A stretch of 64,000 bases of DNA, from contig OX344757.2 in assembly GCA_947034885.2 (NCBI GenBank), positions 8,184,001 through 8,248,000 on the forward strand, written 5' to 3'. Below, piece by piece: positions 1 through 64,000 of this stretch. This stretch comes from Thuidium tamariscinum (taxonomy: Eukaryota; Streptophyta; Bryopsida; Hypnales; Thuidiaceae). How positions within the stretch are numbered: the stretch's first letter is position 1; every line of letters begins with the position of its first letter. A model generated the notes under the pieces. The model searched no databases. It was not told where the DNA came from and saw only the letters and a list, made by a program, of their open reading frames with translations. The position numbers were made by a program, and so were the translations under genes.

Positions 1-167
1 CCTCGCTAACACCGATCCTCGGCGATCCACGAAGCGGCGGCAACCTCCTAGCCGAAAAAGGCGCGAAAGAAATGCCAGCGGGTGAGCAGTGAGCAACTTC
101 AGCCGATGGTAAACTTAAAAACTGCGCAGAGGCAGACGAGGCAACCAATTGAGCTGCAGCGATCGCC

Positions 168-323
168 ATGCTCGATTCTCCTTCTCGAGAAAAATTGGCT
201 CGCAATCCCAACTTTCAACAGTTATTGGCTATGGCGCTGAAGGCGCGGCAATCCCAAGGAACTCGACCAGACGAAGGCAGTGAAATAAAATCTCGAACCG
301 GGCGTCGTGTAAACGGTGCCTGA
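168..323 (+). CDS. Short ORF or first exon in a GC-rich segment, unknown function
   Basis: A 51-codon ORF opens at an ATG preceded by gcgatcgcc. It has balanced, coding-like codon use (starts MLDSPSREKLARNPNFQQ, rich in Gln, Ala and Arg). The surrounding first 350 bases are clearly more GC-rich than the AT-rich DNA that follows. It could be a first exon: cgtcgt|gtaaac near 306-311 would serve as a splice donor, and the reading frame otherwise stops at 321-323. No signal peptide or membrane segment is visible. The Mutator-type MITE starts about 140 bp downstream. I do not recognise the family; it may be a gene remnant. The start is chosen as the only ATG of the open frame with a reasonable context. 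Confidence 0.3.
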   Translation: MLDSPSREKLARNPNFQQLLAMALKARQSQGTRPDEGSEIKSRTGRRVNGA

Positions 324-454
324 GGTCACCGCAACCTCACGCCGTGTGAACGCTATGTAGACACTATAATGAGTTTATACACGATAAATTTACGGTGGTC
401 CCTATAAAGTTACTACTGTAATCTTGCGTTTTACAGATTTACAGATTTAGGTAA

Positions 455-1317
455 GGTAGCCGCCCATAGCAACCAGGCAGCCTCGAGTTTGAGGGAGGGC
501 TCCCTCCATCTGGGCCCTCCACGCCATTGACGGACCAGATGGAGGGAAGGTTGCTTGGGCAGCGTGGTAAATCTCATTTTACTAAGGGTTGACAAGGGTT
601 TGGGGCAGGGTTTTTTTTTTCATTTCTTGTGAACTGCCAAAGTGGCGATATTTCATTTTAATGTGGAGCTCCAAATCTCAACATTCATCTATAAATTGGA
701 TAGAAAATATCATATTAGTATATAATATATATGTATCATTGTATTTTCATCCATTATTTGGTGATTTCATCCACTGTTTTAAAAAAAATTGAAGTTTATT
801 GGCGATTTCATCCAAAATTTTACTGTTTTTTTCCTATAGGCTTGGTGCCAGGCCAAAAAATTTGGTGCAATTTTGCACCAAATTGCCAGAAAAAAAAACC
901 CTAGTTTGGGGTTTATATTTTTGTGTTGGGTTTTTTTGGTATGTTTGGGGTTCCCCTTGCTAATTTAGAGTCTCTGATTCTGAATCTGAATTCTGAATTT
1001 GAAAAATCTCATTTTACTAGGGGTTGACAAGGGTTTGGGGTTTATATTTGTGTTGGGTTTTTTTGGTATGTTTAAGTTCCCCTATCTAATTTGGGGTCTC
1101 TGATTCTGAATCTGAATTCAGAATTTGAAAAAAATAAAAAATAAAAAATAAAAAAAATTTCAGCATTTTCCTTGAGGGTTTTGATGTATTATTTAACGCG
1201 CTCCCCAAAATCATATTGTGTCACGCCCTTGCATCTCGTCCATCAATGCACTGAAGGGCCCCGATGCAGCGAGCCCTCCCTCAAACTCGAGGCTGGCTGG
1301 AGACGAGGGTAGCCGCC
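455..1317. mobile_element. Mutator-type MITE with 10-bp target-site duplication
   Basis: The 10-mer GGTAGCCGCC occurs at 455-464 and again at 1308-1317, bracketing an 843-bp element (465-1307). The ends are inverted repeats: the left arm at 478-539 carries agcctcgagtttgaggga and the right arm at about 1240-1294 carries its complement, with similarity continuing into a ggg.ccct..ca...cattga block. A 9-10 bp duplication with long TIRs is typical of Mutator-like elements. The interior is AT-rich and has no coding capacity. It contains a roughly 128-bp direct duplication at about 905-1130. The DNA on either side of the duplication is continuous host sequence. Confidence 0.7.
905..1132. repeat. 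Two-copy tandem duplication, about 128 bp, inside the MITE
   Basis: The block beginning gtttggggtttatat and ending in tctgattctgaatctgaatt is present at about 905-1005 and again at about 1034-1130. The copies are separated by a stretch also found near 576-600 (aaatctcattttactaRggg). The copies differ by a few substitutions only. Confidence 0.65.
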
Positions 1318-1815
1318 GGCTTCAACCCACATTCATCCATAAATTAATCATTCGTGATTCAGATGGATGATGTTTCCAAGCTAGGGTTTCTTTATAAGTT
1401 CGTAGCCTCCCCTCATCAGCTATGTCTTTCCTCACTGCTTGGAACCGGCGATGGTTGCAGGAACTCCACCTTCTACATGATCCGGCCGTTTGTTGTGTGA
1501 TTGTCTTAAGTCGAGACCTGTGTTGATTCCTTGCTGTGCTGTTTCCTGCTCTGTCGATCCTGCTTATTGTCTCTGCAGTATTGTATATCTTACTCTGCTT
1601 TATAGAGTTCTGGATATCTTAGGGTTTTGATTGTCATAGTTCTGTGTGTGTCTTCGTCTATTAGGCTGTACAATGAGGATATCTTTTCTCTTTGGTTGAG
1701 AGCTCGCTCGCTGATGTAACCAAACCTCCTACTCATTCTGAGTGCAACCTTCAAAGTTAGGTTTAGGGTTTTGCGGTTTCTCGAAGATAGGTCCAGGGTT
1801 TTATTTATCCCTCAG

Positions 1816-2318
1816 GCATGTGATGAAACAACTTCGAATGGGTAATTTGCGCCTGACTTCCATGATGCAAACACCTTGGAGAACTGATGCCTCACGACTT
1901 AATTCTTATCATGTCGAGTATGTGAGGGCCAGTGAAGATTTTTTTGGAATTACCGGCTGATGATTTTACTCAAATCAGAGTGCTGAGAACTGGCTGACTG
2001 AGGTCCTCACACAGATCTGTGTAACTGGTTCGCCAACCTGCCACGACGTGGATAGCGCTCGCTATGATCTAGCAGTCGACCAGGGTTAGGCGTACATAGA
2101 CTTTCACTTCTCGATAGGAAGCCAAGCGGATGCTGAAAAGCTGTTCCGTATTGGTGCCATATAGGGTAATTATATCTTTTCCTATTGTTCGAATGTTGAT
2201 TTACCTGATGATGATAATCTCCCAAGATAGGAAGTGCCGTATGACGCTTTAGTCTCTGCCCTAACGCTTCCCTACGATTGTATCCAGAATACTCTTTGGA
2301 GTATTTGCGGAAGGTTTG
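1816..2318 (+). pseudogene. Decayed exon of an unrecognised protein, with five in-frame stops
   Basis: One reading frame stays protein-like for about 500 bp. It is bounded by a good splice acceptor (tttatccctcag before 1816) and a good donor (GGTTTG|GTAAGT, GT at 2319-2320, phase 1). It is interrupted by TGA TGA at 1958-1963 and by three TAG codons. Between the stops the translation is smooth, for example NWLTEVLTQICVTGSP and AYIDFHFSIGSQADAEKLF. All five stops can be explained by C-to-T change (CGA to TGA, CAG to TAG), as expected from cytosine methylation. A possible next 36-bp exon lies at 2729-2764 (atgcag before, gtaagg after) with matching phase. I do not recognise the family. Confidence 0.45.
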
Positions 2319-2728
2319 GTAAGTGGATAGGTGAAAAGCAGAGATGAGTGATTTGACACGGGTTTCTGAGGGTTTTTTGTTTGTGTTGCGGTGATGATAC
2401 CAAAGTGTTTCGGACTAGAGTTTCTGATCTGGGGTAGTAGTCAGATTTGAAGAAACCACTCTTGGCTGTCTGAGCAAAGGACTTGTCTAGCCCTTCAGTA
2501 CTAAATTTAATACTAAAGTCTTAACGACGTGCTTGTTTAATTACTCTCTGCGCTTCGTATGAGTCGTCCTGAAGGCCCGTGATGATACCGATTATCTGCT
2601 ACATATTGGATGGTCTTCGGTCAACTGACATGGAACTACCACCAAGAGCTGAGGCCTTCTCTTTTCTTTGTTTTTTTGCATCTTATCTGTGAATGTACCG
2701 TTCCTACACAAAAGTCTAACTTATGCAG

Positions 2729-2764
2729 TTCAGCCACAGGGATGCAATCTCTGCCCGCATCTTG
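2729..2764 (+). pseudogene. Possible small exon downstream of the decayed exon
   Basis: A 36-bp interval lies between acttatgcag and the donor gtaagg. Its phase continues the exon that ends at 2318 (phase 1 to phase 1). It would encode VQPQGCNLCPHL. The evidence is only splice-site quality and phase agreement. Confidence 0.2.
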
Positions 2765-3060
2765 GTAAGGACCTAAATGTTTCAGAAAATAAAGCAAGTG
2801 TCTTCTCATCGAAATTGAAATCATGGGTAGGCTTTCGTATGTCGGAGTCGGAATGTTTCTCCTATCTAAACACAATGATTGAAGTGCATCTGAAGCCGTG
2901 ACGCTGCCAAATATGTTAGTCCTTTACCTCGCAATTCCATACTGAACCTGTTTGGAGAATCTGCACCTGTGATTCACTTGAGAGTTCGAATTAAGAGCAA
3001 GAGTATTTCTTGCGTCATTAGCAGGAGCCAGTATGTAAACTCTGAAATAATTTCAGCATT

Positions 3061-3246
3061 TCAAAGGGCTGTCTCATGAGTGCAGTTTCCATTGGGTGTC
3101 CACTGTCCTGTTCGCGTCGAAATTTGAAGCTGATTCATGAATTTGCTGACTCTGAACTTTCTCAACGTGTTCACAACTTCTTTCCCCTGTGATTCCACTG
3201 CACATCCCTCGAGGTAGCCTGGGGTGTTCGGTGTAGAATAGGGTTC
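3061..3246 (-). pseudogene. Possible terminal exon on the minus strand, unknown protein
   Basis: On the minus strand an acceptor-like cttattgcag is followed by 61 open codons and a stop. The translation is hydrophilic and protein-like (begins EPYSTPNTPGYLEGCAVESQ, ends NGNCTHETAL). No upstream exon is identified. It may be the last exon of a lost gene, a captured fragment or chance. I do not recognise a family. Confidence 0.25.
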
Positions 3247-3329
3247 CTGCAATAAGTGTAGAAGGTTGGCCGTTACTTGGGCGTTTGGTCTGCTTCAAAA
3301 CAAAATAGTCCATCGTGGCCAAAATCAAG

Positions 3330-5700
3330 AGGAAGCCCTAAATCTCATTTATTGAAAATACCCAGAATGGAGGTATTCCCTAAATAGCTGTTCAATACGG
3401 TGGCTGAAAAGCTTGTTGTCAATGCAACCAATAGGGGTCACTATAATTCAAAATTGGAAGGAGTGACTATGAGAAGTACAAATGTTGACCTATTGCAACT
3501 AGCCCTCTTTTTTAACTTTTTGAGAAAGTGTCAAGATGGCAATCATGTCAAATTTGGTGAAGGATTGTATTTCTACATTCATCCATCTTTTGAACTTAAA
3601 AATACTTTTTTATCGTATTTGTATACTTTTTCATCCAAATTTGCTAATTTCATCCATATTTTAAAGAGGATTGGAAAATTTCTGGTGAAAAAAGATTACT
3701 TTTATTTGGTGAAAAAAAAAACATTTATTTTGAAACAATACAATCTAGTCCTATGGTGTCGGAAAAAAAAGGGTTGATTGCAACTTGCAAGAAGCTCATC
3801 AATTTGCAAGCCTCTACAAATTTTTGCTCCTATATGACAATTTTTCCTTTTTACAATAAGAAGCACCTATAACTAGTCAAATAAACAATTATGGACATGA
3901 TTTGGAGTAGTACAAGGCAAAACAAATATTTTCAAAGGTGCATTGATATAAATGACAGGGATTACAAAAATTTTGGTAATTTTATCTCTTGAACTGAAAT
4001 TATTATGAATTTCAAAAGGCAAAAGTTGGACTTGACCCATAACCAATATCTACAATCATCAAATTTTATTCATTCAAGAACCACCTTCTTGCTTATTGCT
4101 TCTTGCTTTCTTATTCACTTGTATCATTAATGTTATGGTCCAAACCTTAAAAAAAGACACAAATTTCCATTCCAAGGAAAAAATAGAAATTTGTTCTAAT
4201 CTTGGTTGAAAATACAACACCCTATTCATTGTTGCTAGGGTGCTAGTTGGTAATGGGTGCCTCTACCGTAGGTTGTGCCCTTTAAGAGAACCAACAAATC
4301 AATTTTGACAAATAATCATGGCTCTACCAAGGAGTTGGTTCAATTTCCGAAAGACTTCCAAATAATTCTCTTTATAATGAATAATGGGAATCAAATGTGT
4401 TCAAAACCTCATTCATAGACAACCAAAGTTTTATGAGGGACCCATATTTCATCTACATTAGCAAGCTCAATCTTATACTACTCACTTGAAAAATAAGTAA
4501 AGGCCTACAATAAGATTTTAGAAGGGACCCACATTGTGTTTGCATTAGCATGCTCAAACTTCTACTATTCACTTGAAAAACAAGGGCCTATTAGAAGGCA
4601 CTTTACACTTTATTTGAATTGGCGACATAGTGAGAGTGCAGTGAGCATGCCCTGTTTGATTTGATTAATAATATCCAACTTTGATTTGATGTTTGAAGAA
4701 GAGATGAAATATCTCATAATTAAGAGATTAAACTTGGATTTAGATAAGTGAAATAGACAATCCTCTCCTTCAACAATTGTTGTAAATATGATCATCAATC
4801 ATGCATACTACATGAATTTTATTGAACATGGTATTTAAAGGATAGATGGTTATATATCATATACAAATGTTTGGCAATGATAGAGAAGTATGCTTTCATT
4901 AGGGATGTTTCATATCTTGATATGGCCAACTTGATCAATCAATAATCTTAAAAATTTTTTATGAGATTTAGAAGATAGCATTGATTTTTAAGAAGTAAAT
5001 TATTCCCTAGCTAAGAGTTTAATCCTTGAATGACAGATCCATCACTATAATGATTATCAACCACAAAATTGTCATTTGATCACAAAATTGTCATCAAATG
5101 AATACATGCATTCTTCATTTCAGAACTTGGCTTGTGAAAGTTATACATAGGACACTTTTCTTCTAACCATGATTAACTTTTGAACTTTAGTTATGACTTC
5201 TTAAACTAGTGATAAGGGACATCATCAAAACAAAAAAGCAAATGGACAACTTTTGAAGACACAGATGAAGAATAAGACTTCCTCAAGTTTTAACTATTGA
5301 ACTATAAGTGAACTCCAAGATCATCTTCACTACCATCAGTCACACGATCAACCTACATCCCTTGTTTTTTCCAATCACCTTGTTTTCTTCGAATAGCTCA
5401 CTATCCCATTTTCAATTTCTCTCAAAGCACAAGCGTCTCGCTGCATGCAGAGCTCGCTCAGTTCCACCGCAGTTTCAGGTACAATCAGTTTCAAAGGCCT
5501 GTTGTACTGTACATGTAGAGAGAAGAACTCTATTTGTTTTCTATGCGATATTTTTTATTTATTTTTTAATGATTGGTGTACATTTACATGTGTATGAGGT
5601 GGCCTGTTTGTGACTATGTCTGGGCTAAATACTATGCCATTATAATTCTCAACGATAATGAATTGATGTAACCGTATATCACGCTGAATTAATGACAGTA
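3330..5700. other. AT-rich gene-free stretch with degraded repeats
   Basis: No convincing gene was seen. A 125-codon open frame at 3400-3777 is low-complexity Phe/Lys/Leu sequence over repeated tttcatcca motifs. The same tcatcca-rich repeat occurs at 640-830 and 40200-40340, so it is repeat-derived rather than coding. The short GC-richer block at 5420-5480 (gcatgcagagctcgctcag) is unexplained. Confidence 0.5.
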
Positions 5701-6226
5701 AGGTTTGCACTACAGTAGTGAGTTCATTAGAGAAAGAACTCTCAGCGGATCCTCGTCTGTGAGTGAGTCATAAACGACGTCCATGACAAGTCTAAAATTG
5801 CTTGTGATTAGAGAATTATCCTGTTTGAGTCTGAAAACGTTCAGGAGGGGCTGAGGTCTCTCTTCAAATTGAGAGTATCGAAAATTGTTTACGCAACTGT
5901 AGCCAGTGCATTGAGCCCGGCTACAATTTTTGAGTGTGTTTACCAATTGCAATTGAAATGGGAGTCGTCTCTTGTGGAGTCCTGAGTGTTGCAATGCCGA
6001 TGTGGTTAGCAAGCGAATCTGTATCAGAAAACAGGGAACACATTAGCGATGTGAGACTTGGAACATTGGGAAACATTACATGATCTGCTTGCCGAGGGAC
6101 TATGGGCAACGTAGTACAGAATGTACCTCGAAAAATCAGTAATAGTTTTTCCTGGAGGCTCTAGTTGCTTCGTCACCCTCTTGCTGATGGCTTGTGATTT
6201 CGAGCAGCGGGCTGCGCGGCGTCGCA
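5700..6226 (+). promoter_or_regulatory. Upstream region and likely promoter/5' UTR of the multicopper oxidase gene
   Basis: This mixed-composition 0.5-kb block directly precedes the start codon at 6227. It is less AT-rich than the DNA further upstream. No clear TATA box could be placed, and the transcription start is not determined. Short open frames on either strand here are not protein-like. Confidence 0.3.
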
Positions 6227-8555
6227 ATGAAGCTCACTTGGCTCTCACTCTTGGTCCTCGCATGGAGCCATTGCTGGCTACAACAAATCTTCGGTCAGGC
6301 CGTTCAACCAGCTGGATCTGTCTGCCAAGCCATGGCTCCATCGACGAAGCTGGAAATGTTCGTTGACCAGTTGCCCGGATTGGCGAAAATAGATGTCTCG
6401 TATGGCATCCAACTCACTCTTGGAGCCTACAAAATTCAACAGGTGAGCAAGCAATCGGCCAGGTCTCTGTAAACCTTCGGCCAGATTCGAGTTTTTCGTG
6501 TTCTTGTCTGTTCCTCATCAAAAAGTGGTCTTCAACAATTCTGTGTTCTCCAACATCCTGTGCTCTTCTTCAACATCTTGTATTCTTCTTCAATATCCAG
6601 TGTTCTTGAGCAGTAACCCTTCAGATGTAATTGAAAAACGTTTCAAAATCGTTCGAAATGAAAGCTGAGTCAGACAGCAAGGATACTCTGGAAGGTTGTT
6701 TTTCATGATATGCTTGCTGTGAGGTTGTGCAGAAATTGCACAGGGACTTGCCAAACACGACGCTGTATGCCTACGGCACATCGGCTTCAACAGCGACCTA
6801 CCCAGGCCCAACTCTGGAAGCGATCCAGGACATCCCCACGCACGTCCGCTGGGAGAATCACATCCACGACTCGTCGCACATGTTCATCGTGGACACCACC
6901 GTGATGTGGGCGGATCCCCGACGCCACGGCGTGCCCGTCGTCACCCACCTCCACGGCGCAGCCGTCGCGAGCGCCTCCGATGGCCACCCTGAAGCTTGGT
7001 TTACAGCCTTTGGAGACCATGGATCGACCTACACAAGCCAAAACTACACGTACCCAAATGCTCAGCAGCCCGCGATGCTGTTTTACCACGATCACACTAT
7101 GGGCATCACGAGGCTGAACATCTTGGCAGGGTTGACAGGCCTGTACATCATCCGCCCGAAGACGTTTCCCCCGGCGTGGATGCCGACGAAGGAATACGAA
7201 GTGACGCTGATGCTGCAAGACAAGGCGATTTACAAGAATGGCTCCGTGAATTTTCCTACAGTCGGTTTGTCGATTGACAATCACCCCCACTGGTGTCCGG
7301 AGTACTTCGGAGACGTGATTCTCGTAAATGGGAAGGCGTGGCCGTACCTTGTGGTCAAACCGCGGAAGTACCGGTTTCGAATGTTGAACGCCGCGAATGC
7401 ACGCTACTTCGAGCTTTCGCTCAGCAACGGAGCTGATTTCGTGCAAATCGGGAGCGATGGCGGACTCCTGGAGCAGTCCGTGCATGCGCAGAAGCTCATT
7501 GTTGGGCCGGCGGAGAGAGTGGACGTTGTGATCGATTTCTCGACTATGGCTGGTGCAAATGTCACGCTGCAGAACCTGGCGCCAGCACCGTACCCGGATG
7601 GAGACCCATTGTTCTCACCGGGATCTACGCGCAGTGTCATGCAATTTAAAGTGTCAAAGGTGGGATCAGAGCACCTTCATGACTAGAGAATGATCTGACG
7701 CATTCAACAACTTGCTCCTCTTTCATTTACTTGTCGAGAGCATGCTTTATGAGAATTTAGGGTTTAGGGTTTTAGGGAATTACAGCAGCGTCATGCAATT
7801 CAAAGTGTCACTGGTGGGATTGGAGCACCTGCATGCTTAGAATGATCTGACGCATCGAGTCGAAAAACATGCTTTATCTTGATCGAGAATTTAGGGTATG
7901 CAGTTTTTGGAAATTGGGTTTTAGGTGTTTTGCGATTTTCACGTTTCCTTCGTGGTTCTGCGCTGTGTAGGTCGACGCGTTGCCAACTTCCTCACCGCCC
8001 ATCCCTGACGTGCTTCGCGCACAAGACCCCAATCTAAACCTCACGGACGCCCACGCGCGCACTCTAACCATGATCGAGCGAGACGACGCGCACGATTTCC
8101 CCATAAACTCCGTCCTGTCGAATCTCACCTGGACAGACCCAGTAACAGAGACCCCTTACCTCAACGCCACAGAGATTTGGGAGTTCATCAACCTCACCCC
8201 CGACGCTCACCCCATGCACATCCACCTCGTCAAGTTCAAGGTCCTGAATTTGCAAAAATTCAACCAAACCTTGTTCCAGGAGAAGGGGTGCCACCATTTC
8301 GAGGACAACGGAGGCCCCGGGAGTTGTATTCGTGACGATCCTGTGGCGCCCATGGCTTACCACGTCGGGTGGAAGGACACAGTCACGGCGTTGCCAGGGT
8401 TCGTGACGCGCTTGGTGGTGAAATGGAGCTCGGATTCTGGAGATGGCAAGTTCCCGTTCGACGCCACTGCGGCGCCGGGCTACTTGTGGCACTGCCATAT
8501 TCTGGATCACGAGGACAACGCCATGATGCGACCCATTCAGGTGGTAATGGTGTAG
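6227..8555 (+). CDS. LPR: LPR-type multicopper oxidase (CotA/bilirubin-oxidase-like ferroxidase)
   Basis: Three exons are read: 6227-6442, 6733-7659 and 7971-8555. All junctions are GT-AG and phase 0, giving 575 residues, close to the roughly 580 of Arabidopsis LPR1. An N-terminal signal peptide is visible (MKLTWLSLLVLAW.., cleavage near GQA), so the protein should be secreted or apoplastic. The copper ligands are complete: HLHG at 144-147, HDH at 191-193, HPMHIH at 461-466, and HCHILDHEDNAM at 555-566 with type-1 Cys556, His561 and axial Met566. Family knowledge: LPR proteins are cell-wall ferroxidases that couple iron to phosphate sensing, and they resemble bacterial CotA more than plant laccases. 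LPR assignment rather than another CotA-like oxidase is inferred from length, domain order and motif spacing. The start is the first ATG giving a signal peptide. Intron 2 carries a duplicate of the exon 2 end. Confidence 0.9.
7631..7905 (+). repeat. Direct duplication of the exon 2 3' end and splice donor, within intron 2
   Basis: About 130 bp spanning the end of exon 2 and the start of intron 2 (about 7631-7760) recurs inside the intron at about 7783-7905. The shared order is gtcatgcaatt.aaagtgtca, Gtggga donor context, gagcacct.catg, agaatgatctgacgcat, catgcttta, gagaatttagggt. The second copy keeps a donor-like CTG|gtggga. The repeat therefore offers an alternative or decoy 5' splice site. 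Confidence 0.75.
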
Positions 8556-11500
8556 TGGTTTTGTTGCGTTGCCCAATTGGTGTGGACACCATAGCTGGGA
8601 AGAGGGAATGGAAAACTGCTAGGCTCGAGTTGAGAGGCACAGCGTCGTCTACATGTTTGTTGATTTTTGTATAGTGTCCGGTAGTTTAGTCGCCCCTGTC
8701 GCCGCAGAAGGAATGGTGACCTCAGCTGATTTCTTTCAATGTGCGACCTGAAGTGGACTGTTCGAGGTTTGTATTGCAGTTTACAGTTCTCAATCCCATC
8801 AATTTTTGACCCCATAGTGCCAAATCGATGTTACCCATGTCGACATTGTCAAAGCTGCGAAATGTTGTGTCCTAAATTGAGTATTGAATGTAATGTGCTA
8901 CAAATTGTAGTGGTGCATGTCACACTAATCAAGTGACAAAGTAGTGCTCACCACTACAGTACTGTAGTTGGAACGCGCTGCAAGCGAAGGCATGAATGAA
9001 ATTAGGAACAAATGCAACAAGTGCGTTACTGGCTGTATTCGTTAAATTCAAAAACTGATGAGGGTGTGCCACATAGTTCCATTCCCAAATCCCCACACTT
9101 GATTACCAAACTCCAATAAATGTGCATGCCATGTACTAGGTTCAACACTCATAATTTTTTACGGTGCCAATTTTGTAAGAGATTGGTGGGTTTCCAGTCA
9201 CCCGCTTTCAACCCAAGCTTCATCTCCTGAGTGCTCTTTAATTTGGGTTTGGAGGATATCCCTCGGCATTTTTACACAAACATTTGTGAATGACAACTTT
9301 CGAAATGACCGCTTTCCTCTCGCAAAGACAAGTGTCCCTTTGCCAGAGTAAAGAACTAAAAGTAAACACTCAATTTCAAGTCTGCTATATGTGTAAGTTA
9401 CGACGAAGAGCAGTCGATTCTATTGTGGAACCAAACTTGACACATCAGCTTTGACTAGTCAGCTTAATTACCTAGCATTGTGTATGATCATCAGGGTGTT
9501 TAATTTGCACTCAATCTGTTGGAGACTGCATTTCTTTCGACTTCATCCCAGATGTTAGTTTCACTGTGTCTGATATTTCCATGGCAACGTGAACTGAAAA
9601 TACCATCGTGTGATTGTTTTGTGACCACTTTCAACAGGCAGCTCTTGCAATGGCAACTTGGGATTGTGAGGTTCCAACAGCAAAACCTGACGGCATTGCA
9701 ATCTTTGAGCCTGACATTACACAAGTTGCAAACAAAAGAATCTCTCCCCCTCTCTCTCTCTCAGTACCGATGTGACATATATCCAACACCAGTAACTTAA
9801 CCTGGCTCTTGATGCTAAAAAATGTGATAATTGTGCCAACATTGCTGTAAATTCCAAATGAATTTTTCGGCCAGCAGGCACAGCCATGTCGCCTTAAATC
9901 CAAAACTTGTTTCTGCAGATTCATCCCTGAAGGATTCGTAGGCAGGGAAGGCTAACCTAAACAGCACCCTTGGAAAAGAAAATTACAGATTCTTTCATCT
10001 TTACACAATCCGGAGCACACGTATAATGGCCGGCGGAAGGTATGAATGTCAGTATTTTGAAGCCAGGATTCAAATTTGGTTGGCATCGCCAACGGTTTCA
10101 AAGTTCGAGTTCTCAGAACTGCACAAGAATTGATGTTTTTCTCGTCGAAATAAATTCGCCAAATCGAATTTTTAAAGACTTGCACAATCTTTGACAGAAA
10201 AACTGTTTTATGGGATCTCGTAGTTGGGTGTCCAATTGATTCTCCTACTCATCTTGTAACTCGTTACCTAATTTCAGAGTCCCAATTAGAGTGTGAGCTT
10301 CCTCTATTGGTCTGAATCAATCCTCATATAAGTTGCATGTCATTGTTGTCCTCATCAGAGTTTCAGTGTTAAGCTCATGACGAGGATTCAGCAGGTACAT
10401 GCGCTTGAGAGTACGCAAGTATTTGAATGTTTTTGTTAGTGGTTTGGGGACGGTGGCGCCACACCTTCAATGCCCGCCTCGGATGGAGTTACAAGTGATC
10501 TTGAACACTTGAATTCTGTGGGATTACACGTGGGAATCTATGGAATGAATTTCTTCTTAGAGTTCATGAAGTTGATGAAATTGAGTAAGTTGTCTTCAGA
10601 GTTTGAGGACTTTTTTTACCTTTCATACAATCAGTACCCAACTTTTCCAGGATATTTCTTTGTGCACAATATTAAACATCATTTTTGTTTATGGCTAAGG
10701 CTAAAGACACAATAAGTTTTGCATCGATGCACGTGGAGCATCTGAAAAACCTGAAGTTTTAACAGCAAACCCACAAGAGTTTCATAAATTCGTATTTAAT
10801 TTAGTGACGTTCGCATGAGTTTTGGAAATGTAAGCTAGAACATGAACTGCAGCATTTCAGTTGGAACTTGTGTAAGCCAAGTAAGTCGTACAATTTCTTC
10901 AATTTCTTCAGAGAACATTCCTTTCCGTTAGTAAAGCCTCTCAATGGAGAGACAAATTCAAAACCCTAAACATTAAACCCCCCAGCAGTAAAGATGTTCA
11001 TCCAAACTATAGAATAGCAGCATTTGTTGCATTCCAAAGATTTAACCAGGTGAGCCATTGGCATTGATCTCATGAACAGAATATGAATGCCGGCAGTTGA
11101 TAGAAGCCACAAGACGCATGAAAAACGCTTCCAATTCACGTGATAAAATGTTGGAATCAAACCGGAATTCAAGTTGGATGAGTTCAATTATTGACAACTG
11201 CAAGCTAAGCTATCCACCCATTTTGATGATGGTGACACAAAATTCATCATTTAATGTGTTTCATGTAAGCGACGTGAGCAACCATAATTTCTCCGTTGCG
11301 TACTCACGCGTTCAGGGTAGAGTCTGATTGGACAAATTTATCACACAATGCAATGATCACACAAGCTTCAAGCCTGCAAGGACAAATTTAAAGTTGGGCC
11401 CTTTTCTTCTTTTTCTTTTTCTTTGAACAAATGGAAGAACCGTAGCGTTAAAAAAATCAAAAGTTGGGGCTTGAGATTATCATGTGGGTCAAGAAACGGA

Positions 11501-11990
11501 CGAACTGAGCCAAGTTTGCTGTGAAAGTGAGGAATTTGGAGTTCAAAGTCTCGATTGGATCTTTTATCTGTACACTGACTTAGAACACGATCTCATAAAG
11601 AAGAATTACAAAGGACGCAGATGTACCTCACCGACAATAAAGTTCCGTACCGGTTCTTCTGAAAGTGCCGTAGTGACATGACTAATTTGAAGCTCAATTT
11701 TTGTCTGTGGAAGTAGTTGGAATCGTTTTGCTGGAGTAGGTAAATTAATGGAATCATTCTGTGGAAGTTTATTCTTCTTTGCCACCCACCTGGAAGTGAG
11801 AAAAGCATCCTCAAGATGCGCTCGTGCATATCTCTGTGGCAAGCATAATTTGGGTGGAATCCTGCCAAACTCCCTCCTTTTTATCTTTGAGATTACCTTA
11901 CTCTGAAATCTCATGGACTTCAAATTACTTACTACGGTATGAGTACTTGAGTACCACTTCAATTGTAACAATTCTAAACCTGTTTGAAAT
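8556..11990. other. 3' flank of the oxidase gene and intergenic DNA
   Basis: The 3' UTR of the oxidase gene probably occupies the first few hundred bases; no poly(A) site was fixed. A ctctctccccctctctctctctc microsatellite lies at about 9740-9762. Open frames of 60-120 codons occur on both strands, for example a 121-codon minus-strand frame at 11606-11971. They lack splice context or recognisable motifs, and I do not call them genes. Confidence 0.4.
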
Positions 11991-14900
11991 CATTGGATAA
12001 AAGGAATAACGTGTGTTTCTTTGAAAGTGTAAAGGCAAAGCACCTGTGTGGAAGCAAAGATTTTTGACCAGAAAATAGAGAATTATTGACTTTCAAAGAA
12101 CATACGAGTAGAGTACTAGTAGATCCGTGATTTGTGTAGACTAGGAAAATTACCCATTAAAAAAAAAGCATATGACTAGTTATAGGTCTTCTTGTGGTCA
12201 ATGTCTTTAGTTGGTCTATGCATACCTCATGGGGAAGACTCTTGATGTAGTAGAAAATAGCATGAGATAATAAAATATAGGGTCAATTTAATTTGTTAGA
12301 GTAAAATTTTTTACTTTTGGTAAATCTACCATAGTGTTGGGTTTGTATCTCAAAGGTGATTATATATAAAATAGGGTATTTAAAAAAGTCCCCCTTTTGT
12401 TGTATAGTAGAAAAAAAATAGAGTGCAACACATTGAATCTCTCAAAAAATATTTAGTAGGTTCAATTTGTTAATGAATGGTTTAGGATGATGTCTTCAAT
12501 TTGAATTAAGTGTAACTTTGGATTGGTAGGGAATACTCTTGAGGTCATATTTGTATGGTGCTCTATGAAGTTTGTTGTGATTTTTTTAGCATTTCTATTC
12601 CTATTGTTCCTAATAGAGGATATTACAACTACTATTCCTGATGTGTTTTAGGGAATTCTAGTAAGAACTCATAAGTTGTTACTTCCTCGATTTTAATTTT
12701 TTTTTCTAATATATTTGAACTATGTAGTGGCACCTACTCTTTGTGGATGACCTTCCTATGTGAACCTACAAGTTGTAAAGTTTAGGTTTGTTGGTGGCTT
12801 AGGACTACTCATGCATGTGTTTGTGAACACATCTCGTATATTAAATTATTACATTTTCATCATTTTGTATTTCAACATATTCTTCTTTTATGAATTATGT
12901 ACTACTATTTGATGCATGTAAGTTGTAGTTCATGGATTATGTATTCTAAAATTTGTTTGCTTTTGAACAATGGTAGATTTTTGCCACTGGTTTTGTTTTC
13001 AATGGGCCTTTCTATAGTATACTATCAATATTGCATGTTGTGTCCAATGCTAGTCCAATGCTAGTTCAAATGTTGTGGAAAACTTATTGCTCGCATGCTT
13101 TCTTTTGAAAGGTATTTACGTTCTTTTTGACATTCCATAGTTCTAAAATGTATTAAAAAAATAGAATGTAAGAAAATTAGTCTCCCTACCCATTTACAAA
13201 AAAATAAGATGCAAAAAAAATATGCTAGTAGCTTTTTATCTACAAATAAAGAGGGGGGGGGGGGGGAGGAGATAAACACCAACCTCCCATTAAATACCCT
13301 ATTATTGCTCATAGTTACCAAACATAAAGGAGTGTGATCTCTCTAAAATGCATACCATGTTTCCACTAGTGGAGCATAAAAAAAATATTAGGATTTTCTT
13401 CAACCATTTCCTTTAGAATTTAATGAATATCCAATTGGTGGATTTAAAAAAGGACTCTTGTTTAATGACTAATAAATATTGAAGAAATTATGCAATATTT
13501 AGCAAAAGAATTTTTAGCAACATAGAATTTAAGCTTTTCAACCCTTGGTAACTGTATGGTTTTATTGATAATTATGAAACAAAATATCATAATTATGTCT
13601 AATAGAACATTATGTTTTTTTATAAATGTTAAATGTTTTATTTATTGATATTTTTATATCATTGAACTACTATATTGAAATTACATCATTATAATTATTG
13701 TGTAGTATCATTTTACACTTTTAAAATTATATATTATTACATCTACATGTAAGCCATCATGACTATTGAGAATGTCATAGTGACTACATCCGGGGGGGTG
13801 CACTTCCATTTAAATATTGTTTATATGCAATCAAATGAAGGGATTATAATTACCTTGCACCTAAAATTTAGAAAAAGTTTTTGAAGTAAAATAGCATCAC
13901 TAGAATGGAAAAATAAATTTATAAAGAATGAAGAATATTAAGAAAATCCTCAAATTTGGGTTATTTTTTTTGTACAATAGCATTGTCAAAAAGAAAAAAC
14001 AAGAACAAGAATAGTAAATGCAACAACTATGGCTTCCTACTATAGAAGGATCCCATGTAATTAATCTCCTAAATCACAAGTATTATGTATCCTAATTTGT
14101 CAAAAGGATCCCTAGTACTATGTTTTACTAGTATTCTGACTATTTTCTTATACTAGTCATGGATGCCAAATGCTTATCAATGAAGTTCAAACCTATGATT
14201 GACACTTTCTTTCCACATTTGGACTTCTGAACACTTGTGTTTGTCGTAGAATGTGTTGTTGTGGATTTTTTGTATTACCATTTTTGTTTGGTATTGGAAG
14301 AATTGTAAACCTTGAAATTGGAATGCTTAGTGTTGAATCCCATACCCTAATTTCATTCTCACTGTCTTAACCCTATACCCTATGACATGTACATAAACCT
14401 TGACCCTAAAACCCTATACATGTGTGAATCATCAATTCAAAACTCTATATTTATAAGTAATATAACACACAATTAATTATAGAGAATTTCAATCTGAAAC
14501 AAAAGATAGGATATCTCAGATTACCATACTTTAGAAATTTAGATAAATATAAGTCTATACAAATTATAAGAATTTACCTATATAGCCTTCATGTTGTAAA
14601 GGCTTGAATGCACATGATCTTGAAACATCCAAGGTAGTGCTCCCCCCAAGGACTATATGGCATGAGTTTTCAAATAAATAGAACCATTGATAAACCATAC
14701 CACATAGGTATCTATTCACTAAAATTTAAATAAGGGATTCCTCATTATCAAACTTTCTTCAATGTAAGAATTTTGAAGGAAAAAATCAAAATATTTCAAA
14801 AAAACACCTTGCACATGTCTACAATAAAATTTTGAAAATTTGTCATATATGATTTTGAATCATTAATTATTAGGAGAAAAAAATTTTAATTTAGGATTTT

Positions 14901-17900
14901 ACTAAGTGAAGGGTTTAATCAATGCTAAATGAAATTTGATATGCTTGATTGAAATTGCATAAGAATGCAAATTTGATTATACATGACAAAAACTCTAATT
15001 TTTTTGTATAGAAAAACAAAGATATGTAGGTGTAGGTATCTAAAGTCCAAATTCTATTTTTAGACTTAGCCAATTGTTAGTTTTCATGATAAACCTGTAG
15101 TTTTGTTAATTGGGAGCGTAGTTACAGGGTTTGTACTTTGTATTTACCAATAGGATATGGAATTGGGATTCGGAGAGGCAATATTCCCGAGCAGCAGTTT
15201 TGTAAGTTGGCCGGCTAGTCAGTTAAGTAGGTTGATTTGCCAATTGGTTTTTGAGTTGACCTCGAGAGAAGTAGGGACTCCTTCCATTTTGATTGGAAGT
15301 AAAACAATTGTTTGTTTTTGTGTTTTTAAATTTGGTGAATAGAATGGAATGTTTGCAATTGTGAGTTTGTGTATTTAATTGCATGTGCAATTAGAAATTG
15401 TATGTGGTATGATGTGTGTTGTATGAGTGGTATTGGACCGATTGAAATTGAATTGAATAGCAAAAATAGAAATACCGATTGGAAATTAAAAGAAGCATGT
15501 GTGATTGTGTGGATAATTGATGGAGTGGAAATGATGTAATTGAGCAAGTGTGACGGACTGATATAATTCAAGGAACTGGATAATGTGTAACAATTGGAAG
15601 AGAATTAATAAAAATATTTGTAATTGAGTAATTTGGAAGATGAGTGTTAAGGAAAAACTGACTGTGAGATAGTATAAGTGCATAACTTGTGAGTGTTAAA
15701 TCAATTGAATAATGCTATGACTTGAATAGTATAAATAAATTATTATAGCTTTGTATGTGAATATTAATTGGATTGATAAGAGAATCTTTGTTGTAGTACA
15801 AAATCAAGAGCAATTGATTAGAAACATAATTTGGAAAATTAAAGTAATTAAATCAATAAAATCAATAGGAAAATTAAATTGAATATCATAGAATGTTGTG
15901 ATCAATTGAGAAGTTAGCCGATTGGAGATAATTAAATTAAGAAGACTAAACCAGTGGAAGAAGAATACCAATTGAGAAGATGCCCGGAAAGATGATGTCG
16001 AATTGCTCGGCTTGCTGTGAAGAATGACAATTGGATGATGGAAGCATAAAGATGGAAATCAAATTAGGAAAAGATCAATTGTAAAAAGTTGAAAGACTAT
16101 GGCTATGCCTATTTTGATAAATGGCTCTATACCAATAGTCCTTGATATGTGGTAGAAAATATTTTTATAATCATAATCTTGCAATTGATGTTTCTTTTGG
16201 GTGAATTTTACAATCCAATTTGAAATAGTTTACCTCCTAGAGTTCAAACTCTACACTAGGATTTATTTTTAGAAAAGAAATAAAAATCCTTCTACAATAT
16301 CTTCATTAGAGGAAGAGAGAGTAGAAGCCATAGAAATGTGGGTGTGAGATTGGACAAGAAGCAAGGGAGATGTGTGCATGAAAAATCACTGGAATGCTCA
16401 TTCCTCTGTAGGTTTTCATTGTGCACATCAAATGAAATAATTTGATGATATTTTGGAGTATCAAGACGTGATGGATTTTGTGATAAGAATCATGGCATAG
16501 CATACTCAACCCATCGCAATTGACACTAAGTGTTTGATGGATGACAAGGAATTCTTTCTTGGAAGACAAAAGTGCAATTGTTCATTCTTGGTATTTTGTA
16601 TGAAAAAGGGAAGGCCTTGTAGAGACATTTGGGTTCGAATGAGTACTTTTGATTTTCTTAAAGCCAGTGACTTGCACTATTTTAAAAAAGATGACTTCCA
16701 TGGATGTTGGCTTGTCCTTATAGGGTTAATATTATCTTCAACAAAAAACCATGTACACAAAAGCAAAGAGAGGGACAAAGAGATAGGGAAATCATGTGCA
16801 TAACAAATGATAAAAATTGTTATTGTCCTCTAAATCTTTGAGATGAAAATATGACAGATTGTGCAATGTCTAGGAGTTGTAATAAGGCATATTTAATATA
16901 TTAGATATGTAATGCAAAATTCACTAAGTGTTAAAATACAATATACAATGTATTGTATATCTTCTTACCTTCTCTTAAACCCTATTGATGTTGTACTATA
17001 GGAGACAACAAGATTTCATACTATTATTGTATCATTTCAAAAACTTTGTATGAAGTAAAATGAATTTGTCATTTTATATCTCACATAATTAATATTCAAT
17101 TCTAAAGCAATCCTAAAGAAGCATATCAAATTTAAACTTTGAAAAACTAAAATTCCATTTTTGGTAAATTTTTTAAGTCAATTCTCATAGTTTCATGCAT
17201 GTTCTAATTTATTAAAACAATTGGTGATGAATTTTTTTTAAATTTGATTGTGTATGTATGTAGGAGACATCCTTATACTTATCTTTCATGTTAAAAATTA
17301 CCCCATTAAGTAACAAAAATATGATCTATGACCGAGTGCTCAATATGAACCAAAATTTGTAAAATAAATATCTCTATAAGTATATTTTGGCAAAAAAATT
17401 GTACCATCATGCTCAAAGGTACAAAATTCTTCACAATGCAAGGACTAAATACCAAAATCTAATTAAAATCTATTTTTTAGCAACAATGTTGCTCAAAGAA
17501 AATATTAAATTGTTTTTGTACCACATTGTATAGCACATTACTATACAATGCTCTACATCAAATCAAAACTTAATAACACAATGTTCGTTAAACTTACTCA
17601 ATCGGGTATGGATGAGAGATTCATCAACTTCGGTACGAGCACTACACCAAGCAACTTGCTATCTAGACAATAAAGCATAAGGTAGGCAAACCCAATACCA
17701 ATCATTGACTTGAAACCACCCAAATGTAGAGCCATCATTGATTTCATAGTGAAAATCTACTACTGTAGTACATGCCATAACTTCACTTATTATGAAGTTA
17801 AGGCATTTACTAGTGTTGTAGTTTCTCCTTCTAAAAACAACAAGGGCCCTACATTGGAGTGGTATTGGATCAATGGTTGGTATTGCGTTTGTCTAAGTTG

Positions 17901-17940
17901 AATATAAAATATTCATTTCTTCTTCAATAACTATTGCGTC
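11991..17940. other. Long AT-rich gene-free stretch
   Basis: No gene was recognised. Features seen: a 14-G homopolymer at 13253-13266, and a segment at about 15330-16090 unusually rich in aattg/caattg words and purine-biased on the plus strand. The rest is low-complexity AT-rich sequence, with no TIRs or LTRs that I could pair. Confidence 0.5.
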
Positions 17941-17947
17941 GAAATCA

Positions 17948-18117
17948 CTTGTTCTTGAAGGAAGTTATTTGACAGGAACTTCCATCATCATCATCTGCAG
18001 GAGGTCCACTCAGACATTCCGTTGAGTGAGGATCACTATTGAGAATGATTTGTAGAAAATGCTGCCTTGTTTGTTTGGTTGTTCCGGTGAGTGTTCCACG
18101 AAAATGCCAAAATATCA
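17948..18117 (-). pseudogene. Possible C-terminal coding fragment, minus strand, unknown
   Basis: The minus-strand frame reads through a hydrophilic, protein-like segment (contains FLQIILNSDPHSTECLSG and an Asp run DDDD) to a stop. Composition here is richer in GC than the flanks. There is no start codon and no clear acceptor. The adjacent 18180-18480 block repeats ccggctaa/aaccggtt words but encodes nothing recognisable. Confidence 0.2.
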
Positions 18118-18479
18118 AAGAAAATATCAAAGCACAAAATAGTCACAAAAGAATCGGTAACTGGATAATCTGACGGAGCGGCAACTCATGAAATTCAGCG
18201 CCATCTACAGTGCTGTGCACATTCCGGGAAGAAATTTTAGCTTAACCGGCTAAAATCCTACATTTTCTTGCACCAACCGGTTGCTTGGAGAATACTCTCG
18301 GCTAGGCCTTAAAAAAATAGAGAACATTCTTTTTTTTCCTCTAAGATGATCGGTTTTTTTCATGAAATTTTGAACTTCATTCGGAAATTGTGGATTTCAA
18401 CCGGCTAACTTGTAACTAAATGCCGAAACTCCCCACTCATTGGTGTTGTGCCCCTACCGGAAGCTTATAGTGTGTGCAA

Positions 18480-20140
18480 TTGCATTGGAATAAGTTGAAA
18501 ACTTACTTCAAGGGATAACTTTACAGTGGAGCATTGGGACACCCTCAACCATAGAAAGGCCTGAAACAAGGGGGTTTTTTTCTGGCGATTTATCGCCAAC
18601 TTCCTGCTTTGGCTCACTAGTGTTCGTGGCTCCCTCCCAATATTGGCATTTGGTTGGAGGCCACAGAGGGCTTTACTGTAGATGAACAGTACCAAAAAAA
18701 ACCTTGGCTTGAAAGCTCTTTCTTTGCGGCTATATTGTACTCCGCTTATCATGAATATGGTTGTCTCTGATCAGAAAAACATTGACTAAATACTTTTCAA
18801 TACAAAGTAAATTAATGATCATGATTAACCCTTGAATGACGAGCAAGTGGCCATAGAAATCCTGAATCTTTCATATCGTGAGAATCATTGGTTCTAAAAT
18901 ATTCAAAATTTTTCATTGGAAGTCAAAGCCCTATAGAAGATCTTCCCTTTCTATCCCTAATTCCGAGGATGAATAATTGTATTTTTGTACTACACAGAAA
19001 GATTCTCTCTTGTTCATTGGCCAGAATATGGCCTGCATGTCGTTCAGAGGTTAATGGTGGTATGTAAATAACAATGTATTACATTTCATATATTCAATCA
19101 TAACTCAAGAATTATGAGGCTAAATATGAGTTGTATACAAAAACTCCTAAGATCGTTTTTGGATTAAGTTAGTATTCATCAAAAGCATATTGAAATTTTC
19201 CATCCATATTAGAACCACCCATAGACGATTACTCAAGAAATTCTATGTATGTTCTTGGATTGTAGAAGGTAATGTAAATTCTTTAACCTACACAAAGATA
19301 GAAATGACAAGCATTTTGAAGTTTTTGTGATTTTTTCCTTGAATTTAAATTATTATAAATTTTGGAAGTCAAAAGTTGGCTTGAACCCATCTCCAATATC
19401 TAGAATGGGCCTTCAAATTTTGAGCTTACTACTTTTGCACTCACTACTTCAGGACATATGTCATAAACTTGTTAGTCCCAATCCTGAAAAGGAGTAAAAA
19501 ACACATTCTAAGCTTTGGTTGAAAAAGGTTGCACCTACACTTTGGGTACGGATCTCTAGTTGAAAATGGATGGATCTACCATAAATTTGGAGAGCCCTAA
19601 ATTTTCTTGCCCCTCATACTTGCTCATCAAATATGACCTATAACCAATCGAGGACTACTCATCATGCAAGTTGAAAAAACAAACAAACAATGAAATTTAG
19701 AATGAATGATGATTTTGAAGGTCATTCCTCAACACCCTAAAGAGTGAATATCAAGACCATATTCTATAGGGTTATTAGTAATAGTAAGGGTAGTCACAGT
19801 TCTTTTACAAGGCCAAACTTCTCCAAAGAATGAAACATTGATCATGAGGAAAAGGAGCCAATGAAATTTCTTGTTGTGAGGAAAAGATGTGACACCCCTT
19901 TGCAAATTGATGAGCTTGAGGCCGGTTTCATTATCAGTGGAGAATGAATTATCTTTGGGTTGGATGGGAGGTAAGTCTTCTTGGGTTGAACAGGGGACCC
20001 AACAACATACAATTGCTTCATGCTCTATTGAAGGTTTAGTCATTGGATTTAGGGTTTTTGCGTCCAAGTTTTTGTCATTAGGACATAAAGGGTGATTTAA
20101 CATAACATTCAGTAGCAGCCTGTCACATTGCTTCCCAGCG
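18480..20140. other. Gene-free stretch with possible MITE-end sequence
   Basis: No supported gene. A 160-codon minus-strand open frame (19729-20211) runs through the duplicated palindrome at 20141-20211 and has no recognisable motif. gggtagtcacagtt at about 19788 matches the inner TIR of the mariner-like MITE at 28500-28893, so a degraded relative may lie here. Confidence 0.3.
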
Positions 20141-20211
20141 GATGAAATGGTATGGAATATCCCACACCATTCCATCCAGCAGATGAAATGGTGTGGAATA
20201 TTCCACACCAT
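20141..20211. repeat. 41-bp direct duplication containing a 24-bp palindrome
   Basis: gatgaaatggt.tggaatat is repeated with a 41-bp offset. The second copy (20188-20211) is a perfect 24-bp inverted repeat centred on aatatt; the first copy (20147-20170) has two differences. Confidence 0.7.
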
Positions 20212-20793
20212 TCAGTAACTAAAGTTGCAAACTTCAAGAAATGTCAGATGAAATTAGGTGATGGGGACTTCACAAAGGGAAAGGGAGTCCTTCTATGGGC
20301 TACTAAATGTTATGAAGTATGATGTAATTCATTGATTGAGGTTTAGAAATTTATTTACACATTTATGGTATGAAATTTAGGAATGTGAATTATTAGAATA
20401 TTATATGGAAAAACTTCAAAATTATTCTAATCATTCTTTTTTAGGTTTTCCATCGTGTACTATTTAGCCTTCTATTATTAAGCTCTAAATGCCCTACGAG
20501 CCCAAAAGTGTCTTCTCAATCTATAAGTCCAATTAAAAGTCTTATTATTTTTGCATCGAATGTTCAAATTCAATAAAACTTGTTGGTTGATTTGTACCCT
20601 TTCTTTTTGTCTATGTCATAAAATTTTCAGAGTGATCCAAGATGTACTTATATTTTAGGAGTCAAGCAAAGTTTAGAAATGTTGCAATGTAGCTTCATCA
20701 AACTACATTTGATGGCTGCAACTTCAATGGCTTGTATTTCCTTCATCTATTGTTCATTTCCAATGAAATTTGTTGGATTTTGTTTCCTTTGGA

Positions 20794-21521
20794 GGGTCAT
20801 TGCAAGAAACACCGGTCCTATTTTTCGACACAATGTGAACCACTTTTTTGTTGTCCACTATACCTTTTGGAAATTAAGTCCAACGAACATGAAATTTTTA
20901 TTGAACATACCTAACTTGAAGATTATTAGAGCCCTTATTTTTCAAAAAAATTTAAAAATCATTCTATATTTAAAAATCATTTTTGTTGAGTTGTCACAGG
21001 GTGTAGTTTATGGTTTTCACTACGTTCGTAGTGCCTACATTTAATGATTTGAAGACGAAACTTTCATGGTCTATTTGCATAGGTGTAAAACCTACAAATT
21101 CCTAATGAAATCTAAAAATGTGTTATTTTATTTCCTCCACATGAATACAAATTTTTTCCTGTTGCACGTAAATTTGAATATTGATGATGGTTCTAAGATC
21201 ATTCTTTTGGTCAAATCTCATCAACATCAAATTTCCTCAAATAGAAAGTTTTTAGTTTTAAAAAAAATTTATTTTCCTATTTTTTACAAATTAAAATGTA
21301 GAAGCACTAATTTTCATGAGATTTTGCACTTTTCAGGTTTTCCTACTTAGAGATTTTTCCCATGCTTTTCCTTTCTAGGGTACCTTCTTCTTAAAGGTTT
21401 ATACATGAAACATATTTTTCACTTTTCTTAAAACTTGTTTTTCTAATATTAAAGTACTCCCGGAAAAAAAAGTACTAATGAAAACACTACACTTTTTGCA
21501 CACTGTTTATTGCAACGACCC
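20794..21521. mobile_element. TIR element, 4-bp-TSD family, copy 1 (728 bp)
   Basis: The left end is GGGTCATTGCAAGAAACAC and the right end is the complement of a diverged version (..ttattgcaacgaccc). The flanks TGGA and TAGA differ at one position, so this is an older copy. The interior shares tcctacttagaga and ccataac-type blocks with the other copies. The 121-codon open frame inside is not conserved between copies. Confidence 0.65.
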
Positions 21522-22209
21522 TAGAATCTAGTTGCTATGGTGAGATTTTCATCTGAATTTAAGTTGTTTTGGGGGGACTGCAAGAAATGCTTGTCCTATT
21601 TTGTATTTCATGTTGGATGCAAAAGTTGTTTTATGCAATTAGTATTGCAAAAATGATCAAATGAATGTGAAAGTAGGAATGAAAATTCCTCAAGCATGAA
21701 AAACTCAAGAATGAAGATCCCTACTTGAATTTTTCAAATTTTTCAAAATGATAAAGGAGGGTGGATTGAATTTTGAATATATGTCACACATGCAATTTTG
21801 ATGCTTTTTGGTACTATTGAATACCTTTTTTGAAGAATAACATTGTGAAATTTTGTACGGTAGTTCTTCTAATAGAAATACAATTTTTGAAGAGAGGAAT
21901 TTCTAAGATCATATTCCAAGTGTATTTTATATTGGCCTCAAGTGTGCATTATTCAAGTTAAATTTATGTTGAATTAAAAAAGTTTTTTTAGTTCTAGCTT
22001 TGATATTCTATCCTTGCCCTTAGTTGAAAGTAATAACCATTTTTTCAAATGAATTTTCTAATTTTTAAATATAATTTGTAATTGTAGCATGTGTCTCAAA
22101 ATAGTATCTCATGGTATACAAAAAGACTCAATCGTACTACTAGGGACCTATAATGCCTTCAATTTGTTCATGAAAACTTTTTAATGGCAAAATTAAGTAT
22201 TTCCATTCA

Positions 22210-22973
22210 CGGTAATTGCAAGAAACACTTGTCCTTTTTATTGTCTCTTTGACCTCCAACAAGTAGTTTTTTGCTCATAACTTTTGCATCTTTTGTCCTA
22301 TGGGCTTGAAATTTGGAATGAATGTGCACAAAAAGTTTTAAATGTTGAGTAATTTTTTCAATATATTTTAAAAATTACTTTACTATTTTTAACTTGCCCT
22401 TGATTGGGTGTCTACCTTAGCCATTTTGGGTTTTTTTAGTCCTATTTTTGACCCAAAAATCCAAATTTGAAGCCACAAATTGGAAAAGTTGGATGTCTAC
22501 TATCATTGCAAGAATTGACAATGAATTTTTATGAAAATAGCAACATGTCTATTGTGCATATGGGGTCAAAGTGACCTTTCTTTGTAGCAAGGCTATAAAG
22601 AGGAAAAAAATTTCAAAGAGGGAAAAAATTTCTTAGAGGAATTTTTTATTGCAATGCAAGTACAATCTTGTTTAGAAAAATGAATTTTTTTTTTAAAAAT
22701 TTGAATTTTTTTGAATTACTAAAAATGAAAAGGTCCACAACCCTTTTTTTGCTATTTTTTGCTACTAGTCGCCTTAGTAGTACTTTGTAGCAATCTATAG
22801 GACTAGATAGTACTAACTAACAATTTAGATTTGTAAGCGCCCAAAATCAACGGTTAAGATTTGTAGGCGCAATGCTAACACACTGTATTGCCAGTATTGC
22901 GCAATAATGCCAATCTTGTGGTGAAAAACTGCGTTTTTGAGCCAAAAACATGAAGTGTTTCTTGCAATCACCC
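22210..22973. mobile_element. TIR element, 4-bp-TSD family, copy 2 (764 bp)
   Basis: The ends are cggtaattgcaagaaacac and gtgtttcttgcaatcaccc, bracketed by exact 4-bp duplications TTCA (22206-22209 and 22974-22977). It is non-coding. A further solitary right end of this family (agtacaagtctttcttgcaa) lies at about 23130-23155. Confidence 0.8.
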
Positions 22974-24175
22974 TTCATCCTTGCCATTCACTAATGAACA
23001 TTACAAGTTGTTTAAATAGAAGAATGGAAATCCAATCGACTATATAGATGTCATATTCTATAATCCAAATAGTATTGAAGGTGACTTCTAGTACAAAAAG
23101 TACAAAAATGGTGAAAATAAAAAAATGCAACAAATAGTACAAGTCTTTCTTGCAATTGCCATTTCAATGTTTGAAAACAATTCGAAGTTCAAAAATTAGA
23201 CACTTTTGGATTACAATGACATTTTGTGACTTATTTCTTCTTCATGTGAATTTCACTTCTAGTAAAAAAAATTGGGAAGTTGTGGATACTACTATAGTTT
23301 GTGTGGTTAAAATCTCATATCAATCCAAAAATTCTTGAATGATTGAGAAGCAATTTAGTAGGACGTTTAGCTATACATATTATTTGAACAGCTACTTTTT
23401 GACATTTCAAATCCATTCTACAGATACAATGACTCAATTTAATGATGTTTTCTTACACCAATGTTTTTGTATGTTGATTTCAAAGAAATTTATAGTTTAA
23501 CTTGTTTTTTCATTTCAGTAGGTTCTGAAATCCAATTTGACTTGCATATGCATTTCTACAAAAATTTAGCATCCTTTTCCAACATTAGAAGATAATAATC
23601 TTTGAGACTATGTAGCCAAATGATTCCAATTTTGATTCATATTATCTACAATAAATACACTATAATATTGTATGGTTGACTTTCCTATACCTTAGCAACA
23701 TTTTAATCTATAATACTTCAAAATCAATGATGTTTTTCAATCCAAAATTAATATTACTAAAAAAAAATGATTTCTAAGACAAATTACTAAAGTGAAGAGG
23801 GATGCACATTGCACAAGCTTCTTTTGAGGGCATTCAGACCTAATTTGAGGTAGTTATTGAACTTTGAAGTTTAGACTAAATCAATAATTACACATTGAAT
23901 ACTTTTACATTTATTTTGGTGCTAACAACACTATAAAGTACAAGCACTACTTTGCAAAATAAAAGATAAAGGAAAAAAAGTAAAAGGAAAAAAAGTAAAA
24001 GGAAAAAAAATAAAAGTTCAAACCTCTTTATAAAATTGTACACCCAACTTTTTGATAACATTTTATAAGATAAAAACTTCTAATTCAAAATATATTTCTA
24101 TTCCTATATCTACAAATCCACATATTATATTCAACCTTCAGCTTTGTCATTTTCAACTACTTCAAAAAAATTTTA
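22974..24175. other. AT-rich gene-free stretch with one solitary TIR end
   Basis: Apart from the solitary right end of the 4-bp-TSD family near 23130-23155, the notable item is a short purine tandem (aaaaaaagtaaaagg units) at about 23965-24015. Nothing codes. Confidence 0.4.
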
Positions 24176-24176
24176 A

Positions 24177-25000
24177 ATGCCTCAACTCAGTGAACGAGCA
24201 GAAGCTATGGAAGACCTTGAAAATCGTCTAGCAATGTGTATTATATTAACTTCTATGGGAATGGAGACTTCTTCTAGTGATCTAGATGGAAATTCTAGCC
24301 TTGAAATCTGGCTCTTCTTCAGGACTAGAGCTATTGCCTTTAGAATTGAAGTTGTCTCTTTTTTTCCCTATCGAATCATACGAACCTTCTCTGGTAGAGT
24401 TATTGAATAGTATGTCTTCAAAGTTTTTGTCTATGCCAGTTTCACCACGACATGGTAGATTGATAGCCACATTCTCAGACATGATTAGTTGCATATAGTA
24501 GTAAAATAGACACATGGATTCATGGAAAGAACTTTGTCTCAAATTTGAGTAATTCCCTTTTTTCATCAAAGAAGGTTAAACCTTCACCTATATTTCTTAA
24601 AAAGTCCTCTGCTTCCTTAAATTTCTTCTCTATATACCTCATTTCTTTTCATTACTTGTTCATCATTTTTCATATTCTGTAAAGTATCAAGGTCCTAAGA
24701 AATGACTTTTGTTATTGTTTTCTTGGTGACTTCCAATGTCTTGGTGGTTTTTGTAAAGGATTTGACACATATACACTACTAATTGTTGTAGTTTCTATAC
24801 ACCTCTAAGCAATGGAACAATTGAAATTGAGCTCCATTGGTCCACACCTCGTACAATGATTTTTGAGTGGATTCAGATTATGATGTTGATCCACTTACCA
24901 TATCATGGGAAGAGGTAGCACTCTTAGATTATGTTGTTGTTAGCAGAGGATTGAGTGTGGGGGGTATGTGGAAGCTTCCTTTATATTGCATGAAAAGATT
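24177..25000 (-). pseudogene. Degenerate coding relic, probably transposon-derived
   Basis: The minus strand shows protein-like runs separated by stops. One is a hydrophilic segment at about 24282-24498 (SENVAINLPCRGETGIDK.. to ..SPEEEPDFKARI). Another is at about 24770-24960 (ESTQKSLYEVWTNGAQFQLF). The plus frame 24177-24410 is also open and mixed-charge (MPQLSERAEAMEDLENRL). Neither strand gives an intact gene, and no family is recognised with confidence. The strand choice is tentative. Confidence 0.25.
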
Positions 25001-27395
25001 GGAATTGTACTGGTAGAAGCCTCATGGAATTTACGAACTCCATTTGCATGAAATATTTGACGGATAGCATGAATTAAAGGAGGTTGCATTCATCCTAAGA
25101 AATAATAATCTATCCAATTGTGAATATGAATTAGAATTGACATGGGGGGCAGTTACACAAAATTAATTAAATTTTTTTTTTTTTCATGCTACAATCCTCC
25201 CAATTGTTGTTGAAGAGATGTTTTAAAGATGTTGAGGTAAACCACTTAACTGCTAAAGGAGATTAAGAAATTGAAGAATCCAACTAGTGATTGAAGTGAA
25301 CAAAAGCCTATAGAAAATGTCACAATGAAAAATTTGAAATTTTAAGCCTAAAAATAGAACTAGACATGAATCTTTTGATGTAAAATGACCTCCTTTAAAC
25401 TCTTATTGGTTGTCATGAAAAGACATGTTTGCATTTAATTGTAAATTCTAATGAAGGATTATGCATCTTCAATTTGTACTTAATAGTATAAATTGTATCA
25501 ATTTGCAGCACCGTTAATAATTTACAATGTAGTTTTTCTCAGGTCTGGAAGTATTGTCAAAGAATTTTTTTTGTATTCATAGACATTGACCTTCTGTGAA
25601 CCTTGAAATGATTTTGCACTTAATTCTTACAACATCGTCAATTGAAAGACATATCCTTGAAACTAAATATGTAAACCACTTCCAATTGCCAAATTAAACA
25701 ACTAATTGTATTAGAGAGAACTTCTAAGAATGATTCTTTTTTAATAAGATTTGTTAGTATTGACAAGGAATAATTGAACATGCAATCACATTAACTATGC
25801 CCTAAACATTTTAGTATACCTTAGGTAAGAAAAATAACCAATCATTATTAGAAAGCAAGTGTAAAGAATAGGGCATAAAGCATTTAAGCATATAGAGGCT
25901 AGAAATCTAAAATTTTCAAGCATGCATAAAAAATTTGTAGTAAATTATATTATTGCCAAATTTATTCACTCACTTGGTTTACTCAAGTGCTGTCAACTTT
26001 GGTAGAAGCTTGCTCCATACCTTAAATAGATACATCACCAAAATTTTGAGGTAGTTCATTTTGTAGCAAAAGACATCTTGCTCTACAATAACCAAGCTTG
26101 TAGCCACCTAAAGCTCCAAAGAAGATGATGCCCACTAGTTCAATCTACCAAAATTTCAATCAAAACCAATGGTGAAATCAACACCAAATGAGTGATTCAA
26201 CCATAGAGCCACAAGATGAAAAGTTTTGCTCGCAAATCATTCTTCACACTGATTATTCACCTCTAAAGTAAAAGAACAAGGCGAGGGAGACTTTGTTGTA
26301 GAAGAATATTCATTCACCAAGGGCTACCTAAAAGCAAATCCTAAACTACCACGAGACCATTCGCCGAAGAAGTTTGGCCTTATGAAAGAGCCATGACTAT
26401 CCTTAGTTTCATCTACATTTTAGTGAAGAGTGTCAAATCTCGAACCCATAAAGGTAACCACGAGGATGGTTGCAAGAAAGACCTCTCAATTTTGGAAGTG
26501 TTTTGCATAGTACTCAAATTTTTTCAAAAATACTTTAAACTTAGAAAATTAATTTAATAAAAAATAACAAATATGTTTAAAGTATAAACCTTTAAAAAAA
26601 AGATATCTAGAGAAGGAAAAGCATAGAAAAATTCTCTAACTAGGAGAACTAAAACCCCTAAAATCTATGAAAATTGGTATTTCTATATCCTAATTTGTAA
26701 GAAATAGGAAAAAAAAACTTTTAAAAAACTATAAATTACTTATTTGGGAAGACTTATTGGTGAAGAGATTTTACCAAAAAAATGATCTTGAAATCATCTT
26801 CAATGTTTAGAATATTGCGTACAAGGCACTATTGTTGACACGTATGTGTAGGGTATAAAATGGTGTTTTTTTACGTTCCCTTTGGTAGGCACATACCTAT
26901 GAAGTGTGGAAATAGAGCCAAACAAAATTTGAAGACTTCATCATAATAAAGTTTGGGTATCCTACAATACTAAAAACCTTGAATCACAAAGTGTGATAAA
27001 TTAGCTAAATTGAAATTTAAAAATAAAATGTTTTTTTTAATTTCTAAAAAATAAGTAATATGATTACAATAAAATTATCCATCTCCAATAAAAAAATTCA
27101 CGTTCATCAAGTTTTATAATCAAATCTTTTAATAGAAAATATGATCACACACAACCTCAATGTGATGCTAAAAAAGACTAGTCTTGATTGCAATCATCCA
27201 TGATCTTAGAGCACCCTATACCCAATGTTGTCCTAGTAACTACTGGCAAGGACTTTGTAGAAATCCATTGTTATTTACATTCTATGATGACTATTAAGTT
27301 ATTTTTTATTGAAAATAATTTGATCATTGCTAGTCTAATCAAATATCAACACATTCACAATATACTATATGGTTGCAGAGGTCTTCTTGGTCCTT
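25000..27395. other. AT-rich gene-free stretch with a diverged composite-repeat relative
   Basis: At about 26740-27110 several blocks match the composite repeat at 44200-44790 in the same order. Examples are ccttttggtaggca, caatgttta, gataaattagctaaatt and catctccaataaaaa. This is therefore a diverged third relative. The remainder holds nothing recognisable. Confidence 0.45.
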
Positions 27396-27892
27396 CTACA
27401 CTAAATAGTGAAATTAGGTTGTCCAACACTAATTTCTCAACATTTCACACCATATAAATATTCTTAGGTATTTTATAAGAATGCACTACTTTTGAATTAG
27501 TTATTAGTGTAGTTGGAACTCATGAACCTCAATGTGTACAAATGGAAGTATTTATAGAAATTTTTGTTGACTTTGATGGCTTGTAGAGTCAATTTTTGGA
27601 CGTAAGGCAGCCTAATTGTAAAAGCAACCTAATTTCACTATTCATTGTAGTGAAATTAGAATGCTTTTACACTTAGGTTGCCTTACCTCAAAAAATTTGC
27701 TCTATAAGCCATCAAAGTCAACAAAAACCTCTACAAAACCTTTCATTTGTACAAAAAGAGGTTCATGAGTTCCAACTACACCAATAACTAATTCAAAAGT
27801 AGTGCATTCTTGGACAATAACAATAAATATTTATATAGTGTGGAATGCCAAGAAATTAGTGTGGGGCAGCCTAATTTCACTATTTAGTGTAG
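27396..27892. mobile_element. Foldback (near-palindromic) MITE, copy 1, about 497 bp
   Basis: The whole interval folds on itself. ctacactaaatagtgaaatt at the left end is matched by its complement at the right end, and matching continues inward through caacactaatttct, agtagtgcattctt, gttggaactcatgaacctc and gccatcaaagtcaac to a centre near 27640. It is non-coding. No clear TSD was seen. Confidence 0.75.
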
Positions 27893-28218
27893 GGTTAAGC
27901 TTGCCACCGGATGAGGTTGGTCCTACTTACAGTCTGTTTTTGATTTTGCGATGGTTCGCCCGAAATGACTGCCTCAGACCCAGTCGGTCGGTCGGTCGTG
28001 TGTTCCAAGCCAATGGAATCCTGAAATGGCGGGGCTGGTTGGCTTTCCGAGAGGCCCAACGCTTGCTGCTAAGCTCACCGGCACATTCCTGCCTTCATCC
28101 CTTCCGGGCCTGGCTGGAATGAGCTGGTTGATCCGCCATTGGGTTTCAACTCCTTGGCAGCATTTCAATATCCGTGGACTTGAGTGGAGGATTCAGGGAT
28201 TAAGTTAAGCTTATCTTG
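27893..28218 (+). other. GC-rich island between MITEs with a 60-codon ORF
   Basis: About 325 bp of GC-rich, non-repetitive sequence contrasts sharply with its flanks. It includes a cggt repeat (cagtcggtcggtcggtcg). The ATG at 28026 opens a 60-codon frame (MAGLVGFPRGPTLAAKLTGT..) ending at 28208. It may be a gene piece trapped between elements; no family is recognised and there is no splice evidence. Confidence 0.25.
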
Positions 28219-28494
28219 GTAAGGTGGGTACACCTAAAATGGCTTATTCTTACTGTGCCTAGTTCCTGTCATCATGCTGTTCAGATTTTTGTATAGTCTT
28301 GTTGGCAAGTGAAAACATGTTCCAACGCACCAAAGAACATAGGATTTGGATACCATATGCAAAAGTTATTAACGGTCAAAGTTTGTTTCTGAAATGGCCA
28401 TCTACAGTCTGGGTACATGACTGATTTTGGAAATGTATGCACATTGTAGATGGCGCTTTAAGGTCACGTGCCATTTTAGGTGTACCTACCTTAC
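28219..28494. mobile_element. MITE with 25-bp TIRs, 276 bp
   Basis: gtaaggtgggtacacctaaa at 28219 is the start of a 25-bp arm. It is matched with one mismatch by the complementary arm at 28470-28494. The interior is non-coding. It abuts the next element almost directly. Confidence 0.8.
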
Positions 28495-28497
28495 AAC

Positions 28498-28895
28498 TAC
28501 AGTAGGGGTAGTCACAGTTGAACTTTGCCACTGTTAAGCATCGTGGCAGCTTAGGATTGGATCTTGTAAGATGGAAGGCAACGGAATATTCTTTAATGGC
28601 AAAGACTTTGCCGCATCACTTATTCTACTCTGGATGTGAATAAGCGGTGTGAAGAACGCTTAGTGAGTGAAGTTGTTATCGGAAGCTGCCGATCGCACTG
28701 TTGGAGTTGCCTATCTCACCGATGAAGTGAAAGTGGGAAACGCATTTGCACAATTCCAATTTTGCACACTCACCGCACTTGAAAGGGGTGTCACAGCTCC
28801 TTCATGCTAATCGACTTCCGATTGAATCTTGTTTTCCCTCATTCTTCTGTGAAATTTGAATGCTGGAAGAGGTTGTGACTACCCCTAGTATTGTA
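28498..28895. mobile_element. Tc1/mariner-like MITE flanked by TA
   Basis: TA|CAGTAGGGGTAGTCAC at 28498 is matched by the complementary gtgactacccctagtattg|TA ending at 28895. A TA duplication and CAGT-type termini are the mariner signature. The TIRs are imperfect (a 3-bp indel). There is no transposase inside. Confidence 0.6.
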
Positions 28896-28903
28896 CCTTG
28901 GAC

Positions 28904-29145
28904 GTTGAATCCTACCATCGAAGGTGGGCCCGACATGAAAATTTTTGGGTTCATTGGATAAAAGTGAAAAAAACAACCCTATTTTGGGCTGTGTCTAGGA
29001 TATGTTCTAGATAATTCAAGGTCTCTTATTGCAAGTATGAATTCAAATTTTTATTTTTTTTAAATTCAAAAAAATATAAAATTCTTGCATTTTCTCCCAA
29101 GGTAAATCCACCTACTGGGCCCACCTCTGATGGTAGGATTGAATG
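28904..29145. mobile_element. MITE family with TIR AATCCTACCATCGAAGGTGG, copy 1
   Basis: The left arm gaatcctaccatcgaaggtg and its complement at 29110-29145 (with two changes) bound a 240-bp non-coding element. Two relatives are at 37167-37421 and 46785-47047. Confidence 0.75.
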
Positions 29146-29162
29146 TCTCACATAGTGTATTG

Positions 29163-29650
29163 TACCCAAATTAGTGAAATTAGGTTGCCCAACACTAATT
29201 TCTTGACATTTCACACGATGTGAATATTCTTTAGGTATTGTATAAGAATGCCCTACTTTTGAATTAGTTATGAGTGTAGTTGGAACTTATGAACTTCAAT
29301 GTGTACAAATGGAAATATTTGTAGAAACATTTGTTGAAATTGATGGCCTGTAAAGTAAATTTCTTGATGATTGGAAACCTAATTGTAAAGGCAATTTAAT
29401 ATCACTATTTTGTGTATTGTAGCACAATACACAATAGATTGCCTGACATTGAGAAAGTTACTTTATAAGCGATTAAAGCCAATAATAAATATTTAAAAAA
29501 ATATTTCCATTTGTACACATGGAGATTCATGAGTTCCAATTACAACAATTCCAAATTTAAAAGTAGTGCATTCTTATAGAGTAATTAGATTGAAATAGAG
29601 TAATTCAAACATATATAATCTAATGTCAAAAAAGTATTGTCTAGCAACCT
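29163..29650. mobile_element. Foldback MITE, copy 2, diverged
   Basis: It repeats the order of the 27396-27892 element (gaaattaggttg.ccaacac, ttgaattagttatgagtgtag, ttgatggcctgtaaagt) and then the complementary arm after a centre near 29410. A further partial arm follows at about 29650-29850. The sequence is more diverged than copy 1. Confidence 0.65.
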
Positions 29651-30057
29651 ACTTTTACTATTCTGTATAGATATTTCAATAGATACTTCCAATTGTGCAC
29701 GTGGAAATTTATGAGTGCCAATTACAACAATACCAAATTCAAAAGTAGTGCATTCTTGTTTAGTAAAAATAAAATTTGAGATAAATATTTATAGTATCAA
29801 ATGTCAAGAAATTAGTGAAGGGCAACTTAATTGCTCTATTTTGTGTAATTACAACTACTTTGCAATGATAATTTTCAATTTGTGTCAAACTCAAAATTAA
29901 ATTATCTAGAGTTTAATAGAAAAGTTGTCTATTTATAGTGTTGAATAAAACCATGTATAAATTTGAAACTTTTTTATCCAAACAACCATACCATAAGCAT
30001 CAATGGACAAAATCCAAAGGTAGTTTTATAAAAGTTGTAGTAAGGTAATAGGTTGAA

Positions 30058-30335
30058 AAATTGCTCAAGTTCTAAAATCGCAGGCTTCCTTAAATGTACA
30101 ATATTTGTACATGTTGCTTAATCATAACCTTCAAAATTGTAAAAAAAAGTGTACATTTTAGGAGGTGGACGATTTTAGAACCCTAAGCCATTTCAACTTT
30201 AAGATTTTATAACTAATTTCGCAAAGCTTTGAAAAATATGAAACGACTTGAATTAGATGTCAATTCTACTTGTCTTTCACGAAAAATTTACTGAAAAACA
30301 TTTTAGAATTTCTTACCTCCTTAAATATTAGTTCT
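30058..30335 (-). mobile_element. MITE family C, inverted copy
   Basis: The complement of this interval matches 34613-34941 and 52155-52484. Shared blocks are tttttcagtaaatttttc, aagacaagtagaattgacat and caagtcgtttcata. It is non-coding. The ends are poorly preserved. Confidence 0.55.
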
Positions 30336-31030
30336 AGCACTTAGATGGTCCAATTATGAACATGTTACCTTAATATGTGATGTACAACACATTATTGTGG
30401 AAGTTTGAAGAAGCAATTAATTGTTACTTGAATGAAAATCAATTTTAAAATTAGGCATATCTAAAACTTGGTTTTGTACAATATAATTTGGGATTACTTT
30501 TTATTTTGTTAGTTTTTTCTTAGAACACCAAAAAAAACTTTCTATACTTTGGCATGTTGGTAATTTAGTATAGATCATTGTAGATTGTGATATACTAAGA
30601 TTGAAGGTAGCTAATACTTATTGAATTGAAAATATGCACAATTTAGCAAATGATACAAAAGATGTTGGTTTTCATAATATTTGAATGTTCATTTTTGGAA
30701 TTGAAGGCATAAAACTCTATTAGCCATTGTAAAGAGTGTATAGGTTGCAATATGAACTATTCTTATATCATAATACCCTTGCATTTGAATATTTGTTGAA
30801 TAAAACAATGTACTCACTTTATATATTGAAGCCTTATAATGCATTTTAGGTTCAAGTTTCTAGTACAAAGACTAGAATTTATAACACACATAATTGATTG
30901 GTTAAATAAATTACATATCTATTCTCTGTGAAAATTTTAGCTAGACTAGTACAACAATAGCATTTAGCATTAGTTGCAAAACAATGGCAAAAATGCATTT
31001 TTTCACTTGATATTCTAACATGAGAATATT

Positions 31031-31751
31031 GGGTGATTGCAAGAAACACTTGTCCTATTTTATGTCACACTACATGTGCTGATTTATTTTTTGGCCATAA
31101 CTTTTGTGTTTTCGCTCCGATTCACTTAAGAATTGTAGGGGAGGTACTCGTAACTATCATAAACCTTCCCTAATTTTTTCATAATTTTCAAAAATAGTTT
31201 ACTATCCAAAAATGGACCCCAATTGGATGTCACAATTTGTAGTTTAGGGTTTTTTAGTACCATGGAGTACCTTTTTTTAATGATTTTTAAGATGAAATTT
31301 GGATGAAATGGTCTTCTAGTAGACTTCTAGCTCTCCAGTGAAGGATTTTTAAAAATATCTAGTTTTATGTGGTGTGGAGATCTACAAAGTGAGCTCCTTT
31401 CTGCTTGTATTTTGAAACATATAAAATATTATTTTGGTGGATTTTTTGGTGAATGACCATCTCCATAAAGTTGTTGCAAATGTTCACTTTTTATTTTTTG
31501 AAAATACTTATTATTACTATTTTTCCCTAATTTTTGAATCAAAGTACCTATTTTCTTGAGGTTTGGCACTTTTCAAGTTCTCCTACTTAAAGAATTTTTC
31601 TATCCATTTCCTTTGGTGAAAACCTTTGTTAGAAGTGTATACATTATTCATATTTTTCAAATTTTGTTAAAATTAATTGTCTAATTTTAAAGTACTCTTG
31701 AAAAAATCAGCCAAACGCAACAAAATTGGCAGGTGTTTCTTGCAATCACCC
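31031..31751. mobile_element. TIR element, 4-bp-TSD family, copy 3 (721 bp)
   Basis: GGGTGATTGCAAGAAACAC and the exact complement at the right end are bracketed by TATT duplications (31027-31030 and 31752-31755). The interior is close to copy 5 (shared ttggccataactttt, gatgaaatttggatga and tattattttggtgg). It is non-coding. Confidence 0.85.
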
Positions 31752-31755
31752 TATT

Positions 31756-33173
31756 TTGATAAGATCACATCTTTATGCTCATTTTCCATTCAACCAACAA
31801 TAGACTAGGCTTAAAAGCTAGACCATAGGAGATGTTGTTTACAAACATCATCTAGCCTTGGAATGAATGATCAATCCTCAAAACAATGAAATGCCCGTAC
31901 TTGAAAATGTTGATAAAATGTTAGATACTTGGTAGAGATGTTCATCTAGATAGGCATCTCATATTGATAACAAACCATCCAATTAATTTAAAATATATCT
32001 ATATAAGAGCTATATTACCATCAGTGAAGGACAAGGTCTGCACCTCTCTACTAAATATTTATTTATTTTCTTGAAAATAAGATTCAATAGATGCTAGAAA
32101 TATGATTTTTTTTTCAAATATATATATTTTTTAATATACATTTAAAAACAAAATACTTTTCCTTAATTTTTGGCATTTATTTTTTGGATTATTTTCTACC
32201 AACCCTGTCTTACAATTGTAGTACTAGAACTTAACTATTTGCAATGTTCTAAGCAAATTGCACAGAGAACATTCATTTTGTTGGGGTCATATCAGCCTCC
32301 AATATGCCATCTCTAATTTTTGTAATTATTCTAAGTACATTATCTGTACATCCACAAAATGACTACTTATCCAATTGTATACATGAATAATGACTCAGCT
32401 AAACAATATTGTCTAATCCCAAAATAAAATTGAAAGATCAATAACAAATTTTTGAATGCATAGGAATTATAGAAGAATGTCTTTTTGACTTTTTCTAATT
32501 GCAATGAAGTGGCTTTACTTGTCAATATATTTTAACATATTGTAAGAAGCTTTTATTTTAAAATGAAATCATCTTTAACCCTATGAGATGGGCTACCTTG
32601 GAAATCATCCTTTTTGGTATAGTCTGAATTATTTGCTTAAAAATGTCCAAGATCACTCATTTTAAGTCAAACTACCATCCAAGACCTCACTTTTTTACAT
32701 AAAATTCAAAGGATAAACATTTGCATTTCTTACTTATATAGAAGAACAGCGAATTTTATTAAAATGATAGTATTCTATATGCCATTTTTTAATAGATTTG
32801 CATAGTTTGAACTAAATACTAACATCTAGGACTAATATAGATTTTTGGACATCTAGAATGCATATAGATTTCAAAGATTTATGATAGATTTAGATTCGGA
32901 CCATGTGGTTTGAAACACCTTAGATAGCTAGATATAGGTTTTAGACATCTATGGCACATACAAATTTCTAAAATCTATGATTACTTTAGATTTTTGATTG
33001 CATGGTTTGAACTGTAAAAATTGTCAAAGTAACCAATTTAATAAAATTCACCATAAAAAATTTATGTCATGCATCTGACCACTCTAGTCTACAACATTTC
33101 TATAGTGTTAAATTGAGAAAAAACAAACAAGAATCATTGAATTCAATATCATCAATTGATACTTTAAGGGTCA
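31756..33173. other. Gene-free AT-rich stretch with a weak TIR pair
   Basis: No gene. A gaattttattaaaatgatag block at about 32752 and ttaataaaattc at about 33039 form a weak inverted pair. The sequence between has atctagat-type repeats and an accatgtggttt motif also found in the MITE at 35127-35284, so a diverged relative is likely. Confidence 0.35.
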
Positions 33174-33177
33174 TTGC

Positions 33178-33979
33178 AAGAAACACCGGTCCTATTTGTT
33201 GTCACAATGGGAGTGACCTTTTTCTCTTGTAGTATAACTTTTGAATTTAAAAAGCTTTGACTTTGAAATTTTTAATGAAGATAGCTAACTTCACACTACA
33301 TGGTTCTATATTTTTTCCAAATTTTGGAAAAAACTTTTTGTATTTAAGAATAATTTTGTGTTCTTGTCACAAATTGGGTGAATAAGGGTTTCACTACGTT
33401 CGTAGTAATTAGAAAGAATGCTTTTGAGTTGATATTTTGGTGGTGTATTTCTCCACTTAGTAGACTTATGAATATGGTTTAAAATCTAATTTTCAATTAT
33501 TTTTGGATGATGTATATGCTACATAATACATCTTAGTGGCGCACGCATTTATAAATTCTAAAAATACTTTGGCTCTAATTTTTCTAGATGAAAGTGACCA
33601 CAAGGGACTTTGAAAAAATGGCCATAATTAAAAATAAATTAAAAGGTCTTTTTTTATTTTTTATGAATTAAAATTGGATCACGGTATTTTTTGATGAAAA
33701 TTGAAGTCCATCGCTCCTAAGTACTGTTGCATGGACACAGTACTCCCACATCTAACTTTGACCCCATATTTGTCCACCTGTCAGACTTTTTAAACAATGT
33801 AATATGTAAGATAATGTCATTCATTGGCCACATTAACTGCTGACTTCAGTACACGTGTCAAAAGTATAGTACAGTGGCAGTTTGCACATAGTACCTGTAG
33901 TACTCACAGTATTATGCGGCGAAAATGCAGTACCCATGAAAACGCTACGAAAAGTGAACATTGTTTCTTGCAGCGACCC
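33178..33979. mobile_element. TIR element, 4-bp-TSD family, copy 4 (802 bp)
   Basis: gggtcattgcaagaaacacc and the diverged complement (gtttcttgcagcgaccc) are bracketed by TTAA duplications (33174-33177 and 33980-33983). It shares cactacgttcgtagt with copy 1. The 77-codon open frame near its right end is not conserved in the family. Confidence 0.8.
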
Positions 33980-33983
33980 TTAA

Positions 33984-34612
33984 ACATAATATTCAATGTA
34001 CAATACGGAATATCATTTAAGGTACTAAATTCATTTCAATATTGTAGGGTAGTGTAATTTGAGATCATGGCTAAAGTAATGAAGTAATTTACATCCATGA
34101 ATATAGATTTTAGATTTAACAATTTTCTTTTTGGTGATTTGATCTACTGAAATGTCAAGAACATTTAGTAAAATGTTTCACCTTTTTTCTTCAAACCATT
34201 ATTTACCATGTAAAAATAAATTCAATCACAAATAATACCATGATGTCAATGCCCAAGAGTTTTGCTATTGTGGCATGTTTTCATTGGTGAAGGAGAGGTA
34301 AATTAAAAGGAATAATGTTCATTGCTTGCATTGTGCAAAACTACAAATTTTCAGCAAGGCAGGTATGACTATGAAGCAAGGTACATGAAGTAGAAATTTT
34401 ATGGGTTTGTCAAATTAATCCAGTCTCCTAGATTGACAATATTTCTGTTAAAAATAATTGCAGATTAGGTAGCTCTAACTAAAGAATATTCTTGATAAAT
34501 TGGCCTACTTTGCAATTACCTAGTCCCTCGTATATGTGAAGGATAATAATTTTGGTCTTGATATACATGCAAGCTTGAAGAAAAGGAGATTGGAGATTGC
34601 AATTTGGTTCTA
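33984..34612. other. Gene-free AT-rich stretch
   Basis: Nothing recognisable beyond low-complexity AT-rich sequence. Confidence 0.4.
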
Positions 34613-34941
34613 AGGTAAGAGGTCCTACAAATGGACCATCTAAGGGTTGAAACAAAATTTCAGGGAGGTAAAACTTCTAGTAATATTTTTCAGTAAATTT
34701 TTCTTGAAAGACAAGTAGAATTGACATCTTACCCAAGTCGTTTCATATTTTTATGAGCTTTTTTGAATTAATTATCAAAATTTGAAGTTGAAAGGACATA
34801 GGGCTCTAAAATGGTGCCCTAGCTTAAATGTACACTGTTAGTACACTGCTGAAGGCTATGAAAAAGCAACATGTACAAGTACTGTACATTTAAGATAGGG
34901 CACCATTTTAGAACCCGCTCCATTTAAGAGCCTTCTACCTT
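34613..34941 (+). mobile_element. MITE family C, copy with an internal hairpin
   Basis: aaggtaagaggtcct at the left is matched imperfectly by the complement of aaggtagaaggctctt at the right. Family blocks ggaccatctaaggg, tttttcagtaaatttttc and cccaagtcgtttcata are all present. Near the right end is a hairpin of taaatgtac..gtacattta type. The right TIR overlaps the stop codon of the coding fragment at 34924-35103. Confidence 0.6.
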
Positions 34942-35103
34942 CCTAGCTTCAGTTATTCTCCTTATAGACTTTGCAGCCTCCTTCTGAAGTCTCCTGCCAA
35001 AGCTAGGTTCCCGAACCTTCTTATCAACGCTCTTCTTCAATTCGAAGTTGCCGGCCGGTTCCACCAGTTCGAGCTTTCCTTTGTCAATTTGGGTCTTCCG
35101 CAG
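34924..35103 (-). pseudogene. Lysine-rich C-terminal coding fragment truncated by a MITE
   Basis: On the minus strand 59 open codons read smoothly as a basic, charged protein tail: QIDKGKLELVEPAGNFELKK, then a helix-like segment SFGRRLQKEAAKSIRRITEA, then a stop at 34924-34926. There is no start codon, and an in-frame TGA sits immediately upstream at 35104-35106. The MITE at 35127-35284 begins about 20 bp further upstream. The last codons lie inside the TIR of the family C MITE. The fragment is therefore a truncated gene end whose C-terminus may come from the transposon. It is GC-rich compared with its flanks. The protein family is not recognised. Confidence 0.4.
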
Positions 35104-35126
35104 TCAAAAGCAGACAACGTACATTT

Positions 35127-35284
35127 CGTTAAAATGACGGTATGCCACAAACTTGGCATTTCAGGAGTAGACCATGTGGTCTAAAATATATACTGCTCCA
35201 AGATTTCAAGGCCATGAGGTCTGAAATCTATAACCGTCCTAGAAAATGAATGGAAAATGGCGTATGAATACCGCCATTTTAACG
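35127..35284. mobile_element. Short MITE, 158 bp
   Basis: cgttaaaatgacggtat at 35127 and its complement ataccgccattttaacg (35268-35284) form 17-bp TIRs with one mismatch. A second inner pair (accatgtggtct, gccatgaggtct) is a direct repeat. Confidence 0.7.
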
Positions 35285-35955
35285 ACATATCTGTTAGACA
35301 GACCAAACACGCCGAACCATGCATGCAGTTCCCCTACGGAATCGAACTGATTCCTTGTCGGTATTCCATCACCCAACTGAAGTTCGATTCTTATTATTAA
35401 TCTGAAATGTATTGCCGTACGCTTCGCAGTACAGTGCTTTGCATTCATCTGTTTGCGGCGACCAGACGACTAGGGCACTACTCCGGAAGCCCGGCTTTTG
35501 CTCAGATAGTTCGGCGCAGGTCAGGTCAGTTCCGTCCTCGTCGATCCGACCCCAATCCGAAAGTTCTTAACCAGGTTCCTTTAAACGACGATCGAAGCGA
35601 GCTTTTCAGTTAACTTGGAGCTGAAGGCACTCCACTCATGACATGGGGTTCTGCTCATTCAGTCCACTATTTTAAGATTAAGAGACTGATCTTCCGGTGT
35701 CGACATCCTTGTTTGCGAATCGTCAAAAAGAGGAGCGGATTGACACAAGAATCAGTGGGTGAGTGAGTCAACTGGCTAAAGACTGGAACCAGGCAGGTTC
35801 TGGATAGCCACAGAATTTTTCTTAAAAAAGACCTTCAAAATATCTTACGGTGGTCGTCAAGTTAGTGCGAGGGAGTGAGCTTTTTCTCAAGTCGAGCAAA
35901 GTCAATGGGAACAAGACGGAGCCGGGGTGAACGGATCAGTGTTTTGTTTCTTCAG
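35285..35955. other. GC-richer unexplained segment
   Basis: About 650 bp has near-balanced composition, unlike the surrounding DNA (for example gttcggcgcaggtcaggtca at about 35511). Open frames of 60-70 codons occur on both strands, but none looks protein-like and no splice pattern is visible. It is likely a remnant of a gene or promoter. Confidence 0.3.
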
Positions 35956-36235
35956 TTTTTACTAGGGTGGCCCGTGCCGTTGCCTCGGTCTAATTTTTTT
36001 AATGTATAGAAACTTCAAAATTCAATAACTTTCATGCCGTAGGTTGGAACACCATGAATCAAAGCCCGTGCACCCCTCCTCGTCGAGGGCTTTCCGACGG
36101 TACCAAACACGCACCCGGGGACTCACGGTCCGGGAGATCTCAACGTAACAAACAAACATCCAAACAAACAACATATCTTCATAGGGGGATGAAGGATGGA
36201 TGTTAACCCTGAAGCGTCTCAATCCTTTTTAGAAT
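35956..36235. repeat. Dispersed repeat with GC-rich end, copy 1
   Basis: tactagggtggcccgtgccg is followed by a block (gcacccctcctcgtcgaggg, ggactcacggtccgggagat, aacaaacaaaca) also present in diverged form at 37551-37720 and 40096-40200. The order is conserved. The class is not determined. Confidence 0.5.
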
Positions 36236-36263
36236 TTTTGCACATTTTTGCTTATAGCTTTGT

Positions 36264-36998
36264 GGGCGAATGCAAGAAACACTTGTACTATTTTCCATCA
36301 CAATCTAAGTGTTGATCTGTTTTTTGGCCATAACTTTTGCATTTTTGCTTGAAATGACTCAAGATTTATAGAGAAGGTACTCATGACTATCATACACCTT
36401 ACATAATTTTTTCATAATTTTTAAAAATAGTTTAATACTAAAATAGTACTAGTGATTAAATGTCACAAATGACAATTTGGAGGTTTTTAGTACTAAGGAG
36501 TACCTTTTTTTTTAATGATTTTGAGATGAAATTTGGATGAGATGGTCTTCTAATAGACTTACATCTCTCTACAAGAGGGATTTCGAAAAAAGTTATTTTT
36601 TTGTGGTGTGGAAGTCTACAAAGTGAGCTTCTTTCTGCTTGAATTTTGAAACATATAAAATATTATTTTGGTGGTTTATTTGGTGAATGACCATCTCCAT
36701 AGAGTTGTTGCAAATGGCCACTTTTTATTTTTTGAAAATACTTATTTTTACTATTTTTCCTGAATTAAAACATGAAGGCATGTATTTTCTTGAGGTTTGG
36801 CGCTTTTTAGATTTTCCTACTTAGAGAATTTTTCTATCAATTTCCTTCGGTGAAAACCTTCATCTCAGAGGTGTATGCATTATTTATATTTTTCAAAAAG
36901 ATTTCAAATTAATTTTCTAATTTTAAAGTACTCCAAAAAAAGTCATGAGTACTGCAATAAAACGCAACAAATAGTACAAGTGTTTCTTGCATTCACCC
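36264..36998. mobile_element. TIR element, 4-bp-TSD family, copy 5 (735 bp)
   Basis: gggcgaatgcaagaaacact and the complementary right end extend the TIR to about 28 bp (including cttgtactattt). They are bracketed by TTGT duplications (36260-36263 and 36999-37002). It is the least diverged copy together with copy 3. It is non-coding. Confidence 0.85.
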
Positions 36999-37166
36999 TT
37001 GTACAAATATATCATTTACCAGAATTTAATGAATTTAATCATTAAGGAAGGTTGTCTTTTCTAGATTCAAGTGTTACATTTAATAAATGAGAAGTTAATT
37101 GGATGAAACAGTGCCTTGAAGCCCTCTGTTCATTGTCTAGAATATGGACATCGGCGCACTTCAAGG

Positions 37167-37421
37167 TTAAATCCTACCATTGAAGGTAGGTTCAACAGGG
37201 GGGATTTACCTTGGGGAAAATGCATGAATTTTTCATTTTAGCGAACAATTTTTTTTGCAAATTCAAAATTCATAATTTCAATTAGAGACTTTAATCAATA
37301 TTGAGACTTGGTCTAGATTGCACCCAAGACACGGCACAAAATAAGGGGCTTTTTTTTTCCAATTTTCCATTTGAAACCCCAAATTTATCTTGTTGGATCC
37401 ACCTTCGATGGAAGGATTTAA
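37167..37421. mobile_element. MITE family with TIR ATCCTACCATCGAAGGTGG, copy 2
   Basis: ttaaatcctaccattgaagg is paired with accttcgatggaaggattta. The interior matches copies at 28904 and 46785 (gattcattttagcgaacaat-type block, gagactt..aat, ggtctagattgcac). Confidence 0.7.
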
Positions 37422-37550
37422 TGCCCTACTTTATGAAGTGTCAAAGTGGTGATAAAAAAAATATTAACATTGTACCCTATGTTGTTGCTACAATTGAATT
37501 AAAAGTAAATGAGGTAATTTTTAAAATTTATAATGTATAAATTTTTTGAA

Positions 37551-37720
37551 ATTCAATCATTTTTCCACTGTAGACCGTCCAAATGCCACAAAACCTACCC
37601 ATGCATCCCTCCTCATCAAGTACTTTTGGACAATACCAAGAATGCAATTGGGGGATGCACTCGAAGAAGTATATACTTACATATGAACAAATGTAAGGTG
37701 TCAAATAAACATTTGAGGTA
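37551..37720. repeat. Dispersed repeat, copy 2, diverged
   Basis: catgcatccctcctcatcaa and ggggatgcactcgaagaag correspond in order to the block at 36060-36200. It has more substitutions than copy 1. Confidence 0.4.
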
Positions 37721-38185
37721 AAAATTATAATTTGATTTTGTATACTATAGTATACAAAAATGTCACGGGTGTCTTTAAAATACTATGGGGTATAGATTAA
37801 TGGGGTGGATTAGAAAAAAATAGACTTATGGTACCCCCCTTAATATTCATTTATTGAACCAAAAGTCTAATTTGGTGTTGTTGCCTTTTGCGTGGACTTG
37901 GTGGTCTGGTCATTAATTAGTAGGACATCAAGTTATAGACATTGGACAAGCTGTATTTAAAGTTGCACTGAGAATGTGTTGGTAGTCTACTAGTTTCATT
38001 CCATCTTTCTATGCATTGAATGTATTAATAGTCTCAACAATTTTATTCCATGTTTGCAATCAATGTATTTAGTAGAGAAATGTGCTAAAGGGGAAGAACT
38101 TTTAAGATAGAATTTTGTGTATGTTTAAAGAAGAATCCAATTTGCTATGTATTTAAGATAAATTCAATTAGATGTATGTTTAACC

Positions 38186-38765
38186 CCTAAAAGCCCAAGG
38201 GGTTAGGACAAAACACAAATGTGCTATAAAATATAAGAATTACAACTTTTCTGAAGTTAGTATCAAAGAAGATAATGTAAAGCACAACAAGTAGAAAGTA
38301 TCCATACAGTCAAAGTAACAAAAATGTTTTTAGATTATTTTAAAATGAATTTTGAAGATATAACTTCAAAAATTCACCAAAAATACAATTTCTATTTTTA
38401 GGATTTGAAATTTTTTTGATTGGTCAAAATTGTGTTTTTTATTGATTTATAGAAAAATGCAAAATATTCAACTTCTAAAAGCCCAAGGGATTAAGACAAA
38501 ATACAAATGTGTTATAAAATATAAGCTTTACAACTTTTTTGAAGTTAGCATCAAAGAAGATAATGTAAAGCACAAAAAGTAGAAAGTATCCATATGATCA
38601 AAATTTAAAAAATATTTATAGATTCTCTTCAAATGAATTTTGAAGGTATAACTTCAAAAATTCACCAAAAATACAATTTCTATTTTTATGATTTGAAATT
38701 TTTTTTGATTGGTCAAAATTATGGTTTTTATTGACTTGTAAGAAAATAAAAAGTATTTACTAATG
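38186..38765. repeat. Tandem dimer, 288-bp period
   Basis: aaaagcccaaggg.ttaggac through ttgattggtcaaaatt is present twice, starting near 38189 and 38477, with high identity. The first unit begins immediately after cccctaaaagccc. It is non-coding. Confidence 0.8.
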
Positions 38766-39339
38766 AGAGCATCAGTAATTCCCCCAAATAGTAAATTTTT
38801 CAACACTAAGCAATTTTAGACACTTTGTACTATTTCTCCTTTTTTTTGCTATAACTTTTATTTGACCGTACTGATCTTAGTTTTGAATATCAATGTTGAA
38901 AGAAAACCCAATTTTTTCAAAACTGAAAAAAAAAAAAATTTGAAAAAAGTTTTCTTTTTGCTCGAAAATTCTGCCCGAAGTCAGGCAGCGACCAGAAAAT
39001 GGTCGCTTGAGCGCTTAGGGGTTAAGAAGAACTATATTTTCTGTAAAGATTGGGATGAGCAATACAAGATCTTAAAAGAAGATCAATTTCATATGAGCTA
39101 ATGGGCACAAGGCTAGTGGTACTTAGATTATTACTTGGATAGTTGGATTACACCATAACTAATTATTTCCATTTGGCTTTGTAGTTTTAACATGTTCAAA
39201 TCTTCAATTTTAAAAATGAATAAAACGATATCTCGTAATACCACATTTTAGTTGACATTATTCAAAGTTAATTCAATGCATTGACTTATATAGAATGACT
39301 CTCAAAATTAGAATAGGTATTAGAATGACTCTCAAAATT

Positions 39340-39790
39340 TTACTATGTAAGTGCATTTGTGGCATTTTAGGATTCTAGGTATAAATTACAAACCCCATTT
39401 ATTAATTTCAATTAGAAAGATGTTGGATTTCAATGGGATTGGAAAAAAAATGGGGTCAAAATACACATTGACTTATATAGATTTGGTATTAGAAACTTTC
39501 AATATGCTACTACGTAAGTGCATTTGTAGTTTTTAGGATTCTAGGTTTACATTACAAAATCCATTTATTAATTTCAATTTGAAAGGTGTTGGATTTCAAC
39601 GGAGTTGGAAAAAAATGGGATTTGAAAAAAAAATTGGGGTTGAAATATACATTGACTTACATAGATTTGGTACTATAAACTTTCAAAATGCTACTATGTA
39701 AGTGTATTTATGGTTTTTAGGATTTTAGGTTTACATCACAAATCCTATTTATTAATTTCAATTTGAAAGGTGTTGGATAATGATGGGGTT
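39340..39790. repeat. Tandem repeat, three copies of about 167-184 bp
   Basis: The blocks gtaagtg.atttgtgg, ttttaggattctaggt and tttattaatttcaattt recur from starts near 39344, 39511 and 39695. Confidence 0.75.
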
Positions 39791-39905
39791 GGAAAAAAAT
39801 GGGGTTGAACAAAAAATAGGATTGAAAAAAGAAAATGGGGATGGAAAAAAATGGGGTTGAACAAAAAATGGGATTGAAAAAAGAAAATGGGGTTGAAAAA
39901 ATGCA
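39783..39905. repeat. Minisatellite of ggggttgaaaaaa units
   Basis: A roughly 55-60 bp unit (tggggttggaaaaaaatggg then gattgaaaaaagaaaat) is repeated a little over twice. The open frame on the minus strand (Phe/Pro/Ile repeats) is a by-product of this composition. Confidence 0.75.
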
Positions 39906-40079
39906 ATGAAAAGAAAAATTTATTGTAAGATAGTGCATGATATATTCATGGCATTTGAAAATTTAAATTAATGTATGCCCCCTTTTTAATGATCCAAATT
40001 AGAAAATTATATAATCATAGAGTGCCAAAAAAATAGTAGATGAAAAAGAATATCTCCCTATAAATTAATGGGTGTTTGC

Positions 40080-40345
40080 ATGTGTATCTTTATTTTTTTC
40101 ATAGACTGCACCTCCCAAGAGGACGCACAGTCTGGGAGACCTCAACATGAAAAACAAACAAAATAAACAAATAGCGAGTCTTGTCTTTAGGTATAGATAT
40201 TGGTGCTCCAAATTTCAACATTCATCCACATATTGGATAGAAAATACCACACCAATATATATCACATATCAATAATTTCATTTTCAAATACAATCTAACA
40301 ATTTCATCCAAGATTTTTTCAATTAAAAATTTTTGGGCTATAAAA
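40080..40345. repeat. Dispersed repeat, copy 3, plus tcatcca block
   Basis: cacagtctgggagacctcaa and aacaaacaaaataaacaaat match 36110-36170. The following ggtgctccaaatttcaacat and gatagaaaatacca match 664-730. The two modules therefore belong to one longer dispersed repeat. Confidence 0.5.
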
Positions 40346-41863
40346 TTCACAATTTTTTGCCATTATATAGTCAAATTATTGTCTTGGGTGCAATTTGGAA
40401 CCAAAAATAAAAATAAAAATCTCTAGAATTATTCCCCTTACTTTTTTTTTAGAAAATGTTGATTTTATAAAAATTTCCTCACATGTTAAAATTTGAATTT
40501 TGAATTTATATTTGCAACTTGAGGTTCCAAATAAGCAAAGATGGGAGAAAGAGATTAATTTTTCAAGCCCAAAATAGGGAAGCTATATTTTTACCAACAC
40601 CCCTCAAATGACTTGGAGGGACAAGCAAGAGGGATAGTTCATCCCAACCATGATCAAGGTAGTCACTAAAATGCTCCAAATCTCAGATCAATAGGTGCAA
40701 TTTTTTGTTTTTGTATAGAACAATGAAGTGAGCATTCATGAAACAATTTTTGGGTCCCCAATGTCTTTGAGTTTCAATTGCTATCACCTTATATTTTGTT
40801 TATCTATATGTAAATTTAAAATTTAAAAAAAAAAATTAGTCATACCTTGGGCCGGGACCTTGGGATGCAATATTTGGCTTCGTGATAAATACTTGAAGGC
40901 TCCCCCATGACCAAGGTAGTCATCAAAATGCTCCAATTATTGGGTTGATAGATACATTCTTTGTTTCTACAATGAAAAATGAGGTCATTGATCAGATAGT
41001 CAATGTCCTTCAAAGGTTAATCACTAAGCTAGGGATTGACATCATTCAACCTCAAAAATCTCACTCAAAATAACTTGAAGAATACTATAATATAAATATT
41101 TTTTAACTTGAATTTTAAATGTTATTGCCTTCTCTTTGTATGTCTATATTTGATTTTTTTTTCAAAAAATTTAGTCATTATCACAATCTTTTGAGTGCAA
41201 GGTATCCATTTTGTTTGCAATGGACTCATTAGTTAGATATTCTTTTGTTTGTTTATATAAATTATAGAAATATGATCTAATTTGCCATGTCTAAACCAAA
41301 TAGACACTTTAGAAGAAGATTAATCCATTGATGGCAATTTACACCACTTGTTAGGTCTTTTCATAGGTCAAATCCATAGTTTGATTTCTATTCTTGATTC
41401 CCAATAAGAAAACAATGCAAAGGACTCGAAACTATTAAGCACTCAATGAGTCTTATAATAGGTCCCTTATAGAAACAAAGTGAATACCTATTCAACCTTT
41501 AATTGGGTTTTACCGCCTTAGTGATATACACTAACCTTTCAAAATTAGGGCAAAATAAAAGTGTTGAATTTTGATTTAATATTATTTTCAAATATTCAAA
41601 ATATTATTTCTATAATAATGGTTCCACCTTATAATAAAGAAAAAATTGCAAAAAATTGAATTGGTCATGCAATCATATATTGTCTACTTAGCTACTAAGA
41701 TAAATATACCTAATTTTGACTATTTTCTAAAACCACACTTTAGATTGTTGCGTAAAATGTTCTTTTACTATTCATAAAAGTGTATGGTCAATTATCCAAA
41801 AACCTATTTTCAGCACATTTAAAATTTATAGTTCATTCATAGTGTACACAAAATGCATTCTAT
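40346..41863. other. Gene-free AT-rich stretch
   Basis: No gene or complete element was seen. A phrase (accaaggtagtca, aaaatgctccaa) occurs twice, near 40650-40680 and 40911-40935, suggesting an old duplication. Confidence 0.4.
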
Positions 41864-42075
41864 CACTACAAGAGAAAGGGGTGTTTTAAGTATAGTCCTA
41901 GAGATAACATTTTAAGTAATGACCTTTTTAGGAGACTTTAAGTAAGAAATAAGTGTCTTTTCAGTAAAATTTTACTGAAAAGACACTTATTTCTTACTTA
42001 AAGTCTCCTAAAAAGGTCATTACTTAAAATGTTATCTCTAGGACTATACTTAAAACACCCCTTTCTCTTGTAGTG
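41864..42075. mobile_element. Perfect 212-bp palindrome with CACTA-like termini
   Basis: The interval is a perfect inverted repeat of two 106-bp arms with no spacer, centred between 41969 and 41970. It starts CACTACAAGAGAAAGG and ends with the complement. CACTACAAGA is the usual terminus of CACTA transposons. No 3-bp TSD is visible (tat against aga). The terminal tail ggactatacttaaaa..cttgtagt also recurs at about 42855-42893 and 45785-45875. Confidence 0.85.
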
Positions 42076-43253
42076 AGATGACACCCAATGTAAGAAGACA
42101 TATTTTTATGTCAACAATAATGTCTCCCATAATATCTTAATATTTGCCTGGATGTCTTCCATGATATCTTGATGTTGTGGCAGACATTATTCTTGCCATA
42201 TAAAAATATGGATTGTTACAATCATGGGTGTCATCTAAAACTCATCTTCTAAAACATGGGTTTCACATAGTATAAAAATCCTAAATTACAAACCATGACA
42301 AATTAGCTAAATTTAAATTTAAATAAAAAAATAATTTTCAATTTGTAAAATAAATAAAGGATGTAATTGCTATCAAGGTAGGCATCTCCAATAAAAATTT
42401 CAAATCAAATGCATTTATACTTTAATACTGTTAATATTGTGGATGGCAACAATGTCATTTCAAATGTAAAGAAAAATGGTACAATTTTTTTTGGAAAATA
42501 AAGGATCTAATTGCTATCAAGTTAGACATGTGTCATAAAAATTTCAAATCAATTGAATTTATGCTTCAATAGTTATTATAGAGGATGGCAACCTTGTCAT
42601 TCAAAATGTAATTTAAAATGGTACAATTTTTTCTTGCAATCACCACACATGGTATACAACTTATTCTTTGTTGGTATATCACTACCAAAGTTTTAGTTGA
42701 TTCAAATTTGAAAATTATCACCGTACACTTTGTAGTACATTTCTGTTTGTAGCGATCCTTTGAAGGACCCAAAGTTCATGATGACATGTATTTCTAGTAC
42801 AATTTTACTAAATTTTTAAAATTTTTAGGTCATTATTTGTAGGACTATAATGCTACTAGGACTATACTTAAAATACATTTTTTTTTCTTGTAGTATACAT
42901 GAGATCAGGGAATATTTTATGGAGGGTTATTTATCTATTATTTTGTAATTTAATATATCCTATTGTTAAAAATAACTCTAAATTTCCATTTATTATAATA
43001 TTCTATATGATTCATAATACACTTTTGAGTCAAAGTTTTTGGCCTCTAGATTAGATTAAAAAATTAGAACTATTAGTTGTTGTATGATTTTTCTTCTTTT
43101 CCTTCTTTGATCTTTTGTCTCTTCTCTTTCAAACCATTTTTTATGGTTACTAAAAACTAAAGTACAATATATTTGGACAAATGTCTTGTGGACAAATCAA
43201 TGCACTCTAGTTGTGTTAAACAACTTACTACTAATCATCTACAATATACTCTA
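42076..43253. mobile_element. Composite repeat, copy 1
   Basis: It begins with a hairpin block (gatgacacccaatgtaag .. catgggtgtcatc, 42077-42236). It runs through ggtagggc-free AT-rich blocks to ctacaatatactctaatgaa. It is collinear and nearly identical with 44454-46254 apart from two inserted blocks there. A CACTA-like tail (ggactatacttaaaatacat .. cttgtagta) lies at 42855-42893. It has no transposase ORF. Its right end joins the captured GDU-like fragment. Confidence 0.7.
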
Positions 43254-44091
43254 ATGAATTTGCCACCGTACTCATTGAGATGGGTAACAGTTTTCAACGT
43301 TGAAAACGTATCGTCATCCTTCGTTCTTCGTGGTTTGTGCTTCGTGATTGGTAACTCATTTTCATACTGTCAATCTCTGTCTAGAAAGTTGAGGGCAAAA
43401 TCTTTCAAAGCCTTGTTTGATAACTACAATAGTCTCTCTGCACTTGTATTGATTCTCCCATTCCAATGTTTAAACCACTTCACGTTGATTTCGGTTTCTG
43501 AACAAAATTGGAGAGAGATGAGTGGATTCTTTGGGTAAACGAACTGGCATAGATTACAACACCTTTTGTTGACAAAGTCTTGCCTCCTAAACTAAACTAA
43601 AACCCACGAGTGATCACACAAGTGCGGAGAACATGACCAATGAGCAAGTTGAAGTGTGACGAGGGTCATGATTTGAATGGAGCGGCTGGTTGCAGGGATG
43701 TGAAAATTCTCTGTGATTGCTTGTGAGTGCACGTTTCCTGCGCACGTTTCATGCCTTACGTTATGTAAACCAGTTATGAAATGGAAATGAAATGAAATTC
43801 TTGCTGTGAACACTCCGAATTGCCTTATTTTCTGAATCTGACAAGCTCTTTCGATTGCATTCTGATTGTTCCGCAACGGCGCGTAAGCTTCTGCACGCCC
43901 CAGCTCCCAGTCCCGTCGACAACACCTCAGTGTACCACGATGTGAAAACCGGCGGTGCTATGAGCTGCTAGAACCCCCACACGCTCGTCATCGTTGTAGT
44001 CAGGATGTCGTGCATGATGTTCCTCGTCTCCATCGCCTTCCTGCTTCTTTGCTGGTCCATCGTCCGCCAACGCCGCATCAAGTAGGAGAAC
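43254..44091 (+). pseudogene. Captured, broken copy of the GDU-like gene
   Basis: This block aligns with 49604-50040: the intron, then the first part of exon 2 up to just after the membrane segment. Defects: the exon 2 acceptor ctgcag has become ccgcaa, and TAG codons stand at 43969-43971 (from CAG) and 44083-44085. Exon 1 and the conserved C-terminal motif are missing. It carries about 395 bp of intron-like DNA (43356-43750) that the intact gene lacks. Most changes are C-to-T or G-to-A. It lies exactly between composite repeat copies 1 and 2, so it was probably carried by a transposon. Confidence 0.8.
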
Positions 44092-44810
44092 TAAAAAAGT
44101 ACAAGATGTCAAGAAAATAGGTACTTTGACATTTTAATTTTTTATTAAATACAAAAAATAATTTACAAAGAAATTAGAAATGGAAATTTGGAAAGAACTT
44201 CATGGCAATGAACTTTCATCAAAAGAATTATCTTGAAACTATCTTCAATGTTTATAAGTGTGCTAGCAAAGAGGCTGTGTTAATATGCATGTTGAGGATA
44301 TAAAATATTGTTTTTCTAAGTTCCTTTTGGTAGGCATGTACTTGCCTACTATAGAAATAGACTATAAAATTTTTAGCTCTATATCATTTATTTTAGATAC
44401 TCCCCTACACTAACACTATAAGAAGTCCATATTTTAGGTGACAAATTTTACAATAGATGACACCCAATGTAAGAAGACATATCTTTATGTCAACAATAAT
44501 GTCTCCCATAATATCTTAATATTTGCCTGGATGTCTGCCATAATATCTTGATGTTGTGGCAGACATTATTCTTGCCATATAAAAATATGGATTGTTACAA
44601 TCATGGGTGTCATCTAAAACTCATCTTCTAAAACATGGGTTTCATATAGTGTAAAAATCCTAAATTACAAACCATGACAAATTAGCTAAATTTAAATTTA
44701 AATAAAAAAATAATTTTCAATTTGTAAAATAAATAAAGGATGTAATTGCTATCAAGGTAGGCATCTCCAATAAAAATTTCAAATCAAATGCGTTTATACT
44801 TCAATAATGA

Positions 44811-45036
44811 AGTAAAATATGAGGAGAGTCCTTCCACAGACATTGTTATTTGTGATGCATATGCGGAATTCTGGTTGTGCACTAGATGATAGATGTAGTT
44901 CAACAACATGGGATGATGGTTAGAGTACGAGATTGCAGTTCATTTAAGAAAGTTGATGAACAGGTCCGAGATAGTTTTGTGCATTTTCGGCAGGGTCTAT
45001 GGTGTGCTCTGGGGGGTTGTCGTTCTTTGTTGGGAC
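44811..45036 (+). pseudogene. Captured exon fragment, unknown gene
   Basis: It is present in repeat copy 2 and absent from copy 1. The translation is protein-like in two adjoining frames: EESPSTDIVICDAYAEFWLC first, then after a frameshift MMVRVRDCSSFKKVDEQVRD. The VRDCSSF segment resembles the C-terminal region of class I/II aminotransferases (CobC/CobD or HisC type), where G..vRDcs.F is common; this is a weak suggestion. The parent gene is not in the window. Confidence 0.4.
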
Positions 45037-45270
45037 TTAATATAGTAGATGGCAACAATGTCATTTCAAATGTAAAAAAAAATGGTACAATTTTTTTTTG
45101 AAAAATAAAGGATCTAATTGCTATCAAGTTAGATATGCGTCACAAAAATTTCAAATCAATTGAATTTATGCTTCAATAGTTATTATAGAGGATGGCAACC
45201 TTGTCATTCAAAATGTAATGTAAAATGGTACAATTTTCTCTTGCAATCACTACACATGGTATACAACTTA

Positions 45271-45666
45271 GGACTGGGTTTGTGTGAGCTATTTGAGTTC
45301 CTGGAATACGGGCAACTGGTTGTTCGGCAAATAAAGTGGATAAGGAACGCTCGGGGTCGTCCGGGAAGTTCGGAGCGGTGGGCTTGGCGAACAAGATTCC
45401 CAAATTCTATTTTTAGTTCGCTTGCTTTTCGGACGCCGAGGCCTCGAGGGGAACAAAGGGTTTGGTACAATCAAGCTTAGATCTTGCGAGCTCTTAGCGG
45501 TTGCTGTTGAGAATTGAGTGAAGGTAGATCGCTGAATTGCTGCAAGGAGGGCTTGGGTGGGAGACTTCAATTTCCATGGTAAGCGTTACCTAGATTTTCG
45601 CATCCCGGAAATGAATGCTAAGTTGCGATCGAGAGTGCGTTTCGTGCGTTTTCGCTCGGTGCAGAT
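45271..45666 (+). pseudogene. Captured 5' UTR, start codon and first intron of an unknown gene
   Basis: It is present in repeat copy 2 only. The GC-richer leader ends in tttccATG at 45576-45578, directly followed by a strong donor (gtaagc, 45579). An 86-bp intron-like segment ends in cggtgcag at 45664. Splicing would join the ATG to transposon sequence and give only about ten more codons. The parent gene is not in the window. It is read as a promoter-proximal capture, from splice signals and from absence in copy 1. Confidence 0.45.
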
Positions 45667-46254
45667 CTTTGTCGGTATATCACCACCAAAGTTTTAGTTG
45701 ATTCAAATTTGAAAATTATCACCATACACTTTGTAGTATATTTCTGTTTGTAGCAATCCTTCGAAGGACCCAAAGTTCATGATGACTATACTTAAAAGTT
45801 TAGACTATATTTAAAAGTTTAGACTATACTTAAAAATTTAGACTATATTTAAACACATTTTTTTTTCTTGTAGTATACATGGAATCAAGGAATATTTTAT
45901 GGAGGGTTATTTACCTACTATTTTATAATTTAATATATCATATTGTTAAAAATAACTCTAAATTTACATTTATTATAATATTCTATGTGATTCATAATAC
46001 ACTTTTGAGTCAAATTTCTTGGCCTCTAGATTAGATTAAAAAATTAGAACTAATAGTTGTTGTATAATCTTCTTTTTTCTTTTGTGTTTTTGATTTTGTT
46101 TCTTTTGATTTTTTATGGTTACTAAAAACTAAAGTACATGATGTTTGGACAAATGTATTGTAGACAAACAAATACATTTCACAAACTCTAAACAATGCAC
46201 TGTAGTTGTACTAAACAACTTACTACTAATCATCTACAATATACTCTAATGAAT

Positions 46255-48300
46255 ACAATGGGTGCTAGTACTCAACAAAGAAAAGATGACACTACATTGC
46301 AGTATAATAACATACAAGCATAGAGAAATTAAACTACATATACTATTTTACATACATTATATAATTAAAAAAATGCACTAATAAACACAGTAAGTGTCTT
46401 AGATGAACTACAATGAATGAAAATGAATCCACTTTGACAAAAAAAATCCATGATACAAAATTCTTTAAGGAGATAGCTCTTATGAAAATTTTCATCCAAA
46501 TTTGAAGACCAAAAAGCTCTTATATATCTAATAATAGATCACCAAGCTCTTTCACACCTTTCTACTATTTTGAGTGAATAAATAAGATTATATCAAAGCA
46601 AAATTTGTGATTGCATTTCAATCTATTGTGGCAGACATGTTTTTCTTTTGGTGTAATATTCATGCCAAACTTTGAACATGCAAGTTTCCACAATATTTTG
46701 GAAAAGGTTTTGAATTTTTTTTGTCCAACAATTGGCAAACTTGTTTATTCTACCAACAAGACCCCACAAAAGTTTTGAAGACACTTAATTTTTCCATTCA
46801 AGATGGGCCTAATAGGATGGATTTACATCAAGAGAAATGTAAGAATTTTTTGTTTCTTGCAAATAAGTTTTTTGCAAATTTTGAATTCATACTTACTATT
46901 AGAGACCTTGAATTAATTAGGAGAGGTCTAGGACATATCCTAAATACGATACAAAATAATTTTTTTGTTTTTAAATCTAAAATTTTACTTTTATCATGGA
47001 GAATCCAAAATTTATTCCATTACGCCCACTTGAAATGGAGGATTTAATCATTTTATTGTCTCGCTTAAAGTTTATACACACTCCATTCTTTCTATTTCTC
47101 TTCACTTTCCATTTTCTATTTTCAAAGGGAGTGTCACATATTTTTCATAGAGGACTCCTATTAGTTCCTTATTTTACTCAATATTTTTTCATTCTTTAAA
47201 GAAACTTCATATTTAGAGAAGATGAAGCAATTCCTATTGCTAGGAGGTCCCTATTGCTTCTATAGAAAGTAGAAACCCTAGTATGGCAATGATCCAAACA
47301 ACCAATAATTTCTGTTACAACTTACCACTTAGCCAATGATAATAGTATTACAACTTTTTAACTAGCCAATGATTCTCTATAGTTTAAAACTAAAGTTAAT
47401 CCTAAGTTTATAGTGAGGCATTACCCCCCCTCTAAGATACAGTGGTTTAGGCCAACTAAAAATGTTATATTGGACTGCTTACAAAAATGTCCCTTGCAAA
47501 TAGTGTACTAACTTAGGATCTCTATTCATACATTAGGGTAGATTTGAGGGCATTAGAAGTCCGCGAGTTTTTTTGAGTCCCCACATTGACGGAACATGCT
47601 ACATCAACAATCTGATGTAATTGAGACACTGCCACATTAGAAAATTATTTTTGAATCATCTTTTGAATTTAAAAATATATATTTTAGGTTTTTTAATACT
47701 TTTTAGATTTTTTCAAAAAAAATTAATTAGTCATTTTTTTTCAAAAATTTGAAAATTTCAGCAATAAGGTTGGTTCTCAGTTTTTAGATAGCACAGGGAA
47801 CTCGCAAGGGATTGAAGGGAACAATCCTAGAGTGGACTTCTCTTGCCCTCAAATCCCTTCTAATGTATCACAAGTAAATTTCTTGGCATGGATTTATTTT
47901 GGGTAATGCCAATATTGTTAGGGGTTCTACAAAAAAGGGCTCTTTGTGGGTCAAGCTCCACCGTCTTCATTAATCTTTTGTTTTTTGCAAAATGCCATCA
48001 GTGATAGGAATTACTCTAAGCAAAATATAATTTGATTTCACTCTAGGGGGCTCTTTCCAAGGATGCCAAAAGAAACACCTACTACTCTAAAAAATAATGG
48101 CAATTATGCAATGCCATTGAGACAAGTAAGAAGATGTTGTAGCAAAAAAGTAGACCATGAATGACTTTCTAAATCACTACGGTGAAGGGTTATAGTGGTT
48201 TTCGTGTCTCTAAATATTAATAAACTATTACAAAATCTGCCTAAATTGATGGTGCCAACGAGATTTTGGGAAGCGCCCCCCCTCCCCCCCTACTGAAAAT
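46255..48300. other. AT-rich gene-free stretch containing one MITE
   Basis: Besides the MITE at 46785-47047, it holds C- and A-homopolymer-rich sequence. Examples are accccccctctaag at about 47425 and cgccccccctcccccccta at about 48273. A pair (gagtccccacattgacg, gggaactcgcaagg) at about 47575 and 47800 has no clear partner. No gene. Confidence 0.4.
46785..47047. mobile_element. MITE family with TIR ATCCTACCATCGAAGGTGG, copy 3, diverged
   Basis: The ends ttaatttttccattcaagat and cacttgaaatggaggattta correspond to copies 1 and 2. The shared interior includes ttagagaccttgaatt, aggtctaggacatat and atttacatcaaga. Open frames inside are incidental. Confidence 0.6.
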
Positions 48301-48539
48301 AAAAATAAATAAAGTATAGGGCAATGCTCGAAGAGAAGGCCTATTACCATAACACCTGATGATGAGGAGTTATTGCCCGACGTAAATCACGAGTAGAGGA
48401 TGACAAATGGAAGATGAGAAATTCAAGTCGGATGAAGAATCCGTAATCCCCGAGTATGCAAGAAAACCCGCGCAATCGGGCATTATGCTGGAGAAGCTTC
48501 CCAAGGAATGAACGGGGAAGTCCTTGGGGGTGGTTTACG

Positions 48540-49414
48540 ATTTAAAAAAAGCAAGGCATTATGAGCTCATTTGCGAATTCCGTTGATTCTGGACAAGGAT
48601 TCACAGCCTCCAGCCCAGCGCACCGTGACCTCCAAGTCTGAGTCAGCTCCGACAAATCTGGGCCTCCGAACGGAGGCCGTGAAAGGCTTGAGGAGGAAGG
48701 CAAAGAGCAACTGACAGACGCAGGGAGACGCGTGGCGGCGCGTGAACCCGACCACAGTCGTCACGTCCACGCCGGCACTCCTGCAACCAGGCGCTCCCTA
48801 GCGGCGGCGTCCGTCTCGGCGACAATCCTACCAGCACTCCCAGTGCCTCCCGCGCGCGCCGGCGTCGCGACCGTCTCGACTTTCACCCTCTAGTCACTCC
48901 ACTTGCACCTCGTATTCGTATTGATTTGCGCGGCGCTCCCTTGTACCGACTTCAAATCCAGTCACTCAGTGGGACCACGCAGAAAAGGATGAATGCGAAC
49001 TCTTTCAATGCCACAAGCTCGCAAGGAAGGCGTCAGCACTTTCCTCTCCACCTGCACTGCGGCATATACTTCGCGCCACTGGACTTTGTGCCGTCTTCTA
49101 AACTTAGAAAAACAGACGACCTCTCGGGGTTTCTAGTCCCATTCGTCCTCGGACTCTTTGCAGTCTGCTCCAAAGCGTTTTGCGTCTCGTCTTGTTGTTG
49201 TGGGAGCTTGAGAGATGGAGTCCGTCATGGCATTCTGAGGGTTGGTTCCAATCGTAGAACGGGTGCAATTCCATGCTGTAGCTTGCAGAATCATTTCTCA
49301 TTGAATCGAAGGCAATTGTGAACAAGCGCGGAAATTTACAGTTCGTCGAATTCGTGTTTTGAGCTAGCGGCATTCGTTTGATTCTGTTTCTTTTGTATCA
49401 TCGAATTTGGTGAG
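48540..49414 (+). promoter_or_regulatory. GC-rich promoter/5' leader region of the GDU-like gene
   Basis: Composition rises sharply from about 48540, with CpG-rich runs (cgcgcgcgccggcgtcgcga at about 48851). It stays high up to the start codon at 49415. Long open frames here (131 codons at 48926-49321) are not protein-like and probably reflect composition. No TATA box was placed. The transcript leader may start anywhere from about 48950. Confidence 0.45.
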
Positions 49415-50429
49415 ATGGAGTTGAGGAGAATGGAATCTGAGTTTGGATCCCGGCGCTTTCGAGATGGTGAGTGGACTCCGCACCGTATCTTTCCGTTCGA
49501 GTGAATAGTGGGTTTCAGATTAATTAGCGACTTCCGTCGTGGATGCAACTTGTCAGCTAGTGTACAAATCCTCGCATCGACTTCCTCCGCTCGTTCCATG
49601 ATTGAATTTGTCACGTGCTCATTGAAATGGGTAATAGTTTTCAACGTTGAAAACGTATCGTCATCCTTCGTTCTTCGTGGTTTGTGCTTCGTGATTGGTA
49701 ACGCTAAATGCCTCGCGTTACATGAACCAGTCATGAAATGAAATGAAATTCTTGCTGCGAAGACTCCGAATTGCCTCGTTTTTTGAATCTGACAAGCTCT
49801 TTCGATTGCGTTCTGATTGTTCTGCAGCGGCACGTAAGCTTCTGCACGCCCCAGCTCCCAGTCCCATCGACAACACCCCAGTGTGCCGCGACGTGAAAAC
49901 CGGCGGCGTTGTGAGCTGCCAGAACCCCCACACGCTCGTCATCATTGTGGCCGGGATGTCGTGCATGATGTTCCTCGTCTCCATCGCCTTGCTCCTTCTC
50001 TGCTGGTCCGTTGTCCGCCAACGCCGCATCGAGCGGGAGCGTCGCGAAGCCAACGGCGGCGAATCTTCAGACCAGACGTCGTCGTCGACCGCTTTAGCAG
50101 CAGCTGCAGCCGCTGCCCCACCCCCCTTGGACTCACCAGAGTTTGACGACGCCGTGTTGGTGCAACTCCCGGGTGATGAGAAGCCGCAGTTCTTCGCATT
50201 GCCTAAGCCTTTTCTTGCTGATGGGCTTCCCGAACAAGACTTCAAGAAACCAACTGAAGTTGCCATCAAAATCGAAGAGAAGGACCCATCCTCTGGGGAT
50301 CTTGTCTCTGGCGATCAAGTTTCACAGAATGCAGACTCCGAGCATGACCCTGCCAATCCTGTTGTGGAGGATGCGTGCGTTCCAAGCTCGGATGGCCACT
50401 TGCACAATCCTCTATTTCCACCTCGGTAG
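49415..50429 (+). CDS. Single-pass membrane protein, GLUTAMINE DUMPER-like
   Basis: Two exons: 49415-49466 (ends GAT G|GTGAGT) and 49828-50429 (after ttctgcag). The phase-1 junction completes an Ala codon and gives 217 residues. The short N-terminus (MELRRMESEF.., then RKLLHAPAPSP) precedes one membrane helix at about residues 53-77 (TLVIIVAGMSCMMFLVSIAL..). After it come Arg-rich RQRRIERERR, an Ala/Pro run, and an acidic patch leading into VLVQLPGDEKPQFFALP (127-143). Topology and this motif resemble plant GDU proteins (helix, acidic linker, VIMAGD..P.yLAtP), which regulate amino-acid export at the plasma membrane. Here VIMAG is replaced by VQLPG and the tail is longer, so this is a divergent relative or a look-alike. 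Without splicing, an ATG at 49743 would give 228 residues, but the intron model is favoured by both splice sites. Confidence 0.7.
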
Positions 50430-52040
50430 CAGTCTTCGCGCATTATGTGTGTTTCGGAACAGGTGAAGTTGTGTTTTGCAGGGGATTGAAGTTTCCCCCG
50501 CACATATGGTGTCTATGCGGGAGTCCCAGTTGTGCACTCTTCCATACCCCCAATCCCATCTCGATGAATTGTGCACTCTCCCCCTTCTGCACAGTCCCGC
50601 AATGAATTGGTTGAACCCTAATTCATGGAGCTTTGAAGGTGGAGAATAGGGAGTGTCACGGTTGTGTTGTACCGAATTCTTGGATCTTCAGGAATGGAGG
50701 ATGTGGTTTCTTCAGGATTCGCCAGTTAATTCTCTCAAGGAGATGGTTGAACTGAAGTCCAATGCATTGGAATCCTGGGTGGCCACTTTTGAGAATCGGG
50801 GGCATGAGCTTGCGAAAGTTGACTGAAACCTGATTTTTGGAGTACTGGCGACGAAGAATAATTATGCGAGTTGAAGAAGTTCGCAAGAAGAATGCTCTTG
50901 CTCTTGCGCTTACCTGTCTCTTCCATTTGGGGGGGCAAGAGAGTAGGGATGAAGTGCGAGGGACTTTTGGAATTCCAGGAGTTCCATGTAAGCTTTGCAC
51001 CGCGACTCTAATTTCTTCCTCTTTATGTTCAATTCTATCTCTTTTCAATCTCTTTATGTTTAGGAACAATTTTGTCAAATTTGATTCTTAGTCAGGTATT
51101 TCGTGTTGACAGAGAGTAGAGGCTTGTTAGAAGGGGTGACTTGTTTTCGGTAGAGATTATTTCACCACTCTGTGAACTCAGTTTTATTAAGTTTAGTTGC
51201 ATTGATAATTTGATAGAGTGATTCTACAGATTTCCTCCAATTCTATTGTGGGGTTGTATCGTTTATCCAATTCTATATTGATATTTGTGTTTGAATATTT
51301 CTCTCCAGTTCTTGTGAAATATTGGCTGCTGTTTGTTCCAATAGTTGTTGAGACTTTCTGCAAAGACACGGATTTGGGTTAGTTCTATGAATCTGTTGCG
51401 TGTACCGGTCATGGTTCTTACTCGGGGAAGGCATCTTGGAGATTCATGAATTGAGAATTTGGGTGTGGGGAGCTGTTGCAGCTAACTCCAATTTGTGAAT
51501 TTTTTCCACCTTTTATGAAGCATATGCAGGTTTAGAATTTGACGGAAGCAAGTAATAATCAGAGTACGTTCGCAATTTGCAGCTTCCGTCTTTGCAATGT
51601 TCAACAATGGCAGCACAAATAGTTTAGGAACCGCGTTCAGTCAAATGTGGTTTTGATATGTACAATAGAAGGAGTACAACAGTGAGTCACTCTTTTTGTA
51701 AAGAGAACCATTTTTGAACAACTTACATTTCTTTATTCATCTTTTTGACAGTCTGCTGATTGAACTAGAATGGGATTGCTTTTGCACTCTTGTCGAAGAC
51801 TCACGCTGAGTGCAAATTGAGTTAAAAAAGAGTATCTCAATACTAAAGAGTTTCCTTGAATTCATTAAAAGGTTTCAACCGCCTAACGCATTAAATGCAG
51901 GCACATTGGGTCATGATTTCATCCATTTGTACTATTTACTAAATCCTTGTAACACTAGGCAGTCCTTACAACTCCTCAAATGGAACCTTGCTTGTTGATG
52001 AATCCTTTCTGTTGCCATTGTGCTGCACTGGAATCGTTCT
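50430..52040. other. 3' flank of the GDU-like gene and intergenic DNA
   Basis: The sequence keeps mixed composition to about 51100 and then becomes AT-rich. A 140-codon minus-strand frame at 50656-51078 overlaps the better plus-strand ORF at 50701-50826 and is not called. No other gene was seen. Confidence 0.35.
50701..50826 (+). CDS. Small ORF of 41 codons or terminal exon, unknown
   Basis: The frame is open from about 50680 and reads smoothly (MWFLQDSPVNSLKEMVELKS.. to ..ENRGHELAKVD) before a TGA at 50824-50826. The amphipathic, Glu/Lys/Leu-rich translation suggests coding. It lies 270 bp after the stop of the GDU-like gene, so it may be its 3' UTR, an alternative last exon or a separate small gene. 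No family is recognised. Confidence 0.25.
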   Translation: MWFLQDSPVNSLKEMVELKSNALESWVATFENRGHELAKVD

Positions 52041-52157
52041 TAGGTAGAGGTACCCATAGTCAATAACCTAAGCAGTGTTCTAAGGTAGACGTACCCATAG
52101 TCAATAACTTGAGCAGCGTTTTATGGTAGAAGTACCCAAAGTCAATAACTTAAGTAA
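52041..52157. repeat. Tandem repeat, 41-bp unit, three copies
   Basis: ggtagaggtacccatagtca and the following ataacttaagcag recur from starts near 52045, 52085 and 52126. The array ends at the family C MITE. Confidence 0.75.
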
Positions 52158-52484
52158 GGGAGGAGGTCCATAAACTGACCATCTAAGGGCTGGAACAGAA
52201 ATTTGGGCAGGTCAAACATTTTGAAATATTTTTCAGTGAATTTTTCTTAAAAGACAGCTTGAGTAGGCATTGAACCCAAGTCGTTTCATAATTTTTGGAG
52301 CTGTGTAGAATTAGTTATGAATTTCTGAAGTCAATATGGCATAGGGCTCCAAAACCGCCCACCTCCTCAAATGTTCACTAGTTGTACATTACTGTAAAGA
52401 TAAAAAAGCACCATGTACCAGAAATATACATTTCAGAAGGTGAACGGTTTTGGAGCCTGAGCGGTTTTCAAGCCTCCTCCCTTA
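52155..52484 (+). mobile_element. MITE family C, best-preserved copy (330 bp)
   Basis: The TIRs are TAAGGGAGGAGG.. at 52155 and the complementary cctcctccctta ending at 52484. The interior shares accatctaagggctggaaca, tttttcagtgaatttttct and cccaagtcgtttcata with the copies at 34613 and 30058 (inverted). Confidence 0.7.
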
Positions 52485-55400
52485 GTTTTCAAGCAGATTG
52501 TGAACAATATGAGGCAAGTAAAAATTTTGCCATGTAGGAAGATAGGAAATATGAGTATTGCAAATTTTTCAAAATTTTATCCCCCAAATTAAAATTACTA
52601 TGACTTTTTTGATTTTTGAGAGCCAAAAAGTTGCCTAGACTAGTAGCCAATGTCTAAGCTCTTCCAATTCCAATCATAGACTAAGTACTTTCCCACTCAT
52701 TATTCTTGCTTCTTGCTCACTACTTTGGGATATGTGTCATGATCTTATTGGGCCCAATTTTGAAAAGGAAGAAAAAACACAATTTAAACTTTGTTAAAAA
52801 ATATGTTCTAGCTTTGGTTGGAAATAGCTACATCCTATAGGTTGGGTAGGTTGGGTATGGATCCCTGGTTGAAAATGGGTGGTCCTTCTTTAATAATGCA
52901 AAAAAGAATTTTTTAATCAAGAGTTGAGTTTCAATGACAACTTTTGAAGCCAAGATATAATGAATTAGGTCATTGTGTGGAATGGTTGTGCTTTTTAAGG
53001 ATCTTATTGCAATTTATGCCAATGCTCAATTCAGATTTCAAACTTAAAAAATGTATGTTTGTAGAAATTCAATTGCAATGTGGTTGCAAGTGCAAATTTT
53101 ATATAATCTAAATGTAGTTATAATTCCTACTCAACTATTGCATATGTAATATGTTAGTGATGCTTATTGTAAGAAAATTAACTGATAGGAGTAATGAAAC
53201 ATTTTTTTAAAAGTGTAAGCCATTGCATAGAATTGGTATTGGAATAAACTCGTCCTCAAGTTCAAAAAGTGTCCTTAGTTACTTGTGTAAGATAAACCAT
53301 TCTATCTATTGATTTCATGAAAGGCAAGTACAAGCTTCAACTTTCATATACAAATGCCTTTTATTGACCTTGAAGTGTTCCGACGTCCAATTTCTAGACA
53401 ATGTACAAACTGAAAATCAGATTTATTTTTCATTATAGCTTAGATGAAAATCATCCTAATTTTTAGAGATACTTTATGAAGTTGTTGTTCTATCCAAGGG
53501 TTGGATTTGGAATTATTAGAGTACATTTCTATAAAAAAAAATTACAAATGTAGAAGTTTGTCAAGTGGATGACCAAACCAAAATTACATTGACTTTAGTT
53601 CAAAACTACTTCAAATTTGGAATTGCAAAAACGAGGTCATAGAATCAAAGAATACAAAAATCCCCCAAAATCCCCATATCAAGAAAACCTCATTTCAAAT
53701 CTATTGCAACAAAATTTACTCAAAAAATGACAATATTTTGCCTATAATTGAAATAAGAAGGAATTTTGAATTTTCCTTTAAAAATTTATAGAAAAATATT
53801 AGTCATAGCATTGGTGAATCTAACTGTATGGATAGAATCTAAACTCAAACTCTACAACTTCTATTTGCATCTCAATTCCAAAATATTCTTCTGAATTGTA
53901 CTTTATGATGGTTTTTCTGAAATCATCAATTTTGGAAATGAGTCTGGATGCTTGGATTAACAAAACAATTTCCTATAGGTCCTAGTGTTCTATTATCCTA
54001 ATTAGAGCTATCTCAAAAAAATTAAATCTATAGCTTTGTTATGAAAAAATTGCATTCTTGTTATTTATGGAGTCTAAGGGTGATAAGGTGAACCATTACA
54101 TATCGTCCTACTATCCTAATTGGATTTATCTGAAGAAAATCAAATCTATAGCCTTGTTATGAAAAAATTACATTTTTGTCATTTATGGAATCTAAAAGTG
54201 ACAAGGTCAACCAACCCATGACAAGCAAAGTGTCTAATGTCTAATGTAAATACCAAGAAAAACCACCCATTAGAGTTTTATATCAACCTATAGCAAAGTT
54301 TTTCTAATAAATAAGATTAAGACTTTATTAGGTTGGTTAGTGGCCAAAATCAATGCCTTGAATGATGGTGATAGAATTATTAGTGCTTGCTATAGGAACT
54401 TCTATCTATTTAGTTATAAGAACTATTTTTTTTTAAATTCTCTTCTTATTTGGTATTTTCTTTTGGAGAGACAAGGCAAAGAATTTCTATATGTGTTGCA
54501 CTATTATTGTCTTTTTAGAACAAATTACCAAATGCAATGCCAACCTTTCAAAGCAACGACGCTAGCAAGCGAGCTTGGAGCGGTGAGCTTGTGAGTTGGG
54601 AGCCGGAAACTTGTGAGCGGGGAGCCTCTAAATTAATTTTTTTGGAAATTTCTTCTCAAAATTTGTTTGTTCTATTTTTTTCTCCAAAAATTAAAGGAAA
54701 TAATTGAATATGTATAGTAATTTTAGGACCTATGACCGTGGACCCTATTACCGTGGATTGTGATAAAATTTTATACTTCGTTTTCTTTCTAAATTTTTGG
54801 GATATGTAATTAGACTTTCAAACTTTTGCGCAAAGCCTCAATACTTTGTTTATTCACTATAGTAGAAAACATGTCCAACATTTAAAATATAGTATATCTA
54901 TGAACCCTATGGTATATAGACCTTTTGGAAGTTTGAGTGACATGACTACCTCTAATTCTATTCGTAGACACTTGACTGAAGTCTTCAAGTGTTTTACATT
55001 ATGTATTTTTGAATATAAAGAAAATAAATTTTGAAGGACAATCGTAATGTATTTGTATATGTTTTTATGTTGACTGAAATGAATTTGCAAAAGATGAATA
55101 AAAATAAATAAAATATAAGAGATGGACTAGTTAACACACCATAGAAATGACTAAAACAAATACTGAAAAGCATGACATTCATGATGAAAAAGAGTCTAAA
55201 ATATATTTACAAGCATTACAAAAAGACAAGAGAAAAAGCCCCCAAAAATAGAAATTTAATATTAAAAAGAAGGAGTGAAATGGAAAAAAATAAGACAAGA
55301 GAATAGAACAAAATTTTAGAGAAATTAAATAGAAAAGAATGAAATCTCCCAAAAATGTCTTCAAAGATGGAAAAAGGATTGACAAAAGATAAGACAAATG

Positions 55401-55682
55401 AATTTCATATTCATGTGTGCAATTGTCAATGATTTGTTTGGAATGATGTTTGTAGTCATTTAGATTTACTAAACTCTAAAACATTTATTCAATACTTTTC
55501 TATAAAGTTTCTAGACAAATATATTTCTGTACTTTTAATTAAGCATTACACAAATAGAACTTCATACATACTTCAAAATAAAAAAATAAAAAATCATTTT
55601 ATGGTCTGCAAATCATTTCAATTGTATGTATTGTATATAAATACATTACAAATAAAGAAGCTAGAGCAAAAATCGTAAATGC
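52485..55682. other. AT-rich gene-free stretch with a tandem duplication
   Basis: A roughly 118-bp duplication lies at about 53990-54215 (aaatctatagcYttgttatga appears in each unit). A short GC-rich patch at about 54556-54625 repeats gagcttggagcggtgagctt-like words. No coding sequence was recognised. Confidence 0.4.
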
Positions 55683-57071
55683 CTATTCTGGAATAGTAAT
55701 CAATCCTACTCGAACTAGAAGTAGCTTCAATTCATTGAAGCTGTAACTAGGTGCATGAATGAATTTGTCTTCATGGATATCCATCTTGCAAAAGTACCTA
55801 AACAAATAGTACAAGTGCTTGCAATTCACATATTGTTGTCGTCCTCCAATTGCAGATACTGCCATGTTGACAAAGTCTGGGCATGTGCATGTGGGGAACA
55901 TACCTACTGTAACTCGGTACACATTTTTGTTAGGGTCAGCCCCAGTTTCTAGCACCACTATCGCCCCAAGGCCAGGAGAAGGAAGTAGAGTCACTCCCAA
56001 AATTTCTCCTTTAACGTTTCCAGCACTCTCCCACTTGTTCCGTTGTTCTACTGTTGGAGCATTTGTGATTCTCCTAATTGCTCGGTTGTTTCTAACCGTT
56101 GGATATGCATTCGAATTTGGTGGGGGCGCTTGGTCAAAGAAGACCGTGTCAAAAATCTTGGACATATTGAATAATTGACGTGGCGACAATGAAGGCCTCT
56201 CTTGGAGATGGAAGCCTGCATGCTGCAAAAGCAAAGTTTCTTCTCGATTGAGATTGGTTCCAAGCAAAATAGGCCAAACCTCTGGTAGTTCTGGCCAATC
56301 AATAACCCACTTGCGCTTGGTACCTTTCACACATCGTTCGATGTCATCCCAGTAGAACCAGAAGTCCACTACTACCTCACACTTACTCCCGTATTCTTCT
56401 TTTCTACCACGATAAGTAGGAGATGGTATACCATTTTTTCCTTTTGCTATTTTGGAGGTGCACTTGATGTTTGATGTCCGTTGCTGAGCTTGACATCTTG
56501 CATTCGATTTGTGGCCAATCCTTGCAATGTGCCATTTTGATGTATCACAATCACTTTCAAATGCTACTGCCACATATTGTGAGGTTCTGACTTTACTCTG
56601 TTTTCCATTATCCTCCAACAATTCTTCCGATACCCTTGTGGACCTTGTTCGAACGCGGGGTTGAGAAAAATTGATTTTATCTGGTCTATGTGAATCTCCA
56701 GCATCACCAATAGGAACGTCCAACTTCCTCTTCAAGCTTCCAAAGACTTCTTCTCCCTCCAAATGGGGAACTTGAGTTCCCAAACCATGTGCTTCAGGTA
56801 GTGTATTCAAGGCTTCCGCAAATTTTTTTGGACACCCACTTCGTCTTGCAGCTCTCAACTTCAATTCTCCTTTTGATGGGCCTGATCCTGATGAATGGCC
56901 TCTAAGATATGCACGATAGTTTGTCATTTGCATCCATGCCCGAATACTATCATCACATGTGGCGTTAAACAAATTGTTTCCTCGCTTTCCAAACATTTGT
57001 AGCCAGTTGTTGTGAACCGTTTCAGATAAATTACAAAAAGGCATGTTTGTCATCTTCTCCAAATTCAAACC
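55683..57071 (-). CDS. MULE transposase gene, C-terminal exon with SWIM zinc finger
   Basis: An open frame of about 460 codons ends in a stop at 55683-55685. It starts after a plausible acceptor (ggttttcaag, exon from 57071). The order is: an N-terminal NMPFCNLSETVHNNWLQMFG segment matching the TNN.aEs.hr.lk region that follows the catalytic core in MULE transposases; a charged, low-complexity middle with a nuclear-signal-like SLKRKLDV; and near the end a SWIM finger, C-T-C with C-K-H at residues 403, 405, 425 and 427 of the open frame. SWIM fingers normally close Mutator-type and FAR1-type proteins. It continues the gene at 57614-59759. The simple splice joins phase 1 to phase 0, so a small unseen exon or a 1-base lesion is implied. 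Confidence 0.75.
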   Translation of the reverse strand, partial: GLNLEKMTNMPFCNLSETVHNNWLQMFGKRGNNLFNATCDDSIRAWMQMTNYRAYLRGHSSGSGPSKGELKLRAARRSGCPKKFAEALNTLPEAHGLGTQVPHLEGEEVFGSLKRKLDVPIGDAGDSHRPDKINFSQPRVRTRSTRVSEELLEDNGKQSKVRTSQYVAVAFESDCDTSKWHIARIGHKSNARCQAQQRTSNIKCTSKIAKGKNGIPSPTYRGRKEEYGSKCEVVVDFWFYWDDIERCVKGTKRKWVIDWPELPEVWPILLGTNLNREETLLLQHAGFHLQERPSLSPRQLFNMSKIFDTVFFDQAPPPNSNAYPTVRNNRAIRRITNAPTVEQRNKWESAGNVKGEILGVTLLPSPGLGAIVVLETGADPNKNVYRVTVGMFPTCTCPDFVNMAVSAIGGRQQYVNCKHLYYLFRYFCKMDIHEDKFIHAPSYSFNELKLLLVRVGLITIPE

Positions 57072-57613
57072 CTTGAAAACCAAGCACAATAACATAAAAT
57101 ATTATCAACACATATGAATTTCATATGCTAAAGCATAAAGGGCTTCATAAATTACAATGAGAATAAAATGTTTTAATTTTGAACAGGACTTCATATTAAG
57201 ATCATTCAATCATAGTATTGTAAATTAACTATTTCTTTTGGGAATTAATTTCTACAAATATTACCTAATTTTAGGGCTTTATAACAAAAATCATTTATAA
57301 AAAATGAGACTTCAAACTCATTGAAGATTGAAAAGTTAAAAAAATAGGAGTAACAGTAGTGAGCACTTGAACATTAGTCGGATCCGACTAATGTTCAAGT
57401 GTTCACTACTGTTACTCTTATTTTTGGTACCTTCTACTGCTGAAATTAATATAAAAATATTAATTATATTTATCCTTCAACAAAATGAATACTTGAAAAT
57501 AACAAGTTTATTCCTAAACATAAGTAAACTAATTTTTTGGCAAAATAAAGAATGATTTTCAAGGCAACAATTGAAGGTGTGTACATTTATAATAGGAAAT
57601 TTTTTGAACTCAC
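57072..57613 (-). other. Intron of the transposase gene, containing a hairpin
   Basis: The donor ACAATG|GTGAGT at 57613-57612 is strong. The acceptor is taken at 57073-57072. The intron is AT-rich, about 540 bp, and holds the hairpin at 57339-57426. The phases of the flanking exons disagree, so an unrecognised small exon may be hidden here. Confidence 0.5.
57339..57426. repeat. Hairpin 1 of the GTCGGATCCGAC family
   Basis: A spacerless inverted repeat of about 44-bp arms centred at 57382/57383. The core GTCGGATCCGAC is flanked by attA and inner-arm cacttgaacatta. Arms agree at nearly every position (about two mismatches in 40). It lies in the transposase intron. Confidence 0.9.
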
Positions 57614-59759
57614 CATTGTCATGAAGCCCCCATTGAAGATACCGAAAATGCCAGAATGCCAACCAGTGATCCAGGTGATGAAGTGCTTCTTCGTTAGCCG
57701 CTCCTGATGAAAACCACCATGAACGAATTGCAAGGTATCGAGTCTCCGCTTCAACTATGGTCCTTGATTCTTTGTATTGCTTGCATAATGTTATGTGTTG
57801 TTGTTGAAAACCCTGCTTGATATGCTTCTGTGTGTGCTTGTGAAGTGAAGTACTCCAATGTAATAAGCAAGTCCTTTCACGATTCACCATGACCTCGTCA
57901 GTGCAACCACTCCCATAAACTATACGAGCTGCATTCCAATTAGCCATTGCACTATCTGCCATGAAACCTTTAAAGTTAGGATGAGGCACCCCATGTCGCA
58001 CCATGACACTATTCAAACTCCTCCAAAATTGTACTTGCACCTCAGTATCTTCGGATTGCATGTCGCATACTACAATAGTCATAACCTTCTTGTACTGTGA
58101 GTCGTACACGTGGCAGCCCATAGTGGTCCAGTCCTTCACTCGTTTGACGTGGTTAAACATCATCCACGAGTTTTGTGGATCACCTCCTGGTTGCATACGC
58201 CTTATCATGTCTACTCCACTTCCAGGTCCTTCATTGAGCATCTTGAAGATGTACATCTTTTCCTTGCCTTGCCTTGGGAAGACGCTGTCATGTATGAATT
58301 CAAACTTCGATTCTTTCTTCATAGTCATGATGTTGTCAATGACACCTCCTTTGTTGTTTGAGCGAAAAGAAGAAATAACATTTCGTATGTTAGGACTGCT
58401 CAAATATTGGAAGCGATCCATAACGTCATCCATTTCCTCCCCTTGCAACATCACTTTCTCTCCTTGTCCATTGTGAAATAGGTAATTCGACAGGAAGTCT
58501 TTGCTAGCCGATAATACAATAGCAGAGTTGGTGGCTGTAGGTGTCTTGCCCACTTGGTCGGCAATGAGTGCTGTAATTTCATTTCTAGAATCTCTATACA
58601 TGCCTTTTGCTATCGGATGGGTATGATTTCCAAAATGAATAGCGGCTCGACTCATTTTTGGGTTATCACTATAGCAATAGTAAATCCTACCATCGCATTT
58701 CTCAATGCAAGTAGGTGGGCCTTTGCACACCTTGCAAACTAGATTACAATCTCTTGGAGGACCTTCTCCAACCACAAAAGGAAAGATTGTGGAACCGCTC
58801 CACTCAGTTTCGTTCTTCCTAGAAGCCCTTGTCAAGTATTTACAGTCTATATTCTCACAAATAAGATGACCAGCACAAAATGACTTACAGAACTTGAGGT
58901 TATCGGAGTTGTTGATGTTTGTTGTGATCAGCTTGCACCATGGATGTCCATCATAACGCTTATCCATTCCCTCCAAGTTTCGAGCTGCAGACGAAGTAGA
59001 ATTGGGTGTACATGGCAGTAATTCAAAGATGACATCTCCGTCATACGAAGGTGGAAGAAACTGCACGCAATGGTGGATTAGGGTGTCCAAATCAATTGTG
59101 GACAGTTCATTTCGAGACTGACGAATGGTAGATAGTCGCCTCAAGCTATCCATTATACTCAATTCACCCAAAGGAGTGGAACGTAGCGAATGACGCAAAA
59201 ATGGAGATTGAAGAAGACTAATAGATGGCGCAGCTTCACTGGATTTCATAGTTGATGTACTTTGATCCCCTCCTGCTTCCTTCTTCATTTTCAAATTTGG
59301 GGACTCTCCTTCCGATTCACTCGACAACTCTATAATGGTATCCAACTTCTCTACCTTCACTTTTCTAAGAATTACATCGTTAGAGAGAGGGAGAAAACAG
59401 TCAGTCGTTGGACTACGTATAAGTGCTGGAGACATGTAAGGCATGTTCACCGTAGAATTATCTGACTGTCGGCTTGGTATCTCACTGGTTGCACCTAGCA
59501 AATTTAGAGGAAGTCCATAAGCTCTATAATTCCCTAACCCAAGGTACCAACACTGTCCTTCTTCTTCAACACTCTTCACTATAGGAATAGATTGTTGCAA
59601 CTCACCAGAATCTGACTTCTTCTCTTCTTCAACATAGATAGAGGACTCAACAAACTTAAATCTGACATATAGGAGGTGGCTAAAAACTTTAGCACGTCCA
59701 TCATGATCTAGGGGGAACACCAACGGAATCTCGTTACCATCTACTCTAAGACAAGCCAT
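57614..59759 (-). CDS. MULE transposase gene, N-terminal exon with GCM-like fingers and DDE core
   Basis: 715 codons from ATG at 59759-59757. Residues about 270-390 hold a Cys/His array: HPWCKLITT, then C..C pairs (CKSFC, CENIDC), then CKVCKGPPTC, CDGRIYYC and a closing HFGNHTHP. This spacing fits the WRKY-GCM1/GCM-type zinc domains found at the N-terminus of plant Mutator-like transposases. The core follows: VYDSQYKKVMTIVVCDM (Asp553), GFMADSAMANW (Asp602), and CLLHW (631-635), the usual D..D..C-x-x-H layout. The third acidic residue is probably one of the Glu residues after 670; it was not fixed. A Ser-rich, charged region (residues about 130-220) precedes the fingers. No disabling stop is present. 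It could be an active element or a domesticated gene. Confidence 0.75.
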
Positions 59760-59765
59760 ATTCAA

Positions 59766-61100
59766 AATTCGAACAATGCATGTATTGGAAATGAAGTAGA
59801 CTACAGTGAAAAATGGAAGAGGAATTCTTATACACCTCCAAGTTCACAGGTGCAATCATTGCAATGTCCATAGCAAATAGAAGCAACAAATATGAGGTAA
59901 GTACAGAATCTCCCATACATTCTCAATTATTTCTATCTTAACTATGCCGCCATGTACTATAATGAAAATAAAGACGTATTAGAAATGAATTAAAGGACAA
60001 AGGCAGCCGCTAAATAATATCTTGTATTAAAGGTAGTCATGAACTATGTAAGTTTAAGACCCTAATTGGTTTCTTAATTTTTTTTGTTGAAATTAATTAC
60101 GGGTTTAGGGCATAATAACAAATACAATTTTTTTTCTTCTGTCAAATATTTCAATAAAGAAGGCAAACCTAGAGTAATGAATTATTTGATGAATACTCCT
60201 CTTTTTTTATGGAATTTCGAATAAGGAAATAAGAATAGAAGACTTGGGTGATGGAAATCTAACTATATTGTTATCATTGCTCTTTTATATAGTCTTCCTT
60301 TGTTTTAATACCTCATCTATTCTCATTTTAAATCCACCTTCCTTGACTTGGTATTTTGAGGGGTAAATTCGCAATCATGTAACAATTCTTCCAAATTATA
60401 AATAGAGATATTAATTCAATTTATTTTCTTAAGTACATAACAAAGGTATCTAGGGGAAGAGGCTCCTGAACCGCTCATCTAAAGGTTGGTCCTCCTTTTT
60501 CATGTATTTTTTTGGATGGTAATATTTTTCACTCATTTTTCAGTGAAGGAAAAATAAACAAGGAATCTAATACAAGTTGTTTCATATTTTTTGAAGCATT
60601 ATTGAGTTAGTTATGAATTTTCAAACATAGTCTAGCATAGGGCCCTATCTGTGATGAATAGGCCTTGCAAACCCATACATGTGCATTTAGAAAAAAAATG
60701 TGGCTTCTTTAAAAAAATAGCACTGAAACATGTAAAAAATAATAGCATTTCTTTCTAAAAGTGTTCCTTTCAAAAACTGAAATAAATATTTGAATAAATC
60801 ATTATTTCAGATTTTTGAACACTTGAAAGAAGGTACTTCAACAACTAATTTTTATTTTGAAAAACTTCATTGAATTATTAAAAAAAAAAAAGCCGTTTTT
60901 TGATGGGCCATGATTGGAATCTTTCATTTTTAAGGATGTGATAAGGTTTTCACCACATGATTGGACTTTACATTTTTCAGTCCAACTACTTTGTCATTTA
61001 CTACGCCATCTCCCCAAAAACTGCCGGCATAATAAGTGTGGCAATGGCACACTTAGAATTTGAAATGTACACCTCACTTAAAGTAATAGGAAATAGGTGC
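59766..61100. other. Divergent intergenic region between transposase and 61.8-kb genes
   Basis: It should contain promoters of both genes. A partial MITE family C copy lies at about 60466-60670 (gaaccgctcatctaaaggtt, tttttcagtgaagga, agttgtttcatat). The rest is AT-rich and low-complexity. Confidence 0.45.
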
Positions 61101-61103
61101 ATT

Positions 61104-61580
61104 TGATATGCAGATTTTTTGGGGCCCCCAAAACTGCCGCCATCAATCATGAGGTGGCAGCTGGGCTGGTCTGAAAATGTGGGTCAGAAAATCCAATTTA
61201 ATTTGATTTGCGGATTTTTGGAGGCTCCCAAAACTGCCACAATCAGTCATGAGTTGGCAGTTGGGCTGGTCTGAAAATGTGAGTCAGAAAATCCAATTTA
61301 ATATGATTTGCGGATTTTTGGAGGCTCCCAAAACTGCCACAATCAGTCATGAGTTGGCAGTTGGGCTGGTCTGAAAATGTAAGTCAGAAAATCCAATTTA
61401 ATATGATATGCGGATTTTTGGAGGCTCCCAAAACTACCGCCATCAGTTATGAGCTGGCAACTAGGCTGGTCTGAAAATGTGGATCAGAAAATCCGATTTA
61501 ATTTGATATGCGGATTTTGGAGGCTCCCAAAACAGCCGCCATGAGTCATAAGGTGGTAGGTAGGCTGGTACATAAAATGG
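61104..61580. repeat. Tandem array of a 100-bp unit, nearly five copies
   Basis: atccaattta starts at 61191, 61291, 61391 and 61491 (the last with one change), so the period is exactly 100 bp. Each unit carries gcggatttttggaggctccc, aaaactgcc.c.atcagtcatg and gggctggtctgaaaatgt. The array ends about 260 bp before the start codon at 61846, in the likely promoter. Confidence 0.85.
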
Positions 61581-61845
61581 GGAGGTAGACCTTGAATTAA
61601 GTATTTTAGGCACGTGTAAAGTAAGCCCCAAGTGTTATAAGTTGGAGCTCTTTCACTTGAAATGCATTCTCCTTTTTGCTTTGACGTTAGGCTGTAGGTG
61701 TTCTTGCAAGTGTTCTCCATGTTCTCTCCATCTCCTTATGCTTGCCTATGATCATAGCTCTTTTGAAGCTCCAGTGCATAGTAGGAAGAAGAAGAGGCAT
61801 AGTTCTTTATTTTTTTCTTCATGTAGGGCGTTGAGGAGGTCTCAG

Positions 61846-63978
61846 ATGGCAAGAGGGAAGAGAGCAGTTTCAAGAACAAGTTTGTTTGCAGTTGATGACT
61901 TTTGGAAAGTACTTGAGTTTGAAGGACATAACCTTGGAGAGCAGTTTGGAAATCAGATTGAAGGCGCTCATAGTGTAAGTTAGCTTAGTTTTATTATTTT
62001 AGTGAATGCAATTTGTACATAGGATGAAGCTGAAATCCATACTAGATTCTAAACATTCACTCTTTCGAGATTATTAGAGAGAATAGATTATTCATATATA
62101 AATCCTTGAATTGATGCGTAGGGACAGGTCAAAATGGTGAGAACTCTTCGCAGCCAAAGGCGACAGGGAGGACCAGAGAACTCTGCGACAGGAAATGACG
62201 AAAACGTCCCTGTACCTGAGGTGAGCCATTTCACTCTTGCCGTTTCCAATTTTTGATTTCATCGCTAAAATTGAAAAAAAAAATTGTGCGCGCCCCTCCT
62301 GCTTGCGTTGCTGCGGGCTCGCAGAGTTGGGCTGAACCCCTGCCGCGCAGGGCATTCGAACGCCCTGCGCGGCAGAGGTTCAGCCCAACTCTGCGAGCCC
62401 GCAGCAATGCAGGCAGGCTGCCAGGTAGACAGTGGAGGCGTCCCCAGTAGGAGGGGCGCGCACAATTTTTTTTTAAATTTTTTTTAAGGGGAACCTGATT
62501 CCAGGGTAGCATGAGGTATCACTTGGAGATCAGTCGGATCCGACTGATCTCCAAGTAATACCTCATGCTACCCCGGATTCAGGTTCCCTCCAATTTAAAA
62601 AAAATAAATTATGATGTCCATTGTTCATTAGACAATACTTCTAGGTCAAAATGCACCTTGGATGTTGGTTGTAGCATTTGCCATTTTCACTTTACAAATT
62701 TCTTTTTAGATATACCTTTATCTTAAGGTAATATAAATTACAAACTTTAATTTCATGAAGTTCAGGTTATCCAAAGATTAGGTTTTAGGGTTCCTTTCTT
62801 GTAGCAAAAATCTTAAACTTCAATGTGTTGTCCTTTAGCTGAACGGGAGAATTCTTTGAAATTTGTTGAAATTAAAACAAATGGAAGGAAAGTATGATCA
62901 ACATGCACCGCACCCTCCAACAAAACTAGCCTACGCTACTTGTTTGTGTTGTTTGACCTCAAATGCCTATATCTACGAAAATATTCTAGGAAATAATTTT
63001 GAAAGGGACCTGATCTTAGGGTACCTTGAGCTACCCCTTGGAGTTCAGTCGGATCCGACTGACCTCCAAGGGATAGATCAAGGTACCCCGAGAACAGGTT
63101 CCTCTCAAAACAATTTCAAGAAATAAAATTTTGCATACCATTATTTTAGTATATTCTTTTTGTGACCCACATCTTTCAATTCATTTCAAAATTACAATCT
63201 TTTTATATGTGCTTGGGAATTTGAAAGGAATCTTCATGATAGACAACCTAATGTTTATTACTTCAAGGCTAGAATTTGTTTTAATTCTTTTTTAAATTCA
63301 CTTGTGCAGATACCAGTGTTAGTGCCAGCCAATGCTGCTGGAGATTCTACAAGCTTGCCACAGGTATAGACAAAATTTCTCGTTTAGGAATGTTTTGTCA
63401 TTTCTTCAAACTATCCACAATAGACAAGTTCCAAATCAAGTTTCACATCACTTTCGAAACAAATGTCTCCTGGATTTTGTGGGGGACAATTTTTTTATAG
63501 TTCATTACAATTTTTATTCACCAAGTACCATATTTGAGAGTCACGTGAAGTGACACTTGGAAGTCAGTCGGATCCGACTGATCTATAAGTGTCACTTCAC
63601 GTGACTCTCAAATATGGTACCTATTAAATAGATGTTTAACCAAATTCTGTATTTTTTAAATTTATTATGCTTCTTTGCAAAGTCTAAGACAGTGCCTAAT
63701 AATGAATAAGGTCAAACTGAGTCAAGAATATTTCTAATAAAATGATTAATTTTTAGTCATTTTTGCAATAACCTTCTATGTCTTATAATATTTTCTTATA
63801 TTTTTCTTTTGGTATGGAATATAGTAGACAATTGTTGTTTAATATTTGAAAATATGTAAACTATTTTTTTTTAAATTTGTCTCAATTTATCATTACAAAT
63901 TTCTGTACATGTCATTCACATGTTTCTATATTAATAATGATGTAGACATTTGAGGACCAGTTTCCCAAGGGGCTTTAG
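61846..63978 (+). CDS. Small multi-exon gene, unknown function
   Basis: Four exons are inferred: 61846-61974 (then GTAAGT), 62122-62220 (after gcgtag, then GTGAGC), 63310-63363 (after ttgtgcag, then GTATAG) and 63946-63978 (after gatgtag, ends TAG). All junctions are phase 0 and the total is 104 residues. The basic N-terminus (MARGKRAVSRTSLFAVDDFW) is followed by an acidic stretch, a basic segment (VRTLRSQRRQGG) and a short hydrophobic exon (IPVLVPANAAG). The last exon is the least certain because the window ends nearby and the stop comes after ten codons. Three of the four hairpins and a GC-rich palindrome sit in its introns. It diverges from the transposase gene. I do not recognise the family. 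Confidence 0.45.
62283..62466. repeat. GC-rich foldback in the second intron
   Basis: Inverted repeat centred in TTCGAA at 62357/62358. The inner arms (about 55 bp each, ctgcgggctcgcagagttgg inward to cgcgcagggc) match almost perfectly. The outer ends attgtgcgcgcccctcct pair again after a roughly 35-bp extra block on the right side. The flanks are A- and T-runs. It is far richer in GC than the intron around it. The open frames on both strands here come from the palindrome. Confidence 0.85.
62487..62590. repeat. Hairpin 2 of the GTCGGATCCGAC family
   Basis: Spacerless inverted repeat, about 52-bp arms centred at 62538/62539. The inner arm cacttggagatcagtcgga is complete on one side and has one change on the other. 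Three mismatches in the arms. It lies in the intron between exons 2 and 3. Confidence 0.9.
62990..63117. repeat. Hairpin 3 of the GTCGGATCCGAC family
   Basis: Inverted repeat of about 64-bp arms centred at 63053/63054. The inner arm is cccttggagttcagtcgga. The outer arm (gggacctgatcttagggtac) resembles that of hairpin 2, with more mismatches between the two arms. It lies in the same intron as hairpin 2. Confidence 0.85.
63525..63620. repeat. Hairpin 4 of the GTCGGATCCGAC family
   Basis: Inverted repeat of about 48-bp arms centred at 63572/63573. The outer arms (gtaccatatttgagagtcac, gtgaagtgacactt) match perfectly; the inner ggaag/atag part has the mismatches. It lies in the intron between exons 3 and 4. 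Confidence 0.9.
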
Positions 63979-64000
63979 GTTCTCCCTACACATCCGCTAG

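Follow-up and report, generated by a model that had tools for sequence, protein, structure and literature searches.

In a 64,000-nucleotide stretch of the Thuidium tamariscinum genome (the window), four hairpins with one palindromic core are located within introns predicted for two divergent genes, here called A and B. The question that this locus raises is why the core is held in common while the arms around it change, on both sides of a hairpin at once.

Four palindromes in one large transposon

The core, GTCGGATCCGAC, has four exact occurrences in the window (Table 1), and five matches are obtained when up to two mismatches are allowed, as compared with 0.36 expected and a count of five in 0/100 shuffles. 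The four hairpins, H1–H4, are zero-spacer palindromes around this core, and their location in introns of two divergent genes, with introns taken from the gene models, agrees with the original prediction. In an ungapped comparison of the eight half-arms over 49 nt, differences amount to 6–14% within one hairpin and 20–51% between hairpins; when each left arm is paired with the right arm of its own hairpin, there are 21 mismatches, as against 34–77 for the 23 alternative pairings. The outer arms thus differ between hairpins as had been described, but they are homologous to one another, not unrelated, and, by eye, an inverted similarity fades outward into the flanks. The proposed paired changes in both arms are also seen, with 4–11 two-sided changes per 36 pairs when H1–H4 are compared, against a rough expectation of ~0.5–2 if the arms were independent.

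Table 1. Positions of the genes, palindromes and motifs, in window coordinates
Feature	Position	Strand	Remarks
Transposon, left 9.4 kb	54554..64000	.	runs on to L009:5664 (window scale 69664)
Gene A exon 2	55683..57071	-	ORF; acceptor AG before 57071; SWIM-like zinc finger near end
Gene A intron	57072..57613	-	542 nt; contains H1
H1 palindrome	57334..57431	-	gene A intron; arms 57340-57425, 43 nt, 95%
Core dyad of H1, GTCGGATCCGAC	57377..57388	.	
Gene A exon 1	57614..59759	-	ORF, open 715 codons; putative transposase part
Gene B exon B1 (predicted first coding exon)	61846..61974	+	protein similarity in relatives
Gene B exon B2 (predicted)	62122..62221	+	open frame, GT-AG borders from window sequence only
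H2 palindrome	62489..62588	+	predicted gene B intron 2; arms 50 nt, 94%
Second motif, left arm of H2 (AGGGTAGCATGA)	62503..62514	+	partner 62563-62574 on -
Core dyad of H2	62533..62544	.	
H3 palindrome	62990..63117	+	predicted gene B intron 2; arms 64 nt, 84%
Second motif, left arm of H3 (AGGGTACCTTGA)	63018..63029	+	partner 63078-63089 on -
Core dyad of H3	63048..63059	.	
Gene B exon B3 (predicted)	63311..63366	+	open frame, GT-AG borders from window sequence only
H4 palindrome	63525..63620	+	predicted gene B intron 3; arms 63515-63630, 58 nt, 86%
Second motif, left arm of H4 (AGAGTCACGTGA)	63537..63548	+	partner 63597-63608 on -
Core dyad of H4	63567..63578	.	

Genes A and B and all four hairpins are parts of one repeated DNA transposon of ~15.1 kb, the right end of which lies 5.7 kb beyond the end of the window. 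Copies on C3, C4, C5 (two), C10 and C11, some of them partial, align within 54551–69665, and other copies of the transposon carry the hairpins at corresponding places, with some losses. The ends form imperfect terminal inverted repeats, and 10-bp TSDs are present in 3/3 copies with both ends compared (CCTTTCAAAG in the window copy, GAAGAAGAAC and GTAAAAATTT), which fits the length of MULE TSDs (~8–12 bp); the element is a large, probably MULE-like DNA transposon. The proposed genome search with the exact 19-nt half-arm gave nine matches, and all eight that were cut out, two of which represent one site, are copies of the transposon. Because both genes and the four hairpins share one transposon, the intronic position of the hairpins, which holds for all four in the predicted gene models, amounts to a single arrangement, copied along with the element. 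The core loci L031, L033 and L040, compared apart from their surroundings, have no DNA match to the window transposon.

The gene A intron is predicted from open frames, GT-AG borders and conserved exons. A donor GT directly after ATG is present in 17/18 other copies and an in-frame acceptor AG in 15/18; the comparison of gene A introns of relatives ended 3 nt short of the AG. The protein encoded by exon 1 is 70–79% identical in four relatives, and exon 1 has 66 matching places in the genome, with 40/516 first-look candidates scored. The match to SWIM (PF04434; E=0.016, 15.1 bits) is under the cut-off of 19.6, no MULE domain is matched in Pfam at E up to 10, and a single-sequence AlphaFold model, made with no alignment, has a pLDDT of 31.9. 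Near their junction, the exons of the window copy are out of phase by one nucleotide; in the compared copies, they are in phase.

The introns of gene B are predicted on weaker gene-model evidence than that of gene A. Protein similarity to exon B1 amounts to 79% in L006, 58% in L032 and 44% in L055 (E=7.6e-5), and none was found in L056 or L057. The exon pieces of gene B have no significant match in Pfam or PDB, neither of which supports a beta-class amino-methyltransferase, a resemblance noted by eye.

The core and a second motif at fixed spacing

Relatives were chosen by exon similarity alone, and 10 of the 29 scored at 78–79% were fetched. The orthologous gene A intron keeps the 12-bp core in 10/10 of these (8 exact, 2 with one mismatch), which represent three subfamilies and not ten independent cases, and a core within one mismatch is found in 0/6000 base-shuffled introns. 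When gene A introns of four subfamilies are compared, every 8-mer that they have in common derives from the core. Furthermore, the hairpin centre and inner motif are better conserved than the ends. Within the subfamily of the window copy, the hairpins change at rates close to those of introns and exons and so give no sign of recent constraint. An isolated CTCGGATCCGAG palindrome lies in an intergenic part of L055.

A second motif, GTACCNYGA, is located at a rigid distance from the core, and this composite, more than the hairpin, is what is conserved best. A search for the composite pattern, in which gaps of 8–28 were permitted and both motifs were matched exactly, so that degenerate members with other spacing could escape, gave 279 genome matches and 0 for the reversed control, and the gap is exactly 18 in 100/100 among the matches listed. 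A half-site search gave 383 matches, as against 0 in the control. Specifically, the motif GRGTACCAYGA stands on both sides of a 12–14 bp palindrome at an exact distance, with the GTAC centres 31 bp off the central axis, or ~three helical turns; in H2, H3 and H4 the second motif lies 25–36 nt from the dyad axis.

Along the window transposon, the half-site profile is at or above the threshold of 11 only at H1–H4 (29.9–41.3), always as dyads, while five shuffled copies of the transposon give peaks of 7.6–13.4. In the window copy and three relatives, there is one dyad in the gene A intron and 3–5 in the gene B region, and a composite site lies 3.7–11.2 kb upstream in 15/16 diverged gene A copies on C1–C5. 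In the gene A introns of some subfamilies, such as L046, the second motif is weak or missing. Locus L031 was omitted from the half-arm profile and from the G-U and half-site counts, L033 and L040 from the G-U count and half-site profile, and L055_B1068 and L055_B6693 from the half-site profile and the comparison of second-motif distances.

Because the core survives in introns of relatives that are otherwise scarcely recognisable and is accompanied by a second motif at fixed distance, we favour protein-binding control sites over tiny mobile hairpins. In particular, H1–H4 may be intronic composite operator dyads of the MULE-like transposon, bound by a sequence-specific DNA-binding protein, a reading to which we assign a probability of about one half.

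Arm pairing and alternative explanations

The hairpins could instead act in the pre-mRNA, through splicing, intron retention, dicer substrates or a self-complementary GGAUCC loop. A position in transcribed introns suits an RNA role too, the RNA folds of H1, H2, H3 and H4 (−56.9, −85.5, −81.3 and −74.2 kcal/mol) are far better than those of shuffles (z of −14.7, −15.7, −14.1 and −16.6, respectively), and two-sided changes are frequent in well-paired families. However, imperfect pairs on the sense strand show no G-U preference, with 26 GT versus 28 AC in the 13 dyads that have at least 35/48 pairs and 71 GT versus 85 AC in copies of the window subfamily, and in the L055 pair two-sided changes are at expectation (2 versus ~2.0). 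Moreover, many members retain both motifs without spacer pairing: identity between the spacers ranges from 7/18 to 17/18 in 28 distinct dyads, taken from 78 of the 100 listed composite matches as those with both half-sites listed. Because arm pairing varies to this extent and the sense strand has no G-U bias, the long hairpin looks secondary; these results do not support a selected RNA fold, which the original prediction had offered as one cause of the matched arms, and we consider an RNA-level element unlikely. Within the window subfamily, two-sided changes are few: of 192 pair columns, 105 do not vary, 78 are variable but lack two matched types, and 9 show two matched types, some of which single changes could explain.

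Less probable again is a function in transposition, with the hairpins as internal transposase-binding sites or enhancers. The sites are symmetric and rigid, as in a transposase site, but they are away from the termini, the terminal repeats look different from them, and the profile shows no half-site at the ends of the window 15 kb element. The Drosophila P element, through its internal inverted repeats and transposase sites, also has internal symmetric sites apart from its terminal repeats (PMC7776569), but those are subterminal, whereas the sites here are mid-element, in predicted introns.

Template-switch correction is the likely cause of the arm similarity. H2 of the C5a copy has an outer left arm that resembles its right arm, whereas the left arm reads differently in the other six aligned copies and in L032 and L036, which are more distant. 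This points to a likely arm-to-arm conversion; of the arm correction suggested earlier, this one event is visible. Template switching can create and repair hairpins (PMC8794818) and, as with quasipalindrome correction, can account for the matched arm changes and the C5a arm, but a conserved core and a fixed spacing would not be expected from it. As a full account, in which functionless palindromes persist through correction, arm identity alone is already disfavoured and quite improbable, as it leaves unexplained one 12-mer that outlives the rest of the intron and a fixed spacing where spacers pair poorly.

A dispersed MITE family is rejected in view of the orthologous places of the hairpins inside one larger transposon, and the outcome set against the original prediction, ordinary MITEs that have TSDs and the same outer arms, is not what was found. 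Plant MITE hairpins are short, near-perfect palindromes in introns, and zero-spacer palindromes of ~100 bp with similar GGWACC ends and an imperfect direct resemblance flanking H3 (GGAAATAATTTTG / AGAAATAAAATTTTG) would suit independent small MITEs inserted into the transposon's introns, but this is scarcely credible given orthologous positions in aligned copies and in all fetched relatives, no clear direct repeat (TSD) by eye at the other ends of H1–H4, no solo insertions in the copies examined, a location internal to a larger element, and a centre and inner motif that are better conserved than the ends.

A candidate operator and known systems

In the operator reading, a composite site consisting of the GTCGGATCCGAC palindrome with GRGTACCAYGA on both sides would be bound by a sequence-specific DNA-binding protein, which the transposon itself probably encodes, at one site in gene A and three to five near the start of gene B. 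Binding may control expression or silencing of the transposon's own two genes, as VANC does on VANDALs, which are MULEs, and would act at the level of DNA rather than RNA. The long arms would be secondary: template switching or conversion would let near-identical arms correct one another, and the arms would decay once this correction stops. Against this reading, database comparisons of pieces of both genes yielded, besides the sub-threshold SWIM match, nothing above chance level. More tentatively, the operator could be three phased palindromes (GTAC - 31 bp - GATC - 31 bp - GTAC), through which a transposon-encoded multi-subunit protein would control both divergent genes and perhaps lift host silencing, with arm-to-arm repair letting the operator outlive the surrounding intron.

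As in the VANC/VANDAL anti-silencing system of Arabidopsis (PMC5735166, PMC10398659), the motifs are in introns or other non-coding parts of a multi-gene plant DNA transposon and are enriched in their own family, here seen in the window copy and its relatives. The motif of VANC21, the 9-mer YAGTATTAY, is short and occurs in tandem repeats that change fast (PMC5735166, PMC10398659), whereas the site here is a long palindrome in three rigidly spaced parts. Comparison of gene B exon pieces with Pfam and PDB brought up no VANC homologue. In a literature search on the core sequence and comparable transposon palindromes, we recognised no description of this element.

Among internal motifs of plant DNA transposons, the VANC targets are the best known, and they diverge quickly, whereas the composite site recurs across subfamilies with introns otherwise almost unlike, and its spacing is constant in every listed match. 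Matched arm changes in hairpins, moreover, need not imply a selected RNA fold. The site would make self-control of genes by large transposons, perhaps including escape from silencing, testable with one probe.

Four palindromes in a DNA transposon

A palindrome scan of the window reveals four zero-spacer palindromes, H1–H4, each centred on GTCGGATCCGAC. In a gap-free comparison over 49 nt, their eight half-arms diverge by 20–51% between hairpins versus 6–14% within a hairpin, and pairing each arm with its own partner leaves 21 mismatches, compared with 34–77 for the remaining 23 pairings. The original prediction of a shared core and of arms that pair best within each hairpin is therefore right, with the outer arms being diverged homologues. 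A GC-rich zero-spacer palindrome at 62298–62417, flanked by inverted A/T-rich arms, adjoins H2 and varies strongly in size and sequence among transposon copies. Outside the transposon, a perfect 214-bp palindrome at 41863–42076 (two 107-nt arms, 100% identical, zero spacer) adjoins repeated imperfect inverted repeats at 42100–42207 and 44479–44586.

Palindromes and other features of the window
Feature	Window position	Basis
Zero-spacer palindrome H1	57340-57425	palindrome scan
Zero-spacer palindrome H2	62489-62588	palindrome scan
Zero-spacer palindrome H3	62990-63117	palindrome scan
Zero-spacer palindrome H4	63515-63630	palindrome scan
Cluster of four C/D-box snoRNAs (snoZ101, snoR77Y, snoU49, snoZ157), plant families that point to a land-plant genome	1811-2481	
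Multicopper oxidase gene, at least 2 exons	6709-8555	Pfam Cu-oxidase_3 and Cu-oxidase_2

A search of the genome (363.2 Mb, 19 contigs) for the exact 19-nt half-arm, the check originally proposed, returned 9 places (reversed control, 0), and the eight excised loci are copies of a single larger repeat, alignable across most of their 3 kb except at L006, where the alignment covers the first half only and stops inside H2. Alignment of longer stretches places the repeat unit at window 54554 to 69664 (~15.1 kb). All three copies compared at both ends have perfect 10-bp target site duplications, of different sequence in each copy, and imperfect terminal repeats; the unit is therefore a DNA transposon, and the two divergent genes, A and B, are its own. 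Gene A, a putative part of the transposase, gives a weak SWIM zinc finger match (E=0.016, below the cut-off) and no MULE domain match in Pfam; the duplication length and the SWIM match, and only these, hint that the transposon may be MULE-like. About five similar 100-bp tandem units (61101–61583) lie upstream of gene B, visible in self-comparison and in other copies.

All four hairpins recur in corresponding positions in copies C5b and C10, and a centre scan picked up three of the four in each of C3, C4, C5a and C11, some of the missed ones being decayed, absent or beyond the stretch. Within the window subfamily, the hairpins change about as fast as the introns and the exons, so its copies show no sign of recent constraint on the hairpins.

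All four are predicted to be intronic by the gene models. H1 lies between conserved gene A exons: of 18 other copies, 17 have an exon 1 that closes with ATG followed by GT, and 15 have an in-frame AG before exon 2. At the end of exon 1 (57614–57640), gene A is one nucleotide out of phase in the window copy and in phase in other copies. H2–H4 lie in predicted gene B introns. On their upstream side is B1, the predicted first coding exon, which is also conserved in L055; on their downstream side is an exon near 64134 with conserved counterparts in L056 and L057. Exon B1 was not found in L056 or L057, so the dyads there can be placed only as upstream of the counterpart of the 64134 exon.

Core and second motif across the superfamily

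Relatives were picked by gene A exon sequence, to keep the core, the central 12-bp palindrome, out of the selection. The exon search gave 66 matching places, and 40 of 516 first-look candidates were scored, comprising 11 near copies (window included) and 29 at 78–79%. The gene A intron was retrieved for 10 of the 29, which form three subfamilies by intron alignment, and for the near copy L054. The core is present in all ten relatives' introns (8 exact, 2 with one mismatch) and, with two mismatches, in L054; it lies 215–363 nt from the 5′ splice site in cut introns of 429–661 nt, the cuts ending 3 nt before the acceptor AG. Of the 53 intron pairs between the four subfamilies, 22 gave any BLAST alignment; 22 aligned pieces cover the core, and two others, of 52 and 56 nt, lie towards the 5′ end (L047–L048 and L048–L050); no window-subfamily intron aligned with one from another subfamily. 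The only 8-mers common to the introns of all four subfamilies are core pieces, and a core within one mismatch occurs in 0 of 6000 base-shuffled introns. L030, L037 and L039 carry the core too and, having been found through it, are not independent evidence; the L037 intron aligns partially with the window intron.

Diverged relatives L055–L057 carry dyad arrays in their gene B regions. The half-arm profile and 15 gene B dyads locate a second motif, GRGTACCAYGA, 25–36 nt from the axis, with the GTAC centre 31 bp from it. Genome-wide, GTACCNYGA followed, after an allowed gap of 8–28 nt, by GTCGGATCCGAC has 143 + 136 matches (reversed control, 0); the gap is exactly 18 in 100/100 among the matches listed, 78 of them re-measured. 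With the gap fixed at 18 and only the first half of the core required, the half-site has 194 + 189 matches (control, 0). Among 16 diverged copies of gene A on C1–C5, 15 have a composite site of core and second motif 3.7–11.2 kb upstream; the exact pattern finds none at the other, C3:36834418. An isolated intergenic palindrome near gene A in L055 (oriented 1068; core CTCGGATCCGAG, 19-nt perfect arms) has no second motif. Core-like dyads, in arrays in L031 and L040, also occur in L031, L033 and L040, three loci whose DNA gave no match with the window transposon and which possibly represent other subfamilies.

DNA or RNA recognition

As predicted, both arms change together: two-sided changes between well-paired hairpins exceed the independent-arm expectation (e.g. 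11 vs 2.0), in which equal change is roughly approximated by a factor of 0.4, while the unpaired pair in L055 stays at expectation (2 vs 2.0). Selection on an RNA fold, one explanation offered, predicts imperfect pairs leaning to G-U on the sense strand. This lean is absent from 13 better-paired dyads (26 vs 28) and from window-subfamily copies, which are not independent of one another (71 vs 85), speaking against a selected RNA fold; an RNA role may still hold in some subfamilies. Gene conversion, also offered, has one likely instance: in H2 of C5a, the outer left arm carries right-arm sequence, differing from the other six aligned copies and from the more distant L032 and L036. The simplest reading of this unrooted comparison would be arm-to-arm conversion; PMC8794818 describes such template switching.

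The spacer arms match at 7/18 to 17/18 positions in 28 distinct full dyads, with a mean identity of 0.75 within dyads versus 0.48 between dyads, and both motifs and their spacing are kept even in dyads without hairpin pairing. Because motifs and spacing outlast the hairpin, the sequences favour recognition as DNA, by a putative symmetric protein complex.

The nearest analogy is VANDAL/VANC. VANC21 occupies motifs in VANDAL21 introns and other non-coding parts (PMC5735166), and VANC proteins trigger the removal of silent marks (PMC10398659). Gene B exon pieces gave no VANC homologue in Pfam or PDB, so the likeness shown is one of arrangement: the window transposon has a like arrangement of intronic and non-coding motifs. 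The composite site is well supported as a real, conserved element of the transposon superfamily, and its role is inferred.
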